From Mesobacillus subterraneus (GTDB lineage Bacteria; Bacillota; Bacilli; Bacillales; Cytobacillaceae), in assembly GCF_020524355.2 (NCBI RefSeq), contig NZ_CP129019.1:3534001-3598000 (forward strand): 64,000 nt of DNA, written 5' to 3'. The position numbers and the translations under genes were made by a program. The notes under the pieces are model-generated. The model was given only the letters and a program-made list of their open reading frames with translations, was not told where the DNA came from and made no database searches. Numbering within the stretch: position 1 is the first letter of the stretch; each line of letters opens with the position of its first letter. Below are positions 1-64,000 of this stretch, piece after piece.

Positions 1-279
1 GACAGCCAGCAGGGTCATGCGTACCAAGCAGGCAGCGAGGAAATTGGTTTGCTGCTGGATGAAGATTCGTACTTTAGCTCCCACAGCTGTGATGATAAAT
101 TTTACATGGTTCCAAATAACGATGCATATCCAACAGACGCATATACAAATAAAGAAGTGTTGCAAATTGTCTCAAGGCACAAGGGCGATTTTGAAAAAAG
201 CGCTCCGCTATTCATGCTGTTTGATGAACGCAGGCTGACTGGCGACTTGCTGAAAAAACTGAGAAGAGTTCAATTTTAA
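1..279 (+). CDS. 3' end of an unrecognised protein (partial)
   Basis: The reading frame is open from the first base to a TAA at 277-279, so this is the C-terminal 92 residues of a gene that starts before the window. It is acidic and aromatic-rich, with the stretch FYMVPNNDAYPTD near the middle and a basic end (LLKKLRRVQF). I do not recognise a family. The stop lies 11 bp before the amidohydrolase start at 291 and that gene's Shine-Dalgarno sits in the gap, so the two are probably co-transcribed. Function is unknown. Confidence 0.6.
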   Translation, partial: DSQQGHAYQAGSEEIGLLLDEDSYFSSHSCDDKFYMVPNNDAYPTDAYTNKEVLQIVSRHKGDFEKSAPLFMLFDERRLTGDLLKKLRRVQF

Positions 280-290
280 AAGGAGAAAAC

Positions 291-1145
291 ATGAAAATCA
301 TCGATGCCCATATACACCTATCAAAAATTAAATCCTTTTATGAAACGGCCGAGAAGCTTTCATTCGTCGACTATTCCACAGCTGGAATCCTAAAGGAGTT
401 CAAGGAGGCTAATGTGGTGCTCGGAATCGGGATGGGCCTGACGGAAACCGATAAAATGGGCTTCCCTGATTATGAAGCCCGGACGCCGATGGGGCTCGAT
501 ATGGAGGCCGAACTCCCGGCCAATATTTTTTGCTGCGCCGGGGTCAACCCATATGATCTGGATGAGGCAGCCCTTGCCCGCCTTGAAAAAGAACTGCAAC
601 ATCCGAAGACGGTCGGAATCAAGATCTATCTTGGCTACTATCCTTTTTATGCCTATGATGAAGTGTATGAACCTGTCTACAAGCTGGCGGCGAAATACCA
701 ACTGCCAGTCGTCTTCCACACTGGAGATACGTATTCAGAGCGTGGCTATTTAAAATATTCCCACCCGATGGCAATTGACGAGGTCGCGGTCAACCATCGT
801 GATGTGAACTTTATGATGGCGCATTTTGGGGACCCATGGACATTGACCGGAGCGGAAATTATCTATAAAAACCCGAATGTGTTTGCCGATTTGTCAGGAC
901 TGATTGTCGGCACAAAGGAAGAGCTGGATAAGCGCAGCAAGGGCCGTTTCCTTGACCACCTGCGCCATGCGCTTGAGTTTGCCGATTCTTACGACAAGCT
1001 GCTGTTCGGCACAGACTGGCCATTAATTCCAGTTGGTCCGTATATCGAATTCATCAAAGACCTGATTCCGCCCGAGCACCATGAGGATGTCTTTTACAAT
1101 ACTGCTCTGAAGGTGTTTCCAAAGATCAAACCGTTTTTGGAGTAA
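291..1145 (+). CDS. Amidohydrolase family protein (TIM-barrel metal hydrolase)
   Basis: A 284-residue protein of the amidohydrolase-2 type. It begins MKIIDAHIHLS, giving the N-terminal HxH metal motif. Further metal or catalytic candidates follow in the expected order: FHTGD near residue 144, AHFGDPW near 179, and FGTDWP near 242, whose Asp would be the last ligand. The start is supported by AAAAGGAG five bases upstream. It likely hydrolyses or decarboxylates a small cyclic or carboxylated substrate in the cytoplasm, but the substrate cannot be read from the sequence. It appears to be the last gene of an operon whose upstream member is cut by the window edge, and a strong terminator follows at 1171. 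Confidence 0.85.
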   Translation: MKIIDAHIHLSKIKSFYETAEKLSFVDYSTAGILKEFKEANVVLGIGMGLTETDKMGFPDYEARTPMGLDMEAELPANIFCCAGVNPYDLDEAALARLEKELQHPKTVGIKIYLGYYPFYAYDEVYEPVYKLAAKYQLPVVFHTGDTYSERGYLKYSHPMAIDEVAVNHRDVNFMMAHFGDPWTLTGAEIIYKNPNVFADLSGLIVGTKEELDKRSKGRFLDHLRHALEFADSYDKLLFGTDWPLIPVGPYIEFIKDLIPPEHHEDVFYNTALKVFPKIKPFLE

Positions 1146-1170
1146 TGCCGAAATGATTAGAAGAACCTGA

Positions 1171-1209
1171 AGAAGTCCCATTATCCTGATGATAATGGGA
1201 CTTCTTTTT
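1171..1209 (+). terminator. Rho-independent terminator after the amidohydrolase
   Basis: A perfect 15-bp stem (1171-1185 with 1191-1205) and 5-nt loop are followed by a T run on the + strand. The convergent antiporter gene ends at 1211, and on the minus strand the T run is weak. Confidence 0.85.
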
Positions 1210-1210
1210 G

Positions 1211-2809
1211 CTATAAAAAGAACACCAAAATCTGTGATGCTACCGCAACTGATATCAGCGCAAATGGATAAGCAGCTGCATATGCAATTGCCGGGTCTTC
1301 GGAATCCATCAACTGGTTGGTGGCTCCGAGTCCTGGTGTACTTGTCATTCCGCCGCACAATGCGCCTAATGAGTGAATGATGCTGAGTCGAAAAATCTTT
1401 CTTGCGATGAAAAAGCCTGCTACTACTGGCAGGATTGTAATAATCGCGCCGCCGATGACAAGATTGAAGCCTTCCTGCTGGATGACCTGAACAATGCCTT
1501 TTCCAGCTGTCGTACCAGCTCCGGCAAGGAATAGGACCAGTCCGATATCGCGGATGACCTGGTTTGATGGCTGGTAATAGCGCGCATGAATTGGACCGAG
1601 TTTACCAAAGTGACCGATGATTAAAGCGATGAACAACGGTCCGCCGGCAACGCCGAATGTAATCGTGCCGAGCTTAGGAAAATGAAAAGGAATCATGCCC
1701 GCGAGCACACCGAGTAGCAGCACTAAGCTCAGAGACAAGATATGGATATTCGTAACTGCCAGTTTCTTTCTGCTAAACAGCTTTTCTACATCATCCAAAC
1801 GGTCTTCACTGCTCACAAGCGTCAGGACATCACCGCGCTCTAGCCGCCATTTCGCATTCTGGTTGAATTCAAAACCGCCGCGTTCAATCCTCGTGACCGT
1901 CACACCGTAGGTACGCCTTAATTCAAGTTCCCTGATCGTCTTCCCAATCAGTTCCAGTGAATCGACGGTGACCTTGCGAAGCTCTACATTATCTTGATTC
2001 TTGAAATTACTCTCGACCTCCCTGCCGATATCCTGGCACAGTCTCTTCAAGTCACTCGGTAATCCGACAGCAACTAGCCTGTCCCCTAACAGGATCACCG
2101 TATCATTCAAGGCAATGATATTCCTATCCCCGCGGATGACCCGGCTGATGACGACCGTATTGTATTTATTGAACTCCAGTTCTTTTAAGGTTCTTTTATT
2201 AATGGCTTGGTTCGTTACTTCGATTGTCATTACTTCAGGCGACTCATCATTACGCACAGGTCCCGATTTCTTTTTCAGATCCTTCGCTAAATCCACTTTG
2301 AGTACGCGAGGCAAGAGCTGCACGAACAGCACAACCGCCAGTACTCCGAATGGATAGGCAATACCGTAGCCGACAGACGCGAGCGGGTCGCCTGTTGCCT
2401 GAAGGGCAGCCGCCAGACCAGGTGTACTTGTTAGCGCACCCGTCATGATCCCGATGCTTAATGCCGGTGACAGGTTAAATAGCTTGGAAACGACAATCGT
2501 CGTAACCGATGCGACCAGGACAATCAGCAAACTGATGATGCCAAAGACAACCCCGCTCGTCTTCATCATTCGGAAGAAGCGCGGTCCGGCAGACAAGCCG
2601 ACGGCCACAATGAATAACCCTAGGCCCAACTGCTGGATGACCGGTGACACCTGATAGCCGAAATGACCGAACACCATTGCCGCCAAAAGCACCCCGGACG
2701 TTCCCAGGCTTAGCCCTCGTATTTTAATTTCTCCCAGCGCGGAGCCAAGAAATAATATGACAAATAGTAAAATTAACGGTTCCTCCAGCAAACCCGGAAT
2801 TCCCTCCAC
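1211..2809 (-). CDS. AspT/YidE-type antiporter with two RCK_C (TrkA_C) domains
   Basis: An integral membrane transporter of the aspartate:alanine antiporter-like family. It has the duplicated architecture: an N-terminal membrane half (about residues 8-165), two cytosolic TrkA_C/RCK_C-like domains (about 185-350, with segments such as DTVILLGDRLVAVG and GDVLTLVSSEDRLDD), and a C-terminal membrane half. Each membrane half carries the signature GxxTSTPGL (MTGALTSTPGLAAA and CGGMTSTPGLGA). The frame extends to a TTG at 2851, but the GTG at 2809 has GGAGGA seven bases upstream and starts just before the first helix, so I prefer it (532 aa). Family members exchange carboxylates or amino acids; the substrate here is unknown. 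Confidence 0.85.
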   Translation of the reverse strand: MEGIPGLLEEPLILLFVILFLGSALGEIKIRGLSLGTSGVLLAAMVFGHFGYQVSPVIQQLGLGLFIVAVGLSAGPRFFRMMKTSGVVFGIISLLIVLVASVTTIVVSKLFNLSPALSIGIMTGALTSTPGLAAALQATGDPLASVGYGIAYPFGVLAVVLFVQLLPRVLKVDLAKDLKKKSGPVRNDESPEVMTIEVTNQAINKRTLKELEFNKYNTVVISRVIRGDRNIIALNDTVILLGDRLVAVGLPSDLKRLCQDIGREVESNFKNQDNVELRKVTVDSLELIGKTIRELELRRTYGVTVTRIERGGFEFNQNAKWRLERGDVLTLVSSEDRLDDVEKLFSRKKLAVTNIHILSLSLVLLLGVLAGMIPFHFPKLGTITFGVAGGPLFIALIIGHFGKLGPIHARYYQPSNQVIRDIGLVLFLAGAGTTAGKGIVQVIQQEGFNLVIGGAIITILPVVAGFFIARKIFRLSIIHSLGALCGGMTSTPGLGATNQLMDSEDPAIAYAAAYPFALISVAVASQILVFFL

Positions 2810-3105
2810 AGATGATTCCTCCAATAATTGCGATTGTGAAAATCTATACAAATTAGGATAGCACGATGTTAGAACTATTCATAACCCGACAGTGACGATT
2901 TTAGTACAAAACAACATCTTGCTGATGAAAACGTTCTCTTTTTGAAGATATGGATACTTTTTATGCGTTTTCCTCAAAGAAGAGATCTGTAAACGGTTAT
3001 TTTAGCGCTCAAACAGTTAAACTCTTCATTATTTTTAGTGAAAATCACAACTTATCAGCAGAAATACCATGGAGTTCAACTTCTTTTTAGTAAAGAAATT
3101 TTTTT

Positions 3106-3214
3106 TATAGCGATTTTCCCATTTTTATAGCGAAATCCTCTATTTTATAGCGATTTTTCTTTTTTTATAGCGGAAATTTCTATTTTATAGCGATTTTTCT
3201 TTTTTTTATAGCGA
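3106..3214. repeat. Six-copy array with 20-bp period, core TATAGCGA
   Basis: The octamer TATAGCGA or TATAGCGG begins at 3106, 3126, 3146, 3166, 3186 and 3207. Spacing is 20, 20, 20, 20 and 21 bp, with T-rich variable sequence between cores. A related inverted core (AATATCGCT) follows near 3223. It lies in the gene-free stretch upstream of the antiporter gene and downstream of the FUSC-type gene. Confidence 0.85.
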
Positions 3215-3242
3215 ATTGGAAAATATCGCTCTTTTTTACCAA

Positions 3243-3275
3243 TAAAAAAAAGAGACCCGTTGCTGAATCTCTTTC
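3243..3275 (-). terminator. Possible terminator (minus strand)
   Basis: On the minus strand AGAGA and TCTCT form a short stem around a 12-nt loop and are followed by eight or more T residues. The stem is weak, and it lies about 290 bp beyond the only minus-strand gene that could use it, the FUSC-type gene ending at 3563. Confidence 0.35.
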
Positions 3276-3369
3276 CGTTTGGCTCTTTTCTAAATCTTTG
3301 TAGCTATTTGCTGGCTTTTCCTCAAAACCTGTCCGAAGTTGCATCGGGTTCGAGTGAAGTATCCAGGAA

Positions 3370-3489
3370 CAAAAAGCGCAAGCGCCTCGTTCAGCCCCGA
3401 CAAGCGCTGGAGGGCCGACCGGTGAAGTCGTTCTTTGACTTCAGCTGAGCGGACCGAAGCGACTCGAGGGGCTAGGCGCTGGAGCTAGA
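3370..3489 (+). repeat. Dispersed palindromic element, core copy
   Basis: One copy of the roughly 120-bp intergenic element found throughout the window. It begins AAAGCGCAAGCGCC and ends GGGGCTAGGCGCTGGAGC. The head (GCGCC..AGCCCC) can pair with the tail (GGGGCTAGGCGC), and an internal arm GTGAAGTC..GACTTCA forms a second hairpin, so the element folds as a long cruciform-like structure. It does not carry a credible gene. Confidence 0.85.
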
Positions 3490-3562
3490 TTAAAAATACT
3501 ACATGTAGTTTCCACACCTGTACAATTTTATAATTTTCTTATCAACAATGAAAAAACACCTA

Positions 3563-4621
3563 TCAGGAGCTTATATCCAATGACTTTTCCAGTAACTTTT
3601 GATGCCGGATTTCGAATTTATGAATTTGGTTCAATTCTTCCAGCAAATCGTGGATCGAGACGAGTTCGTAGTAGATGACCGTTTCTTCGGAAAACCGATG
3701 GGATTTTGCTTCCCGCTCATCTACTTCGCGCCTCAATAAGCTGAGCAGTTCTTTCACGATGGCATTATGTGATTCATCCATTTCAAAGTCCGGATGGTGA
3801 AAAGCGGATTTGATCGATTTCACCATCTCCTCCACCACCTGTGCTTTTTCATCCATCAGGTGCATCGAGGGTAGCGAAACGAGATTTCCAACATGATAAT
3901 GGACTTGTCTCATAATCGTGAGTTTCTTGAATTCATAATGGATGTTCCGCATATCCTTCCGGTTGAATTGGTGCAGCTTCCATTCTTTCTTTTGGTACTT
4001 GCATAGTGTTTCAATCGCTTCCATGTCCTTCAGAATTTTCAAGAACTCGGATCGTGTCTCCCGGTGTAATGGCTGATGCTTCGTGAGTTCTGTTCCCCTG
4101 CCTTCTATTAAATCACCTGTCTCCACAATTAATTGCCGGATTTTAGCCTTGATTGATTTTGAGTAGTCAGGTCGTATCACAAGCAGATTCACCAGGGTAG
4201 ACACTGTCAGCCCGGTCAAGGTCGTTCCAAGACGAATAAAGAAGTTGGATAGATAATGGTCCTGGACAGTTGAAATCATCGCGACGCCTGTCAACACCGC
4301 CACCAGCGCACCGTCCTGCAAATGCAGCCTGTGGCAAGCTATTATTGTCGCGACAGCAACGAGCATATAAGTTAATGGGCTGTCTCCGAACGCAAAGTTG
4401 AAAACGACGGAAAAAGCAGCGCCAATCGCCGATGCAGGGAATCGTACATATGCTTTTTTTATCGAATCTGCCGCGGTAGGTTCAATCGTCACAATCGCTG
4501 TGATCACGGCGAACATCGGGGGCCAGCCTAACAGGTCGCAAATCAATGCTGTAATAAACACAGCAATCCCCGTTTTCAGAACCCTACCTCCGACAAAATT
4601 GAATTTTTTTAGTATAGCCAT
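3563..4621 (-). CDS. FUSC / aromatic acid exporter family protein (YqjA-like)
   Basis: A 352-residue protein with an N-terminal hydrophobic half (about residues 12-150, six likely membrane helices, including AVITAIVTIEPTAADSIKKA) and a long hydrophilic, helical C-terminal half rich in charged residues. This is the layout of the short ArAE_1/DUF939 proteins of Bacilli such as B. subtilis YqjA. The family is proposed to export aromatic carboxylic acids, but most Bacillus members are uncharacterised. The ATG start follows GAGGA with seven-base spacing. The gene stands alone, flanked on both sides by dispersed repeat elements. Confidence 0.8.
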   Translation of the reverse strand: MAILKKFNFVGGRVLKTGIAVFITALICDLLGWPPMFAVITAIVTIEPTAADSIKKAYVRFPASAIGAAFSVVFNFAFGDSPLTYMLVAVATIIACHRLHLQDGALVAVLTGVAMISTVQDHYLSNFFIRLGTTLTGLTVSTLVNLLVIRPDYSKSIKAKIRQLIVETGDLIEGRGTELTKHQPLHRETRSEFLKILKDMEAIETLCKYQKKEWKLHQFNRKDMRNIHYEFKKLTIMRQVHYHVGNLVSLPSMHLMDEKAQVVEEMVKSIKSAFHHPDFEMDESHNAIVKELLSLLRREVDEREAKSHRFSEETVIYYELVSIHDLLEELNQIHKFEIRHQKLLEKSLDISS

Positions 4622-4675
4622 TTTGCATTCCTCATTTTTAAAAAGAAAAGTATAAAATTTTTGATTTAGATTAGT

Positions 4676-4918
4676 GTCCAGCTCCAGCGCCTAGCCCCTC
4701 GAGTCGCTTGTCTAGCTGCGGCTCCTAACTCCTCAAGACGCTTCGGTCCTGCCAATGAAGTCAAAGAACGACTTCACTGTCAGGCCCTCCAGCGCTTGTC
4801 GGAGTTGGACAGTCGCCTTCGCATTTCGTTTTCGGTCCTGCCAATGAAGTCAAAGAACGACTTCACTGGCAGGCCCTCCAGCGCTTGTCGGGGCTGACCA
4901 AGGCGCTTGCGCTTTTCT
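4676..4918 (-). repeat. Two overlapping copies of the dispersed element (inverted orientation)
   Basis: Read on the minus strand, the segment starts AAAAGCGCAAGCGCCTTGG and contains two copies of the GACTTCA..GTGAAGTC hairpin, joined by a partial extended module (TTGGACAGTCGCC), ending GGGGCTAGGCGCTGGAGCT. Orientation is opposite to the copy at 3370. Confidence 0.85.
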
Positions 4919-4957
4919 TAGAACATACACCCATTATACCGTATAGGAACCATATAC

Positions 4958-4987
4958 GAAAAAGAGCCCCTATAAAGAGAGGCTCCT
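4958..4987 (-). terminator. Terminator of the GntR-ABC operon
   Basis: On the minus strand GAGCC..GGGCTC pairs and is followed by a T run, immediately after the stop of the last operon gene at 4991. Confidence 0.75.
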
Positions 4988-4990
4988 GAC

Positions 4991-5680
4991 TTAATTGATC
5001 ACATACCCGTCTCCAGTAACCTCGGTATCAGCAGGGACAGTGACATAAAGGAAATTCAACCCCTGCATCATTCCATATCCGCCGTTGTATTGCTCTCCGT
5101 CTTCGGTGAATTGGTTAAATGGAAATGCGTTCGTGAATTTTACGAGTTTTATATTCACATGTTCAGCCGGAAAGACTTTTAAAGTTGACTCAGTCAGTTC
5201 TATATCTGGTGATTTGAAGCGATCGGTTATATCAATATTATGAACATAGGAGTAAGTGGAGTAATAAGTGACTTCTACTTTCCCCTCAAGAGAATCCACC
5301 TTCTCAATGAAAATCATCACATTCTCACCCATGAACTCAATATCCAGAAGCTTACCCTTAATCGGAAAATCCCAGTTTTCTTTTTTTGTCAGTCCTTCCG
5401 CCTCTTCAATCCTTCCAGATTCGACTATAGAATATATATCGCTATTCAACCTATCGTTTTCTGCTAATTCCTTGTCAGTCAAATACTCAGCTTCTAAAGT
5501 CCCCTCCACAGGCACCATGGTTGATAGAAGTCCTGCCACCAGCAGGATTATCAAGTATCCTGAAAAGACCTTTGAGATGCCGCTGCCGCTCATGAATCTG
5601 GCACCGAAAACTCTGTTTGAAAAACTTCCGATACTAAACATTAAAAGTAAGATGAAAAATAGCAAGTAGACTAGACTCAT
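4991..5680 (-). CDS. Membrane-anchored hypothetical protein, last gene of the GntR-ABC operon
   Basis: A 229-residue protein with two N-terminal hydrophobic segments (about residues 3-20 and 37-56) and an acidic soluble remainder, probably outside the membrane, that looks beta-rich. I recognise no family. Its ATG (preceded by AGGTGAGG) overlaps the stop codon of the upstream permease as ATGA, so the two are translationally coupled. Its position as last gene of a four-gene operon suggests an accessory subunit of the ABC transporter; that is inference from context only. Confidence 0.7.
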   Translation of the reverse strand: MSLVYLLFFILLLMFSIGSFSNRVFGARFMSGSGISKVFSGYLIILLVAGLLSTMVPVEGTLEAEYLTDKELAENDRLNSDIYSIVESGRIEEAEGLTKKENWDFPIKGKLLDIEFMGENVMIFIEKVDSLEGKVEVTYYSTYSYVHNIDITDRFKSPDIELTESTLKVFPAEHVNIKLVKFTNAFPFNQFTEDGEQYNGGYGMMQGLNFLYVTVPADTEVTGDGYVIN

Positions 5681-6432
5681 TTCCTCACCTCCAGGCTATT
5701 CGAAATCCAACAGGCCGCTATTCCGTAGGCAAGCGCGGATGTAAGCAGCACTTTTACTAAAAACAGGAGAAATGACGTTTCTTTCACAAAAATTTGACCA
5801 ATATCAATCACAAGGGTAGACTCGCTCGCCAGGAAGACATTTATGAACATACTGCCGAAAAGGAGCGCAGGGATGATGACCATAAAAGCCTTATTCTTTT
5901 GGACCAGCATCCCAACCAGGTAGCCCAGTGCTGTGAAAAGGAACAAATACAAGATAGTGGCAGCAAGGCCTTCTGCCATTTGCAGCACTGTCATGGGCTG
6001 GCTTTCAATGAATTCCCGGTCCTTCTGGAATATAAATGCCAGCTTCAACGATTGGCTTGCAAGCACAAACGTAACCCCGCCGATGACACTTGCCCATCCA
6101 AGGAACAGGATATTCGATAAGTGGCTGCTCAGCCTGTTGGCCACAAAAGAGTAATCATCATATCGATAAGCCTGGGTGGTGACGACGATGGCTGAGATGA
6201 AGTCCCAGATCATCATGAATGCAAGGATGAAATTGCCTGAATAATAGTTCGCATCATAGCTGAAAGTATCGGATCCTCCGCCACCGCCTCCTTCACCGCC
6301 AAGCGAAAAAAGAATCCCAATTATCTGCAGCATCATCAGCGACGTGAACATTCCCCGGTACGATTTCAATTTAAAACGAAGCTGCTTTTTCACAACATCC
6401 CAAAGGCTAACCTTTGTTAAATACATCATCAA
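5677..6432 (-). CDS. ABC transporter permease (YtrC/D-like position)
   Basis: About 250 residues with six hydrophobic segments. After the first helix comes a short Gly-rich linker (GGEGGGGGGSDTFSYD), probably an extracytoplasmic loop. The organisation matches ABC-2-type permeases encoded after YtrB-like ATPases. The frame opens with TTG-ATG-ATG (6432, 6429, 6426), and AGGAG plus AAAGGCGGG lie upstream, so the exact start is uncertain by one or two codons. The gene overlaps the end of the ATPase gene and the start of the next gene, so it belongs to one tightly packed transcript. Confidence 0.75.
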   Translation of the reverse strand: MMMYLTKVSLWDVVKKQLRFKLKSYRGMFTSLMMLQIIGILFSLGGEGGGGGGSDTFSYDANYYSGNFILAFMMIWDFISAIVVTTQAYRYDDYSFVANRLSSHLSNILFLGWASVIGGVTFVLASQSLKLAFIFQKDREFIESQPMTVLQMAEGLAATILYLFLFTALGYLVGMLVQKNKAFMVIIPALLFGSMFINVFLASESTLVIDIGQIFVKETSFLLFLVKVLLTSALAYGIAACWISNSLEVRK

Positions 6433-7309
6433 TCCCGCCTTTCTCCTGGCTCGTCAAGTACAGACAGAGGTCTTCGTTTGAAATCGTCGAGAACTCCAGG
6501 CTGAGCTTCATAGCTGCAGCAATTTGGTCATCAGAGAGGTCATTGCGAATCACCGCATATGTTCTTCCGAAATCGGTATTGCTTTTATGAAAGATCTCAT
6601 GGCCGCGCAGCCAGTTTTTCATCGCTTCTTCTTTTCCGCTGACAACTACCGCATACTCCCTCAGCTCTTCAATCGGCATATGCAAAAATTGACTACCGTC
6701 CTTCAAGAGCAGTATGTCCTCGAGGATATCCTCGACCTCGTTCAGGTGATGGCTGGAGATGATGATCGTCCGGGGATTAGCGATATAATCCTTCAAAAGC
6801 GCACGGTAAAAATCCTTCCTGACTCCGGCATCCATTCCATTTGTTGGTTCATCGAAAATAGTCAGCGGGCATCGTGCCGCCAGCCCAATAATCGCGTTGA
6901 ATGTATTCTTCATTCCTTTTGACAATCTATCAGGATGCTGCTTCGGATCCAGTCCGAAATAATCAAACAGATTCCGCGCCAATTTCATGTCCCAGTTATG
7001 ATAAAAATCGCCCGCTGTTTCCAATAATTCTTGGAGATTCAGTGCGGCTGGCAAATTCATATCATTATCAATCATGATCATGTTGGCAGACACGCTCAGG
7101 TTATTGAATGGATGCTCTCCAAACACTTTGACTTCACCCGAACTCTCGCGCATGAAACCAGCGGCGATTTTCAGCATCGTCGTCTTCCCTGCCCCATTCC
7201 TGCCAATCAGACCGGTGATCTTATTTTCACCGAGGGAAAACGAAAGGTTATCCAAAGCTTTTTTCTTCCCATATGTTTTTGTTACATATTCGAATTCCAG
7301 CACGCTCAT
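6407..7309 (-). CDS. ABC transporter ATP-binding protein (YtrB-like)
   Basis: A 300-residue ATPase. Walker A is GRNGAGKTT (about residues 36-44), the signature is the variant LSKGMKN rather than LSGGQ, Walker B is LTIFDEPTNGMD, and the switch histidine is in ISSHHLNEVED. The LSKGM signature is typical of ATPases encoded next to YtrA-type GntR repressors. About 80 residues follow the nucleotide-binding domain. The ATG at 7309 overlaps the regulator's stop as ATGA. The transporter would pair with the adjacent permease; substrate unknown. In Bacillus, related systems respond to cell-wall-active compounds, but that cannot be seen here. Confidence 0.88.
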   Translation of the reverse strand: MSVLEFEYVTKTYGKKKALDNLSFSLGENKITGLIGRNGAGKTTMLKIAAGFMRESSGEVKVFGEHPFNNLSVSANMIMIDNDMNLPAALNLQELLETAGDFYHNWDMKLARNLFDYFGLDPKQHPDRLSKGMKNTFNAIIGLAARCPLTIFDEPTNGMDAGVRKDFYRALLKDYIANPRTIIISSHHLNEVEDILEDILLLKDGSQFLHMPIEELREYAVVVSGKEEAMKNWLRGHEIFHKSNTDFGRTYAVIRNDLSDDQIAAAMKLSLEFSTISNEDLCLYLTSQEKGGIDDVFNKG

Positions 7310-7692
7310 CTCGATTCCCCCTTCATATCCCGTTTGGCTTCCTGGATCATTTGAATCAATTCCTCTTCCGTCACCTGGAGGTGCTCCGCCTCCTTCACCA
7401 ACTCAGTCACCAATGACTTCAATGTCTGGTTCCTCCGTTTCCCCGTGATAATCTTCTTCGCGTCCTCCGATACAAACATCCCAAGTCCGCGCTTTTTATA
7501 AACAATGTTTTCATCCGCTAAAATATTCAACCCTTTTGCCGCTGTCGCCGGATTGATGTTCAGCATTTCCGCAAGCTGATATTGTGAAAAAACCTTTTCA
7601 TCCTTTTTGATACTCTCGCTGAGAATCTCCGTCTCCAGCCACTCAGCTATTTGGACGTAAATCGGCTTCATGCTATCTGAATTAAGGATCAA
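7306..7692 (-). CDS. GntR-family repressor, YtrA subfamily
   Basis: A 128-residue protein with an N-terminal winged helix (YQLAEMLNINPATAAKGLNILADENIVYKK spans the recognition region) and only a short C-terminal tail. This is the size and shape of the YtrA subfamily, which lacks a large effector domain. The start is a TTG at 7692 with GGAGG seven bases upstream; the next ATG, at 7671, has no such site. It is the first gene of the operon and probably represses it through the inverted repeat at 7716-7749, which lies directly in its 5' leader. Confidence 0.85.
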   Translation of the reverse strand: MILNSDSMKPIYVQIAEWLETEILSESIKKDEKVFSQYQLAEMLNINPATAAKGLNILADENIVYKKRGLGMFVSEDAKKIITGKRRNQTLKSLVTELVKEAEHLQVTEEELIQMIQEAKRDMKGESR

Positions 7693-7715
7693 TCCCGCAC
7701 CTCCTTTTAACAGGC

Positions 7716-7749
7716 TATATAGTGCATTACTGTTGTAATGTACTATATA
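7716..7749 (-). promoter_or_regulatory. Inverted-repeat operator for the YtrA-type regulator
   Basis: TATATAGTGCATTAC (7716-7730) and GTAATGTACTATATA (7735-7749) are reverse complements at 14 of 15 positions, separated by 4 bp. The site is 24 bp upstream of the regulator's TTG start. Long palindromes just ahead of ytrA-like operons are the known targets of this subfamily; autoregulation is the natural reading. Confidence 0.75.
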
Positions 7750-7970
7750 ACATATTATGCAAGATCACAAGGGATAATTAACCAATTCCAAGAAATTTTT
7801 CAGATGAGGACTTAATTGGGTGAATAAATGAAGCCGGTAGAAATGGGTAATATCCTTCCGCCAACAAAAAGCTGGTTAAATGAATGCTATTAATCCATTT
7901 AGGGTGGTAATTAAGGGAATTAGTTGACGTTCCCCCTCCTACTTGAACGGCCTACGGGTTATTGATGCGA

Positions 7971-8065
7971 TAATTGCACCTTCAAGTGTGATAATTGCAC
8001 GGTTGATCGGCGTAATTGCACGGTCATAGAGATTAATTGCACCGTTTAGTAAGATAATTGCACCT
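7971..8065. repeat. Five-copy array with exact 21-bp period, core TAATTGCAC
   Basis: TAATTGCAC starts at 7971, 7992, 8013, 8034 and 8055. The 12-bp sequences between cores are largely unrelated to one another, so the core and its spacing are conserved and the spacers are not. It lies between the regulator start (7692) and the 3' end of a small membrane protein gene (8141). No gene is visible from 7750 to 8104. Confidence 0.9.
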
Positions 8066-8104
8066 TCATCCTAAATTTGGATAAAATGATGAACTCTCCC
8101 ACAT

Positions 8105-8135
8105 AAAAAAAACCCCTCGCATTTCACGAGAGGGC
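8105..8135 (-). terminator. Terminator of the small membrane protein gene
   Basis: On the minus strand CCCTCTCG..CGAGGGG forms a stem and is followed by a run of eight T residues, six bases past the stop at 8141. Confidence 0.85.
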
Positions 8136-8140
8136 AAATT

Positions 8141-8356
8141 CTATAAAACTTTTTTATCCAAAGGGCTTTCAATCTTCATCAGTTCCAGCTTCATTTTTTC
8201 CGTTTCAAGCAGGTAATTTTCATGTTTCAGTCTCTCAAGCTCGATTTCGTCTTTAATCATGTTGTGTTTGATTTTGGCTACTTTTTGATAATGGGTAGTG
8301 ATGATTGCGACAAGCGGAATCGAGAATACCATTATGATCGTTAGGGTTCCTGTCAT
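8141..8356 (-). CDS. Small membrane protein with coiled-coil tail
   Basis: A 71-residue protein with one N-terminal membrane helix (LTIIMVFSIPLVAIITT) followed by a highly charged helical segment with heptad-like leucines (ELERLKHENYLLETEKMKLE), likely a cytoplasmic coiled coil. The shape recalls PspB-like or YvlB-region small proteins, but I cannot assign a family. It is monocistronic with its own terminator. The upstream neighbour is an ABC-transporter gene remnant. Confidence 0.6.
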   Translation of the reverse strand: MTGTLTIIMVFSIPLVAIITTHYQKVAKIKHNMIKDEIELERLKHENYLLETEKMKLELMKIESPLDKKVL

Positions 8357-8424
8357 GGAACTTCACTCCAAATCTATCATGATTTTACTCTTATCATATC
8401 AAATACAGGAAAATTAAACCAACC

Positions 8425-8645
8425 CTAAATAGATGTTTCGAATTGCACCTTATGCAGGTTTGTAAAAATGCCTCCTCGTTGAATCAGCTCATCATGGCTG
8501 CCTTCTTCGGCAATCCCGTCCTCGGTCACGACGACAATCCTGTCGACCCTTCTGATTGTTGCCAGCCTATGTGCAATCACTATCGTGTTGTCCGGTTGTT
8601 CGACAGTTCGGCAAGCATTTTTTGATTGATTCTTTCGGTCTCGCT
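8425..8645 (-). pseudogene. 3' remnant of an ABC exporter (MsbA/BmrA type), frameshifted
   Basis: The minus strand encodes the end of an exporter nucleotide-binding domain: [15 protein letters not shown] in one frame, then [19 protein letters not shown] and [18 protein letters not shown] in another, ending at a TAG at 8425. The H-loop (IAHRLAT) and D-loop neighbourhood are unmistakable. The two frames are joined if an apparent 2-nt AC duplication (about 8600) is removed. Upstream of about 8645 the frame is closed, and Walker A, signature and membrane parts are absent, so only about 70 codons remain of a roughly 580-codon gene. It is a deletion relic. Confidence 0.8.
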
Positions 8646-8722
8646 ATTTTATTCCCGATTAATTTTACTAATTTATAGGCAATTTATAGAAAGAGATGAA
8701 AGTAGTTGAGGTGAGACATTCG

Positions 8723-9199
8723 ATGATTTCAAAGAGACATTTCCTTTTCAATCTTGTAATGATTTTTGTTCCATGGCTATCGTTATTGTTCATTGGCAAA
8801 AGAAGTTTTAAACGTTACTCTGTTGCGGGAGTTTTTATCATCATTTTCGAAATCATCAACCATATGTATGGCCACAAGCGGAACTGGTGGAAGTTTTACA
8901 ACAAACGAAAGTCTTTCCTTCGTGATGAACTTCCATTTAGTGTAGGTCCTTACATGCCGCTGTCCATGTGGCTGCTGAAAACATCATATGGAAATTTCAA
9001 GAAATTCATAACGCTAAATGTTATCGCAGATGGAATCTTTGCTTTTATTGTCATGAATTTACTCAAGAAAGTAAAAATTGTAAGACTGAAAAAATTGAAC
9101 AATTTACAGTTCTTCCTCTACCTGCACTACAAAGCGTACTTATTGTATGGATTTCAGTATGTATTCGAAAAATGGCGGGGATACCGTGTGTATATGTAA
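8723..9199 (+). CDS. Conserved-looking hypothetical membrane protein
   Basis: A 158-residue, basic and aromatic-rich protein with three to four hydrophobic segments (LVMIFVPWLSLLFIG, VAGVFIIIFEII, VIADGIFAFIVMNLL). I chose the ATG at 8723 because GAGGTGA lies eight bases upstream; the in-frame ATG at 8696 overlaps no ribosome site. It resembles small Bacillus membrane proteins of unknown function and I cannot name a family. It is monocistronic, ending at a strong terminator. Confidence 0.6.
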   Translation: MISKRHFLFNLVMIFVPWLSLLFIGKRSFKRYSVAGVFIIIFEIINHMYGHKRNWWKFYNKRKSFLRDELPFSVGPYMPLSMWLLKTSYGNFKKFITLNVIADGIFAFIVMNLLKKVKIVRLKKLNNLQFFLYLHYKAYLLYGFQYVFEKWRGYRVYM

Positions 9200-9201
9200 C
9201 A

Positions 9202-9234
9202 AGCTCCCGGCTACGTTTAGCTGGGAGCTTTTTC
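9202..9234 (+). terminator. Rho-independent terminator
   Basis: AAGCTCCCGGCT pairs with AGCTGGGAGCTT (one mismatch or wobble) around a short loop, then a T run. Confidence 0.85.
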
Positions 9235-9266
9235 TTTCTTGTTCAAGAAGGTGCTTTACGGATTTC

Positions 9267-10115
9267 TTATGAAGGAACGAGAACGCCTTCGAGTTCTCGA
9301 TTCATTTCTTTAGAACGGTTTGCCGCATGGTTGACCGCCTGTGAGATGGCCGTTCCGCCGTTGTACTTCCTTAACGCATTCAAACCTGAGGCTGTCGTTC
9401 CATTCGGAGAGGTTACATTTTTCCTAAGCACCTCTGGTGTTTCATCTTTTTCGATGATCATTTTAGCTGCACCAAGAATCGTCTGAGCAATGATGTCACG
9501 GGCCAATTTTTCATCCATCCCGTTTTCCGTGCCGACACGCTCCATATGCTCCATCAAGTAGTAAAAATAAGCAGGGCCGCTTCCAGCAAGGCCTGTGAAG
9601 ATATCCATCTGCTCTTCTTCAATCAGGAACACTTTGCCCATGCTGCTTAAAAGTTCTTTTACATCCTCGATGTTTTCATCCGTTGTGTGTATTCCTGGTG
9701 AAATGGCAGTGGCTGATTCCTGGATCATGCTTGATGTGTTCGGCATGACGCGGACAACCTGCTGGCCATCTTTAAGATTATCTTCCATAAAACCTGTTGA
9801 AATACCTGCCAGAACGGACACAACCACCTGGCCAGGCACTAATTTATCCTTCAAAGCTTCAAGAGCTCCCGCTGCTCCTTTTGGCTTCATCGCTAAAATA
9901 TACATATCAATATCTTCATATGGCAGTTCAGCCTGTGGCATTGCATTGATTCCATATCTGGATTTCATGCGCTCCAGTTTTGCAGCATTGCTCTTGTTCG
10001 TAACATAAACATGGTCCGCGTGCATTTTTCCAGACTTAACCACACCTGAAATCATCGCTTCCGCCATTGAACCTGCACCTAAAAACGCTACTTTTTTATG
10101 TTTTAACAACCGCAT
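9267..10115 (-). CDS. proC: Pyrroline-5-carboxylate reductase
   Basis: A 282-residue NAD(P)H-dependent reductase of the last step of proline synthesis. The Rossmann motif is FLGAGSMAEAMISG near the start; AMKPKG (about 75-80) and RVMPNT (about 121-126) match the conserved P5CR positions; the C-terminal substrate and dimerisation region holds GLAGSGPAYFYYLMEHME and TSPNGTTASGLNAL, the hallmark TxPGGTT-like loop (here PNGTT). The ATG at 10115 sits against GAGGTGA with almost no spacing; a TTG two codons later (10109) is better spaced and could be the true start. B. subtilis has several paralogues (ProG, ProH, ProI), so the exact orthologue is not decided. Monocistronic. Confidence 0.92.
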   Translation of the reverse strand: MRLLKHKKVAFLGAGSMAEAMISGVVKSGKMHADHVYVTNKSNAAKLERMKSRYGINAMPQAELPYEDIDMYILAMKPKGAAGALEALKDKLVPGQVVVSVLAGISTGFMEDNLKDGQQVVRVMPNTSSMIQESATAISPGIHTTDENIEDVKELLSSMGKVFLIEEEQMDIFTGLAGSGPAYFYYLMEHMERVGTENGMDEKLARDIIAQTILGAAKMIIEKDETPEVLRKNVTSPNGTTASGLNALRKYNGGTAISQAVNHAANRSKEMNRELEGVLVPS

Positions 10116-10356
10116 TCACCTCATGAATTTTTAATTTCCGTTCGCATTTTATCAACGTTACCTATGGTAACATCTTCAGAATCAGATTCAAGGATATGAA
10201 GCCAATTCGGGAGCATACGGGCGAGATAGTGAATGAAAGCGTAAACATTTTAAAGAATACCGCCTTTATATGCTTCTAAAGAGCCTTAATCCCCTCTTAT
10301 GCTAAAATATGAAGATATATAAGGATTCAAAAATAAGAGATATTGAGGGAGCGGAC

Positions 10357-11424
10357 ATGAATATAAAAGAAAAAGTCAAAAACCTTCCTTTGACTCCTGG
10401 TGTATACCTTATGAAAGATCAACAAGGTACAGTGATTTATGTCGGGAAAGCGAAAAGCCTCAAGAAACGAGTCCAAACATATTTTCAAAACTCTGCAGCC
10501 CATCCGCAAAAAATCAAAAAGATGGTCGCTAACATAAATGATTTTTACGTCTTGCATACTGATACGGAATTCGAGGCATTCTTGCTTGAATGCAAGCTCA
10601 TCAAAGAATTAAAGCCTCTTTTTAACAAGAAAATGAAGAGCCACCTTCCTTATTCTTACATTGCCATTAAGATGGACCGGCCTTACCGAAAAATCTCAAT
10701 CGCTTCTGAGAAATCTGAAGGTCGCGGCATGATATATTTTGGACCTTATACCAGCATGATCTATGTAAGGAAAGCTATTGAGAACTTGAAGGATTATTTT
10801 AAAATTAACTGCCTTCAACCACTCAAGGGGTCTCCTTGCCTGAACTATACCCTGGGGAAGTGCAATGGTTTGTGTTTAGGAGGAGCGGGGATTGAGCAAT
10901 ACAATAGAATCGTGGAGATGTTCATTTCTTTTCTCCAGGGTTCTGATAATGAGATTCTCGACGAACTAGAGCAGAAAATGAATCATGCGTCTGAAGAATA
11001 TCAGTTTGAAGAAGCAGCCAAATACAGAAATTATATGAAGTCATTCTCCATCCTTTTGTATAAGGAGAATATGATTCAGTTCACGGAAGGAAATAAAAAT
11101 ATTGCCGTGGTTGAAAGGATCGATGACCGGACCTTGAAGCTTTTTCTGATCAAGGGGCATAAGGTCATTTTCAGTAAAGAATACCTTCCAGAGAAGTTCA
11201 GCCAGTTTTCAGAGGAGATTAGGGACATGATTTTGAACTCTTTTCAACAGACCGAGAAAAGGAAATCCGTCGTCATCGGCAAAGAGGAACTTGATGAAGC
11301 ACAAATCATCTATAGTTATTTAAATGGAGGCAATGCCAGATACATCGTTATTCTAGAAGAATGGCTGGATGGAAGTGAAGATAAAAAACTGGATATTGCC
11401 ATTGATGATTTACTAAACGATTAA
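10357..11424 (+). CDS. UvrC-like GIY-YIG nuclease, truncated architecture
   Basis: A 355-residue homologue of the N-terminal part of UvrC. The GIY-YIG signature is PGVYLMKDQQGTVIYVGKAK with Arg in KKRV and the downstream catalytic Glu in TEFEAFLLECKLIKELKPL. A Cys-rich stretch (CLQPLKGSPCLNYTLGKC) and a UVR motif (EEYQFEEAAKYRNYM) follow. The second (RNase H-like) nuclease and HhH domains of full UvrC (about 590 aa) are missing, so it is comparable to Cho-type or UvrC-N proteins and is presumably a DNA repair nuclease making only the 3'-side incision; that is inference. The start at 10357 has GAGGGAG five bases upstream; an ATG at 10309 has none. Monocistronic. Confidence 0.8.
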   Translation: MNIKEKVKNLPLTPGVYLMKDQQGTVIYVGKAKSLKKRVQTYFQNSAAHPQKIKKMVANINDFYVLHTDTEFEAFLLECKLIKELKPLFNKKMKSHLPYSYIAIKMDRPYRKISIASEKSEGRGMIYFGPYTSMIYVRKAIENLKDYFKINCLQPLKGSPCLNYTLGKCNGLCLGGAGIEQYNRIVEMFISFLQGSDNEILDELEQKMNHASEEYQFEEAAKYRNYMKSFSILLYKENMIQFTEGNKNIAVVERIDDRTLKLFLIKGHKVIFSKEYLPEKFSQFSEEIRDMILNSFQQTEKRKSVVIGKEELDEAQIIYSYLNGGNARYIVILEEWLDGSEDKKLDIAIDDLLND

Positions 11425-11425
11425 A

Positions 11426-11452
11426 GGAGCTGCAAAGATAGATGCAGCCCTT
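11426..11452 (+). terminator. Weak terminator between convergent genes
   Basis: GAGCTGCA and TGCAGCCC form a stem with an 8-nt loop, followed by a pyrimidine-rich but interrupted tail. It lies between the convergent UvrC-like gene and histidine kinase gene. Confidence 0.4.
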
Positions 11453-11455
11453 CTC

Positions 11456-12856
11456 TTATGTTTCTTTTACCCACACAATCGAAAATGTCGTTCCGTTTGA
11501 ATTGCTCTCCTTCAATATCAACTCTGCCCCGAGCGACCGGGCGAGCATTTTGCTGAAAGGCAGGCCGAGGCCGAGGCCCCTGACTTTCAGTTTTTTCTTT
11601 TCACCTCGGAAGAAACGCTCAAACACCAACGCCTGCTCAGCTTCCGGAATTCCCGGACCGGTGTCTTTTACGTCAATCCTTCCTTCTGAAAGAATGAGAG
11701 TTATAGTGCCATGATGACCGATAGCCTGGTAAGAGTTATTCAATAGGTTAATCAGGATTTGCTGCAAACGCAATGGATCCGTTTGAGCCCGTACGGTGTC
11801 GCCAGGCTTGCTGACCTCTAAATGAACAGGTTCGGTTTGCGTGACCTGCCATTGTCTTCCGATGTCCTCAACAAGTTTATTCATATCACAATCCTCTGTC
11901 CGGATGGTAAACGCTCCGGCTGCCAGTGAATTGAATTCCAGCAGGTCTGAAATCATCGTTTGCAATCTCTGGATCTCTTTCAGGGTAATATCGAGAAATT
12001 CCTGGCGCTCCTCACCCGTTACGACTCCATCCCGCACAGCTTGCACGAGGCCGCTAATCGAGGTTACCGGAGTTTTCAAGTCATGGGTGACTCCTGCGAG
12101 CAGCTCAGCACGCATTTGCTCCAGCTGGTTCAGGCGGCTGGTCATTTCCTTAAAAGAAGTGACGAGTTCGTAAATTTCTAGTTCCTTTTGTCCGGAGTCG
12201 AGCTTGATGTCATAGTCTCCTTCTCGAACCTGTGCCGCTGCCCTCGCTACATCCTGGATTGGTTTCAGGATTCTTTTAGTGAGAAGATAAATGACAATCC
12301 AGCCAAGTAAACCAAGTCCTAGCAGTAATATGAACAACAAACGGTATTCCTGGTCAACGTCCGTCAATTCACCAGCATTTTGCATCACTATAACCCAGCC
12401 GGTCTGAAGCTGATTGATAGTGATTGGTGCCTTAACAGCGTAAACATCTGTTCCGTTTTCTGTGAATCTCTTAATTCTGTCATCATTAGCAACTATCTCT
12501 GCGGGAACCTTTCTTGTTAAATGACGCGGACCGCCCCCGCCATGCATCGGACCTGTATTCAGAACGTTTCCTTCCATGTCGGTAATGGAAAGGAGTGGCT
12601 GATTTTCCATTTCGAAGAATCTTGTCCGGTCTTCCATCCTTTTGTCAAACCCGCCAAAATCATTTAACTGTCCGACCCTGTCCGCCGTTTCAACAGCCAT
12701 GTACTCCATCAACTTTAACCGGTTTTCCAGCGTCGTTTCCTTAATCCACCATACCGAACCGGCACCGAGTAAAATCAGCCCGCCAATCAAGGTTAGAAGA
12801 TATCTGGTTGTCCAATATCTCAACAATGAAACGTGCTTTCTATTTTTGGTAAACAC
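11456..12856 (-). CDS. Sensor histidine kinase, two-component system
   Basis: A 466-residue membrane kinase. One membrane helix is near residues 15-37, an extracytoplasmic sensor of about 130 residues follows (including an unusual MHGGGGPRH stretch), then a second helix near 172-192, a HAMP domain, the dimerisation box with the phospho-accepting His (GVTHDLKTPVTSISG), the N box (LLNNSYQAIGHHG), DTGPGIP and GLGLGLPFSKM. It overlaps the response regulator gene by a few codons, so they are one operon. The ligand is unknown; the linked secreted repeat protein at 13648 may be its sensed or regulated partner. Confidence 0.9.
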   Translation of the reverse strand: MFTKNRKHVSLLRYWTTRYLLTLIGGLILLGAGSVWWIKETTLENRLKLMEYMAVETADRVGQLNDFGGFDKRMEDRTRFFEMENQPLLSITDMEGNVLNTGPMHGGGGPRHLTRKVPAEIVANDDRIKRFTENGTDVYAVKAPITINQLQTGWVIVMQNAGELTDVDQEYRLLFILLLGLGLLGWIVIYLLTKRILKPIQDVARAAAQVREGDYDIKLDSGQKELEIYELVTSFKEMTSRLNQLEQMRAELLAGVTHDLKTPVTSISGLVQAVRDGVVTGEERQEFLDITLKEIQRLQTMISDLLEFNSLAAGAFTIRTEDCDMNKLVEDIGRQWQVTQTEPVHLEVSKPGDTVRAQTDPLRLQQILINLLNNSYQAIGHHGTITLILSEGRIDVKDTGPGIPEAEQALVFERFFRGEKKKLKVRGLGLGLPFSKMLARSLGAELILKESNSNGTTFSIVWVKET

Positions 12857-13526
12857 TGAACTGATACCCCAATCCTCTTAATGTCCGGATCTCTCCCTGT
12901 GACGCTGGCCACTCAGCCAGTGATTGACGGATCCTTTTAACCGCCAGGTCCACCGCACGGTCACTTCCAACGTAATCCAGCCCCCAGACGCTCTCAATCA
13001 AAACGTCCCTTGTAAAAGTCCGGTTTGGCCTCTCCGCCAGGAAAATCAGCAAACTGAGATCCTTGGGCGTTAAGACGATTTTCTCGCCACTAACCGTAAC
13101 AACATGGGAATCCATATTGATTTTCAGGCTGCCGAACTGTTTCATGTTTTCCGTTTCGAGGACGTGGGCAGAACGGCGCAGAACCGCATTTATCCTAGCA
13201 ACTACTTCTTCGCCAATGAACGGTTTGGAAATATAATCGTCCGCTCCCTGGTTCAGGCCTTTCAGACGATAATCAATATCCCCAAGGGCAGTCAGCATAA
13301 TGACCGGGCAAGAGCTGACTTTTCGGATTTCCTTTAGAATATCCCATCCGTCCATCTCCGGAAGCATGACATCGAGCAGAATAAGGTCCGGCTCGTGCTG
13401 AGTAAATAGATCGAGACCTTCCTTTCCATCGAAGACCTGTACGACCTCATAGCCCTCATGCTTCAGGTAGACCGCCAGCACTCTTGAGATTGTTTGTTCA
13501 TCTTCTATGATTAGAATTGTTTTCAT
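12840..13526 (-). CDS. OmpR/PhoB-family response regulator
   Basis: A 228-residue regulator. The receiver domain starts MKTILIIEDEQ, has the phosphorylation site in LILLDVMLPEMDG, Thr/Ser in VIMLTALGD and Lys in DDYISKPF. The C-terminal winged helix includes LTPKDLSLLIFLA and RAVDLAVKRIRQSL with a final LRGLGYQF. I place the start at 13526 (ATG preceded by AGGAG with eight-base spacing) rather than at an in-frame codon six residues earlier. It is paired with the kinase gene that follows, and sits just downstream of the secreted repeat protein gene, separated by a hairpin. Confidence 0.9.
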   Translation of the reverse strand: MKTILIIEDEQTISRVLAVYLKHEGYEVVQVFDGKEGLDLFTQHEPDLILLDVMLPEMDGWDILKEIRKVSSCPVIMLTALGDIDYRLKGLNQGADDYISKPFIGEEVVARINAVLRRSAHVLETENMKQFGSLKINMDSHVVTVSGEKIVLTPKDLSLLIFLAERPNRTFTRDVLIESVWGLDYVGSDRAVDLAVKRIRQSLAEWPASQGEIRTLRGLGYQFSVYQK

Positions 13527-13600
13527 TGTCGCCTCTCCTATCACTACTACGCTATGGACCTCGTCATTCCGTTTGAATTTCTAATCCTTATTTTACAAGA

Positions 13601-13626
13601 AAAATCCCCCGCGAGATACCGGAGGA
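13601..13626 (-). terminator. Hairpin between the repeat-protein gene and the response regulator gene
   Basis: On the minus strand TCCTCCG and CGGGGGA pair with one G-T wobble around an 8-nt loop and are followed by TTTTTC. It is a moderate terminator that would separate, or only attenuate, transcription into the two-component genes. Confidence 0.6.
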
Positions 13627-13647
13627 TAATGACGATCTTTTTATATA

Positions 13648-14724
13648 TTAAAATCCGTTTCCGCCCGCATTCTGATGCATGCCGCCACGGCCGCCTTCAC
13701 CTCGGAAACCACCTTGACCCATTCCTCTTTTGTCGCCGCCATGTCCAAACCCACTGCCTTTTCCAAAGCCTCCTCCATGTCCAAAGCCATTGTCCTTCCC
13801 GAAACCTCCGCCATGTCCAAAGCCCATACCATGGCGTCCGAATCCATCTTCAAGCAATTCATCAAGCTTGTCAGCATCTTTGTCTCTAATCTCTTCTATA
13901 AGATCCCTGGTGTCTTTATCTGTAGTCGATATTCCAAGTTCCTTCGCCAGGTTCACGACTTTCTTTTCCTGTACTTCCTGGGAGATTTCGCGGATTGTTT
14001 TTCCATCAATCGTGATGTTCAACTCTTTTGCATCTGCTTTTGCTTTGGCTGACTGTACCTCTTGCGCAATTTCGCGGATATCCCTGCCATCTACTATAAT
14101 TCCATACTTCTTAGCCTCTTGGTTTATATAAGCAGTATGAACTTCCTGCTGCAATGTCTGCAGGTCTTTACCATCAGTGGAGACACCGAGCTCCTTGGCT
14201 TTTTTATTCAGGTTCGCTGTCCGTATTTCTTCCCTTAGGGTTTGAGCATCCTTGTTGTCTGTTGAGATACCAAGTTCTTTTGCCTTTTCCTTTAGGTTCG
14301 CTAAACGGATCGCATCATGAAGTGCTGCTGCATCCTTTCCATCGGTGGAGATACCCAAATCCTTCGCTCTTTCCTTCAGGTTGGCCAATCGAACTTCCTC
14401 AGCCAATGTGGCGTTACCCTTGCCGTCTGTCTGGATTCCCAGTTCTTTTGCTTCCTTTTTAAGAGTAGCTTCGCGAATTTCACCCATCAAGGTTTGAGCG
14501 TCTTTACCTGAAGTACTGATTCCCAGATTCTTTGCTTTTTCGATCAGCGCTTCTGAGTTGCCTCCAAAATATCCTCTATGACCAAAACCTTTATCGAAAA
14601 AGCCTTTGACTGTAGTTGCTGCTGAGCTTGTTGTACTGTCGTCATTCGCTAAAGATGTAGTAGCATAGCCACCAAGCAACAGCGCTCCTGCGATCGTGAA
14701 TCCAATAACTGATTTCTTTTTCAT
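13648..14724 (-). CDS. Secreted protein with eight 28-residue helix-loop-helix repeats and a Gly/His-rich tail
   Basis: About 358 residues. The N-terminus is a signal peptide (MKKKSVIGFTIAGALLLGG, likely cleavage after SLA); there is no lipobox Cys. From about residue 60 to 290 there are eight consecutive 28-residue repeats, typified by AKELGISTDGKDAQTLREEI, each predicted as helix, GI(S/T)TDGK loop, helix. The pattern resembles SAP/HeH-type helix-extended-loop-helix motifs; that similarity is my inference. The last 60 residues are Gly-, Phe- and His-rich (GFGHGGGFGK-type tandem motifs), with possible metal or surface binding. The start at 14724 has AGGAGG nine bases upstream; the ATG at 14733 abuts it. 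It precedes a two-component system on the same strand, which may regulate or sense it. Confidence 0.75.
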   Translation of the reverse strand: MKKKSVIGFTIAGALLLGGYATTSLANDDSTTSSAATTVKGFFDKGFGHRGYFGGNSEALIEKAKNLGISTSGKDAQTLMGEIREATLKKEAKELGIQTDGKGNATLAEEVRLANLKERAKDLGISTDGKDAAALHDAIRLANLKEKAKELGISTDNKDAQTLREEIRTANLNKKAKELGVSTDGKDLQTLQQEVHTAYINQEAKKYGIIVDGRDIREIAQEVQSAKAKADAKELNITIDGKTIREISQEVQEKKVVNLAKELGISTTDKDTRDLIEEIRDKDADKLDELLEDGFGRHGMGFGHGGGFGKDNGFGHGGGFGKGSGFGHGGDKRGMGQGGFRGEGGRGGMHQNAGGNGF

Positions 14725-14948
14725 AACTGACATCCTCCTGTAGACTCTTTCTATTTGTCAGGTTCGATGTGTGGACATGAACCTTATACTCATAATTTAC
14801 CTCTCAAATATGTCAGCAGAATGTCAGATTGAAAAAATAATGAAAAAAATAAATTCAGCTCAAATTAGCCAGGAAAGCCAGTTTACAGCCTATTTTCCCA
14901 ATGTTGAGAGTTCTACATGTCCGGAAAATGTCAAATCAAAATAAATCC

Positions 14949-14975
14949 GAAAAAACCCGGAAATTGTCCGGGTTC
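14949..14975 (-). terminator. Terminator of the vWA-DUF4352 operon
   Basis: On the minus strand ACCCGGA..TCCGGGT forms a stem with a short loop and is followed by TTTTTT, seven bases past the stop at 14982. Confidence 0.85.
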
Positions 14976-14981
14976 GACCAG

Positions 14982-15629
14982 TTACTTCAACAGTACTTTC
15001 TCATCGTCAATTTTGATAAACCATTTTCCTGTAGCAAAACTTTCCTTCGCTACTTCAAATACCTTCGTTTCCGTTACAGTGATTCCCGGGTTTAAATCGC
15101 TTGCAATCTTGGCATTGTCTACATCTGTCTCAAGTGCATAGTTGGAAGAAGCATCGATATCAGCATCGAATTCTGTCCCCTCTTCATCCACAAGGCGGAC
15201 AGCAGGGTAATCAAACATTCCAACCGGTTTCTTTGAGGTGTTCTTGATTTTGTACTGGATTGCGACAAAGGTACCCCCCTCAGATACTGCTTTGTTGATG
15301 AATTCATTGCCAACCTGATCTTTTTCTTCAAATTTTGTAACAGTGATTTCCACTTTGTCCACTGGAATAGCTTCGCCCACTTTATATTCTTTTTCTTCTT
15401 CTGCCGGTGCAGATGCTGTTGCAGCTGATTCACCTTCTGTCCTTACTTCTTCTCCGCCTCCAAGTGCTGAACTGATGATTCCAAACAAGATTAATACAGC
15501 AATGAAACTTAAAATCTTATGCCGCATGAAAAATCTGCGCTGGTCTTTCCCGCAGTGAGGGCATTTCTTTACACCTTTGGCGATTTCTTTTCCGCAAGTC
15601 TTGCAGTTTCCTAAATTTTTTTTTGTCAT
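14982..15629 (-). CDS. Zinc-ribbon, membrane-anchored DUF4352 protein
   Basis: A 215-residue protein with three parts: an N-terminal zinc ribbon (CKTCGKEIAKGVKKCPHCGK, two CxxC pairs), one membrane helix (ILSFIAVLILFGIISSAL), an acidic Ala/Glu linker, and a C-terminal DUF4352-type immunoglobulin-like domain (VAIQYKIKNTSKKPV..FEVAKE..WFIKIDDEKV). DUF4352 domains occur in extracytoplasmic proteins of unknown role. The start at 15629 has AGGAGG at seven-base spacing; another ATG six bases upstream is too close. It lies 25 bp behind the vWA gene and is probably co-transcribed with it. Confidence 0.8.
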   Translation of the reverse strand: MTKKNLGNCKTCGKEIAKGVKKCPHCGKDQRRFFMRHKILSFIAVLILFGIISSALGGGEEVRTEGESAATASAPAEEEKEYKVGEAIPVDKVEITVTKFEEKDQVGNEFINKAVSEGGTFVAIQYKIKNTSKKPVGMFDYPAVRLVDEEGTEFDADIDASSNYALETDVDNAKIASDLNPGITVTETKVFEVAKESFATGKWFIKIDDEKVLLK

Positions 15630-15654
15630 AATCATTCCTCCTGGATTTGAACTC

Positions 15655-16239
15655 CTACTTCATTCTTTTTTCCATAATGGATTCCGACACTTTCTCATAC
15701 ATGTTTTCAATGCCTTTTTCTGAGGCTTCGAATTTAAAAGAATTCTCAATATTGATTCCGAGGCTGTCAGCTTCCTTGGCGACATCGATATTCGCCCCCA
15801 TGAAGATGAATTCCCAGCTGTATTTTTCCTGCTGGTGCTGAATCAGCTCCTTCACTTTTCCATATGTGAACTCACTGCTTGCGTTCTCCAAGCCATCTGT
15901 CGTGATCACGAATATAACCTTGCCTGGCCGGCGGTCCTCCTTTGTTTTGGCCAGACGGTAGCCAACATCAAGTATCGTCTTTCCAACGGCATCCAAAAGT
16001 GCAGTCATCCCGCGGACATAGTACTCATCTTCTGTCAGCTTCGCCTCCCTTGCATCAATGCCATTCCAGAGCACTTCATATTCATCATCAAAAAGCACCG
16101 TTGTCAGGATTGTTTCTCCGTCAAGTTCGGACTGTTTTTTCACAAAAGCATTGAAGCCGCCAACGGTGTCGTTCTCGAGCCCTGCCATCGAGCCGCTCCG
16201 GTCCAGCAAAAAAATGATTTCCGTTAAATTGTTTTTCAT
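15655..16239 (-). CDS. von Willebrand factor A (vWA) domain protein
   Basis: About 194 residues, consisting almost only of a vWA domain. The MIDAS metal site is complete: DRSGSM near the start, Thr in the RGMTALLDA segment, and Asp in ITTDGLENAS. There is no signal peptide, so it is probably cytoplasmic. I start it at 16239 (ATG with AGGAGG nine bases upstream) rather than at 16248. It is the first gene of a two-gene operon with the DUF4352 protein and is divergent from the gene at 16336. Stand-alone vWA proteins often scaffold metal-dependent complexes; the partner is unknown. Confidence 0.8.
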   Translation of the reverse strand: MKNNLTEIIFLLDRSGSMAGLENDTVGGFNAFVKKQSELDGETILTTVLFDDEYEVLWNGIDAREAKLTEDEYYVRGMTALLDAVGKTILDVGYRLAKTKEDRRPGKVIFVITTDGLENASSEFTYGKVKELIQHQQEKYSWEFIFMGANIDVAKEADSLGINIENSFKFEASEKGIENMYEKVSESIMEKRMK

Positions 16240-16335
16240 CCCTATCATCCTCCTAGGTTGAATCTGATATAATCATATCTAGATTCATCCATATATTGGT
16301 CGCCTGTTAAGCGACATTTTGGGGAGGCTGACTTC

Positions 16336-16836
16336 ATGCTGGATAAAAAGATATTGGCAGATTTACAGAAGTATATCGATCAAAATATGACGATCATCCT
16401 TTATGAGAAGTCTGCTGCACCACTTGAGGATTTTGTCCTCGAGAGTATTTCTCCTTTAGAGATTGAAATGTTCATCGAGCAGAAACGGAAGCCGACTTTG
16501 CAAAAAGTTCTGTTTGATTTTTTCGATAAAAAGGGTGCCTCTTCCGACGCGGTAATTTATAAAAAAGCGGGAATCGACCGCAGGCATTTTTCAAAGATCC
16601 GCTCCAACCCTCAATACAGGCCAAGCAAGAATACGGTGATCGCACTCGGGCTCGCGCTTGAATTGACCAAAAAAGAAACCGACAAGCTGTTAAGCTCTGC
16701 CGGCTACTCTTTATCAGACAGCGAAACATCTGATCTTGTGATTCAGTTTTGTATTGAAAGACAGATCTATGAAATTGATCAAGTCAATTATGCACTCGAC
16801 TATTTCAGCCAAAAACCATTGGGCGGGGTCTTATAA
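16336..16836 (+). CDS. Probable HTH-type protein divergent from the vWA gene
   Basis: A 166-residue soluble protein. The middle (about residues 70-120) reads like a Cro/XRE-type helix-turn-helix: a short helix, VIYKKAGIDRRHFSKIRSN, then KNTVIALGLALELTKKETDKLL. The N-terminal 60 residues are helical and acidic. It shares a 96-bp divergent promoter region with the vWA gene, so it could regulate it. No enzyme motif is visible. A perfect palindromic terminator follows. Confidence 0.65.
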   Translation: MLDKKILADLQKYIDQNMTIILYEKSAAPLEDFVLESISPLEIEMFIEQKRKPTLQKVLFDFFDKKGASSDAVIYKKAGIDRRHFSKIRSNPQYRPSKNTVIALGLALELTKKETDKLLSSAGYSLSDSETSDLVIQFCIERQIYEIDQVNYALDYFSQKPLGGVL

Positions 16837-16840
16837 AAAC

Positions 16841-16870
16841 AGCCAGGAGGTTAACCTCCTGGCTTGTTTT
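16841..16870. terminator. Bidirectional terminator
   Basis: The 24-bp palindrome from AGCCAGGAGG to CCTCCTGGCT (16841-16864) is perfect. A T run follows on both strands, and it separates the convergent HTH-like gene from the small gene at 16869. Confidence 0.9.
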
Positions 16871-17051
16871 AATGAATAGATTTTCCACGCTCAAAATGGT
16901 TCATGCAAGTCAGTTCGATAATATAATCGTAGTTTGCGATTGCTCTTTGAAGCTCATTTTTTTCATCTATAGACAGGTTTGGAGTCTGCATCTTATTCGC
17001 CAATTGCATCTGCAAAGCTTCTAATTGTGATTTTACTTCCTGATAGTTCAT
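16869..17051 (-). CDS. Small helical hypothetical protein
   Basis: A 60-residue, mostly helical, charged protein starting MNYQEVKSQLEALQMQLA. It looks like the small DUF2524/YtzC-type cytosolic proteins of Bacilli, but that match is by general appearance only. The ATG at 17051 has AAGGG eight bases upstream; a GTG three codons earlier overlaps that site. It ends against the bidirectional terminator at 16841. Confidence 0.6.
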   Translation of the reverse strand: MNYQEVKSQLEALQMQLANKMQTPNLSIDEKNELQRAIANYDYIIELTCMNHFERGKSIH

Positions 17052-17330
17052 TTCCAACACCCTTCCCTAAAATGAAATCGCTTTCTTTATACTCTCATTA
17101 TACTATTCACACCCTTTAGGGTATCATTGGAATTATTGTGATTTTGTGAAAAAACCCTATTTCATGTGTCTAAAGTTTGGATTTTCAGGGTTTGGAGAGA
17201 TGCCTGCGAATTGTGGGAAGCAAATTGATGTTTGCGAAGCTCATGTATTTTTAATTCTGCAATTCAAGTATAATGGATACTATTCAGTTTATGCATATGA
17301 TGATTCGTTGCGAGAATCCTATATAATAAA
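17052..17330. other. Gene-free stretch before the dispersed element and dbpA
   Basis: Apart from the short repeat copy at 17331 I see no credible gene between 17052 and 17459. An 84-codon frame (17146-17400) runs into the repeat, lacks a ribosome site and has no recognisable composition. Confidence 0.6.
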
Positions 17331-17396
17331 GAAAAGCGCAAGCGCCTTGGTCAGCCCCGACAAGCGTCTCGAGGGGCTAGGCGCTGTAGCTAGACA
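17331..17396 (+). repeat. Dispersed element, internally deleted copy
   Basis: It begins GAAAAGCGCAAGCGCCTTGG and jumps from GACAAGCG straight to TCTCGAGGGGCTAGGCGCT, so the central hairpin is missing while the terminal pairing arms remain. Confidence 0.85.
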
Positions 17397-17459
17397 CTAG
17401 TCTAGGTGCAAAAAATTTATACTTTCTTATAAAATAATAAAATAAAAAGAGGTTTTTTC

Positions 17460-18905
17460 ATGAGTAAAAGAAGTTTTGACGATTACAACTTAAGCGACGA
17501 AATTAAACGCTCCCTTTCTGTGTTGAAATATGAATCTCCAACAGAGGTCCAGGAAGAAGTCATTCCGTTAGCATTGGAAAAGCAAGACCTTGTCGTTAAA
17601 TCCCAGACAGGAAGCGGAAAGACAGCCTCCTTCGGAATTCCCATTTGCGATATGGTTGAATGGGAGGAAAAGAATCCACAGGCGTTGATTCTCACTCCAA
17701 CTAGGGAGCTGGCTGTTCAGGTTCGTGAAGATATCACGAATATCGACCGATTCAAAAGGATTAAGGCGATGGCCGTTTATGGTAAGGAGCCCTTCTCGAA
17801 GCAGAAAGAAGAATTGAAGCAAAAAACGCATGTCGTCGTCGGTACACCTGGACGCGTCATCGACCATATTGAAAGAGGTACACTTGTATTAGATGAAATC
17901 AAGTACCTGATTATCGATGAAGCAGATGAAATGCTGAACATGGGTTTTATTGATGCTGTTGAATCCATTATAGAAGATCTTCCTCCAAATCGGGTTACTA
18001 TGGTGTTTTCTGCGACATTGCCCAAGGATGTTGAAAATCTCTGCCATAAATATATGAAGGATCCAGTTAACATCGAAATCGCTTCTACCGGTATTACGAC
18101 AAATACAATTGACCATATGCTGATCGAAGTGAAAGAAGAGGATAAAATCTCCCTTTTAAAAGATATCACGGTTGCTGAAAACCCTGACAGCTGCATCATT
18201 TTTTGCAGGACGAAGGAAAATGTCGATACCGTGTTTACTCAGCTTGAGGAAGCCAATTATTCCTGTGAAAGACTTCATGGAGGATTGGAACAAGAAGACC
18301 GCTTTGCTGTGATGGATGGCTTCAAGATGGGGAATTTCCGCTACCTTGTGGCAACTGATGTTGCAGCAAGAGGAATTGACGTCGATAACGTTTCACTTGT
18401 CATCAACTATGACGTTCCGATGGAAAAAGAGGGCTATGTGCACCGGACAGGCCGAACGGGACGCGCCGGAAACAAAGGGAAAGCGATTATGCTTGCTACA
18501 CCTTATGAAGGAAAATTCGTCAGGGCAATCGAACGATACATTGGCTTTGAGATTCCTGTGACAGAAGCTCCGAGCAAGCAGGACGTTGCAAGAAACCAGG
18601 CTGCTTTTGATGAAAAAATCAGCGGGCGCCGTGTCGTGAAAAACAACAAGACAGCCCGCATCAACCAGGATATCATGAAGCTTCATTTTAGCGGCGGCAA
18701 AAAGAAAAAGATCCGCGCTGTCGACTTCGTTGGAACAATTGCAAAAATTCCTGGAGTAACCGCAGACGATATCGGCATCATCACCATCCACGATACGATG
18801 TCCTATGTCGATATCCTGAACGGAAAAGGCTCGCTAGTCATCCAAGCGATGGAAAATGCGACAATCAAGGGAAAGAAGCTTAGAGTGAGCAAGACCATCA
18901 AGTAG
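17460..18905 (+). CDS. dbpA: ATP-dependent RNA helicase DbpA (YxiN)
   Basis: A 481-residue DEAD-box helicase. Motifs are in order: Q motif region ([13 protein letters not shown]), Walker [21 protein letters not shown], the DEAD box as DEADEM, SAT, then the second RecA domain with [18 protein letters not shown] and HRTGRTGR. The final 75 residues form the DbpA RNA-binding domain ([18 protein letters not shown]), which targets hairpin 92 of 23S rRNA in characterised homologues. Its role is 50S ribosome assembly. The start follows GAGG with seven-base spacing. Monocistronic. Confidence 0.95.
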
Positions 18906-18957
18906 AACAAAAAGCGCAAGCGCCTCGTTCAGCCCCGCCAAGCGCTGAAGCTGGATT
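18905..18957 (+). repeat. Dispersed element, short remnant
   Basis: AAAAGCGCAAGCGCCTCG followed by CAGCCCCGCCAAGCGCTGAAGC: only the head of the element, abutting the dbpA stop codon. Confidence 0.75.
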
Positions 18958-18990
18958 ATGAAACTTCATTCAGTAATCTACAGCTGAATA

Positions 18991-19031
18991 AAAGAAAGGA
19001 CGATTATGCCAGCCATAATCGTCCTTTCTTT
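18991..19031. terminator. Bidirectional terminator between dbpA and the methyltransferase gene
   Basis: GAAAGGACGATTATG (18994-19008) is exactly complementary to 19013-19027. Short A/T tails lie on both sides, suiting the two convergent genes. Confidence 0.85.
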
Positions 19032-19044
19032 CTTAAAGCGTTGA

Positions 19045-20004
19045 TCATTTCTCACAAACAATCACTTCGCGTGTGAAATTCCCCTTTTTCACGACACAGC
19101 GATCGGCGATTTCAAAGCCGGCATTTCCAATGATAGAGTCGATTGGTTCAATCGTGACGATGACTACTTTATCAGCGAATTCGTAGGTGCTTTGAAGCAT
19201 CTCGAGCTGCTCTTCGGGTGTGATGACCGAGCACAGATTGTACGGCATATCAATAATCGCCACGTCATAGCTCCCAGTGACCTTGCGAATGTCCCTAAAT
19301 GTCACTTGGGTTGCATAGCCAAAATGCGCGATGTTCTCCCTCGTTCCAGGCAGTATGAGCGGATTGATATCACTGGCAACGATGTCCACCCCCATCGACA
19401 GTGCTTCCACCACTACCGTACCAATTCCGCAGCATGGATCGATCGCTTTCACTCCAGCCGGATCAGGAACGGCAATATTGGCGACGGCTCTTGCGACACG
19501 CGTGCTTAATGAAGTAGAGTAACTATGCGGTTTTTGCTGGTGGTTCAACCAAACCGCTTCACTGCCGTGGTATTCACCAAATACCCAGCGCTCGTTTGCA
19601 TTCATGATCCCAAACAGCACATCTGGATTTACCAGCTCCGGCTCTCCGGAAATATGCAAACCCACTTCCCGTTCAAGTCTGCGCCGTTCTTTAAAATCTA
19701 CCTTGTCAGGACCTGTTACTTTTACATACATCACTTTAAAAGAAGAGCCATACAATTCGATCTTCTTCACTTGCTCAATTAGGTCCGCTAATTGCTCACC
19801 TTCAAGGATGACATCCATTCGCCCCCTCATAAACGGGCTTCGGCTTGGATCGATTTTCAATGCACTCTCCATGATGCTGGATTCTGCATCCTCCCCAAAA
19901 AACGAGCGCATTTCCAAGTTACACAACTCTTTTTCTTCATCAGGGAAAGCGTAATTATAGATAAAAGACTTAGGTTCAAAGTTAGCGAATTCCAATAAGT
20001 TCAA
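19045..20004 (-). CDS. TRM11/THUMP-type RNA methyltransferase-like protein
   Basis: About 319 residues. The C-terminal half is a class I SAM methyltransferase: AIDPCCGIGTVVVEAL (motif I), VASDINPLI (motif II) and the catalytic-loop motif IDMPYN in place of the usual (N/D)PPY. The N-terminal half carries a THUMP-like region with FMRGRMDV and RRLEREVGLHISGEPELVNPDV. This fits UPF0020/Trm11-like enzymes that methylate guanine in tRNA or rRNA; target not determined. The frame opens at TTG 20004, which nearly abuts GGAAGGA; a second TTG at 19995 is better spaced, so the start is uncertain by three codons. Confidence 0.8.
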   Translation of the reverse strand: MNLLEFANFEPKSFIYNYAFPDEEKELCNLEMRSFFGEDAESSIMESALKIDPSRSPFMRGRMDVILEGEQLADLIEQVKKIELYGSSFKVMYVKVTGPDKVDFKERRRLEREVGLHISGEPELVNPDVLFGIMNANERWVFGEYHGSEAVWLNHQQKPHSYSTSLSTRVARAVANIAVPDPAGVKAIDPCCGIGTVVVEALSMGVDIVASDINPLILPGTRENIAHFGYATQVTFRDIRKVTGSYDVAIIDMPYNLCSVITPEEQLEMLQSTYEFADKVVIVTIEPIDSIIGNAGFEIADRCVVKKGNFTREVIVCEK

Positions 20005-20065
20005 TCCTTCCGTTGTAATAAACAGCTTTTATCCATTGCATTTCATAACTTGCCTTGTGGAAACA

Positions 20066-20091
20066 AAATTGACTCACCCTTTGGGTAAGTC
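20066..20091 (-). terminator. Terminator overlapping the end of the small gene
   Basis: On the minus strand GACTTACCC and GGGTGAGTC pair (one mismatch) and are followed by AATTTTG. The stem includes the last codons and stop of the gene ending at 20074. Confidence 0.65.
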
Positions 20092-20265
20092 AAGTGATTG
20101 GTATGCAATCTGATACTTTCCTCCCTCTGCTACTTCAGAGTGATACAAAGCTTTTAATGCAAAATTTTTCTCGAGATCATGTTCTTTTATCAAACTGGAT
20201 AAACGCGTTTGCAGTTCCGGGTTATCCTTAATTAACTGTTTCATCTGCGATTTTACAAATTTCAT
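20074..20265 (-). CDS. Small hypothetical protein
   Basis: A 63-residue basic and helical protein, MKFVKSQMKQLIKDN at the start and YQIAYQSLDLPKG at the end. The ATG is preceded by AAAGGT at eight-base spacing. No family recognised. Its own terminator suggests a monocistronic unit. Confidence 0.55.
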   Translation of the reverse strand: MKFVKSQMKQLIKDNPELQTRLSSLIKEHDLEKNFALKALYHSEVAEGGKYQIAYQSLDLPKG

Positions 20266-20351
20266 TTTTTTATACCTTTACCCTTCAAAATCTAATCGTT
20301 CAGCTAAGTATAGCATGAACAAGTCTATCGTCGTTCATAACTTTTTCTTGA

Positions 20352-21221
20352 TCAATCCGGTTCTACATGTACATGTACGTCATAGATATCGTATTCTTCC
20401 ATGAGCTTATCTTCGACCCTCGTCGAGATATCATGGGCAGTGCTGATGTCGAGGGTTGGTTTCACTGTGATGACACAGTCAACGACAATATTGTTGCCGT
20501 AGCTTCGTGCCTTCAAATCTTTAATTCCCTTGACACCAGGAATATTACAAATGGTTTCGTTATATTCTTTAATGAGGTCGACATCAAATCCGTCTGTCAG
20601 CTGGTGGGATGCTTCACGGAAGATGTCCCAACCTGTTTTTAAAATCAGTGCGCCAACAATGAATGCGGTCACGGGGTCAAGCCACGGCAAACCGAATTGG
20701 GAGCCGATGATGCCAACGGCCGTACCGATACTCACCCATGAATCCGACAGGTTATCTTTAGCCGCGGCCATGACCGAATGGCTTTTTATTTTGCGTGCGA
20801 GGTTTCGGTTATAGCGATATACGAAATACATAATCAACGCAGAAAACAAACCTGTCCAGGCAGCAATAAGATCTGGTGCTTCGGCACTTCCTTCAAAAAA
20901 TGATGTGAAGGCACTCGTTAAAACCTGAAAGCCAACTAAGATAATGATGAAAGATGCGACCATCGACGCGACCATTTCTGATTTCCAATGGCTATAAAGA
21001 TGGTCATCATCTGCAGGTTTTTGCGACAGCCTTAACCCAATGAGGACGGACAATGAGGCAAAGATATCGGTTGTATTATTCAAACCATCCGCCTTCAGTG
21101 CTTCTGAATCGCTGATATAACCTACAGAAAGTTTCAAGGCGGAAAGAAGTATATAAGCGAGGATACTGATTATCGCTCCGCGTTCGCCTAGTTTTAAATT
21201 GGAATAACGTTGTTCATTCAT
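20352..21221 (-). CDS. Cation diffusion facilitator (CDF) exporter, likely Mn-type
   Basis: A 289-residue protein with six membrane helices and a C-terminal cytosolic ferredoxin-like domain (VKGIKDLKARSYGNNIVVDC..DVHVHVEPD). The transport-site motifs are ADGLNNTTD in helix 2 and AAKDNLSDS in helix 5. The second site has Asp rather than the zinc-type His, as in MntE/MneP/MneS manganese exporters, so Mn(II) efflux is the best inference. I start at ATG 21221, with GGAGG seven bases upstream; a TTG six codons before it lies ahead of that site. Monocistronic. Confidence 0.85.
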   Translation of the reverse strand: MNEQRYSNLKLGERGAIISILAYILLSALKLSVGYISDSEALKADGLNNTTDIFASLSVLIGLRLSQKPADDDHLYSHWKSEMVASMVASFIIILVGFQVLTSAFTSFFEGSAEAPDLIAAWTGLFSALIMYFVYRYNRNLARKIKSHSVMAAAKDNLSDSWVSIGTAVGIIGSQFGLPWLDPVTAFIVGALILKTGWDIFREASHQLTDGFDVDLIKEYNETICNIPGVKGIKDLKARSYGNNIVVDCVITVKPTLDISTAHDISTRVEDKLMEEYDIYDVHVHVEPD

Positions 21222-21337
21222 GGACTGGCCTCCATTCAACTGCTAGAACATTTTAACAATCAAGGAGCGATTGAGTCTATAGCAACCTTTTTACCTTTGT
21301 CCATATAATTGACAGGACCGCAAAAAAGTTTCCTTTG

Positions 21338-21520
21338 GCAAAAACGAGTCGCTTCGATCCGCCCGATGAAGTCAAAGAACAACTTCAGCGGTCGACCCTC
21401 TGAGGCACAGGACGTACAAATCCGCCAGCCACACGATGTGGCGTTTTAGGCGGGCAGCGGTGGTCGAGGCTGACCAAGGCGCTTGTGCTTTTCCATGGGC
21501 TAGGTGCAGAAGCTAGACAT
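21338..21520 (-). repeat. Diverged copy of the dispersed element with a unique insert
   Basis: Minus-strand copy beginning AAAAGCACAAGCGCCTTGG, with the GACTTCAT hairpin arm and a terminal GCGACTCG, but carrying an unrelated insert of about 60 bp (about 21401-21465, including GATGTGGCGTTTTAGGCGGG). No gene is seen in 21222-21698 apart from this element. Confidence 0.75.
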
Positions 21521-21698
21521 GGATCAAATTGAAAATGTTTCTTCTAAAAAAAATATATAGAAGTAATTACCAGAAACTTTTCAAGGGTTAAATACGTACT
21601 AATTAATATCGGAAAATTACGCGTTTATCAGTACAACTACAAATCTATTTTCATTTATGGTAAAATGTAAGCTTCAATAGATTCCTAGGAGGGATTGC

Positions 21699-23555
21699 AT
21701 GGGGACTAATAAGAAAATGTCCATAAGTTTCGTTTTGATTGCCATTGTCCTATTATGGCTTAAAACCTACACGGTTTATAAATTTAATTTTGATATAGAT
21801 ATTGAGAATAAAATGCAGGAATTCATTCTGTTCATAAATCCATTAAGCTTCCTTATGTTTGTTCTTGGACTTGGGATTTTCCTGGCAGGAAGAAAGCAGA
21901 AAATCTTTGTTGTTGCGACTAGCTTTATAATATCCTTTATTCTTTACGCAAATGTTGTTTACTATAAGGAATTCAGTGATTTCATCACAATTCCGCTGTT
22001 GACACAGACAAGTAATATGGGTGATTTAAAGAGCAGTGTTGGCGAATTGATCAGCTGGACTGACCTCTTCTATTTTGCCGATTTCCTTTTAATCCTGGCT
22101 TTAGCTATGGTAAAGACACCTAAAGTCTCTTTTAAAAAGTACAAAAGCGTTTACGCTGCTGCCTTCTACTTCAGTGCAATCGGTCTGGCATTTTTCAATC
22201 TTGGACTTTCAGAATCTGAGCGTCCTGAATTGCTGACTCGTACGTTTGACAGGGAAATCCTTGTTAAGAATATCGGTACGTACAATCATCATATCTACGA
22301 TGCGTACCTGCAAACCAAGACAACTGCACAAAGAGCCATGGCAGATGGCAATCAGCTGACTGAAATCGAGAACTATACTCGTGCTCAATACGCCGAACCT
22401 TCCAAAGAAATGTTCGGCGCAGCAAAGGGCAAGAACATTATTGTACTGTCAATGGAATCCACTCAAAGTTTTGTCATTGGCCAGAAAGTGAACGGCCAGG
22501 AAATCACGCCATTTTTGAATGAGTTCATTAAAGACAGCTATTACTTTGATAATTTTTACCATCAGACTGCACAGGGGAAAACGTCTGATTCTGAATTCCT
22601 ATTAGAAAACTCTTTATATCCTCTTGGCTGCGGTGCTGTATTCTTCACCCATTCAGGGAATCAGTACATGTCACTTGCTGAGAGGCTGAAGGAAAACTCT
22701 TATTACACAGCGAAGCTTCATGCGAACAACAAGAGCTTCTGGAATCGTGACGTAATGTATAATAACTTCGGCTATGACCGTTTCTACTCATTGCCGGATT
22801 ATGAAGTGAACGAAGAAAATTCTGTTGGCTGGGGCATGAAGGACGTGGATTTCTTTGACCAGTCAATTGAGCATTTAAAAGCAATGCCAAAGCCGTTCTT
22901 CGCTAAGTTCATTACGTTGACAAACCACTTCCCGTTTGAACTGGACGAGGAAGACAAGTTCATCGATGAGTTTGATTCAAATAGCGGGACCTTGAACCGC
23001 TACTTCCCAACCGTCCGCTATACGGATGAAGCCTTCAAGCTTTTCATCGAGGACTTGAAGGCAGAAGGACTTTACGAAGATTCAATCATAGTAATTTACG
23101 GTGACCATTATGGAATTTCCGAAAACCATAACAAGGCAATGGAACAGTACCTTGGCAAGGAAATCACGCCATTTGTTTCAACACAGTTGCAGCGCGTGCC
23201 AATGATTATCCACATTCCGGGTCACGAAGGCAAGACCCTTTCAACTGTAACTGGTCAAATCGACCTTCGCCCTACATTGTTGAATCTCGCTGGAATTGAT
23301 ACAAAACAGGATATTCAGTTTGGAGCAGACATGTTCTCTGATAAACAGGATAACTTTGTTGCCCTAAGAGATGGAAGCTTCATCACCGAAGATTTAGTTT
23401 ATACAAAAGGTGTCTGCTACGACAAGACCACAGGAGAACCGACAGACGGTGCAAGCTGTGAACCTTACATCGAGCATGCCAAGAACGAGCTAAGCTACTC
23501 AGATCAGATTATATATGGAGATTTGCTTCGCTTTTATGGAAAAGATGAAGAGTAA
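21699..23555 (+). CDS. Lipoteichoic acid synthase family protein (LtaS-like)
   Basis: A 618-residue protein with five N-terminal membrane helices (to about residue 175) and a large extracytoplasmic alkaline-phosphatase/sulfatase domain. Active-site features are visible: metal ligand Glu253 (SMESTQ), catalytic Thr294 (QGKTSDSEF), and Asp469-His470 (YGDHYG). Family enzymes polymerise or prime glycerol-phosphate chains from phosphatidylglycerol. Bacilli carry several paralogues (LtaS, YfnI, YqgS, YvgJ), and I cannot say which this is. Start supported by AGGAGG six bases upstream. Monocistronic, ending in a strong terminator. Confidence 0.92.
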
Positions 23556-23563
23556 TATTGAGA

Positions 23564-23592
23564 ACCCCACTGATCAGCCAGTGGGGTTTTTT
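23564..23592 (+). terminator. Terminator of the LtaS-like gene
   Basis: CCCCACTG and CAGTGGGG pair around a short loop and are followed by six T residues. Confidence 0.9.
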
Positions 23593-23659
23593 ACTTGGCT
23601 GGGGGGTTAATCGAATAAGGCTTTAGTTCGGACAAAATTATACGATGGGACTGCTGTTT

Positions 23660-24500
23660 TGCCCAAACAGGGCTTTACTTCGGACACTATCTCCCGCGCG
23701 TGCTCCTGTTTTGTCCGAACTTGGTATCACTTCGGACAATGTCTCCTGCGCACGCTCCTGTTTTGTCTGAACCTGGTATCAGTTCGGACACTATCTCTCG
23801 CGCGTGCTCTTGTTTTGTCTGAACCTGGTATCACTTCGGACACTATCTCCCGCGCGTGCTCTTGTTTTGTCTGAACCTGGTATCACTTCGGACACTATCT
23901 CCCGCTCGTGCTCTTGTTTTGTCTGAACCTGGTATCACTTCGGACACTATCTCCCGCGCGCGCTCTTGTTTTGTCTGAACCTGGTATCAGTTCGGACACT
24001 ATCTCTCGCGCGCGCTCCTGTTTTGTCCAAACCTGGTATCTCTTCGGACACTATCTCTCTCTCTCGCTTTTGTTTTGTCCGAACTTGGTATCACTTCGGA
24101 CACTATCTCCCGCGCGCGCTCCTGTTTTGACCGAACTTGGTATCTCTTCGGACACTATCTCCCGCGCGCGCTCTTGTTTTGTCCGAACTTGGTATCACTT
24201 CGGACACTATCTCCCGCGCGCGCTCCTGTTTTGTCCAAACCTGGTATCTCTTCGGACAATATCTCTCTCGCGCGCTCCTGTTTTGACCGAACTTGGTATC
24301 ACTTCGGACAATATCTTCCGCGCGCGCTCTTGTTTTGTCCGAACTTGGTATCACTTCGGACACTATCTCCCGCGCGCGCTCCTGTTTTGTCTGAACCTGG
24401 TATCACTTCGGACAATATCTCCCGCGCGTGCTCTTGTTTTGTCTGAACCTGGTATCACTTCGGACACTATCTCCTACGGACGCTCCTATTTTGTCCGAAT
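23660..24500. repeat. 52-bp tandem array, about 15-16 units
   Basis: GGTATC within each unit begins at 23723 and recurs every 52 bp exactly through 24451 (15 positions, no indel); degenerate half units flank it. Each unit contains the dyad TTGTCCGAA - 11 bp - TTCGGACA and a GC-rich CTCCCGCGCGCGCT segment. Units differ by substitutions only. The array lies between the convergent LtaS-like and RNase J genes, after the LtaS terminator. Long open frames through it, on both strands, are a by-product of the repeat. Confidence 0.92.
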
Positions 24501-24544
24501 TAGAAATCACTTAGGATTTAGCAACAAAACGGACTTGTCAGCAC

Positions 24545-24572
24545 TAAAAAAACGCCCCATAAAGGAGCGTTC
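24545..24572 (-). terminator. Terminator of the RNase J gene
   Basis: On the minus strand AACGCTCC and GGGGCGTT pair and are followed by a T run, a few bases past the stop at 24578. Confidence 0.85.
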
Positions 24573-24577
24573 TCGAA

Positions 24578-26242
24578 TTAGACTTCCATAATTATCGGTA
24601 ATATCATTGGTCTTCTGCCCGTCTGGCTGTATAGGAACGGATTAACGACGTCGATGACTGCCTTCTTGAGGCTCGACCAGTCCTTCGTGCCGCCCGCCAG
24701 CTCTGTTACAATTTTATCCTTGATCAGTTCTTCTACATTCTTCATCAGATCGCCAGATTCCCTGACGTAAACGAATCCTCTTGTCACCACTGTTGGCTTG
24801 TTGACAAGCTGTTTCTTCTCGCGATTGATCATCATCGTCACAATTACAAGCCCATCCTGGGAAAGGACTCTTCTGTCTTTTAACACGATATGTCCAATAT
24901 CGCCGATGCCGCTGCCATCGACGTATACTGGCTGCGCAGGCACTTTGCCGGCAACCTGTCCGCCATCTCCAGACAGCTCCAAAACATCGCCGTTATCTAA
25001 AATAAAACAGTTTTCACGAGGAATTCCACATTGTTCCGCCAACTTTACGTGCATGTCAAGCATACGGTATTCACCATGAATCGGAATGAAGAATTTCGGA
25101 TTAAGCAGCTTAATCATCAACTTCTGTTCTTCCTGTTTACCGTGTCCGGAAGTATGGACTTCGCTGATTTTATGATGGATGATTTCTGCGCCAATACGAT
25201 GCAGCTTATCAATCACGCGGTTTACGCTGATTGTGTTGCCCGGGATTGGCGATGAAGAAAATACAATCGTATCTCCAGGAATAACGGAAATTTGCCTGTG
25301 CGTACCATTTGCGATTCTCGCAAGTGCTGCCATCGGTTCTCCCTGGCTTCCCGTACAGATGATTGTCATTTCATTGCTAGGCATCTTCCCAATTTCATTG
25401 ATGCTCACGAAGGCATCATCAGGTGCAGAAATGTACCCTAATCTGCGCCCAATTTCAAACGTCTTTTCCATACTGCGGCCAACGATGACCATTTTCCGGT
25501 TATACTTTAGTGACGATTTCACTACCTGCTGGATTCTGTCAATGTTCGATGCAAACGTCGCGAAAATAACGCGGCCGTCCACCGTCTGGAAAATATCCTC
25601 GATTGCTTCACCGACACGTTTTTCCGATACCGAGAACCCTGGCACTTCACTGTTCGTGCTGTCTGATAATAGACACAGCACTCCCTCACTGCTGATTTCG
25701 GCGATTTTCTGGAAATCAGTGCCCGCGCCAACTGGCGTCAGGTCAAATTTGAAATCACCTGTGTGGACAATATTTCCTTCCGGAGTCGTCACAACAACAC
25801 CGAAAGAATCCGCGATGCTGTGTGTCGTCCTGAAAAAACGCACCTTGATATTCTGAAATTCGACTACTGTATCATTGTTGATTTGGTGGAATTTCACACC
25901 TTTGATTTTGTGCTCCTGCAGCTTTGACTTGATAAGCTCAACTGCGAAATCACCGCCATAAATTGGCGCTTTTACATCCTGCAGCAAAAATGGCAAACCG
26001 CCGATATGATCCTCATGACCATGCGTCACGAAAATCCCGACCAGCTTGTCCTGGTTTTGCTTCAAATAAGTGTAATCCGCAAGTACATAATCAATTCCGA
26101 ATAATTCATTATCCGGGAACTTGATTCCGCAGTCCACTAACACCATTTCATTTTTATATTCAATTACATACGTATTTTTTCCGATCTCACCAAGACCGCC
26201 CAAGGCGAAAATCTTAAGATCCTTTTTTAATTTCGTTTCCAT
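24578..26242 (-). CDS. Ribonuclease J (RNase J1-type paralogue)
   Basis: A 554-residue metallo-beta-lactamase/beta-CASP ribonuclease. The zinc site HGHEDH is at residues 74-79, followed by THSIADS, HTGDFKFD, LSDSTNS, the beta-CASP motifs FATFASNIDR, TGSQGEPMAAL and SSSPIPGN, TSGHG, and PIHGEYRM. The end reads RRPMILPIIMEV, as in RNase J1. It acts as a 5' exonuclease and endonuclease in mRNA decay. Length and ends match RNase J1 (555 aa), but the small rpoY (ykzG) gene that normally precedes rnjA is absent, so this may be an additional J1-like copy. The ATG follows AGGAG with seven-base spacing. Confidence 0.92.
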   Translation of the reverse strand: METKLKKDLKIFALGGLGEIGKNTYVIEYKNEMVLVDCGIKFPDNELFGIDYVLADYTYLKQNQDKLVGIFVTHGHEDHIGGLPFLLQDVKAPIYGGDFAVELIKSKLQEHKIKGVKFHQINNDTVVEFQNIKVRFFRTTHSIADSFGVVVTTPEGNIVHTGDFKFDLTPVGAGTDFQKIAEISSEGVLCLLSDSTNSEVPGFSVSEKRVGEAIEDIFQTVDGRVIFATFASNIDRIQQVVKSSLKYNRKMVIVGRSMEKTFEIGRRLGYISAPDDAFVSINEIGKMPSNEMTIICTGSQGEPMAALARIANGTHRQISVIPGDTIVFSSSPIPGNTISVNRVIDKLHRIGAEIIHHKISEVHTSGHGKQEEQKLMIKLLNPKFFIPIHGEYRMLDMHVKLAEQCGIPRENCFILDNGDVLELSGDGGQVAGKVPAQPVYVDGSGIGDIGHIVLKDRRVLSQDGLVIVTMMINREKKQLVNKPTVVTRGFVYVRESGDLMKNVEELIKDKIVTELAGGTKDWSSLKKAVIDVVNPFLYSQTGRRPMILPIIMEV

Positions 26243-26621
26243 AGTTCAACTCCTGTTTCTTTGTGCAAATATATTTATTAATTCCCAGGGGAATCATAGT
26301 CTAAAAAGAATAGTGAAGAAATTGGTTGGAGAAAATAGGGGGTTGAAGTTCTTAAAATATACCATAAATTAAGCTTTTCAACAAATAATGCTATCCCATT
26401 TAGTATTGAGACGAGTATTATATGGAAAAAGTTTCTATAACGGGCGAGATTTTATGCCTTACGTGGCATTATTGTTCTTTGCAGTAAGGAAGAGCTTCTG
26501 CTTTCACCATTCTACCTCCTTTCACTTCTGTATGGGCAATGCAGATGCTCTGCTTTTTCTTTTTTTTCAATAAAACTCTTTTTTGGGTAAAGCATGCAGA
26601 TTAACTCCTTCCCATTAACAA
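26243..26621. other. Gene-free stretch upstream of RNase J
   Basis: I see no credible gene here. A short hairpin (GCAGA-TGC-TCTGC, 26541-26553) followed by a long T-rich run could terminate a + strand transcript, but no + strand gene precedes it. The stem is only 5 bp. Confidence 0.5.
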
Positions 26622-26658
26622 GAAAAAACACCTCGATCATTACAACTGACCGCGGTGT
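26622..26658 (-). terminator. Terminator of the PAS-MCP gene
   Basis: On the minus strand ACACC..GGTGT plus an inner GGTCA..TGATC pair form a two-part stem followed by TTTTTTC, just past the stop at 26670. Confidence 0.8.
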
Positions 26659-26669
26659 CTTAGTTGGGG

Positions 26670-27590
26670 TTACAATATATTCTTGAACGTCTTTGCCTGC
26701 TGGTCCAATTCGTGGGCAGCGCTGCCGATTTCTTTGAAAGCAGCAACTGCTTGTTCATTAAGTGTCTTGTTGTTAGTGATGCCAGTTTGCGAACGCTGGG
26801 TGGCTTTGTTAATTTTGCTGATTTCAGCAGCTATTCCGTCGATGTGTTCATTGACTTCCTGTATAGAATTTTGGACACGCGTGGCAAGCTTCCTGACTTC
26901 TCCCGCTACAACATTGAAGCCTCTTCCATGTTCTCCAGCCCTTGCAGCTTCGATGGCTGCGTTCAGGGCTAGCAGGTTGGTTTGTGCGGCAATCTCGCGG
27001 ATCGTTTGTACGATGCTTCCGATTGATGTGGCCTGGGATTTTAGTGTTTCTAGAATCTCGAGGTTTTCTTTTGATTCCTCTGCTAGTCTGATGGCTGCAG
27101 TGGCTGCTTCTTCGCTTCTTGTAATGCCCATTTCCGCTCGTCCGCTAAGGTCTTGAGACATTTGCTGTAGCTGCTCGGCAAGTCTTGTTGCAGTCAATTC
27201 ACGCTCAGTTATATCAGTGACCACCTTCACTACACCTGCGACTTTACCTGCAGAATCATACACAGGAGTATAAGTCGCCTCAAGCCAGAGCAGTTGGCCT
27301 CGTTTCGTGACCCGCAGGATTTTTTCCTGAAAGCTCTTGCCGCTGCGCAGATTTCTCCATAATTCCGTGTATTCTCTGCTCCCAGCAAATTCAGTTGTGC
27401 AGAATTGCTTATGCATTCTGCCCGGCATTTCTTCGACTCGGTATCCCATCGTCCTGGCGAAGTTTTCATTCGCCCAAAGGACTTTTCCAGTGGGGTCGAA
27501 CTCGATCATCGCCAGTGATCTTTCAATTGCTGCTAATACCGCATCTTCCTCAAAAACCTGGCTACTCTTTTTTTCCAATCTACTCTGCAT
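26670..27590 (-). CDS. Soluble PAS-domain methyl-accepting chemotaxis-type transducer
   Basis: A 306-residue protein with no membrane helix. Residues about 18-130 are a PAS domain with PAC motif ([20 protein letters not shown], then [20 protein letters not shown]). The C-terminal half is a short MCP signalling domain with the conserved hairpin tip [20 protein letters not shown], followed by [15 protein letters not shown]. It would sense an intracellular cue such as redox state or a small ligand and act on CheA/CheW. The short signalling helices give it fewer heptads than classical MCPs. ATG start preceded by GGAG. Monocistronic. Confidence 0.88.
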
Positions 27591-27763
27591 GTTTGGCTCC
27601 TCATCCTCATATGATATGTATCTTTGTTACTATCGTACTAGTCTTGACGCATATCGACAAACTTGAGCATGCATTAGGTCTCATGAATTGCCTCTTTCGC
27701 AATAGAAACACGGGACATCTCATGTTAAGATAATGGATAATCTATTTTAAGGATGGGATTCTT

Positions 27764-28327
27764 TTGGATCAAAAAATCTTGCCCGCATCTTCGAACATGA
27801 AAGAGTTTGAGCAATTTCTTGAAAGCCCTTTTGAAATTGGCGTCATGCTGGAGGTGCATATTTCTCAATTGAAAAATATTAATGCGATGACCAAACAGCA
27901 TGGCAAGAAAATGATCTATCATGTAGATATGATTCAAGGCCTGAAGAGTGATGACTATTCCACCGAGTATCTATGCCAGGAATACAAACCGTATGGACTG
28001 ATTTCAACGAAGTCGAGTGTCATTTTAAAGGCGAAACAAAAAGGAGTGCTCGCAGTGCAAAGAGTATTTTTAATTGATTCCCATGCACTCGAGAAAAGCT
28101 ATAAACTCATCGAAAAAACACGCCCAGATTATATTGAGGTTTTACCGGGAGCGATGCCTTGGATGATCAGGGAAGTAAAGGAACGTGTCCAAATCCCCAT
28201 TTTTGCAGGTGGCCTGATCCGAACCCGTGAGGAAGTTAAAAATGCACTCGATGCCGGGGCTTCTGCTATTACTACTTCCAAAAGGGAACTTTGGGAAATT
28301 AATCAATTTCAGAAATCAGACACATGA
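27764..28327 (+). CDS. glpP: Glycerol-3-phosphate-responsive antiterminator GlpP
   Basis: A 187-residue RNA-binding antiterminator. It starts with TTG (27764) nine bases after AAGGA. Recognisable family stretches are FEIGVMLEVHISQLKN, KKMIYHVDMIQGL, STKSSVILKAKQ, DYIEVLPGAMPW and PIFAGGLIRTREEV, a TIM-barrel-like fold. With glycerol-3-phosphate bound, GlpP stops the leader terminator of glpD from halting transcription. Here that target lies only 58 bp downstream (28386-28447), ahead of glpD, matching the B. subtilis arrangement. Confidence 0.93.
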   Translation: MDQKILPASSNMKEFEQFLESPFEIGVMLEVHISQLKNINAMTKQHGKKMIYHVDMIQGLKSDDYSTEYLCQEYKPYGLISTKSSVILKAKQKGVLAVQRVFLIDSHALEKSYKLIEKTRPDYIEVLPGAMPWMIREVKERVQIPIFAGGLIRTREEVKNALDAGASAITTSKRELWEINQFQKSDT

Positions 28328-28385
28328 AAATTCCAGGTGTCTGTGATATAATGATTACAAGTTAATATATCGGGTAGGAGAAATG

Positions 28386-28447
28386 GAGAGACCACGATAA
28401 CATTGCGGCTTTTGGGCGATAATGTTGTTTGTGGTCTCTCTTTTTTT
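28386..28447 (+). promoter_or_regulatory. glpD leader terminator, GlpP antitermination target
   Basis: GAGAGACCAC (28386-28395) pairs with GTGGTCTCTC (28431-28440) with an inner ATAACATT..AATGTT arm, followed by seven T residues. It lies in the untranslated leader between glpP and glpD. A TATAAT-like box at about 28347 could start the leader transcript. The layout is the known GlpP-controlled attenuator. Confidence 0.88.
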
Positions 28448-28469
28448 CATATTCAAGGAGGCGTATCGT

Positions 28470-30125
28470 ATGAAATTCTCAAATCTCAACCGTAAAAATA
28501 TAGTAGTAAAATTGAAAAAAGAAGCATTTGATGTTCTGGTGATTGGCGGCGGAATTACTGGTGCCGGAATTGCTGTGGATGCTGCAACAAGAGGAATGAA
28601 CATTGCCCTATTGGAAATGCAGGATTTTTCGGCCGGCACTTCAAGCCGTTCGACAAAGCTCGTGCACGGCGGCTTGCGCTATTTAAAGCAATTCGAAATA
28701 AAAATGGTAGCGGAAGTCGGCAAGGAACGTGCAATTGTGTATGAAAATGGCCCGCATGTCACGACACCGGAATGGATGCTCCTCCCCTTCCATAAAGGCG
28801 GAACATTCGGCAGCTTCAGTACTTCCATCGGACTGAGGGTGTATGACTTTTTAGCAGGCGTCAAAAGATCAGAACGCCGAAAAATGTTCAGTGCGGCTGA
28901 AACACTGGCAAAGGAACCACTCGTAAAAAAGGACGGATTGAAGGGCGGCGGCCATTATGTGGAATACCGTACCGATGACGCCCGACTGACGATTGAGGTC
29001 ATGAAGCTGGCGGTTGAAAAAGGTGCTACCGCATTGAATTATTCCAAAGTTAAAAAACTATTATATACAAATGGAATCGTGTCAGGTGTAGTGGTACAGG
29101 ATCTTTTAACAGGCGAGGAATACGAGGTTCATGCCAAAAAAGTTGTCAATGCAACTGGCCCGTGGGTTGATGACATTCGTGAAATGGATGATTCAAAAAA
29201 AGGAAAAACCCTGAAACTTTCAAAAGGTGTGCATATCGTCATCGATCAATCACGCTTCCCGCTCAAGCAGGCGATCTATTTCGACACGCCTGACGGAAGG
29301 ATGGTATTCGCGATTCCGCGCGATGGGAAAACCTATGTCGGCACGACCGATACTTTTTACAATGAAGACCCAATCAATCCTGGCATGACGGAAGAAGACA
29401 GAAGCTACTTGCTTAAAGCGATTCAATACATGTTCCCGGATGTGAAGGTCACCGAAAAAGATGTAGAATCCAGCTGGGCAGGCATTAGACCGCTAATCCA
29501 CGAGGATGGCAAGGCACCTTCTGAAATCTCCAGGAAAGATGAAATCTGGGAGTCCGATTCAAACCTGATCACCATCGCCGGCGGAAAGTTGACTGGCTAC
29601 CGCAAAATGGCGGAAACGATTGTCGATCTGCTTGCTGGAAAATTTTTTGAAGAAGAGGGACGCACCTTCCCGGCATCACAGACGAAGAATCTGCCTATTT
29701 CTGGCGGAAATGTCGGTGGCTCCACTAACCTAGATTCCTTTGTTGAAACGCAGCTGGAACAAGGTATGAAAGCTGGATTCACCACAGAAGAAGCTCGCCG
29801 TCTTGCCTACCAGTACGGATCAAACGCTCCGATCGTGTTCCAACTGGCATCTGCACATAAGCATCAAGCAGATCAACATGGTTTGCCATTGGAATTGTTC
29901 GCCAAGCTGATTTATGCTATCCAATATGAAGCGGCAGCAACACCAATCGACTTCTTCAACAGACGTACAGGAGCAATTTTGTTCGACATCCACCTTGTAC
30001 ACAACTTCAAAGAGAATGTCATCAACTTCATGCGCGACCAATTCAGCTGGAACGAACAGCAAGCGGAAGCCTATACACTGGAGCTCGAAGGAGCCTTAAC
30101 TGAAGCGGTCACCCCTGTAAAATAA
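28470..30125 (+). CDS. glpD: Aerobic glycerol-3-phosphate dehydrogenase
   Basis: A 551-residue FAD-dependent dehydrogenase that oxidises glycerol-3-phosphate to dihydroxyacetone phosphate and passes electrons to the quinone pool. The FAD-binding motif [16 protein letters not shown] is near residue 24; [43 protein letters not shown] and [10 protein letters not shown] follow; the C-terminal domain has the GlpD cap region. The ATG at 28470 has AAGGAGG eight bases upstream. Expression is gated by the GlpP-dependent leader terminator. Confidence 0.95.
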
Positions 30126-30130
30126 AGCGA

Positions 30131-30162
30131 AGTCCCCTGACAGGATATCAGGGGACTTTTTT
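30131..30162 (+). terminator. Terminator of glpD
   Basis: AGTCCCCTGA pairs with TCAGGGGACT and is followed by TTTTTT. Confidence 0.9.
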
Positions 30163-30608
30163 CATCCATATTTCTTCTGGTGTTCCTTTTTCATCTTGAG
30201 ATACTCATGATCGGTTCTAGCCTGCTTCCATTTCTCCATAAATATCGCGGCAGATTCAGCCTTCACCGGATCATTCTGGCGCTCTTTCACCTTGCCGTCC
30301 TCCTCATACTTCCGTCCGCCCTTATAATTCGTATACCGGCGGGCGCGTGTGTAGCCCATCTGCAGGAATTTCCTTGCCATATCCATGCCGACAAAATCAC
30401 TTTTCGCCTTGTAATCCAGGAACATTTCATAAATTTTCTCAGAAGATTCTCTGGCGATGTCCGGTGTTTTGAATCTCCAATGTTGCAGGATTTCACCTTT
30501 ATAAGGTTCAACCAGCAGAACTCCCTGTTCTCCCCTGCCCACCCGGTACAGTTCTGGCTTTTGGCGAAAATCAATGGCATCAAAATCAAGGTCATAGTTG
30601 AAAGGCAT
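30162..30608 (-). CDS. DUF4385 domain protein
   Basis: A 148-residue soluble protein beginning MPFNYDLDFDAIDFR and containing YRVGRGEQGVLLVEPYKGEI and HWRFKTPDIA, characteristic of DUF4385, a widespread family of unknown function also found in phages. The frame extends 53 codons further upstream through a hydrophobic stretch, but the ATG at 30608 with AAAGGA eight bases upstream is the family start. It is divergent from the gene at 30724. Confidence 0.82.
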   Translation of the reverse strand: MPFNYDLDFDAIDFRQKPELYRVGRGEQGVLLVEPYKGEILQHWRFKTPDIARESSEKIYEMFLDYKAKSDFVGMDMARKFLQMGYTRARRYTNYKGGRKYEEDGKVKERQNDPVKAESAAIFMEKWKQARTDHEYLKMKKEHQKKYG

Positions 30609-30723
30609 TTTATCATTCCTTTTTGGAGATTGTTTACCCTTTTTTATCTCTAAATAACGGGCACCGATATAAGGGCCCAGTGAATAGACTATAGGCATGA
30701 ATATAATGAGTGGAGTGAGAAGA

Positions 30724-31107
30724 ATGGTTAAGTACCAGCCTTTCAGCGGAACAGTCACCATGATCAATGATTTTTCGGTTACACCCTCTGGCGAAAATGA
30801 AGGGTGCTATCGACTGATGTCCGTCATCGATGGAGCGGGAAGACAAGTGAATTTTGTGATTGAACCCAAAACCTACTTTGTGGACCAGGCAATGGTCGGT
30901 GTTGGTGACATGGTAACAGGCTATTTCGATGCCGACGCACCTGTCCCGCTGATCTATCCCCCACAATACAGGGCCCTTGTCATGGTCAAAGAAACACCTG
31001 GCCAGAATGTGAAGGTCGACTTTTTCAACAGGCAGCTGATCAGCAGTGATGGCATGCTCAAGCTTAATCTATCACCTGGAATACCGATTTTATTGGAAAA
31101 TGGCTAA
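30724..31107 (+). CDS. Hypothetical protein, beta-rich
   Basis: A 127-residue protein starting MVKYQPFSGTVTMINDF. It has alternating hydrophobic strands (VNFVIEPKTYFVDQ, DMVTGYFDADAPVPLIYPPQY, RALVMVKE) suggesting a small beta-barrel, OB-like by eye. The start at 30724 has GGAG at eight-base spacing; an ATG nine codons earlier lacks one. No family assigned with confidence. It shares a divergent upstream region with the DUF4385 gene. Confidence 0.6.
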   Translation: MVKYQPFSGTVTMINDFSVTPSGENEGCYRLMSVIDGAGRQVNFVIEPKTYFVDQAMVGVGDMVTGYFDADAPVPLIYPPQYRALVMVKETPGQNVKVDFFNRQLISSDGMLKLNLSPGIPILLENG

Positions 31108-31212
31108 AGATTTACAAAGAATCCTGCTGACAGGAATCTGATTGTGGTCTACGGTCCATCTACCTTCAGCATCCCGGCGCAAACGACGCCGTACAGGATT
31201 ATTGTATTATGT

Positions 31213-31828
31213 TAAGAAAAGCGCAAGCGCCTTGGTCAGCCCCGACAAGCGCTGGAGGGCCTGACAGTGAAGTCGCTCTTTGACTTCATTGGCAGGACCG
31301 AAATCGAAATGTATAGCCGACTGTCCAGAAACGCAGAAACTGGAGACTCCGACAAAGAAGCGCTTTTTGCTTCTGCCGGCGGAGTTGAAGTTTCGGAGTT
31401 TCTAGGAGGCGAAACTAGACAATTCGAAATGCGGAGGCGACTGCCCAACTCCGACAAGCGTTGGAGGGCCTGACAGTGAAGTCGCTCTTTGACTTCATTG
31501 GCAGGACCGAAACGTCTCGAGGAGTTAGGAGCCGCAGCAGGACAAGCGACTCGAGGGGCTAGGCGCTGGAGCTGGACAAAGAAAAGCGCAAGCGCCTTGG
31601 TCAGCCCCGACAAGCGCTGGAGGGCCTGACAGTGAAGTCGCTCTTTGACTTCACTGGCAGGACCGAAATGGAAATGTATAGCCGACTGTCCAGAAACGGA
31701 GAAACTGGAGACTCCGACAAAGAAGCGCTTTTTGCTTCTGCCGGCGGAGTTGAAGTTTCGGAGTTTCTAGGAGGCGAAACTAGACATGCGTCTCGAGGGG
31801 CTAGGCGCTGGAGCTGGACACTAATCTA
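31213..31828 (+). repeat. Cluster of dispersed elements including extended forms
   Basis: Two extended copies and partial copies in direct orientation, starting at GAAAAGCGCAAGCGCC (31214 and 31582). Extended copies carry an extra module with nested inverted repeats, AGAAGCGCTTTTTGCTTCT and GGAGACTCCG..CGGAGTTTC, after GGCAGGACCGAAA. A 68-codon frame (31267-31473) and a 66-codon frame at 31632 lie wholly inside the repeats and recur in other copies; I treat them as non-genic. Confidence 0.88.
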
Positions 31829-31883
31829 AATACAAAATTACTTTACTTTCTTTTTCAGTATTATCAACGGTTTGACTCCTTTC

Positions 31884-31899
31884 AATCAAACGTTTGATT
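31884..31899. promoter_or_regulatory. Perfect 16-bp palindrome, operator-like
   Basis: AATCAAACGTTTGATT is a perfect palindrome of the kind bound by TetR-family repressors. No TetR gene is adjacent in the window, so its use is unknown. Confidence 0.45.
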
Positions 31900-32017
31900 A
31901 ACTATTCGATAAAGGATTCTTCCTCACATCCTGCCAAATTTCAGATTGCTCTAACTCCCCATCAAGCTGGAAAAGCAAGTCCTCTCTGCCCCTTGCTGCC
32001 ATGACTTGCGTGTTCAC
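31898..32017 (-). CDS. Possible small ORF (39 aa)
   Basis: A minus-strand frame from GTG 32017 to TAA 31898 reads VNTQVMAARGREDLL then FQLDGELEQSEIWQDV: soluble, acidic and protein-like, with AAAGGTG overlapping the start. It ends inside the palindrome at 31884. It could equally be the decayed end of a lost gene. Confidence 0.25.
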   Translation of the reverse strand: MNTQVMAARGREDLLFQLDGELEQSEIWQDVRKNPLSNS

Positions 32018-32028
32018 CTTTTTAGACA

Positions 32029-32070
32029 AAAAAAAAAGAACCTAACCTGAGATTTCGATTAGGTTCTTTT
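32029..32070 (-). terminator. Terminator of the DUF305 gene
   Basis: On the minus strand GAACCTAA and TTAGGTTC pair and are followed by ten T residues. Confidence 0.88.
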
Positions 32071-32082
32071 CGCCAGATCCTG

Positions 32083-32541
32083 TCAATCTTCCTTCTCCTC
32101 AAGATCCTTGATCAGTGTCTTCATCTCGCTGATTTCTTTACGCTGTGCCTTGATGATTTCATCGGCAAGTTTTTTCACTCGTGGATCCTCGATTTCAGCA
32201 CGCTCACTTGTTAAAATCGCAATTGAATGGTGCGGAATCATTGCTTTCATCCATGATGTATCATCAACGGTTGTCTGGCTCCGGACCAGGAACAGGGAAA
32301 CCGCAATCAGTAAAGCACTGCCGGCATAAATTCCTAAGTTGGCTTTTTTATTAGTATACATTTTGAGCATGAACGAAAGCATAACAATCGCCATTACACC
32401 GCCCATGATCAAGGCTATATATAGTCTCGTTTCGCTAAAGTATACATGATCAATGCTATATGCATTTAAATACATCAGGATAAACATGATGATGGTCGAT
32501 GTCAGCACCATCAAGCCAAATCTGCCATAATTATTTTTCAT
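32083..32541 (-). CDS. Membrane protein with DUF305 domain
   Basis: A 152-residue protein with three hydrophobic helices in the first 90 residues and a C-terminal DUF305-like four-helix segment. The metal-type motif MIPHHS is present, as is DPRVKKLADEIIKAQRKEISEMK. DUF305 proteins bind copper or other metals in the few studied cases; here the domain probably faces outward. The ATG follows GGAGGG at six-base spacing. Monocistronic. Confidence 0.82.
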   Translation of the reverse strand: MKNNYGRFGLMVLTSTIIMFILMYLNAYSIDHVYFSETRLYIALIMGGVMAIVMLSFMLKMYTNKKANLGIYAGSALLIAVSLFLVRSQTTVDDTSWMKAMIPHHSIAILTSERAEIEDPRVKKLADEIIKAQRKEISEMKTLIKDLEEKED

Positions 32542-32862
32542 CGTCTTCCCTCCATTTTGACCTGGTTAAATCCTATTAGTATCACAATACCCTCCTAGCT
32601 AATTAATATTCGTCCCCTATGCTGGTTTGTATTTTTCTTAAAGGGGGTAAATAGTTTTCATGTTCTATGGGATATTTTTACCAATTTAACAGATTATTTA
32701 ACAAATTCCTATAATACTAATAATTTTAAATACACTTTCTTTTCGAGGAAAATGATCAAAAACCCTTTTATATCAATAGTTCAGGAGATCCCTTCCTGAT
32801 ATTGTTTTTGACAATTCACACTTCAAAAAGTATCCTAGAATAGAAAACAGGGAGGGGTAATC
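32542..32862. other. Divergent intergenic region
   Basis: AT-rich leader between the divergent DUF305 and POT transporter genes. I see no gene and no recognised riboswitch; it presumably holds the two promoters. Confidence 0.5.
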
Positions 32863-34356
32863 ATGTCAAACCATAATAGGCAGAAAATTGTGGATAGTGT
32901 ACCTCAAACAGGATTCTTCGGACATCCTAAAGGTCTCTTCACACTTTTCTTCACGGAGTTTTGGGAGCGCTTTTCTTACTATGGAATGAGAGCAATCCTA
33001 GTATTCTACATGTATTACGAAGTATCAAAAGGCGGCTTGGGGCTTGATGAAACTCTAGCGCTTTCCATCATGTCCATTTACGGATCACTTGTTTACATGT
33101 CAGGTATCATCGGTGGTTGGCTCGCTGACCGGATCTTCGGTACATCACGAGCTGTATTCTACGGCGGAATCCTGATCATGTTAGGTCATATCGCTCTTGC
33201 GATTCCTGGTAGCATCACAATGTTCTTCGTGTCGATGATCCTGATCGTAATTGGAACAGGTTTATTGAAACCAAACGTTTCTACTGTAGTTGGTGAAATG
33301 TACAGCGAAAATGACGCTCGCCGTGACGCTGGTTTCACGATTTTCTACATGGGTATCAACGCAGGTGCTTTCCTGGCGCCACTTATCGTTGGAACTGTAT
33401 CTAAGGCTTACAACTTCCATTACGGCTTCGCAATTGCCGCAATCGGTATGTTCATAGGACTAGTTGTTTTCGTTCTTACAAAGAAAAAGAATCTGGGTCT
33501 TGCTGGTACAGCAGTACCAAACCCGCTTTCACCATCTGAAAAGAAAAAGACTTTCATGATCGTTGCTATAGCGATTGTCGCAATCGGTATTTTAAGTGCT
33601 ATATTAATTCCTGCTGGACTTTTAACATTCGAAAGCTTTATTAACCTTGTAACAATTCTTGGTATCTTAATTCCGACTGCATACTTTATCATCATGTATC
33701 GCAGCCCTAAAACAACAGAAGTGGAACGTTCACGCATTCTTGCCTATATTCCATTATTCCTGGCAGCGGTCATGTTCTGGGCGATCCAGGAGCAAGGTTC
33801 AACTATCCTTGCTAACTATGCGGACAAGCGTACACAGCTTGAGTTCGCGGGAATCACCATTTCACCGGCATGGTTCCAGTCGCTTAACCCATTATTCATC
33901 ATCATCTTCGCACCAATTTTTGCAGGATTATGGGTAAAAATGGGCGATCGACAGCCATCGATTCCTAAGAAATTCTCATTCTCATTGATGTTCGCTGGTC
34001 TTTCATTCCTTGTTATTTTGATTCCTGGATACTTCACAGGTTCAGATGCTCTAGTTAGTCCTTTATGGCTTGTACTTAGCTACCTGATTGTTGTATTCGG
34101 TGAATTGCTGATTTCTCCTGTTGGACTATCAGCTACCACTAAGCTTGCTCCGGCTGCTTTCTCTGCACAAACGATGAGCCTCTGGTTCCTTGCAAGTGCT
34201 GCAGCACAAGCAATCAATGCACAGATCGTGAAGTTCTACTCTGTTGAAACAGAGATGGCTTACTTCGGTACAATCGGTGGAGCATCCATCGTGTTAGGTA
34301 TCCTCCTCTTCATCATGTCACCTAAGATTCAGGGATATATGAAAGGCATTAAGTAA
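32863..34356 (+). CDS. POT-family proton-coupled di/tripeptide transporter (DtpT-like)
   Basis: A 497-residue major-facilitator protein with about 14 membrane segments. The POT signature FFTEFWERFSYYGMRAIL contains the ExxERFxYY proton-coupling motif in helix 1; GGWLADRIFG is the helix 2-3 loop; GTGLLKPNVSTVVGEMY and FTIFYMGINAGAFLAPLI are the PTR2 signatures. It imports short peptides with protons. Start preceded by GGAGGGG. Monocistronic. Confidence 0.93.
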   Translation: MSNHNRQKIVDSVPQTGFFGHPKGLFTLFFTEFWERFSYYGMRAILVFYMYYEVSKGGLGLDETLALSIMSIYGSLVYMSGIIGGWLADRIFGTSRAVFYGGILIMLGHIALAIPGSITMFFVSMILIVIGTGLLKPNVSTVVGEMYSENDARRDAGFTIFYMGINAGAFLAPLIVGTVSKAYNFHYGFAIAAIGMFIGLVVFVLTKKKNLGLAGTAVPNPLSPSEKKKTFMIVAIAIVAIGILSAILIPAGLLTFESFINLVTILGILIPTAYFIIMYRSPKTTEVERSRILAYIPLFLAAVMFWAIQEQGSTILANYADKRTQLEFAGITISPAWFQSLNPLFIIIFAPIFAGLWVKMGDRQPSIPKKFSFSLMFAGLSFLVILIPGYFTGSDALVSPLWLVLSYLIVVFGELLISPVGLSATTKLAPAAFSAQTMSLWFLASAAAQAINAQIVKFYSVETEMAYFGTIGGASIVLGILLFIMSPKIQGYMKGIK

Positions 34357-34371
34357 TTATTAAAATGTAAA

Positions 34372-34407
34372 AAGACGGTTACTCCATATAGGAGGGCCGT
34401 CTTTTTT
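34372..34407 (+). terminator. Terminator of the peptide transporter gene
   Basis: AAGACGG and CCGTCTT pair around an inner arm and are followed by six T residues. Confidence 0.85.
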
Positions 34408-34480
34408 GCTATTTTGCCGATAAATATTTCTTTTTGAATTATTTTTTTGCTATGTTGTTAACAGTAAGCAATAAGGGGGA

Positions 34481-35443
34481 ATGAAGTTGACCTATATCCT
34501 ATTAACAATTGGCTTTGCCTTACTCATAAAGGGAGCGGATTATTTTGTCGAGGGTTCTTCTAAAATTGCCACACTTCTCAGGGTTCCTCCCCTGTTGGTT
34601 GGTTTGACGATTGTCGCTTTCGGTACAAGCTCACCGGAAGCGACGGTCAGTATCATTGCCGCAATGGAAGGCAGCAGCGAGGTTTCTCTTGGGAACGTCA
34701 TCGGGAGCAATATTTTCAATATCACGCTTGTTGTCGGCATCACAGCTATGATTAATCCGCTTGCAGTTGAAACTATGACAATCCGCAAAGAAATACCGTT
34801 CACCCTGCTGGCAAGTGTAGCACTGGCAGCAGTCGCCAATGATATAGCACTCGATATGGCAAACATCGATTTAATTGGCAGAAGCGAAGGCATTATCCTG
34901 CTTCTCTTCTTTATGATTTTCCTTTATTACATCATCGAGGTTGCCTTGAATAACCGTGAACCAGCACCAGATGCGGCGACAGTTACCAGCAGAGGAACTT
35001 GGGGAAAGAATATTTTCTTTACGCTTGCCGGCCTCGCTGCAATAATCTTTGGTGGTGACCTGGTCGTTGATAATGCAACGAAAATCGCACTAACACTCGG
35101 AATGAGTGACACTCTCGCAGGTCTGACGATTGTGGCGGTCGGTACCTCATTGCCTGAATTGATTACATCCATTACCGCCGCTCTGAAAAAGAAAACCGAA
35201 ATTGCCCTCGGCAATATTGTCGGAAGCAATATTTTCAACATCCTTTTTGTCCTGGGGACATCGGCCACCATCTCGCCGCTCGCTGTTAATGGTAAAATTT
35301 TTACCGATATCGCCTTAATGATTATTTTAACAGCTGTCCTATTAATTTTCTCAAGATCTAAATTCAGGATTTCAAAAATAGAGGGAGCGATACTTGCCGC
35401 TGGTTACATCGTGTATTTGGTTTATATTATTTTCCGGAATTAA
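34481..35443 (+). CDS. Calcium/sodium antiporter, CaCA family (YrbG-like)
   Basis: A 320-residue protein with ten hydrophobic segments and the duplicated alpha repeats of the family: GTSSPEATVSIIAA with GNVIGSNIFN in the first half, and GTSLPELITSITAA with GNIVGSNIFN in the second. The Glu in each PE motif is the ion ligand. It likely exports Ca(II) using sodium or protons. The ATG at 34481 is very close to AAGGGGGA; a TTG two codons later (34487) is better spaced, so the start may shift slightly. Monocistronic. Confidence 0.92.
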   Translation: MKLTYILLTIGFALLIKGADYFVEGSSKIATLLRVPPLLVGLTIVAFGTSSPEATVSIIAAMEGSSEVSLGNVIGSNIFNITLVVGITAMINPLAVETMTIRKEIPFTLLASVALAAVANDIALDMANIDLIGRSEGIILLLFFMIFLYYIIEVALNNREPAPDAATVTSRGTWGKNIFFTLAGLAAIIFGGDLVVDNATKIALTLGMSDTLAGLTIVAVGTSLPELITSITAALKKKTEIALGNIVGSNIFNILFVLGTSATISPLAVNGKIFTDIALMIILTAVLLIFSRSKFRISKIEGAILAAGYIVYLVYIIFRN

Positions 35444-35449
35444 AAAACG

Positions 35450-35479
35450 AAAAGGCCTGACTGAATTGGCAGGCCTTTT
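35450..35479. terminator. Bidirectional terminator
   Basis: AAAAGGCCTG is complementary to CAGGCCTTTT across a 10-nt loop. It lies between two convergent genes (CaCA antiporter and NUDIX-GNAT). Confidence 0.88.
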
Positions 35480-35501
35480 CCATGCAGTGAAATACGGCAA
35501 C

Positions 35502-36479
35502 CTAGATACTCACAATTTTGGATAAGTTCGTGTCTTTACTGTAGCGGATGATTCTCATGTCCTTGTTAATGACTTTAGCTTCTCCCGTTTGTTTATAGCC
35601 CATCTTTTCATACACATAGCAGTTGCGTTCCTCGGATTGAATCGTATCGAGCTCCCATGCTTCTGCTTCCGGATACAAAAGTTCCAGCCGTTTCATGACG
35701 ACCTGGGCAATTCCTTTATTATGGTATTTTTCCAGGATGTTGATAATATGCAGTCTCATCAACCCAGGAGACTTTTCATAGACAAAGACGCTTCCTGCAA
35801 GTTCAGCTTCAAAAAGAATCTTAAAATAATCGCCCCGATCGAACCTGGCCGTGAATCTCTCCATCGATTGGGTCACCGGGCTTGTTTCATGATCCTTGTA
35901 CTTTTTATATAAAGGCATGAATACTTCTTTTTGCAGAGCTAACAATTCCTCAGCATCATCTACTGAAGCTTTTTTGAGAGTGATGCTCGAAGTGGCGATT
36001 TCAAATAAAAGGTCAAGGTAGTTAAACGGGATGAACTCACCTGTCTCTGCCATTTCCCTTATCTCCGCTTCACTCGCCCACTTTGCATCGGCGACTTCCT
36101 CTTCCTGAAGCAGCAAGTCCTCAAGTGCGACATTTTGCCTGACAAGCCAGATATCGTCAAAGCCCTGCGAGAATTTCACAGTGAATATTCTTTCGCCTTT
36201 TTTAATATCGAGGTCGATTCCAAGCTCTTCTTTTGCCTCACGGATGGCTGCTTGTTCACTGTCATCCCCTACTATTGCAGAACCTGCTGCGGAGCAGTCC
36301 CACATGTTCGGAAAACCGATCTTCCACGGCTGCCTTCTCTGGATCAGAAACTGACCATCGTCATTGATAATCCAAACATGGACAACAAGATGATAGTCCC
36401 CTGCCTTCATATCTTCCCCTCTTTTATGTATGCGTTCAGTCAAATGCCTGTATTGATCGTAAACATCCCATAATTCCAC
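35502..36479 (-). CDS. NUDIX hydrolase fused to a GNAT acetyltransferase
   Basis: About 325 residues in two domains. Residues 1-165 form a NUDIX domain with a near-complete box (AAGSAIVGDDSEQAAIREAKEELGI split as G-x5-D and REAKEELGI; Asp replaces the usual Glu), preceded by FLIQRRQPWKIGFPNMWD, as in IDI-like NUDIX proteins. Residues 170-300 form a GNAT domain with EKYHNKGIAQVVMKRL as the acetyl-CoA motif and NCYVYEKMGYKQTGEAKV. Such fusions are uncommon; the substrates are unknown. I prefer GTG 36479 (AAGGAGG eight bases upstream) to the GTG at 36488 that overlaps that site. Confidence 0.83.
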   Translation of the reverse strand: MELWDVYDQYRHLTERIHKRGEDMKAGDYHLVVHVWIINDDGQFLIQRRQPWKIGFPNMWDCSAAGSAIVGDDSEQAAIREAKEELGIDLDIKKGERIFTVKFSQGFDDIWLVRQNVALEDLLLQEEEVADAKWASEAEIREMAETGEFIPFNYLDLLFEIATSSITLKKASVDDAEELLALQKEVFMPLYKKYKDHETSPVTQSMERFTARFDRGDYFKILFEAELAGSVFVYEKSPGLMRLHIINILEKYHNKGIAQVVMKRLELLYPEAEAWELDTIQSEERNCYVYEKMGYKQTGEAKVINKDMRIIRYSKDTNLSKIVSI

Positions 36480-36550
36480 GGAAGTCACCTCCTTATAAAT
36501 TGGTTCTATTATTATACAGGTTAAGTAGCAAATTTTGTTAAATTATTCTA

Positions 36551-36583
36551 AAAAAAGAACCCAAGCAACTCAGCTCGGATTCT
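36551..36583 (-). terminator. Terminator of the AbgT transporter gene
   Basis: On the minus strand GAATCCGAGC and GCTTGGGTTC pair with minor mismatches and are followed by seven T residues. Confidence 0.8.
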
Positions 36584-36589
36584 TTCATA

Positions 36590-38119
36590 TTATTTAGGCA
36601 TAAAAATGGATGAACCAGGTCCGATATCGATTCCTAACAGCATCCAGATGATCAACATTGCTACCCATGCGATTGTCAGGGCGATTGAGTATGGGAGCAT
36701 GGTTGCGATCAGTGTACCGATACCAACCTTCTTGTCATACTTTTGCGCAAATGCGATGACGATGGCGAAGTAAGGCATTAATGGTGAAATGATATTTGTC
36801 GTTGAGTCAGCGATTCGGTATACAAGCTGAGTGAACTCAGGTGTGTAACCGATTTGCATCATAATTGGTACAAATACCGGCGCCATGATTGCCCACTTAG
36901 CAGATGCACTGCCGATGAACAGATTGATGAATCCGGAAATCACGATGAATGCCAGGATTAACGGAATTCCTTTGAAGCCTGTACTTTCTAGCAGTTCTGC
37001 TCCGTTTACAGCTAAAACTAATCCAAGGTTTGATTCCTTAAAGTAAGCAACGAATTGAGCGGCAACGAACGCAAGCACGATGTATGAACCCATTGTGGCT
37101 ATAGTCTCAGAAAGCTGATCCGCTACATCCTTATCATCCTTGATCGATTTTGTGATCCGGCCGTATACAAAGCCTGGTACAAAGAAAAGAATCAAGATGA
37201 TGGGAACGAGCGAGTGGAAGAATGGAGCATTGATGATGTTCTCTTCCCCGCCGCGAAGTGGTCCCCATTCAGGGATAACAAGCAATGCAATTCCGATGGA
37301 TGTAATGATGATCGAAATCAAAGCTCCCCAAAGACCTTTTTTCTCGACCGCAGATAAATATTCAACCTCTTCTTTCACATCGCCTTTGAATGTACCAAGT
37401 CGTGGTTCAACGATTTTATCTGTTACCAATGTTCCGACAATTGTGATCAAGAATACAGAAACAACCATGAAATAATAGTTCATTGCATAGTTGATGTTTT
37501 CAGCATAAGCCGGATCAAAAATAGCCGCAGCATCTTTCGTCAATCCGCCCAAAAGCGGATCCAATGAAGTCAGAAGCAAGTTCGCACTGAATCCGCCGGA
37601 TACACCAGCAAAGGCTGCAGCCAAACCAGCGAGCGGATGTCTTCCAAGACCTGCGAACAAAACCGCTCCAAGTGGAGTCAATACAACATAACCAGCGTCA
37701 GCTGCCATGCTGGACATAACGCCGCCGAATACTAGGGCAGCCGTCAATAATTGCTTAGGAACGGATGTTACAAGACCACGCAATGCCGCACTGATTAATC
37801 CAGTACGTTCCGCAATCCCTATTCCCAGCATCGTAACAAGAACCGTTCCCAGCGGAGCAAAGCCGGTGAAGTTTGTGACGGCACTTTCAAATAGATAGGC
37901 GATCCCTTCTTTGCTTAACAAGTTCTTGACTGTTAAGAATTCCCCTTCATTCATAGGGTCTGCCACTTTTACACCCATTGCTGAGAAAACCGCAGACAGC
38001 ACAATCACCATCACGGAGAAAATCGCAAATAAAGTGACTGGATGAGGCAATTTATTTCCCACACGTTCAATCACATCGAGTGAACGCAAAATAATACCTT
38101 TTTTATTTGTCGTTTCCAA
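36590..38119 (-). CDS. AbgT-family transporter
   Basis: A 509-residue membrane protein with about 12 helices and the family stretches LPHPVTLFAIFSVMVIVLSA, PLGTVLVTMLGIGIAERTG, MAADAGYVVLTPLGAVLF, GVSGGFSANLL and GSASAKWAIMAPVFVPIM. AbgT proteins take up p-aminobenzoyl-glutamate or export sulfonamide-type drugs; no linked AbgA/AbgB peptidase is present here. The start is a TTG at 38119 with GGAGG seven bases upstream. Monocistronic. Confidence 0.92.
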   Translation of the reverse strand: METTNKKGIILRSLDVIERVGNKLPHPVTLFAIFSVMVIVLSAVFSAMGVKVADPMNEGEFLTVKNLLSKEGIAYLFESAVTNFTGFAPLGTVLVTMLGIGIAERTGLISAALRGLVTSVPKQLLTAALVFGGVMSSMAADAGYVVLTPLGAVLFAGLGRHPLAGLAAAFAGVSGGFSANLLLTSLDPLLGGLTKDAAAIFDPAYAENINYAMNYYFMVVSVFLITIVGTLVTDKIVEPRLGTFKGDVKEEVEYLSAVEKKGLWGALISIIITSIGIALLVIPEWGPLRGGEENIINAPFFHSLVPIILILFFVPGFVYGRITKSIKDDKDVADQLSETIATMGSYIVLAFVAAQFVAYFKESNLGLVLAVNGAELLESTGFKGIPLILAFIVISGFINLFIGSASAKWAIMAPVFVPIMMQIGYTPEFTQLVYRIADSTTNIISPLMPYFAIVIAFAQKYDKKVGIGTLIATMLPYSIALTIAWVAMLIIWMLLGIDIGPGSSIFMPK

Positions 38120-38321
38120 GAGAGGACCTCCTTAAAATTAATATAAATATTCAGACAAATAATTGCATAAGACTTAAAACATTATAGATGGTGTTTACGG
38201 GAATAGAAAGAGGAAAACCACAAGACGGAATAGTAAAATTCTTGCTAAGATTCAGAAGCAGTAGACTAACGAAATATAAGAACTAGAACGACATTGAATC
38301 ATTTCAGTAGAATCATAGGAT

Positions 38322-39263
38322 AAGAAAAGCGCAAGCGCCTTGGTCAGCCCCGACAAGCGCTGGAGGGCCTGACAGTGAAGTCGTTCTTTGACTTCATTGG
38401 CAGGACCGAAGCGACTCGAGGGGCTAGGCGCTGGAGCTGGACAAAGAAAAGCGCAAGCGCCTTGGTCAGCCCCGACAAGCGCTGGAGGGCCTGACAGTGA
38501 AGTCGTTCTTTGACTTCATTGGCAGGACCGAAGCGACTCGAGGGGCTAGGCGCTGGAGCTGGACAAAGAAAAGCGCAAGCGCCTTGGTCAGCCCCGACAA
38601 GCGCTGGAGGGCCTGACAGTGAAGTCGTTCTTTGACTTCATTGGCAGGACCGAAGCGACTCGAGGGGCTAGGCGCTGGAGCTGGACAAAGAAAAGCGCAA
38701 GCGCCTTGGTCAGCCCCGACAAGCGCTGGAGGGCCTGACAGTGAAGTCGCTCTTTGACTTCATTGGCAGGACCGAAATCGAAAAGTATAGCCGACTGCCC
38801 AGAAACGCAGAAACTGGAGACTCCGACAAAGAAGCGCTTTTTGCTTCTGCCGGCGGAGTTGAAGTTTCGGAGTTTCTAGGAGGCGACACTAGACAATTCG
38901 AAATGCGGAGGCGACTGCCCAACTCCGACAAGCGCTGGAGGGCCTGACAGTGAAGTCGCTCTTTGACTTCATTGGCAGGACCGAAATCGAAAAGTATAGC
39001 CGACTGCCCAGAAACGCAGAAACTGGAGACTCCGACAAAGAAGCGCTTTTTGCTTCTGCCGGCGGAGTTGAAGTTTCGGAGTTTCTAGGAGGCGACACTA
39101 GACAATTCGAAATGCGGAGGCGACTTCCCAACTCCGACAAGCGTTGGAGGGCCTGACAGTGAAGTCGCTCTTTGACTTCATTGGCAGGACCGAAACGTCT
39201 CGAGGAGTTAGGAGCCGCAGCAGGACAAGCGACTCGAGGGGCTAGGCGCTGGAGCTGGACACT
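38322..39263 (+). repeat. Largest cluster of the dispersed element: 4 core units plus 2 extended units
   Basis: GCGCAAGCGC occurs at 38329, 38451, 38573 and 38695, an exact 122-bp period. The fourth copy passes into extended units 209 bp long (equivalent points at 38741 and 38950), then a terminal partial unit ending GGGGCTAGGCGCTGGAGC near 39256. The near-identity of the four core copies suggests recent tandem duplication. The 68-codon frames inside (38741, 38950) are repeat-derived. Confidence 0.92.
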
Positions 39264-39301
39264 AATCTAAGTACAAAAATTTTATACTTTCTTTTTCATT
39301 T

Positions 39302-39330
39302 AAAAAAAGAAGCATGTTCTCCATGCTCCT
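39302..39330 (-). terminator. Terminator of the prolyl hydroxylase gene
   Basis: On the minus strand GAGCATG and CATGCTTC pair around a short loop and are followed by seven T residues. Confidence 0.85.
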
Positions 39331-39337
39331 TCCATCT

Positions 39338-39979
39338 CTATTTCACACTCTTCCGCCTCATCCATTGGGTTGCGGCCCATTTATCGCCGATAACAACCGG
39401 CGCTCCGCCATGCAAGGTTAAGTCGTTCAAGTCCTGATTATCATAGAAATATTCAAAATAAACGGCCATTCCCTTTTGTGGGGATACGGCAAAATTAAGC
39501 TTAGGGAAATAAGTTTCTCCACCTTGCTCGACATCATTCAGGTACATGACGAGTGTACTGATTCTCGGATTGCTTACATTTGACGAGAAAAAGTCAAAGT
39601 GGGCTTTATACTCTTGACCGATTTTATAATTCAAAATTTGTAAGCCTTCTCCATGTGAATTCGGAATGCCCATGATCTGCGAGATTCTTTTTTCAACTCG
39701 CGCAACAACAGCATTTTCTGCTTCTTCTATAAACGTGCTGCTGCTCGTCCTGAGCTGATCAACTTCGCGAGTATTCCCAATTTTCGAGCGCTGCAGCTTG
39801 TCCTTAGACAGCTTCATCAGCTCATCGCATTCTTCATCACTTAATACATTTCCTAAAATGACGATTAACGGTTCTTCCATTCTAGCAATAATGTTGATTT
39901 CACGATCTTCGGTTTTGATTTTGTTCCCGATATGATTAAAAATCGTAGGTTCTTTAACAGTTAAATCAACAGCATCCAT
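39338..39979 (-). CDS. 2-oxoglutarate/Fe(II) oxygenase, prolyl 4-hydroxylase type
   Basis: About 213 residues. The catalytic HxD is in YKAHFDFF, the distal His in LTLHGGAPV, and the 2-oxoglutarate-binding Lys in VIGDKWAATQW. DEECDELMKLSKDKLQRS and RTSSSTFI are typical of the bacterial P4H family known from B. anthracis. It would hydroxylate a prolyl peptide or protein target; none is identified here. The frame opens with TTG 39985, two codons before the ATG at 39979. AGAGG lies upstream with imperfect spacing, so the start is slightly uncertain. Monocistronic. Confidence 0.88.
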   Translation of the reverse strand: MDAVDLTVKEPTIFNHIGNKIKTEDREINIIARMEEPLIVILGNVLSDEECDELMKLSKDKLQRSKIGNTREVDQLRTSSSTFIEEAENAVVARVEKRISQIMGIPNSHGEGLQILNYKIGQEYKAHFDFFSSNVSNPRISTLVMYLNDVEQGGETYFPKLNFAVSPQKGMAVYFEYFYDNQDLNDLTLHGGAPVVIGDKWAATQWMRRKSVK

Positions 39980-40183
39980 TATCAACTTTCATCAACCTCT
40001 TAATCATGTATTTTCCAAAAATTAGATTGATATATAAACGAAAGCATCATTCATTCTTTATGTCCCTTGTTTCCTCCCGTAATTCAAAATGGATGACAAA
40101 ACCGAATCTCAAACTCTATTCAATTTTCAATTTATTTTACAACGCGGATAGGTGTTTTACTATCTTTTTTTTATGGGAAAAAT

Positions 40184-40210
40184 AAAAAAAGAGAGCAGTA
40201 TACTCTCTTT
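40184..40210. terminator. Orphan hairpin with T runs on both sides
   Basis: GAGAG..CTCTC flanked by A7 and T4. No gene clearly uses it on either strand; I see no gene in 39980-40290. Confidence 0.45.
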
Positions 40211-40291
40211 TCTTATCCAAGCTCATATTTTTGTCCAAAACGGAAATTAGGTCTTGTTTCAGAAGATGAATTGGAATTGCAGAGTACATTC

Positions 40292-40328
40292 AAAAAAAGA
40301 GGAAAACCAATGATATCTGGTTTTCCTC
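40292..40328 (-). terminator. Terminator of the 42-codon gene
   Basis: On the minus strand GAGGAAAACCA and TGGTTTTCCTC are perfectly complementary and are followed by seven T residues, directly after the stop at 40331. Confidence 0.9.
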
Positions 40329-40330
40329 TT

Positions 40331-40459
40331 TTACTTCAAGTCGGATGAATCATCATAATCATAGCGGAAACCGTCATTTTTAGAAGATTTGCCATTTGTT
40401 TCTGTTTTATTCTGGTCTGCCTTTAATTGATCTTTTTTCTGTTTATCCTTTGGATTCAT
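40331..40459 (-). CDS. Small acidic/basic hydrophilic protein (42 aa)
   Basis: A short gene with strong expression signals: AAGGAGG seven bases before the ATG at 40459 and a perfect terminator straight after the TAA. The protein begins MNPKDKQKKDQLKADQNK and ends FRYDYDDSSDLK. It is highly charged and probably disordered. No family recognised; a small spore-associated or stress-related protein is possible but unproven. Confidence 0.65.
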   Translation of the reverse strand: MNPKDKQKKDQLKADQNKTETNGKSSKNDGFRYDYDDSSDLK

Positions 40460-40514
40460 ATGAAAGCCTCCTTCATCTGGATTTCCTCCATATTATCCAA
40501 ACATTGTTTAATTT

Positions 40515-41327
40515 TTATTCTATAGAAATCGATGAATCAGCATCCAGCCTCTCCAAAATCCTGCGTTTTTGATAGAGCATTGTCGCGGTTTCGGCAAGAT
40601 CACTGACCATCGATCGGTTGGCGAACGCCCCAAACACAATTCCTGCCACCGGTACCATCTGCAGCAGTTTTTTCCAGCCGAATGATTCGGTATACGTCAA
40701 GGTTACTTCTCGCCAGCCCTGCAGCTGCGAGATGACTTCCCGTGATTTATTTTCACTGTTGAAATCACTCAACTCGTTTAAAATTGCCTGCTTTCCGACC
40801 ACATCTGCCGAAGAAAACTGCAGGCACTTAATGATGAACACTCGCTCCTTCTTATCTCTTGGATCGTACCCATGGAGAATGGCGATATCCTGTAGTGTTT
40901 TTAGCGAGAGGGCCAGAACAGCAGGAATATCAATTGCCAGCGTAAAAATACCGCCAATACCCGTACTTGCACCTTGAATCGTCGCGGCTTTCTTCCTTTG
41001 TTCGCCCAGTGCCAAAGATGCCCGCTTCATTTCTTCCACCGGAACGCGCTCCATATCTGTGAGCTGACTGACTCTCCTTCCAGTCTTTTTCTCGAAAAAT
41101 TGAAACACAGACTTTTCGCTGGTTAAATATTGTCCGCCCGTTTGAATGTAGCTTCCCAGCTCATCAAGCAGGATTCCTACCTTCTCCTGAATGAACTTTG
41201 GCGTAAAACGGTCAAGCATCTTGAATGGCAGTCGGGTCAGGCGCTCCCAAAACCAAAGCCCCTTCTGGTCCTTCTCCCACTTTTCAATTTCCTTTAGTTC
41301 ATTCAATAAGTAGTCTCGTGAATCCAT
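40515..41327 (-). CDS. EcsC family protein
   Basis: About 270 residues. N-terminal helical region (WEKDQKGLWFWERLTRLPFK), then the EcsC core with IQGASTGIGGIFTLAIDIPA, LALSLKTLQDIAILHGYD and MVPVAGIVFGAFANRSMV, two amphipathic or membrane-associated stretches. In B. subtilis EcsC is encoded with the EcsAB transporter; solitary EcsC-domain proteins are common and uncharacterised. I prefer ATG 41327 (AGGTGG nine bases upstream) over the ATG at 41375, which has no ribosome site. Its start lies 60 bp behind the acetyltransferase gene, so co-transcription is possible. Confidence 0.82.
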   Translation of the reverse strand: MDSRDYLLNELKEIEKWEKDQKGLWFWERLTRLPFKMLDRFTPKFIQEKVGILLDELGSYIQTGGQYLTSEKSVFQFFEKKTGRRVSQLTDMERVPVEEMKRASLALGEQRKKAATIQGASTGIGGIFTLAIDIPAVLALSLKTLQDIAILHGYDPRDKKERVFIIKCLQFSSADVVGKQAILNELSDFNSENKSREVISQLQGWREVTLTYTESFGWKKLLQMVPVAGIVFGAFANRSMVSDLAETATMLYQKRRILERLDADSSISIE

Positions 41328-41387
41328 CTGCTTCATCCACCTGTCATTATTTGATACTGTATTAACGGTTAACATCTTGAGAAGGTT

Positions 41388-42170
41388 TCATTTTAATTCG
41401 ATATTATAGAATTCTTTCGCCAGCTGCTTGAAGCGTTTCGCATCTATGACCTCTTTTTCGACTCCATCTTCCGTCCACTGTATAAAACTAGTTTCAGTTA
41501 ACACCATGCTTCGATTTGCTGTCACTCTTGTCAGCAAGGGCTTCTTATTAAAAGGGGACTGAGGGTGTTTTGTTATAATTTTCTTCATTTCGGATAAATC
41601 ACTGACATTCTCTATCGGCTCTCTTGAATCAAAAGCGTATCCAATTCGCCATTCAGAATCCTTATACTTCAGCTTCATCTCTAAAAGGTAATCTCCGAAC
41701 TCACTATCATATTGATTAACCCGAAAATCCCCATTAGGAGAACTAATCTCCGTCCCATCCATCGGCACCGGTCTTAGAGGAAGGTTCCCGCCAAAACCGG
41801 TATCCACCAAATATCCTTTGCCTTCGCCATTCAGTAAAATCGCAGCATGCGTCCTGCCCGTTGGACTGAAACCGTTCAAATCCGGGACATACACTGACCC
41901 GCGAATAAGCCGCACATCAAGCCCATTCTCTTTTAAAAATAAATAGAGGATGCCGTTCAGGTCATAGCATAGTCCGCCTTCATTTTTAAGGAGGATCTTG
42001 TCGACCAGTCTTTCTTCATTCAAATTACTGAGGTCTCCTGACAGGGTGCCCAGATTCTCAAAAGGTAGTGCTGCAGCTGTCATCTCTAGCAGGATTCCCA
42101 GATTGGCAGCCGTGATTTTCTCACTCTCGAAGAAGCCGATTCTTTTTCGAAATAAATGATTTAATTCCAT
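41388..42170 (-). CDS. Arylamine N-acetyltransferase
   Basis: A 260-residue NAT. The catalytic triad positions are visible: Cys in GGLCYDLN (about 68), His in GRTHAAILL (about 108) and Asp in LVDTGFGGN (about 122). ALPFENLGTL precedes the Cys as in the family. The enzyme transfers acetyl from acetyl-CoA to arylamines or hydrazines. I start at ATG 42170 with GGGAGG nine bases upstream; upstream ATGs at 42191 and 42179 are badly placed relative to it. The EcsC gene follows on the same strand. Confidence 0.9.
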   Translation of the reverse strand: MELNHLFRKRIGFFESEKITAANLGILLEMTAAALPFENLGTLSGDLSNLNEERLVDKILLKNEGGLCYDLNGILYLFLKENGLDVRLIRGSVYVPDLNGFSPTGRTHAAILLNGEGKGYLVDTGFGGNLPLRPVPMDGTEISSPNGDFRVNQYDSEFGDYLLEMKLKYKDSEWRIGYAFDSREPIENVSDLSEMKKIITKHPQSPFNKKPLLTRVTANRSMVLTETSFIQWTEDGVEKEVIDAKRFKQLAKEFYNIELK

Positions 42171-42682
42171 AAATTGCATCCTCCCGAACATACAGTGAAT
42201 TTAGTCCCACTCCCGCTCATCTTTTGGTATAATCAATAATATTCATAATAGCATGTTAATAATACTGTTATTCTTTATAGAAACAACCATCTTGATCATC
42301 ATACTTTGATATAGTAGCTTAAAAAGTTCGTAAATCCTCTCGATCGCATTCTATGATATTACACCCATCTGGCAATCCCACCATAAGTAAAATATAGTAA
42401 ATGGATAACGGTACTGTCACCCAAAAACAATCCTACGTATCCTGGGGTACTCGAAGACATTCGTGATGCCTATGAGTGGCCCTTTACGTTATACAAATCT
42501 CCTTAGAACTTTCCTGCCTCAATGAGTTTAGCCATTTTTAAGTACTCATTAGTAGGATTCAATTATTATCATCGTCCAACAGAATTTCCTCCTGCCATTT
42601 TTTTCGTATCGTCTTTTAGTTTACTAACATAAATATCAAGGGTATCATTATTATCACAACAAGTACGCCTAAGGAGAATCGG
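42171..42682. other. Gene-free stretch
   Basis: About 500 bp between two divergent genes without a credible coding frame on either strand. Short runs with protein-like reading (for example around 42450-42490) are all interrupted by stops, so it may be decayed coding DNA. No riboswitch recognised. Confidence 0.5.
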
Positions 42683-43477
42683 ATGCTAGATTACAGATTG
42701 TATAAGGGCTACGGCTCGGAGTATATTGTTCTGCTCCACGGAATTGGCGGGAACTCGAATATTTTTTACAAACAGCTAAAACCATTCCTGAAAAAATATA
42801 ATATAGTCGCGATTAACATGCCTGGGCATGGGAAGTCACCTGACATAGATTCCTATAAGGAAAAGTTTTCTTTTGATTTGATTATCAGAGAGATTCTTAA
42901 GATAATGGACCACCTTTCAATCCACAAGGCCCACTTTGTCGGCGTTTCGCTGGGAACGATCATCGTCCACCATTTGCTGCAGACGGAACCGGGACGTGTG
43001 AGATCAGCGGTCCTTGGCGGAGCAATTACAAGATTAAACCTATTTGCAAAATCACTGATTAAATTGGCCTGGTTTATAAGGGATTTCATTCCCTTTATGT
43101 GGCTTTATCGCATACTAGCCTTGATCCTGATGCCTCGCGGTAACCATAAAGGCTCAAGGAGGTTTTTCATCCAGGAGGCCTATAAAATGAAACGAAAAAA
43201 CTTTCTTGCGTGGTATCCGCTTGCCGGTGACGTCAAAACCACATACAGCAAGGTTCAGGAAAAAAGCAAGATTGTCCCCAAGCTTTATATCTCAGGTGCT
43301 GAGGACCATATGTTTGTCAGGGATTTAGCAGAAGACCTTCACGGTGACGAAAGCTCGGAGCTCGTGATTCTGGAGCGGTGCGGGCATGTCTGTAATATAG
43401 ATAAAGCTGATGAATTCAACCAGCAGGCACTCGAATTCATGGATAAGCATGAAATCAAACAAGCAAATATCAGTTAG
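42683..43477 (+). CDS. Alpha/beta hydrolase
   Basis: A 264-residue hydrolase. The oxyanion region is LLHGIGGNSN, the nucleophile elbow is VGVSLGTII (Ser about 94), a cap region of basic and hydrophobic helices lies at 120-190, the acid Asp is likely in SGAEDHMF, and the catalytic His is in ERCGHVCNID. No signal peptide. The ATG follows AAGGAGA. Substrate unknown: ester, lactone or C-C hydrolase are all possible. Monocistronic, followed by a degenerate repeat copy. Confidence 0.88.
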   Translation: MLDYRLYKGYGSEYIVLLHGIGGNSNIFYKQLKPFLKKYNIVAINMPGHGKSPDIDSYKEKFSFDLIIREILKIMDHLSIHKAHFVGVSLGTIIVHHLLQTEPGRVRSAVLGGAITRLNLFAKSLIKLAWFIRDFIPFMWLYRILALILMPRGNHKGSRRFFIQEAYKMKRKNFLAWYPLAGDVKTTYSKVQEKSKIVPKLYISGAEDHMFVRDLAEDLHGDESSELVILERCGHVCNIDKADEFNQQALEFMDKHEIKQANIS

Positions 43478-43479
43478 CC

Positions 43480-43590
43480 TGAAAAGCGTAAGTGCCTCGG
43501 TCAGCCCAGACAAGCGCTGGAGAGCCGCTCTTTGACTTCAATGGGCGGATTGAAGCAACTCGATGGGTCTGGGCGTTGGAGTTGGACACT
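43480..43590 (+). repeat. Degenerate dispersed element
   Basis: GAAAAGCGTAAGTGCCTCGG, then CAGCCCAGACAAGCGCTGGAG, a shortened GACTTCA arm, and a mutated tail (GGGTCTGGGCGTTGGAG). Complementarity of head and tail is partly lost, so it is an old copy. Confidence 0.75.
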
Positions 43591-43632
43591 AATATTAGTG
43601 TGGAAAGTCTATACTTTATATAAAGATAAAAA

Positions 43633-43663
43633 TAGGGAATGAGCTGAACAGCTCATTCCCTTT
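43633..43663. terminator. Terminator of the small Gly/Pro-rich protein gene
   Basis: GGGAATGAGCT and AGCTCATTCCC are perfectly complementary across a 4-nt loop, with A/T tails on both sides. Confidence 0.88.
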
Positions 43664-43676
43664 ATTTGTTGGTAAA

Positions 43677-43874
43677 TTAATAATAATACGGATATCTAGG
43701 CGGCGGGCAGCACGGGTATACTGGCGGATAAAACGGGGGTGGATAAAACGGACGCGGGGAAAACAAAGCCCCACCCAACAAGCCACCAGCCAAACCACCT
43801 AAAAACGGCAATCCAAAGCCAAAGCCGAAAAACCTCTGATCCTGCGAACGATAAGGATGTCTGTATGCATGCAT
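43677..43874 (-). CDS. Small Gly/Pro/Tyr-rich protein (coat-like composition)
   Basis: A 65-residue protein: a short basic start, a hydrophobic glycine zipper (PFLGGLAGGLLGGALF) and a C-terminal tail of Pro, Phe and Tyr (FYPPPFYPPVYPCCPPPRYP). The ATG has GGGAGG eight bases upstream and a perfect terminator follows. Proteins like this are common in spore-forming Bacilli and are often coat- or surface-associated, but the role is inferred from composition only. Confidence 0.7.
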   Translation of the reverse strand: MHAYRHPYRSQDQRFFGFGFGLPFLGGLAGGLLGGALFSPRPFYPPPFYPPVYPCCPPPRYPYYY

Positions 43875-44005
43875 ACGGCTTACCTCCCTCTTCTCTTTTT
43901 GTACTCACTATCTTTATATGCGTTTATCATGTCTTTGGCTTGGGCGAACGCACATAGAACGTGGATTTCAGGGTGGGAGGCTAGTGCAGGACCATTGTTA
44001 AAACA

Positions 44006-44140
44006 GGATATTCCTTAAAAATTGAATATATTCCTTAAACTACTAGATATATTCCTTACTTTTTGAATATATTCCTTACTTTTTGAATATATTCCTTACT
44101 TTTTGAATATATTTCTGAAAAACCTGAATATATTCCTTAA
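44006..44140. repeat. Seven-copy array with 20-21 bp period, core GAATATATTCC
   Basis: ATATTCC (ATATTTC in one unit) begins at 44008, 44028, 44049, 44069, 44089, 44109 and 44130. The best units read GAATATATTCCTTACTTTTT, and GAATATATTC is itself a palindrome. It lies between the small coat-like gene start (43874) and the 3' end of the MCP gene. Confidence 0.9.
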
Positions 44141-44248
44141 TTTCCAAATCGCTTCCTAAAAATAGTGGCTAAAAAGATTGGACACAGATTTTCTTTCCCG
44201 AAAAATATTCATGAGTTTTCTGCTTTCAACCCAGGCATTTATTTTCAC

Positions 44249-44288
44249 AAAAAAAGAAGCATGAAAGACACACACGACTTCCATGCTC
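44249..44288 (-). terminator. Terminator of the MCP gene
   Basis: On the minus strand GAGCATG and CATGCTTC pair across a long loop and are followed by seven T residues. Confidence 0.75.
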
Positions 44289-44296
44289 CCAAACTT

Positions 44297-46021
44297 TTAA
44301 ATTTTAAACTTTGCGACCATCTCTCTCAGGTTCTGCGCCAGACTTGCCAGTGAAGCTGATGATGAGGTGACTTCTTCCATTGATGCCAGCTGTTCCTCCG
44401 TTGCGGATGCGATTTCTGCTGTGTTTGCTACGGAATCACGGGCGATTTTCGTCACCTCTTCGATCGAGGCATTCACCTGCTGGACACTTGCTGACATCTC
44501 CTCTGAAATCGCGGATACCTCCTGGATTTCCTCGCTGACATTTTCGATCGATTTTAGGATTTCTTCAAATGTCCGTCCCGTATCATCAACTAAAGACGCT
44601 CCTTCAGAGATCTCAACCCATCCTTTATTCATCATTTCTACAACCTGATGTGTTTCTTTTTGAATGACCTCGATCAAGCCAGAAATTTGGCTCGCAGATT
44701 GCCTCGATAATTCTGCCAGCTTCCTGACTTCATCAGCGACAACTGCAAAGCCTTTGCCATGCTCCCCTGCTCTTGCCGCTTCTATGGCGGCGTTTAGCGC
44801 TAGCAAATTGGTCTGGTCAGCGATGCCTGTGATGACTTCGATGATTTTGCCGATTTCTGCTGATTTCCGATCCAGGTCTTTAATGACCCCATTGGTTTCA
44901 CTTGTCGTATTATTGATCGACTTCATTTTTTCAATTACTTTTTCAAGAGATTCCTGTCCGACTTGGGCTTGTTTTGCCGTTTCAGCCGCAGACTCCGCAA
45001 CAGTAGAAGTCGTTTGTGCAACTCGCTGGATCCCTCCTGACATCTCGCCTACCGCTTTCGCACTTTCTTCTGTATTCTTGCTCTGGACCTCTGCACCGCC
45101 TGCAACCTCCTGGATGGCTGTTGCAACCTGATTCGTCGCAGAGTTGGTTTGTTCCGCACTTGCCATCATTTCTTCAGCGGATGCCGCAACCTGCTCAGAG
45201 GTACTGCTTACCTTGAAAATCAGTTCCCTTAAATTGGACGTCATCTCGTTAAAAGCTGCAGCCAACTCACCGATTTCATCATTGTTCTTCACATTCATTT
45301 TTTCAACAGCCAGGTTTCCTTGAGCCACCTGTTTTGCTGCCTGTGATACAAGCTGAACCGGCTTGGAAATCATGCGGCTAATTTGCAGCGCAATAAAGAT
45401 GCCTATCACAAAAGCCGCTGCACTGAGGACGATAATCAGCATTGCTACCTTCTGTACATTCCCAGACAAGGCTTCACTTGTAGATTCCAAAGCATCTTGC
45501 TGGTACTCAATCGCATCCTCAGCCGCAGAATTCAGGCTGAAGATAAGCGGATTCCCTTTTTCCTGCATCAACAATCTAACCTTGACCATTTGTTCATCTC
45601 TTATTAAAAGAAACGCCTCGGAAGCCATCTCATAATACTGTGCCTCAGCTGCAACAAGCTTTTCTCCAACCTTTTTTCCTTCAGCTGATTTTTCCGAGCT
45701 TAAATATTTCTTAGAACTTTTATCAAAATCTTCTACCGCACCCTCAAATTCAATCAGGCTTTCTCCATCACCATTTGCCATATACTTTTGGAGGGCCAGC
45801 TGCTCTCTCATGATTGCATCCTTCATCTCGACAATCAAATTCAGCTTTTCCATCCTTTCATCAATGGATGACGAATACTGGCTGTTCATCTTGTTAAACT
45901 CAAAATTCGTGACGATGGCCACGAGCGCCAACAAAGCTAATACCGAGAAAAATCCGGTCAATAGTTTGGCTCGAACACTGAATCTCATCTGTGGTTTTGC
46001 AAATCTTTTTTTGGATTTCAT
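44297..46021 (-). CDS. Transmembrane methyl-accepting chemotaxis protein
   Basis: A 574-residue MCP. One membrane helix at about 17-37 ([18 protein letters not shown]), a four-helix-bundle type ligand domain of about 155 residues ([18 protein letters not shown]), a second helix near 195-215, HAMP, a long coiled coil rich in Ala/Gln/Ser, and the signalling tip [20 protein letters not shown]. Methylatable Glu/Gln pairs flank it. I place the start at 46021 (AGGAG eight bases upstream) rather than at 46108. It signals to CheA/CheW; the attractant is unknown. No other chemotaxis gene is adjacent. Confidence 0.92.
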
Positions 46022-46169
46022 TTTCCGCTCTCCTGTCCAGCAATAGATTAAATTACCACTCATACCTTCTTTCGGTTCAAATTCTGAAAATTTTAGGACT
46101 TTAGCCATAAAAAACTAAATCATTTTGTAATCGAATAAACGACACGACTCAAATCGAGAGCTTTACCTA

Positions 46170-46265
46170 TGAAAATCACAAGCTCCTCAGTCAGCCCGGT
46201 AAGCGCTGGAGGGCATGACAGTGAAGTCGGTTTTGAATACAATGGCAGGACCGAAGCGACTTGAT
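46170..46265 (+). repeat. Degenerate dispersed element
   Basis: AAAATCACAAGCTCCTCAGTC followed by AGCGCTGGAGGGC, GTGAAGTC, GGCAGGACCGAAGCGACT and TGATGAGCT. The outline of the element is recognisable but the head/tail complementarity is degraded. The rest of 46022-46294 holds no gene. Confidence 0.7.
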
Positions 46266-46294
46266 GAGCTATTCATTACTCAAAGTGAATTTTC

Positions 46295-46338
46295 GCAAAA
46301 AAGGACGGTACGGCTTCCGAATGGAAGCTGAAAACCGC
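46295..46338 (-). terminator. Terminator of the YtcJ-type amidohydrolase gene
   Basis: On the minus strand AGCTTCC and GGAAGC form a strong inner stem with an outer GGACGG-type pairing, then TTTTTT. Confidence 0.75.
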
Positions 46339-46346
46339 CCATAATC

Positions 46347-47945
46347 TTAGGAAAGCCTTCGATACTTGATTTCCCCGCCAATGATCGTCATTTCAATATC
46401 CATTGATAAAAGTTCATCTGCGTCCGTCATTTCAAATGGATTTTTGGTATAAACGGTCATATCAGCTAATTTTCCGCGTGCGATCGTGCCTTTCAGCATT
46501 TCTTCGTTTGTTGGATAGGCTCCGAGCTCTGTGAAAAGTCGGAACGCATCGAGCATTGACAGCTTCTGCTCTGGCACATAGCCATCGTGAGTTTCGCCCG
46601 GTTTTTTCCTAGTAACCGCGGCATGTATTCCCAGAACCGGGTCGACTGGTTCAACCGGCGAATCGGAACCTCCGGCACAAATGACGCCTGCTTCCATCAG
46701 GGTTTTCCAAGCGTAGGAAAGTTTGATTCTTTTTTCACCAAGACGTTCCTGAACCCAAGGGAAGTCACTTGCTATAAAACGTGGCTGAATATCCGCAATC
46801 CGGCTAGGCCCCTTCAGGCGTGGAATCAGTTCCTCCCGTAAAACTTGTGCATGAATCAGCCGGTCTCGATAAGCCGTTGCCGGGAATTGGCCCAGCACAT
46901 CAAGAACATTTTCCAGTGCCTGGTCGCCAATTGTGTGGACAGCAATCGGCATATCCAGCTCGCGCGCCCCTTTCACGATTTCGTATAAATGCTCCTGATC
47001 ATACATCGCATCGCCGTAATGACCTGGCGCATCACTATATGGTTCTGATAGCAGCGCGGTCCTCCGGCCAAATGCCCCATCGGCAAAAATCTTCACCGCA
47101 CCGATTTGCAGCGTGTCATTGCCGTAGCCTGTGTACATTCCGGCTTCTTTCAGGTTTGATAAAAACTCATGGTTAATCAAGAGATTGCTGCGTAAGCCGA
47201 GCTGCTCTCCATTTAAAAGCTCATTAAATAGATTCCATGTTTTTTCAAGACCGCCAAGATAGAGCGGGTCATTTGTATGCACGCTGGTCAACCCTTTGCT
47301 CATCGCATAATTCATCGTCTGCCGCATCGCTTTTTTCCAGTCGTTGTACGAGCGCTCCGGGATATACTGTCGGACTAAATTTGCCGCTGACTCGAGGAAC
47401 AGTCCGGTCGGTTGCTTCGTGATTTCATCGAGTACGATGGTTCCGCCCTCCGGAACCGATATCAACGGATGATAGCCGCTCACTTCGAGCGCCTTGCTGT
47501 TGACCAGGGTTGCGTGCAGGCACGTCCTTGTTAAAAATAACGGGTTGGCAGGAGCCACATAATCCAGCTCGGCAATCGTCGGAATTCCTCCGTCGGTAAA
47601 AAGGTTCTCATCCCAGCTGCTGCCGACAATCCATTCACCAGGTTCAAGCTGACTGGCTTTTCCCTTTATTTTTGCCAGCATTTCATGTTTGGTCGTGATT
47701 CCGACAAAGTCGAGATTGATGAAACTATCGGCCATGATTGATAAGTGAAGATGGCTGTCGATCAAACCCGGTGTTGCCGTCTTCCCTTCCAAATCAATGA
47801 TTTGCGCCTGGCTGCCCCATTGCAGCACAATATCTGTTGAAATTCCCATATCAATAAAACGGCCATTTTCAATGACCACTGCTTGTACAATTGGATTGCG
47901 TGAATTGAATGTATAGATGGTTCCATTTTTGTAGATGGTTCTCAA
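46347..47945 (-). CDS. YtcJ-type metal-dependent amidohydrolase
   Basis: A 532-residue amidohydrolase-3 protein. Metal ligands: HLH in GLIDSHLHLS (about 64-66), carboxylated-Lys region AVKIFADGAF, His in VHTIGDQAL, His in IHAQVL, and Asp in GGSDSPVEPVDP. Typical of N-substituted amide or cyclic substrates hydrolysed in the cytoplasm. The start is TTG 47945 with GGGGAG six bases upstream. A lysine riboswitch followed by an intrinsic terminator lies in its leader (48033-48277, same strand), implying that the enzyme is made when lysine is scarce and may act on a lysine-related or lysine-releasing compound; that link is inference. Confidence 0.9.
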   Translation of the reverse strand: MRTIYKNGTIYTFNSRNPIVQAVVIENGRFIDMGISTDIVLQWGSQAQIIDLEGKTATPGLIDSHLHLSIMADSFINLDFVGITTKHEMLAKIKGKASQLEPGEWIVGSSWDENLFTDGGIPTIAELDYVAPANPLFLTRTCLHATLVNSKALEVSGYHPLISVPEGGTIVLDEITKQPTGLFLESAANLVRQYIPERSYNDWKKAMRQTMNYAMSKGLTSVHTNDPLYLGGLEKTWNLFNELLNGEQLGLRSNLLINHEFLSNLKEAGMYTGYGNDTLQIGAVKIFADGAFGRRTALLSEPYSDAPGHYGDAMYDQEHLYEIVKGARELDMPIAVHTIGDQALENVLDVLGQFPATAYRDRLIHAQVLREELIPRLKGPSRIADIQPRFIASDFPWVQERLGEKRIKLSYAWKTLMEAGVICAGGSDSPVEPVDPVLGIHAAVTRKKPGETHDGYVPEQKLSMLDAFRLFTELGAYPTNEEMLKGTIARGKLADMTVYTKNPFEMTDADELLSMDIEMTIIGGEIKYRRLS

Positions 47946-48032
47946 GAAGATCTCCCCTTTGGATAAAATGTGAATGCCTGGGGAGCGCGTTTGGAGTTGA
48001 TGGAAGGGGATAGTTGGTACGCTCTGGCATGC

Positions 48033-48072
48033 AAAAAAGCAATGACAGAAAATAACCTATCATTGCTTTTTA
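48033..48072 (-). terminator. Riboswitch expression-platform terminator
   Basis: On the minus strand AAAAAGCAATGA and TCATTGCTTTTTT are complementary and end in a T run. It lies between the lysine aptamer and the amidohydrolase start, about 90 bp before that start. It would form when lysine is bound. Confidence 0.85.
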
Positions 48073-48093
48073 CAATATACGTTATCCGCCATT

Positions 48094-48277
48094 TCGATCA
48101 GTAGTTCTCCATGCACAAAACCCCGCATGACAGTCTGCTCCTTGTTCAGAAAGCATCCCAGCAATAATCAGTCCGACCCTGATTATGCTTCGGCAAACAA
48201 CCCTTTCAGCCACCATCAACGATTGTCTATCTCCGATGGTCTACTCTTGTTATTTGCTCCCCTACCTCACCGATCTG
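48094..48277 (-). ncRNA. Lysine riboswitch (L box) ahead of the YtcJ-type gene
   Basis: Read on the minus strand the leader carries the L-box conserved blocks in order: GGTGAGGTAG (P1, 5' side), AAGAGTA, CGGAGA, GCTGAAAGGG, TTTGCCGAAGC, AGGGTCGGACTG, TTGCTGGG, GACTGTCAT and GGAGAACTACTGATC (P1, 3' side). GATC and GTAG segments at the two ends pair to close P1. Length (about 184 nt) is right for this class. An intrinsic terminator follows at 48033-48072, so control is by transcription termination when lysine binds. The only downstream gene is the amidohydrolase at 46347-47945. Confidence 0.87.
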
Positions 48278-48406
48278 ATAAGATCATATGAAATTAGGTT
48301 AATACTATCAAATTGTCCTATTTTAATCAAGATTCTAAAATGTCTTAAAATGTTCACAGTTTTTTAGTTGCTCCCATTTTAAAATGAAGAAGAAAGGAAG
48401 TGGAAT

Positions 48407-49312
48407 ATGTTATTAAAAGAAAGAACCAAACCAGAAGAATTGGTAATTCTGCAAGCACTTAAGCCTCGAATGGAACTGGAAGAGAAAGATGCGCAAAACC
48501 TATGGACCCTGGAGAAAGGCTATGAAGGTGAAGTTCAATTCGACTTATGGTTTACGAACCATCGAGTGGAGAGTCTCATTATCAACGACCTACGCCTTGA
48601 AGTGAATGGCACACTTTTTCAAATCGATTCGTTCGTGATTACGCAGGATCGGCTCCATCTCTTCGAAGTGAAAAATCTCGAAGGGGACTATTACCTGGAT
48701 GGAGACAAATTCAAGACAGTTGCCGGGAACGAAGTTAAAAACCCACTCCATCAACTAAACCGTGCAGAGATCCTGCTAAAACAACTACTGAAGAATCTGG
48801 GCTTTTACATCCCTCTCGAACCCCACCTCATGTTCATCAACCCTGAATTCGCCCTTCTGCAAGCACCATTGAAATCCCCTATTATTTTACCAAATCAACT
48901 AAATCGCTTTATGGATAAGATGAATAGAACCTCTTCAAAATTAACGAGCAAACATTCCAAATTGGCTGAGACCCTTTTGTCATTGCATGTTAAGAAATCA
49001 CCATATACTAGGGTACCTAGTTATGATTTGGAGATGTTGAGGAAAGGGGTTATTTGTGAGTCTTGCGGGGAGTTTTTGGAGAGTTATAGTAGAAATAAAT
49101 ACATTTGTAGAAACTGTAATTCTCTAGAATATATAGAATCAGTTGTGCTTCACTCAGCTAAAACCTTTCAGTTACTTTTTCCAGAACGGAAATTAACCAC
49201 AACAGCTATCTATGATTGGAGCGATGGTCTTCTTCCAATTAAAGCTATTAGAAGAGTCTTTCAGAACAACCTTTCAGTCAATGGGGTGTTTAGCTCCACT
49301 TATTATGAGTAA
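48407..49312 (+). CDS. NERD-domain protein with C-terminal zinc ribbon
   Basis: A 301-residue protein. Residues about 35-150 form a nuclease-related (NERD) domain: GYEGEVQFDLWF, IDSFVITQDRLHLFEVKNL (the D..E-K core of the restriction-endonuclease-like fold) and NPLHQLNRAE. After a helical middle, residues about 215-240 hold a zinc ribbon (CESCG and CRNCN). NERD proteins are implicated in DNA processing but few are studied. The ATG has AAAGGAAG six bases upstream. A long 52-bp tandem array follows immediately. Confidence 0.85.
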   Translation: MLLKERTKPEELVILQALKPRMELEEKDAQNLWTLEKGYEGEVQFDLWFTNHRVESLIINDLRLEVNGTLFQIDSFVITQDRLHLFEVKNLEGDYYLDGDKFKTVAGNEVKNPLHQLNRAEILLKQLLKNLGFYIPLEPHLMFINPEFALLQAPLKSPIILPNQLNRFMDKMNRTSSKLTSKHSKLAETLLSLHVKKSPYTRVPSYDLEMLRKGVICESCGEFLESYSRNKYICRNCNSLEYIESVVLHSAKTFQLLFPERKLTTTAIYDWSDGLLPIKAIRRVFQNNLSVNGVFSSTYYE

Positions 49313-49359
49313 TGTAATACTAGAAGAATTGCCATGATGAATCAAATGGCAATTCTTCC

Positions 49360-50455
49360 TTTTTCGGGCACATGTTCCGCTTTCTTGTTACCGAAATCTT
49401 CTGCTCCTCCACTTTTCGGGCACATGTTCTGCTTTCTTTTTACCGAAATCTTCTGCTCCTCCACTTTTCGGGCACATGTTCCGCTTTCTTGTTACCGAAA
49501 TCTTCTGCTCCTCCACTTTTCGGGCACATGTTCCGCTTTCTTCTTACCGAAATCTTCTGCTCCTCCACTTTTCGGGCACATGTTCTGCTTTCTTGTTACC
49601 GAAATCTTCTGCTCCTCCACTTTTCGGGCACATGTTCTGCTTTCTTGTTACCGAAATCTTCTGCTCCTCCACTTTTCGGGCACATGTTCCGCTTTCTTGT
49701 TACCGAAATCTTCTGCTCCTCCACTTTTCGGGCACATGTTCCGCTTTCTTGTTACCGAAATCTTCTGCTCCTCCACTTTTCGGGCACATGTTCCGCTTTC
49801 TTGTTACCGAAATCTTCTGCTCCTCCACTTTGCGGGCACATGTTCTGCTTTCTTGTTACCGAAATCTTCTGCTCCTCCACTTTTCGGGCACATGTTCTGC
49901 TTTCTTGTTACCGAAATCTTCTGCTCCTCCACTTTTCGGGCACATGTTCTGCTTTCTTGTTACCGAAATCTTCTGCTCCTCCACTTTTCGGGCACATGTT
50001 CCGCTTTCTTCTTACCGAAATCTTCTGCTCCTCTACTTTTCGGGCACATGTTCTGCTTTCTTCTTACCGAAATCTTCTGCTCCTCCACTTTTCGGGCACA
50101 TGTTCCGCTTTCTTGTTACCGAAATCTTCTGCTCCTCCACTTTTCGGGCACATGTTCCGCTTTCTTGTTACCGAAATCTTCTGCTCCTCCACTTTTCGGG
50201 CACATGTTCTGCTTTCTTGTTACCGAAATCTTCTGCTCTTCCACTTTTCGGGCACATGTTCTGCTTTCTTGTTACCGAAATCTTCTGCTCCTCCACTTTT
50301 CGGGCACATGTTCTGCTTTCTTGTTACCGAAATCTTCTGCTCCTCCACTTTTCGGGCACATGTTCCGCTTTCTTGTTACCCAAATCTTCTGCTCCTCCAC
50401 TTTTCGGGCACATGTTCCGCTTTCTTGTTACCGAAATCATGGTGGACTCCCTTTT
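49360..50455. repeat. 52-bp tandem array, 21 units
   Basis: GGGCACATG starts at 49366 and recurs at exactly 52-bp steps to 50406 (21 units, no indel). The unit contains TTTCGG and CCGAAA, which can pair in either direction along the array. Units differ by a few substitutions (GTTCCGC or GTTCTGC; CTTGTTACC or CTTCTTACC). It fills the gap between the NERD gene and the gntR promoter. Because 52 is not a multiple of 3 and the unit lacks stops, long frames run through it and one joins gntR in frame; these are not genes. Confidence 0.95.
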
Positions 50456-50514
50456 TCGGTAACACGTTTCCCTTATTGGATGAATGTAAAATATATTGGC
50501 AAAATAATCATTAG

Positions 50515-50528
50515 AGAAAACGCTTGCA
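50515..50528 (+). promoter_or_regulatory. cre-like site (CcpA) upstream of gntR
   Basis: AGAAAACGCTTGCA matches the cre consensus TGNAANCGNWNNCA at all but the first position and overlaps the -35 region of the gnt promoter, where CcpA repression is expected. Confidence 0.65.
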
Positions 50529-50551
50529 ATTTTTCAAATTCGTTTTATAAT
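50524..50551 (+). promoter_or_regulatory. Sigma-A promoter of the gnt operon
   Basis: TTGCAA (50524-50529) and TATAAT (50546-50551) with a 16-bp spacer, 43 bp upstream of gntR. Confidence 0.8.
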
Positions 50552-50567
50552 ACTTGTATACAAGTAT
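50550..50567 (+). promoter_or_regulatory. GntR operator
   Basis: ATACTTGTATACAAGTAT is a perfect 18-bp palindrome starting at the -10 box and resembles the known B. subtilis gnt operator. Gluconate-bound GntR would release it. Confidence 0.85.
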
Positions 50568-50593
50568 ACTTGATTAACCAGGAAGGTGAGGAA

Positions 50594-51322
50594 ATGACTC
50601 AAAATAAACAATTCCTTTATCCCCAGAAATGGCTTTCTAAGGCTTCAACCGGTGACCGGGTTGCGAGTGAGCTAAGGATGCAAATTATCGCGGGACTGAT
50701 TGAAAGCGGTGCCATCCTATCTGAAAATAAATTGGCTGCTGATTTTAACGTAAGTCGCTCACCCATCCGTGAAGCGCTTAAAATCCTCTCAGCAGAAAAC
50801 TTGATTCGCCTGGAAAGAATGGGTGCTGTAGTCATCGGCCTGACAGAAAAAGATATTGAAGAAATTTACGATGTACGTCTTTTAATTGAGTCTTTCGTTT
50901 TCGAAAGACTGACAAAAATAGATACAACCCACCTGGTGATGGAATTGAGCAAAATCCTCGAAATGATGAAAATCGCCATCAAGTACAAAGATGCCGACGA
51001 ATTTTCACTACAGGATGTGCTCTTCCATGAAACGATTATCCGGTCCATCAATCATTCCTATATCAGAATGATTTGGGATAACACGAAGCCCGTAATGGAA
51101 GCTTTCATCTTGTTATCGATGCGGGCAAGAATCGAAGAGAAATACGATGATTTCAACCGCATTCTCGAAAACCACGAGCTTTATATTGAAGCCATCAAAA
51201 CGAAGAATCGCGAACTTATGATTAAATCCTTACACCAAAATTTTGATGATGTTCAAGGTAAAGTAGACGACCTTTGGATATCGCAGCAAACGCTTTCCAA
51301 GGGAGTGGAGAAAAGTGACTGA
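50594..51322 (+). CDS. gntR: Gluconate operon repressor GntR
   Basis: A 242-residue FadR/FCD-type GntR regulator. The N-terminal winged helix holds GDRVASELRMQIIAGLIESG, LAADFNVSRSPIREALKIL and IRLERMGAVVIGL; the C-terminal FCD domain carries the effector-site residues in DVRLLIESFVFERL and DVLFHETIIRSINHSYI. The ATG at 50594 has GGTGAGG just upstream. It overlaps gntK by 8 bp and is first in the operon behind the promoter, cre-like site and operator at 50515-50567. Confidence 0.93.
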   Translation: MTQNKQFLYPQKWLSKASTGDRVASELRMQIIAGLIESGAILSENKLAADFNVSRSPIREALKILSAENLIRLERMGAVVIGLTEKDIEEIYDVRLLIESFVFERLTKIDTTHLVMELSKILEMMKIAIKYKDADEFSLQDVLFHETIIRSINHSYIRMIWDNTKPVMEAFILLSMRARIEEKYDDFNRILENHELYIEAIKTKNRELMIKSLHQNFDDVQGKVDDLWISQQTLSKGVEKSD

Positions 51323-52852
51323 GTATATGTTAGGGGTCGACATCGGTACTACCAGTACCAAGGCCGTCCTATTCAATGAAAAAGGAGAAGTCATCCAGCA
51401 GGAGAACATTGGTTACCCTCTCCATACGCCGGATATTTCAACAGCCGAGCAAGATCCTGAAGAAATTTACATGGCGGTCCTAACGGCCATTACAAAAATA
51501 ATGAAGCACAATCTGCAAAAGAAGCTGGCATTCATCTCATTCAGCAGCGCGATGCACAGCGTCATTGCGATTGATGAAAATGACGAGCCGCTCACGCCTT
51601 GTATCACATGGGCGGACAACCGCAGTGAAGCATGGGCCCATAAAATCAAAACAGAATTAAACGGACACGAAATTTACAAGCGCACAGGAACGCCGATCCA
51701 CCCGATGTCGCCATTAAGCAAGATCGCCTGGATCGTGAACGAGCGTCCTGAAATCGCCGCTAAAGCGAAAAAGTACATCGGCATCAAGGAATTTGTTTTC
51801 AAAAAGTTCTTTGACCAGTATGCCGTGGACCACTCATTGGCATCAGCGATGGGAATGATGAACCTTAAAAAGCTGGAATGGGACGAAGAGGCCCTGCAAG
51901 TCGCGGGAATTACAAAAAACCAATTATCCGAGCTGGTACCAACAACAAAAACCTTCATGAATTGCAATTCAGAAATCGCGAAGCAAATCGGGATTGATCC
52001 GGACACTCCTTTTGTCATCGGTGCAAGTGATGGCGTTCTTTCCAACCTCGGAGTCAATGCGATTGGCAAAGGTGAGATTGCAGTCACGATTGGGACAAGC
52101 GGTGCAATCCGCACGATCATCGACAAGCCTCAGACCGATGAAAAAGGACGTATCTTCTGTTACGCCCTGACTGAGAACCATTGGGTCATCGGCGGGCCCT
52201 GTCAACAATGGCGGCATGGTCTTTCGCTGGATTCGCGATGAATTCGCAGCATCCGAAGTCGAAACGGCAAAGCGTTTAGGAATTGACCCTTATAATGTGC
52301 TAACAAAAATTGCCGAGCGCGTTAGACCAGGTGCTGAAGGATTGTTGTTCCACCCCTACCTAGCGGGTGAGCGAGCTCCACTGTGGAATCCTGATGTCCG
52401 CGGTTCTTTTTTTCGGACTGACGATGTCTCATAAAAAAGAACATATGATTCGAGCTGCATTAGAGGGTGTCATTTACAATCTATATACCGTCTTCTTGGC
52501 GCTTACCGAAGCGATGGAGAGTCCGGTTACAAGGATTCAGGCTACCGGCGGTTTCGCCAGGTCAGAAGTTTGGCGACAGATGATGTCCGATATTTTCGAC
52601 ATCGAGGTAGTCGTTCCAGAAAGCTACGAAAGCTCGTGCCTTGGCGCTTGTATTCTCGGTCTTTATGCAACAGGTAAAATCGATTCATTTGATGTAGTTT
52701 CTGATATGATCGGCAGCACGCACAGTCACACGCCGAATGAGGATGCAGCCAAAGAATACAGACAGCTCGTGCCAATTTTCATCAGCTTATCGAGAGCACT
52801 TGAACAGGATTATTCGAGAATCGCTAACTATCAAAGAGGTTTGATTAAATAA
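51315..52852 (+). pseudogene. gntK: Gluconokinase GntK, interrupted by two +1 frameshifts
   Basis: An FGGY-family sugar kinase split into three overlapping frames (51315-52241, 52216-52434, 52367-52852). Removing one C from the GGGCCCT run near 52197 and one T from the T7 run near 52411 restores a continuous 511-residue protein, the expected GntK length. Family motifs are intact in the pieces: MLGVDIGTTSTKAVLF, AMHSVIAIDENDEPL, TWADNRSEAWA, IGTSGAIR, PYLAGERAPLWNPD and ATGGFARSEVWRQMMSD. The GTG start follows GGAG. As written the gene would be inactive; both insertions are in homopolymers, so sequencing error is a real possibility. The enzyme phosphorylates gluconate to 6-phosphogluconate. 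Confidence 0.88.
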
Positions 52853-52983
52853 AGGGATGATCCTCATCCTTTCGTAAAAATGTTAGCGCTTTATTTTACA
52901 GAGGGGCCTAACCCCAATGCAAATCAACAGAGGCAATACCTCGCTCCATGCGGGAATACTATACATCTTAGGGGGAAATTACA

Positions 52984-54330
52984 ATGCCATTGGTTATTGT
53001 AGCAATTGGAATCTTAGCCTTATTATTATTGATCATGGGCTTCAAGCTCAACACATTCATTTCCTTAATTATCGTATCATTTGGTGTCGCTTTAGCACTT
53101 GGCATGCCACTTGGTGAAATTGTTAAAACAATTGAAGCCGGTTTAGGCGGAACACTTGACCACTTAGCACTGATTTTCGGTCTTGGTGCGATGCTTGGTA
53201 AATTGATCGCCGATTCTGGCGGTGCCCAGCGAATTGCAATGACACTTGTGAACAAATTTGGTGAAAAGAACATCCAGTGGGCAGTCGTGGCTGCTTCATT
53301 CATCATCGGTGTTGCTCTATTTTTCGAAGTAGGTTTAGTATTATTGATTCCAATCGTATTCGCTATTTCAAGAGAATTAAAGATTTCTATTTTGTATCTT
53401 GGTATTCCAATGACTGCCGCTTTATCTGTCACACACGGCTTCCTGCCTCCTCACCCAGGTCCAACAGTCATCGCTGGTGAGTATGGTGCAAACATTGGTG
53501 AAGTATTGCTTTACGGATTCATCATTGCGATTCCAACTGTCATCCTGGCTGGTCCAGTTTTCACGAAAATCGCGAAGAAACTTGTACCAGAATCTTTTAA
53601 CAAAACAGGAAACATCGCTTCTTTAGGAGAACAGAAAACTTTCAAACTTGAAGAAACACCTGGTTTCGGCATCAGCGTTTTCACAGCACTACTGCCAGTT
53701 ATCTTAATGTCGATCGCAACAATCATTTCTTTACTGCAAAAAACGATGGGATTCGAGGATAATGCTTTCCTTGCAACGATCCAGTTCATCGGTGATGCCG
53801 GTACTGCGATGCTACTATCTCTGCTTGTAGCCATTTACACAATGGGAATCGCACGTAATATTCCAATTAAAACAGTGATGGATTCTTGTACGACAGCCAT
53901 CTCTCACATCGGCATGATGCTCTTGATCATCGGTGGCGGCGGCGCCTTCAAGCAAGTCTTGATCAACGGCGGCGTTGGTGACTATGTAGCTGAATTGTTC
54001 CAAGGTACTTCATTATCACCAATCTTGCTTGCCTGGATCATCGCAGCAATTCTTCGTATCTCTCTCGGTTCAGCAACGGTTGCAGCTTTAACAACAGCTG
54101 GTCTTGTCATCCCGCTTCTTGGACAGACAGACGTTAACCTTGCGCTAGTCGTACTTGCAACAGGAGCAGGAAGCTTGATCGCTTCACACGTGAACGATGC
54201 AGGCTTCTGGATGTTCAAAGAATACTTCGGTCTTAGCATGAAAGAAACATTCGCAACTTGGACATTGCTTGAAACGATTATTTCAGTAGCAGGATTAGGA
54301 TTCATTCTATTGCTCAGCCTGTTTGTATAA
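52984..54330 (+). CDS. gntP: Gluconate permease GntP
   Basis: A 448-residue transporter with about 12-14 helices. Family stretches: FISLIIVSFGVALALGMPLG, GGTLDHLALIFGLGAMLGKL, GFLPPHPGPTVIAGEYGAN, GGGGAFKQVLINGGVGDYVA and NDAGFWMFKEYFGLS. It takes up gluconate with protons. The ATG follows AGGGGG at eight-base spacing. It lies 131 bp after gntK in the same direction and is followed by a strong terminator, so the operon is gntR-gntK-gntP; no gntZ follows it in this window. Confidence 0.94.
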   Translation: MPLVIVAIGILALLLLIMGFKLNTFISLIIVSFGVALALGMPLGEIVKTIEAGLGGTLDHLALIFGLGAMLGKLIADSGGAQRIAMTLVNKFGEKNIQWAVVAASFIIGVALFFEVGLVLLIPIVFAISRELKISILYLGIPMTAALSVTHGFLPPHPGPTVIAGEYGANIGEVLLYGFIIAIPTVILAGPVFTKIAKKLVPESFNKTGNIASLGEQKTFKLEETPGFGISVFTALLPVILMSIATIISLLQKTMGFEDNAFLATIQFIGDAGTAMLLSLLVAIYTMGIARNIPIKTVMDSCTTAISHIGMMLLIIGGGGAFKQVLINGGVGDYVAELFQGTSLSPILLAWIIAAILRISLGSATVAALTTAGLVIPLLGQTDVNLALVVLATGAGSLIASHVNDAGFWMFKEYFGLSMKETFATWTLLETIISVAGLGFILLLSLFV

Positions 54331-54337
54331 AAAGAAG

Positions 54338-54369
54338 AGGTCAGCCCTTTATAAATGGGCTGACCTTTC
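54338..54369. terminator. Terminator of the gnt operon
   Basis: AGGTCAGCCC and GGGCTGACCT are perfectly complementary, followed by a T-rich tail; shared with the convergent small gene at 54375. Confidence 0.88.
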
Positions 54370-54374
54370 TTTGC

Positions 54375-54569
54375 CTACACAAACCACCTAATATAAACTC
54401 CGACAGCAATGAATGATAGTAAGATGACAACAATATAAATCATCGTTAGATTCGTCGTGTTTTTTTTCGTGTCTTTACTATATTCATCGTCTCCCTTTCC
54501 GGACAATAACAATGTTGCCAGTAATGCTCCAATGAGAATAATGATGACTAAAACAAGACCAAGTGTCAT
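54375..54569 (-). CDS. Small two-helix membrane protein
   Basis: A 64-residue protein with two membrane helices (LVLVIIILIGALLATLLL and MIYIVVILLSFIAVGVYI) joined by an acidic/basic loop. The ATG follows GAGGTGA. No family recognised. It is convergent with gntP. Confidence 0.6.
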   Translation of the reverse strand: MTLGLVLVIIILIGALLATLLLSGKGDDEYSKDTKKNTTNLTMIYIVVILLSFIAVGVYIRWFV

Positions 54570-54709
54570 GTAATCACCTCTTTATATAAAATCCTCTTAA
54601 TTATAACAAACTACAACGAAAGTCTGAGAAAGTCTCATTCCTATCTCCGGCCTCAATGGTGTTTTTTCACTATATAATAAAATGAAAGAATGGAAGCGAG
54701 GTGCTGAAG

Positions 54710-55126
54710 ATGAAGAAGCCTTGGTCTGGAAAAATGCCTGCTGTCCAATTCAGGATTGCTCGGCCAACGGATCAGTTGAAAAAGGTCGTTGAATTTTACC
54801 GCGATGGTGTCGGACTTGAAGTTGTAGGTTCTTTTGAAAAACATGATGGTTATGACGGGGTGATGCTTGGCCTGCCAGATTTAAGCTATCATCTCGAGTT
54901 TACCCAGCATGAAAATGGCAGTCCTTGTCCCGCGCCCACAGAAGACAATCTATTAGTCTTCTACATTCCAGACAAGGAAGCCCTAGACACAATCGCCAGG
55001 CGGCTGCGTGATATGGGCTATCATGAGGTCGAGCCAGAAAATCCGTATTGGAAAAAGGCCGGTGTGACGATTGCCGATCCGGATGGCTGGAGGATTGTGC
55101 TGCAGAATACAGAGGGATTGGGGTAA
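54710..55126 (+). CDS. VOC-superfamily (glyoxalase/dioxygenase fold) protein, YycE-like
   Basis: A 138-residue protein with paired beta-alpha-beta-beta-beta modules: FRIARPTDQLKKVVEFYRDGVGLEVVGSF in the first and LLVFYIPDKEALDTIARRLRDMGY with TIADPDGWRIVLQN in the second. The candidate metal residues are His in LSYHLEFTQ and the conserved DPDG region. It could be a lyase, dioxygenase or binding protein. The start at ATG 54710 has GAGGTG six bases upstream; a GTG three codons earlier overlaps that site. A dispersed repeat copy follows. Confidence 0.85.
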   Translation: MKKPWSGKMPAVQFRIARPTDQLKKVVEFYRDGVGLEVVGSFEKHDGYDGVMLGLPDLSYHLEFTQHENGSPCPAPTEDNLLVFYIPDKEALDTIARRLRDMGYHEVEPENPYWKKAGVTIADPDGWRIVLQNTEGLG

Positions 55127-55136
55127 CCTTTACTAA

Positions 55137-55258
55137 CAAAAAGCGCAAGCGCCTCGTTCAGTCCCGACAAGCGCTGGAGGGCCGACCGGTGAAGTCGTTC
55201 TTTGACTTCACCTGAGCGGACCGAAGCGTCTCGAGGGGCTAGGCGTTGGAGCCGGATT
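55137..55258 (+). repeat. Dispersed element, core copy
   Basis: AAAAAGCGCAAGCGCCTCG, CAGTCCCGACAAGCGCTGGAG, hairpin GTGAAGTC..GACTTCA, and tail GTCTCGAGGGGCTAGGCGTTGGAGC. It is most like the copy at 3370 (GGGCCGACCGGTGAAGTC). Confidence 0.88.
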
Positions 55259-55313
55259 AAGATAACGCCTATAGTTATCCACAACGAAATTATTTTATAA
55301 TTTCCTGTCAATG

Positions 55314-55362
55314 AAAAAAAGTGGAGTCTGGCCGCACCTGACAGCCTGACTCCACTTTTATT
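55314..55362. terminator. Hairpin with T tails between convergent genes
   Basis: AAAAGTGGAGTC is complementary to GACTCCACTTTT, with an inner partial stem. Confidence 0.75.
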
Positions 55363-55388
55363 TTGAGCGGAATTTGTTCTTGTTTTGG

Positions 55389-55460
55389 ACCGGAACTTTC
55401 CTAAAATCTCAACTCTCCTTATTTCCAACCGGTACTATCCTAAAATCCCAGCTCTCCTAC
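55389..55460. repeat. Short imperfect tandem duplication at the end of the beta-propeller gene
   Basis: CCGGAACTTTCCTAAAATC (from 55390) and CCGGTACTATCCTAAAATC (from 55429) repeat with a 39-bp offset. The second copy contains the last codons and stop of the downstream minus-strand gene. Confidence 0.6.
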
Positions 55461-57617
55461 CTTCTCGTAGCTGCCCATTTTATAGCTGGTGATTTTATCT
55501 GCCGACAGAGCATATAAGGTGTCACCGATATAAAGCAGGCGCTGGATTTGGTGCTCCCATTCTTCGTAATACGGCATGTCGCCGTTAATATGGGTTATTT
55601 TTGACTTAAGGTTGATACCTGTTTCAGGGTCAATATCATAAATATAAGCTCCCTGATATTCAAAGATTTGTTCGTATTCGTTCTTCTCGCTGTTTCGGTA
55701 AACCGAGATTGGGAATGCGAAGATATCTTTGTCTTTATTGAACAGCAAAGCTTTATGATCATGATTCAGCGGAGAATAGGTTCCCCTGCCGCCAATGACC
55801 TCAGTGAATTTCTCTTTCGGATTGGACATATCGCTGACGTCGAAAAGGGAGATTTTGACTCCATCTGTCAGGATCCGCGGCTGTGCGGCTCCTTTTTCAG
55901 CGACGATTTTCGTATCCTGTCCGAATCCGATGATATGGTTTTCATCATACGGATGAAGGTAATTGCTGAAACCCGGGATTTTCAGTTCGCCTAGCACCTT
56001 CGGGTTGGCCGGGTCGCTTGCATCAAACACAAACAGCGGATCGGTTTCTTTAAAAGTAACCATATAAATCCGGTCCCCCATGAACCTGGCAGAATAAATT
56101 CGTTCACCGCGGGCAAGTTCTTCAATCTTCCCGGTTTCCTTTAAATTTTCATCTAATATATAGAGATGGTTGGATGAAGGCCGATCCTCATCCCAAGCGT
56201 ATCCCTTCGTCGTCACCAACCGGAAAAAGCCGTTGTGCTCATCCATCGAGAACTGATTCAGCACCGTCCCCCGCACCGTAGCAGAACTATGGTGCTTGAC
56301 CTCCATGCCCTTGATCGCGAATTTATGGACATCCGTGTCAGGTGCAATCACACCGCGCTCTTTGAAATCCATATCCCCGTAATTCTCAACTGCGAGATAC
56401 AGATTTTCCTTTGACATATAAACCTGGTTGCCGCTGCCCAAATAGGTAGTCATTGATACTTTCTTTTTCGGCTGCTCAAGATCGAGAGCAGCTATGATTG
56501 TATAGTTCGGCTGACGCGATTCCGGAAAATAGTAAATTTCGTCATAACCAATCATTTTCTCCTTCGAACCCACCGCTGAATCGGAGAACTTCGGCCGGAT
56601 ATCCATTTTCCTGCTCTCCTTCAGCAGCCAGTAATCTGGATAATGCTGTGTGATAAGGTAAACAAGGTTATCCACCTTCCTGGCCGAAATGTAGTGGCCC
56701 TCCATCTTCACTTCACGAATCTGTTTTGGGTCAGCAGGATTTTTCACATTATAAACAAGGATGGTCGTCGACTGCATCATCGGAGCAATCAGCGAATCTT
56801 TGGCAACATCTTCGTAAGGTCTGTAAATCTCATTGTACTGATGCCCAATGACCACGAGCTGATCCTCTTGCAAAAACAGCTGGCTTGGAGAAAAATTTTC
56901 CTTATAAGGAATCGTCGACAACACCTTCATCTGCGCGCCAGGCACAGCCTGAATAATCCGCACCTTATCATGCTCAGCCTGAAAGATGCTTTTTCCATCT
57001 GTTTTCACAATGTCCGCTTCATCGACACCCTGGACCTGGACATTCGTTTCGGACACATCTCCGCCGCCTCCTGACTTATCAGCAGCCACTGACTCTTCCG
57101 TCGCTTTATCCTCGCCTGCAGAAAAGGATTCCTTCAAACCGCCAAACCAGCCCCGCGCCTTTTTTTCTTCCTTGATGATTTCTTCAAAATAGCTCGCCAG
57201 GTTCTCCTGCGTCCCAACGGTCGGGAGTGTTTCTTTTACAACGAACTTCCAGCTATGCTCAGCGTCCAGCTCCCTGCCCAATGCTGATTTGATCCCTTTT
57301 TTAAAATGAACCGTATAGCCCTTCGACTGCGGGTCATACCCATCTTCAGGAGGATGGATGTAAATGCTCTTACGGTCGTCACCCAGCTCCAGCTTCGTGT
57401 CGAGCTTCTCTCCCTTGTCATTCGTCACATACAACAAATCTTGATCAAGGCTTTGTTCTGAAACCTTTTCCGAGAACTGCAGCTGCCATACCTTGTTCGG
57501 CAATACGGCATGCTCCTCTTCCCACGCATTGACCACCTTGAACTGGGAAAAAGAATAAAAAACCAATGCGGCAATAGAAATGGACATTAATCCGATGATC
57601 AACCACCATTTTTTCAT
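55440..57617 (-). CDS. Membrane-anchored beta-propeller protein with Ig-like N-terminal domain
   Basis: A 725-residue exported protein: an uncleaved signal anchor (WWLIIGLMSISIAALVFYSF), an SbsA-type Ig-like domain (about 38-130, LQFSEKVSEQSLDQDLLYV), an acidic/Gly linker, then a large C-terminal beta-propeller of the COG4880 type beginning ETNVQVQGVDEADIVKTDG, with repeated blades (YNVKNPADPKQIREVKMEG, DASDPANPKVLGELKIPG, FDVSDMSNPKEKF). Function unknown; probably a surface-associated or cell-envelope protein. ATG preceded by GGGG at about eight bases. Monocistronic. Confidence 0.85.
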   Translation of the reverse strand: MKKWWLIIGLMSISIAALVFYSFSQFKVVNAWEEEHAVLPNKVWQLQFSEKVSEQSLDQDLLYVTNDKGEKLDTKLELGDDRKSIYIHPPEDGYDPQSKGYTVHFKKGIKSALGRELDAEHSWKFVVKETLPTVGTQENLASYFEEIIKEEKKARGWFGGLKESFSAGEDKATEESVAADKSGGGGDVSETNVQVQGVDEADIVKTDGKSIFQAEHDKVRIIQAVPGAQMKVLSTIPYKENFSPSQLFLQEDQLVVIGHQYNEIYRPYEDVAKDSLIAPMMQSTTILVYNVKNPADPKQIREVKMEGHYISARKVDNLVYLITQHYPDYWLLKESRKMDIRPKFSDSAVGSKEKMIGYDEIYYFPESRQPNYTIIAALDLEQPKKKVSMTTYLGSGNQVYMSKENLYLAVENYGDMDFKERGVIAPDTDVHKFAIKGMEVKHHSSATVRGTVLNQFSMDEHNGFFRLVTTKGYAWDEDRPSSNHLYILDENLKETGKIEELARGERIYSARFMGDRIYMVTFKETDPLFVFDASDPANPKVLGELKIPGFSNYLHPYDENHIIGFGQDTKIVAEKGAAQPRILTDGVKISLFDVSDMSNPKEKFTEVIGGRGTYSPLNHDHKALLFNKDKDIFAFPISVYRNSEKNEYEQIFEYQGAYIYDIDPETGINLKSKITHINGDMPYYEEWEHQIQRLLYIGDTLYALSADKITSYKMGSYEKVGELGF

Positions 57618-57676
57618 TTTTTTCAGCCCCTTTGTAAAATAAGACGGAAATTCGTTCCAGGCGTTTCAATTTAATG

Positions 57677-57710
57677 GTAAAAAAAAAGCCCCTTCGTATT
57701 ACGAAGGAAC
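57677..57710 (-). terminator. Terminator of the GGDEF-EAL gene
   Basis: The minus-strand stem CCTTCGTA/TACGAAGG, extended by GC pairs, is followed by eight or more T residues. The end of the coding region overlaps the stem. Confidence 0.88.
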
Positions 57711-59888
57711 CTTGATCTTACTAAATTCTTCTGCCGGAACAGGCTTGGAAAAATGATACCCCTGGGCTTCGTTACAGCGATGCTGCTTCAGCAAGCCTAA
57801 CTGCTTTGCTGTTTCCACGCCTTCCGCAATGACGGACAAACCCAGATTATGCGCCATCAAAATAATGGTCGTGGCGATGTTTTCGTCGCTTTTATTATCA
57901 GCGATGTCCTGGACAAAGCAGCGATCAATCTTCAAATGATCGATCGGGAACCTTTTTAAGTAGCTGAGCGAGCTATAGCCTGTGCCGAAATCATCGATGG
58001 AGATATTGACTCCCAGCCCCTTTAGCTCATGAAGGATGATGCTCGCTTTCTCGACGTCCATTGTCATGCTTTCGGTAATCTCGATTGTCAGGAAACGCGG
58101 ATCGACTTCAGCAAATTCAAGGGTTTCTTTAACCATCGAGATCAAATTGGACTGGTAAAATTGGCGAATCGATAAATTGACGGATACCGTTAATCCTTCC
58201 CTCCCATTACCATGCCAATCCTTTAGCTGCAGCAGAGCTGTTTTCAGCACCCACTCGCCAATCGGGATGATCAGGCCCGTTTCTTCCGCAATCGGAATGA
58301 ACTGATCGGGGGTTACAAAACCCATCCTTTCATTTTTCCAGCGGATCAGCGCCTCGGCACCTGTTACCTCATTTGTAAACAGATTGATGATCGGCTGATA
58401 TAGCAGGACAAATTCTTTGCGTTCAAGTGCTTTGCGGAGTTCATTTTCGATTTGGAGCTTTTCGAAAGCTGTTTTATCCAACATGACATCATAGCCCTGG
58501 AAGTTATTGCGTCCCTGCTTCTTCGCCTGGTACATCGCGACATCAGCTTTGCTTAACAGCATGTCAACCTCTGCGCCATCATCCGGGTAGAAGCTCATGC
58601 CAATACTCGTTGTGATGAAGATGTCTGATCCGTCAATCACAAATGGCTCCTCTAAAGTCTCAAGAATTTTACGAGCAACGGCTTCGGCTTTTTCCTTCGT
58701 CGTATGTTCGAGTAAAATAGTGAATTCGTCCCCGCCCTGCCTAGAAAAAAACACTCCATCACCAAGGCTTGCTTTCAGCTTCTCTGACACATACACAAGC
58801 AAACGATCGCCTATCGTATGACCTAATGAGTCGTTAACATATTTGAACCGGTCCAGGTCGAGAAACAAGAGGCTCATTTTTTCACCTTCATTCACTTTCG
58901 TTTCAGTGAATGCTTTTTTGACTCGATGATCAAACAGCCTGCGGTTGGCCAAACCTGTCAGCGCATCATGATACGCCATAAAATTAATTTTTTCCTTTGC
59001 CCGATAATGCTGGATCACCAAGCTGGCGAGATCCGTCGCGTTGCGGATGATTTCCTTGTCTTTTTCTCGGGGCGACCGGGAACGGCAATAGTATAGTGCG
59101 AAGGTGCCGATTACACTTTGATCATCATCAAACACCGGTGTTGACCAGCATGCCTTTAATCCGTAAGAAAGCGCCTGATCCCGATATTTCTCCCATAATG
59201 GATCTGATTCAATATCGACAGCAACCACGTACTCCTTCCGATAGGCCGCTGTTCCGCAGGACCCTGCCTCTGGACCAATCACAAGTCCATCAACTGCCTT
59301 GTTAAAAGCTGGAGGCAAATGAGGCGATGATCCATGGACCAACCTTTTCCCCTCTTGATCGACTACCAGAATCGAACAGTGCGCTCCATCTGTAAAACTT
59401 TCTATAAAAAACACCACTTCATCAAGGACGTCATGAAAAGAAGCGCCCTTCGCCATCATCTTCAGGATCCGATTCTGACCGCCCAATAAAGCCTCCAGCT
59501 CTTTTTTTTCCGTAATATCCTGAGCGCAGCCGACTATGCCCAGTATCTCCTGTTCAACCGTGATGGGAACAGCAGTGAGCATCAAGTCGATTCGTTCACC
59601 TGTGCCTTTTTTAAAGATCGCTGTTTCAAACCTTGTACGTCCTCCACTCATTACATGCTGGAATTGACGGATGGACTCATCCACAGAATCATCGTGAAGC
59701 AGGAAGATGAAATTCATATTCAAAGCCTCGTTCAGCGTATATCCAGTCACCGCTTCAGCTTCTTCATTGAATGCTATAAAATTCCCCTCAGCGTCAAGGG
59801 CGAAGCATCCATCATGATTATATTGAAACAAAGATTTGTACACTTTAAAAAGTGTGCTGCTGTTTAAATCTGGCTGCAAATTCCTCAC
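57699..59888 (-). CDS. PAS-GAF-GGDEF-EAL cyclic-di-GMP enzyme
   Basis: A 729-residue cytosolic protein with four domains: PAS (about 15-125, FALDAEGNFIAFNEEAEAVTGY), GAF (about 145-290, with CSILVVDQEGKRLVHGS and EAGSCGTAAYRKE), GGDEF (about 305-465, intact active site RQGGDEFTILL, with LDLDRFKYVNDSLGH), and EAL (about 480-725, intact GAEALIRWKN, EITES and DDFGTGYSSL). Both catalytic motifs look competent, so it could make or break c-di-GMP, with PAS/GAF input deciding. The frame opens at GTG 59888 inside AAAGGTGAGG; TTG 59879 just after that site may be the true start. Confidence 0.92.
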   Translation of the reverse strand: MRNLQPDLNSSTLFKVYKSLFQYNHDGCFALDAEGNFIAFNEEAEAVTGYTLNEALNMNFIFLLHDDSVDESIRQFQHVMSGGRTRFETAIFKKGTGERIDLMLTAVPITVEQEILGIVGCAQDITEKKELEALLGGQNRILKMMAKGASFHDVLDEVVFFIESFTDGAHCSILVVDQEGKRLVHGSSPHLPPAFNKAVDGLVIGPEAGSCGTAAYRKEYVVAVDIESDPLWEKYRDQALSYGLKACWSTPVFDDDQSVIGTFALYYCRSRSPREKDKEIIRNATDLASLVIQHYRAKEKINFMAYHDALTGLANRRLFDHRVKKAFTETKVNEGEKMSLLFLDLDRFKYVNDSLGHTIGDRLLVYVSEKLKASLGDGVFFSRQGGDEFTILLEHTTKEKAEAVARKILETLEEPFVIDGSDIFITTSIGMSFYPDDGAEVDMLLSKADVAMYQAKKQGRNNFQGYDVMLDKTAFEKLQIENELRKALERKEFVLLYQPIINLFTNEVTGAEALIRWKNERMGFVTPDQFIPIAEETGLIIPIGEWVLKTALLQLKDWHGNGREGLTVSVNLSIRQFYQSNLISMVKETLEFAEVDPRFLTIEITESMTMDVEKASIILHELKGLGVNISIDDFGTGYSSLSYLKRFPIDHLKIDRCFVQDIADNKSDENIATTIILMAHNLGLSVIAEGVETAKQLGLLKQHRCNEAQGYHFSKPVPAEEFSKIKVPS

Positions 59889-59993
59889 CTTTTTCTCTTA
59901 TGTATCTAGTTTTTTATATCGGATAATCCTTCCAAAAATTCACTGGTAGTTCCTTACAATCAAATGCGTTATTTTGTGTTATTTTTCAAAAAG

Positions 59994-60019
59994 GTTTACG
60001 GAGATGATATGATGGGAAT
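59994..60019 (+). promoter_or_regulatory. Candidate sigma-B promoter
   Basis: GTTTAC (59994-59999), a 14-bp spacer and GGGAAT (60014-60019) match the sigma-B consensus GTTTAA-N12-15-GGGWAW closely. It lies 37 bp before the RsbY-like phosphatase start, fitting feedback control by sigma-B. Confidence 0.6.
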
Positions 60020-60056
60020 ATAATGATGTTGAATTTTAGCAGGAGAGGAATTGCAA

Positions 60057-61199
60057 ATGAGTATTCTGATTGTAGATGACAATGAAGCGAACTTATTCGT
60101 TATTGAAAAACTATTGAATCGGGCTGGGTATGCAGACCATCTCTCATTCACATCTGCAAATGATCTGTTTGCGTATCTGGATTCTGACAATCCTTATATT
60201 GTTGCCGAGCAGGTAGATGTCATCCTGATGGACATCATGATGCCTGAAGTAGATGGAATTGAAGCTTGCCGCCGCCTTCAGGAAATGCCGCACCTGAAGG
60301 ATATTCCCGTTGTCTTTGTCACGGCGCTTGAGGACACGGCCAAAGTCGTTGAGGCTCTTGATGCGGGCGGGACCGATTATTTGATGAAACCGATCAAAAA
60401 GACCGAGCTGCTGGCACGCCTAAGGGTAGCACTGAGATTGAAATATGAAAAGGACTGGCATAAGAAACAGGAAGAGAAGATCACCAATGAGCTGGAACTT
60501 TCAATGCAAGTGCAGACGAGCTTGTTAAGTGAGCCTGTATACAATGATAATCTGCTCATCAAAGCCTCTTATCTCCCAGCCTTCAAGCTTGCCGGAGATC
60601 TTTATTACTGGCGCCAGATTGATGAGCATAAATTTGCTGCCATCCAGCTTGACATGATGGGCTATGGCATCTCATCTTCCCTCGTGTGCATGTTCATTTC
60701 CTCTGTCCTGAGGGATGCCATCAGAACGAATCCTGATCCGGAATATGTAATAAGTGAATTGAACAAGTGGATGACTTCCCTGAACCATTATAACCAGAAA
60801 ATCCCTTATTACTTTACCGCCATTTACTTAACGATCGACACTGCCGAGCGAAAAATCGAATACATCAACGCCGGACATCCTACCGCGCATGCGATGATCG
60901 ACGGCCATGAGATCGCAGAACTAAAAAGCAATACATGCGCTGTTGGCTTTTTTCCTGAAATACATACTGATAAAAAGACGATTCATTACACAAGCTCCCT
61001 GCAGTTGCTGATTTGTACGGACGGCGTCCATGAGGCCATCGATAAATATGAACAAGCAGGAACTGAATACTTAAGACATCTAGTCACTAATCCCTTTCCG
61101 TGCACGAAAGAAACGGAACCGCTCGACCTCGTCCTGACCCCTGAGCAGAAAGAATCAGGGGCAGATGATATGTGCATCATCCTTATCCAGGCGACATAG
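60057..61199 (+). CDS. Response regulator with PP2C (SpoIIE/RsbU-type) phosphatase domain, RsbY-like
   Basis: A 380-residue protein. The N-terminal receiver (residues 1-125) starts MSILIVDDNEANL with phospho-acceptor Asp in VILMDIMMPEVDG and Lys in YLMKPIKK; a coiled linker follows; the C-terminal SpoIIE-type phosphatase (about 165-380) has metal sites in LAGDLYYW, LDMMGYGISSS and ESGADDMCIILI, and AGHP. This is the architecture of RsbY of the B. cereus group, which dephosphorylates RsbV to activate sigma-B. The neighbouring CheR and hybrid kinase genes complete an RsbK-RsbM-RsbY set. The ATG at 60057 follows AGGAGAGGA; a TTG two codons earlier is less likely. Confidence 0.88.
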   Translation: MSILIVDDNEANLFVIEKLLNRAGYADHLSFTSANDLFAYLDSDNPYIVAEQVDVILMDIMMPEVDGIEACRRLQEMPHLKDIPVVFVTALEDTAKVVEALDAGGTDYLMKPIKKTELLARLRVALRLKYEKDWHKKQEEKITNELELSMQVQTSLLSEPVYNDNLLIKASYLPAFKLAGDLYYWRQIDEHKFAAIQLDMMGYGISSSLVCMFISSVLRDAIRTNPDPEYVISELNKWMTSLNHYNQKIPYYFTAIYLTIDTAERKIEYINAGHPTAHAMIDGHEIAELKSNTCAVGFFPEIHTDKKTIHYTSSLQLLICTDGVHEAIDKYEQAGTEYLRHLVTNPFPCTKETEPLDLVLTPEQKESGADDMCIILIQAT

Positions 61200-61530
61200 A
61201 ATAGCAGAAGCGCCTTGGTCACCGACAAGCACTGGAGGGCCTGACAGTGAAATCGCCCTTTGACTTCATTGGCAGGACCGAAATCGAAATGTATAGCCGA
61301 CTGTCCAGAAACGCAGAAACTGGAGACTCCGACAAAGAAGCGCTTTTTGCTTCTGCCGGCGGAGTTGAAGTTTCGGAGTTTCTAGGAGGCGACACTAGAC
61401 AAACGTCTCGAGGAGTTAGGAGCCGCAGCAGGACATGCGACTCGAGAGGCTAGGCGCTGGAGCTGGACATAGAAAAGCAGAAGCGGGCTGGAGATAGACA
61501 TAGAAAAGCGCTGGGGATGGGCATTAATCC
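61200..61530 (+). repeat. Extended dispersed element with a decayed second copy
   Basis: An extended copy (module with AGAAGCGCTTTTTGCTTCT) begins near 61208 with a damaged head (AGCAGAAGCGCCTTGGTCAC), passes through GGCAGGACCGAAA and ends GAGAGGCTAGGCGCTGGAGC near 61462. Two truncated tails (GAAAAGCAGAAGCGGGCTGGAG, GAAAAGCGCTGGGG) follow. The 68-codon frame at 61247 is repeat-derived. Confidence 0.85.
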
Positions 61531-61560
61531 AAGTGAACAATCGCTCAGGTCAAAACAAAA

Positions 61561-61598
61561 AGCAAGAATCCTAAGATAAAGGATTCCTGCTTTTTTTT
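61561..61598. terminator. Terminator of the CheR gene
   Basis: GCAAGAATCC and GGATTCCTGC pair with one wobble; A/T tails flank both sides. The CheR stop codon (TAG at 61571-61573 on the minus strand) is inside the hairpin. Confidence 0.8.
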
Positions 61599-62423
61599 CG
61601 GTAAATCTTTTCTGTTGAATTGAATTCATCCAGGAAGCCATGGTCCGTCCTGGCTGATTCCTTCGTGCCAAGGCAGAGAAAACCTCCGTCGCTCAGGCTT
61701 TCGTTGAACAAGCGAAAGACCTGCTGCTGCAGCTGCAGGTTGAAGTAGATCATGACATTCCTGCAGATGATGACATGGAATTCATTAAAGGACCCATCTG
61801 TCACTAAATTATGCTGAGCAAACATGATATTCTTTCTTAAATATGGGGCCAGATGCGCAGCTTCACTATCGGCATTGTAATATTCGGAGAACGACTTTTT
61901 CCCGCCAGCCAGGATATAGTTTTTCGTGTAGGCCTGCATTTTGTGAAGCGGGATGACCCCGGCTTCCGCTTTTTGCAACACGATTTCATTCATATCCGTT
62001 GCGTAAATTTTCGCCCTGTCTCCCAGCCCTTCTTCCTCTAGTAAAATCGCCATCGAATAGGCTTCTTCTCCCGTCGAACAACCGGCATGCCAGATCCTGA
62101 TTTCAGGAAGCTCCTTTAATAGGGGGATGACTTCTTCGCGCATTGCTTTGAAGAAGTCCGGATCCCTGAACATTTCTGTCACATTAATCGAAAAATCCTT
62201 CAGGATACTCTGCAGCACTCGGTCATCATGAATGACTTTTTCCCGTTAAGCTGGTAATGCTGTTCAGCTTTTCGGCATTCATTCTCGAAGTGACCCGCCT
62301 CGAAATCGAGGAACGCATGTATTTCCTGAAATCATAGCCAGAAAGACGGTAGATGGCCAGTAAAAGCAATTCAAGTTCTAAATCCTCGTTATTCACATCT
62401 CCACCCTCTGCTTTCATTACCAC
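61571..62423 (-). pseudogene. CheR-type methyltransferase (RsbM-like), interrupted by one frameshift
   Basis: Two frames (62226-62423 and 61571-62218) together form one CheR-type protein of about 283 residues. The first holds the all-helical CheR_N region (LELELLLLAIYRLSGYDFRK, SSISRRVTSRMNA); the second holds FSINVTEMFRDPDFF, the SAM motif IWHAGCSTGEEAYSMAILL, ATDMNEIVLQKA and IICRNVMIYFN. Deleting one A from an A5 run near 62242 joins them. In the B. cereus group the equivalent enzyme RsbM methylates RsbK and restrains it; the gene order here matches. The start is uncertain (GTG 62423 or GTG 62396). The frameshift may be a sequencing error. Confidence 0.82.
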
Positions 62424-62432
62424 TCGCTGTCC

Positions 62433-64000
62433 TTAAGAGAGCCATACTCGCATTGCCGACAGCAGCTGGTCCAGTTTCATCGGTTTGCTGATGTAATCAT
62501 TCGCTCCGGCATCGAGACATTTCTCCCGATCGCCTTTCATAGCCTTAGCCGTCAGAGCAATGATCGGCGTTTCGCTATGGCTGCCAGTCTGCCGGATTTG
62601 TCTGATCGTTTCATATCCATCCATAACAGGCATCATGATGTCCATCAGAACGATATCCACCGCGTCCAGTTCATTCATCTTTTCAAGGCAAATCACACCG
62701 TTTTCAGCAGTGATCACCTTCATCCCTTCTTTTTTTAGGACATTTTTCAATGTAAAAATATTGCGGTGGTCATCATCGGCGACGACTACTGTTTTCCCGG
62801 TCAGGACAGTGGTTCTATCAGGTCCACTCTCCTGCTCCTGCTGATGATCAGCAGTGACTTCTCCGCGCTCTTTCGTGTCATTCATAGATGGCTCAACCGC
62901 TGCCGCCACTTCATTCTGGAATTCCAGAAGATCCATGTCAGCTGCAGGATACCCATTCGGCAAGTTCGGAATAATGACGGTAAACGTACTTCCTTCGCCT
63001 TCCTTGCTATCCACCTTGCAGACTCCGCCCAACAGATGGGAGAATTCTCTGGAGATGGAGAGGCCCAGCCCTGTTCCGCCATACTTTCTCATAATGGCAC
63101 CATCCACTTGCTGGAATGCTTCGAAAATCATGCGCTGTTTTTCGGAAGGAATCCCAATCCCCGAATCGGTGACGGTAAACTTCACCCATGTATCGGAATG
63201 GCCTGCCAGCGGACAGCCAATGGTTTCTTCTTCAGGTGCTTTTTCGATTTTTATCGATACCGTACCCTCTTCTGTGAATTTGAATGCATTTGACAGCAGG
63301 TTTTTCAAAATCTGCTGCAGCCTTTGTTCATCCGTATAGATAATCGGTGTAATATCATCTGTCTTAGTCACGATAAAATTGATCTTTTTATTCTTGGCAA
63401 CCTGGTCAAACTGTCTTTCCAGCCGGCCGGCAAATTCATCAAGGAATACTTCCTCAAAACTCACTTCAAGCTTTCCTGCTTCAACCTTTGATAAATCAAG
63501 AATATCATTGATCAAATTCAAGAGGTCCTGGCCGGAAGAATGAATGACTTTTGAGAACTCCTTCTGTTCATCGGAAAGCCCATGTTCTGCATCATCGAGC
63601 AGCATCTCGGACAGAAGCAGGATACTGTTCAGCGGTGTCCTTAGCTCATGTGACATATTGGCAAGGAATTCCGATTTATAGGATGAACTCTGCTCAAGCT
63701 CTTTCGCTTTTTGCTCGAGTGCTTCCTTTGCTGCCTGCAGCTCTTCTGACTTCAGCTCGGCATCACGAGTTCGCTCTTCCAACTGCTCATTCGTAATACG
63801 CAGTTCTTCCGTCTGCATCTGTAATTCCTCTGATTGGGATTGGAGCTCTTCCGCTTGAGATTGAAGCTCCTCTGATTGAGCCTGCAGTTCTTCCGTCTGT
63901 GCCTGTGATTCAAGCAATAGACGTTCAACCTCCATGCGCCCAAGGATATTGGTGATGCCAATCCCAAGTGTTTCAAGAACATTTTCAAGCAGCTTCTGGC
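62433..64000 (-). CDS. Hybrid sensor histidine kinase, RsbK-like (5' part outside window)
   Basis: The frame is open to the right edge, so the N-terminus is missing. What is present: a GAF-like end (LENVLETLGIGITNILGR), an unusually long heptad coiled coil of repeated QAQSEELQSQAEELQ-type units, the HisKA domain with MSHELRTPLNSILLLSE, an HATPase domain (LLSNAFKFTEEG, DSGIGIP, GTGLGLSIS) and a C-terminal receiver (VVVADDDHRNIFTL, phospho-acceptor in IVLMDIMMPVMDG, Lys in DYISKPMK). It is 10 bp upstream of the CheR gene on the same strand and opposite the RsbY-like gene; together these suggest the kinase that phosphorylates RsbY to switch on sigma-B. Confidence 0.9.
   Translation of the reverse strand, partial: QKLLENVLETLGIGITNILGRMEVERLLLESQAQTEELQAQSEELQSQAEELQSQSEELQMQTEELRITNEQLEERTRDAELKSEELQAAKEALEQKAKELEQSSSYKSEFLANMSHELRTPLNSILLLSEMLLDDAEHGLSDEQKEFSKVIHSSGQDLLNLINDILDLSKVEAGKLEVSFEEVFLDEFAGRLERQFDQVAKNKKINFIVTKTDDITPIIYTDEQRLQQILKNLLSNAFKFTEEGTVSIKIEKAPEEETIGCPLAGHSDTWVKFTVTDSGIGIPSEKQRMIFEAFQQVDGAIMRKYGGTGLGLSISREFSHLLGGVCKVDSKEGEGSTFTVIIPNLPNGYPAADMDLLEFQNEVAAAVEPSMNDTKERGEVTADHQQEQESGPDRTTVLTGKTVVVADDDHRNIFTLKNVLKKEGMKVITAENGVICLEKMNELDAVDIVLMDIMMPVMDGYETIRQIRQTGSHSETPIIALTAKAMKGDREKCLDAGANDYISKPMKLDQLLSAMRVWLS

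Follow-up and report, generated by a model that had tools for sequence, protein, structure and literature searches.

A lysine riboswitch before a YtcJ-like amidohydrolase gene in Mesobacillus subterraneus, and its probable link to the salvage of bound lysine

In the 64,000-nucleotide stretch of the M. subterraneus genome that we analyzed (hereafter, the window), a gene for a YtcJ-like amidohydrolase is preceded on the minus strand by a full-length lysine riboswitch (L-box) with a switchable expression platform. Riboswitch control of the amidohydrolase is strongly supported by the covariance score, the platform and the conserved pairing of the two elements in related genomes. The best explanation, which we hold to be probable, is that the riboswitch works as an OFF switch for an enzyme of lysine salvage, which would free lysine, or a direct precursor of it, from an amide. 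The features concerned are the following.

46347..47945, minus strand: gene for a YtcJ-like (Amidohydro_3) amidohydrolase of 532 aa with a TTG start (PF07969, E 1e-104)
48033..48066, minus strand: intrinsic terminator, mutually exclusive with the antiterminator (27-leader alignment, folding)
48048..48089, minus strand: antiterminator, pairing 48089-48081 with 48056-48048 and 48076-48072 with 48066-48062 (27-leader alignment, RNAalifold)
48094..48272, minus strand: lysine riboswitch (L-box) aptamer (RF00168, full model)
48261, minus strand: rare J1/2 core base, G for A, giving AGGGG for AGAGG (comparison of L-box sequences)
48277..48281, minus strand: TTATC, possible extension of the P1 helix, predicted to pair with GATAA at 48086-48082 (alignment)
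48283..48311, minus strand: promoter-like TTGATA-17-TATGAT, directly 5' of the leader (consensus scan, 10/12 matches)

The search of the leader against Rfam revealed a match to RF00168 on the minus strand from 48272 to 48094, which covered the whole model (1-182 of 182) with 107.4 bits and an E value of 1.1e-28; the gathering score of the family is 30 bits. The preliminary description had recognized an L-box in the minus-strand leader of the gene at 46347-47945 and had named a covariance-model search as the check, which it passed well above threshold; the coordinates given there for the element, 48033-48277, agree with the positions of the aptamer and the terminator. No second Rfam match at E ≤ 1 was found besides RF00168 on either strand between 45000 and 51000. 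A chance L-box was ruled out by the covariance score together with the conservation of its pairing with the amidohydrolase. The promoter-like sequence is only suggestive as the promoter of the leader, the consensus scan having returned 7 sites against 4.1 expected by shuffling.

The window has other features around this locus. A gene for a NERD-domain protein (PF08378) lies at 48407-49312 and is divergent from the riboswitch leader. It is followed at 49361-50438 by a tandem array of 20.7 copies of a 52-bp unit with 97% matches, which is open in several frames, and the long ORFs that result are likely to be spurious. Related 52-bp units form another array, of 16 copies, downstream of lysC (L063, 2599-3428), and three places in the genome together contain 40 occurrences of a core 16-mer. 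Farther along, a gluconate-kinase-like frame in two pieces (51315-52241 and 52367-52852), possibly a broken gene, and then a GntP-like permease (52984-54330) were recognized by eye.

Between the aptamer and the gene, computation showed two mutually exclusive hairpins, the arrangement expected of an L-box expression platform. The terminator hairpin, GCAATGATAG-(8 nt loop)-CTGTCATTGC, spans 48066-48039 and is followed by T6 at 48038-48033, so that the intrinsic terminator reported earlier after the L-box does end at 48033; with its flanking A-U pairs it has a computed energy of -17.1 kcal/mol. It is missing from the output of the mechanical terminator scan, most probably because the stem is prolonged into the T run by A-T pairs. 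In an alignment of the 27 L-box leaders that precede the amidohydrolase gene, 97.8% of the terminator cells were paired and three pairs were changed on both sides. None of 500 shuffles matched its paired cells, doubly changed cells or covariation score; its count of doubly changed pairs was reached by 47 of the 500 and its count of pair types by 342, and these shuffles are a weak control, as the 27 leaders are closely related.

The antiterminator was paired in 98.1% of the cells of the same alignment and is near-invariant, with no covariation support in the 27 leaders; RNAalifold picked it unprompted. When the growing transcript was folded, the antiterminator formed first, and the terminator formed once its own 3' arm was complete. 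The putative P1 extension (TTATC/GATAA) was paired in 91.9% of the cells, again with no covariation in these leaders; by means of this helix, the lysine-bound aptamer could hide the 5' strand of the antiterminator.

The protein is intact and matched PF07969 over profile positions 1-470 of 472. Its TTG start codon, at 47945, lies 148 nt past the aptamer, with AAAGGGGAGA a few bases 5' of it, and no signal peptide was apparent by eye. The gene is under purifying selection (dN/dS of 0.032-0.055 against nine same-genus orthologues). H65, H67, K285, H337, H365, and D428, which correspond to the metal-ligand set HxH, K, H, H, D of YtcJ-like amidohydrolases, were invariant in 12 aligned proteins; by analogy with the roles described in passages of PMC13081902, they would be ligands of a binuclear metal center. 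The nearest solved structures, 3igh and 3icj, are both uncharacterized hydrolases, and the best 120 homologues listed bear names like 'amidohydrolase', 'predicted amidohydrolase YtcJ' or 'hypothetical protein'.

The occurrence of the enzyme and of L-boxes was determined by protein and L-box searches in 21 genomes of the genus, including that of the window. An orthologue with 87-100% identity was present in 17 of them (the copy in G001 is split between frames), and an L-box stood directly upstream on the same strand in all 17. The preliminary description had proposed such a survey, and the amidohydrolase proved to be the downstream gene in every carrier. The L-box is therefore no chance neighbour of the amidohydrolase. 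The four genomes that lacked the enzyme (G012, G014, G015, and G018) had two L-boxes each, and the others had three or four. The genome of the window (G000, 4.79 Mb) has two more, one before an aspartate kinase gene (lysC) and one before a gene for an NhaC-type transporter (PF03553), which is followed by a sodium-dependent transporter. Further L-boxes were seen before an amino-acid ABC transporter in G004 (L067) and G018 (L071); the binding protein of the former is nearest to lysine/arginine/ornithine types, below the family cut-off.

Outside the genus the picture was different. We compiled 58 loci that encode the enzyme at ≥60% identity, chiefly from Mesobacillus, Virgibacillus, Oceanobacillus, Lentibacillus, Ornithinibacillus, and Neobacillus, several of the genomes being common to the same-genus set. 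An L-box was detected upstream with nhmmer in 19 of the 58 and was absent from 39. Virgibacillus ndiopensis, V. oceani, Oceanobacillus salinisoli, O. damuensis, O. limi, and O. piezotolerans have the pairing, with 69-73% protein identity, and Rfam confirmed 6 of 6 Virgibacillus/Oceanobacillus L-boxes with 110.6-124 bits. In a second set of 56 enzyme loci put to Rfam, five had an L-box (the split G001 copy and four orthologues, 76-82% identical and likewise counted among the 58) and 51 had none; these negatives include five paralogues at 31-33%, one homologue at 44%, and L099, which has only 56 nt of upstream sequence. Four homologues at 42-44% had no L-box upstream by nhmmer. The association is thus tight in Mesobacillus and patchy elsewhere, and lysine control does not accompany the enzyme in all genomes, since 39 of 58 and 51 of 56 loci are without an L-box.

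A scan for known RNA elements in 12 loci without an L-box returned matches above cut-off in L146 only, a PreQ1 element and a Bacillaceae-1 RNA; neither is on the same strand as the amidohydrolase gene. In six loci of g18 genomes (L097, L096, L105, L112, L093, and L102), T-box leaders with an ATC-like specifier were seen by eye. A functional link between T-box and amidohydrolase was rejected there: by eye, the T-box precedes an ilvA-like gene that adjoins the homologous amidohydrolase on either side.

In 10 of the 19 L-box loci of the 58-locus set, the next gene encodes an AGCS symporter and is separated from the amidohydrolase stop codon by -15 to +175 bp; this gene follows the enzyme in 7 of the 39 loci without an L-box. 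The neighbour in L140 passed the family cut-offs (TIGR00835 with 408 bits against 272.65, and also PF01235); in the PDB, the sodium/alanine symporter AgcS (6cse) was the one relative found at E ≤ 0.001. Within the genus, the AGCS neighbour occurred in 5 of the 17 genomes that carry the enzyme; a close relative of it (75-77%) was found in 5 of all 21 genomes, each time beside the amidohydrolase. The partner is absent from the genome of the window, where there are only paralogues at 37-42%; here, the gene after the amidohydrolase encodes a chemotaxis receptor, across a gap of 238 bp, and the window has no L-box - amidohydrolase - AGCS operon. The earlier proposal that the amidohydrolase is the sole target stands for the leader in the window, in whose genome the two other L-boxes serve lysC and an NhaC-type gene; in relatives, the unit probably includes an importer.

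The leader itself appears to have a history. From the O. damuensis leader, we took 86 nt, made up of the last bases of the aptamer and the platform, as a query; of 397 genomes in the order, 99 gave matches. Of 41 loci with such a match outside the genus, 21 had an NhaC-like gene downstream by eye, one of which (L206) was confirmed as PF03553; among the other 20, 18 were NhaC by phmmer, one was the amidohydrolase of this study with a decayed leader, and one was YfcC-like. Because a similar platform precedes NhaC-type genes of the order, the amidohydrolase leader looks nhaC-derived.

We also built a tree of 80 leaders, in which the 27 that precede the amidohydrolase gene grouped with six of the f14 family (95/91), and Mesobacillus's own nhaC leaders fell in a separate group; the bootstrap of this tree is not quite settled, and the order within the 33 rows is partly unsure. 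In the protein tree, Mesobacillus, its nearest rows, and B. dakarensis formed a 100/98 clade. Leader and gene probably moved together, because the Mesobacillus leader groups with those of halophilic relatives and not with its own nhaC L-box. We read this as a transfer of both from a halophilic relative, in a direction that we infer, followed by losses. Leader remnants were detected in 3 of the 39 loci without an L-box: in L149 and L153, parts of the platform survive without an intact aptamer, and in L139 a portion of the 5' half survives. When each of the 39 upstream regions was shuffled five times, there was 1 match in 195. The remnants indicate that part of the scatter is loss. In L153 and L149, where the terminator platform is kept and the aptamer is deleted or gone, riboswitch decay is seen midway.

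Other explanations have to be weighed against salvage, and one of them concerns the window's copy of the switch. The J1/2 core reads AGAGG in 97 of 99 distinct L-box sequences; the exceptions are the window (AGGGG), whose G at 48261 was not mentioned in the preliminary description, and L238 (AGTGG), an NhaC-type L-box of G563 whose terminal branch in the leader tree is longer than any other. The A-to-G change could weaken lysine binding, and the strain might have a damaged switch of lowered lysine affinity, with little or no lysine control. This seems to us rather unlikely, and it is compatible with the salvage reading, as both can hold together. The antiterminator of the window also has one mismatch in the consensus pairing (GGCGG for GGAGG), and the consensus form, when forced, reached -12.2 against -17.4 kcal/mol. 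However, a weakened antiterminator is true of the consensus pairing only, and as a general claim it was rejected: a shifted version can form, with -15.8 against -17.4 kcal/mol at equal transcript length, which offsets most of the loss, and the GGCGG form is common to L036 and L039. The terminator state gave -21.6 for the window against -19.8 kcal/mol. Damage is also at odds with an RF00168 score that is still far above the cut-off and with the purifying selection on the amidohydrolase gene. Less likely again is regulatory capture, in which the substrate would be some unrelated amide and the gene would have acquired an nhaC-type L-box leader by rearrangement, lysine control being neutral or a general nutrient signal. 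The similar platforms before NhaC-type genes in other families, which suggest that the leader was recruited from a transporter gene, would agree with it, as would the 39 loci without an L-box, three of them with decayed leaders. Yet the leader has been kept in all 17 same-genus genomes with the gene and in two families, this L-box is missing from 4 of 4 same-genus genomes that lack the gene, and the AGCS gene comes next in more than half of the L-box loci of the 58-locus set.

The enzyme might instead serve the diaminopimelate branch, where it would remove the acyl group from an N-acyl precursor and so back up the M20 deacetylase encoded beside dapH. L-box control suits lysine biosynthesis, as passages of PMC5584792 describe, but we consider this role improbable: the genome already has dapH with the adjacent M20 amidohydrolase gene, lysA, and an L-box lysC, and the importer gene next in line in relatives speaks for uptake and not for synthesis. 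A missing step of the lysine pathway was likewise rejected, these genes having been found in a search that covered lysC, dapH with its M20 neighbour, and lysA. Least probable is a function in lysine catabolism or overflow, in which the switch would turn the gene on when lysine is plentiful. According to passages of PMC11477304, the lysine riboswitches of B. subtilis and E. coli are OFF switches, and a terminator that excludes an antiterminator would suit an OFF switch here as well.

We return to salvage, of which we infer co-transcription, the direction of the switch, the release of lysine, and the exact substrate. Judging from the class of riboswitch, lysine would turn the switch off. With ample lysine, the aptamer would close and withhold the 5' strand of the antiterminator from its partner, the terminator would form, and transcription would stop at about 48033. 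With scarce lysine, the antiterminator would form first and RNA polymerase would continue into the amidohydrolase gene. The enzyme, made in the cytoplasm, would then hydrolyse an amide and thereby release lysine or an immediate precursor of it, and in relatives the AGCS symporter encoded next in line would probably import the substrate. Because many relatives have the switch followed by genes for a hydrolase and an amino-acid importer, the hydrolase probably recovers bound lysine; salvage of lysine from an amide is the function toward which we lean.

The likeliest class of substrate would be a neutral zwitterionic derivative of lysine, such as an N-epsilon-acyl-lysine. AGCS carriers take neutral alpha-amino acids, and an N-epsilon-acyl-lysine retains a free alpha-amino and a free carboxyl group; for this reason we favour it as the single most likely class, tentatively and short of an even chance. 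A fuller version, slightly more doubtful, would be an operon of halophilic and soil Bacillaceae in which AGCS takes up N-epsilon-acyl-lysine that stems from the breakdown of acetylated proteins or from acyl-lysine osmolytes, a so far unassigned YtcJ clade unlike the Streptomyces acylases frees the lysine, and the unit moved between families with an nhaC-derived L-box. Lysine supply by the enzyme had already been suggested in the preliminary description, and the idea is strengthened by the gene order L-box - amidohydrolase - AGCS in relatives and by an operon in G433 (see below).

The aptamer and terminator platform are those of the RF00168 elements known before lysC, lysP/yvsH, lysW (nhaC), and lysXY, and the platform in the window resembles the NhaC-type L-box platforms of the order. 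The target differs: it is a hydrolase gene, which in many relatives is followed by AGCS. The table of L-box transporters in PMC5584792 has lysP, gabP, lysW/nhaC, yvsH, and lysXY, with AGCS not among them, and the same paper places an 'amidohydrolase' late in dap operons of Thermotogales. A glycine riboswitch, where the operon here has a lysine riboswitch, was reported before an AGCS-type gene in Streptococcus pyogenes (PMC5829553).

The closest known arrangement is the L-box - yfcC - M20D amidohydrolase operon of Clostridioides difficile (passages of PMC11477304), which likewise joins an L-box to a transporter and an amidohydrolase. There, an M20 fold goes with a YfcC-type carrier, whereas here an Amidohydro_3 fold goes with an AGCS carrier in the reverse gene order. 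We found the C. difficile layout in G433 (L223), where an L-box precedes a YfcC-like carrier, which matches PF03606 and scores under the cut-off of the YfcC equivalog, and an M20 amidohydrolase.

SmELA, a Streptomyces enzyme that acts, like SgELA and ScELA, on N-epsilon-acyl-lysine, is classed as YtcJ-like in passages of PMC10699109, an indication that lysine can be released by a relative of this fold. The epsilon-lysine acylases SmELA, SgELA, and ScELA were reported to lack the carboxylated lysine (passages of PMC11511702); the family of the window keeps K285, invariant in the 12 aligned proteins, in a comparison made by description only. Since it retains an active-site lysine that those acylases reportedly lack, the enzyme would not be simply of the Streptomyces type by this criterion. 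BwBSH, the metal-dependent bile salt hydrolase of B. wadsworthia that its authors align with COG1574 YtcJ, cd01300, and PF07969 (passages of PMC13081902), is also an amide hydrolase with metal ligands of the same type, including the carboxylated lysine; its substrate and organism are different, and it too was likened by description only. Among the paper listings and passages searched, we found no publication naming a YtcJ-like amidohydrolase or an AGCS carrier under a lysine riboswitch, and passages of PMC3766115, PMC4342826, and PMC12452182 have no mention of the pairing of a lysine riboswitch with a YtcJ-like amidohydrolase.

A metabolite riboswitch upstream of a gene names a metabolite relevant to that gene, and for this enzyme it narrows the search for the substrate to a few lysine amides. 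If the salvage reading is true, the L-box regulon would be widened from lysine synthesis and uptake to the salvage of bound lysine, AGCS carriers would join the likely L-box targets, and the locus would be an example of a riboswitch travelling together with its own gene.
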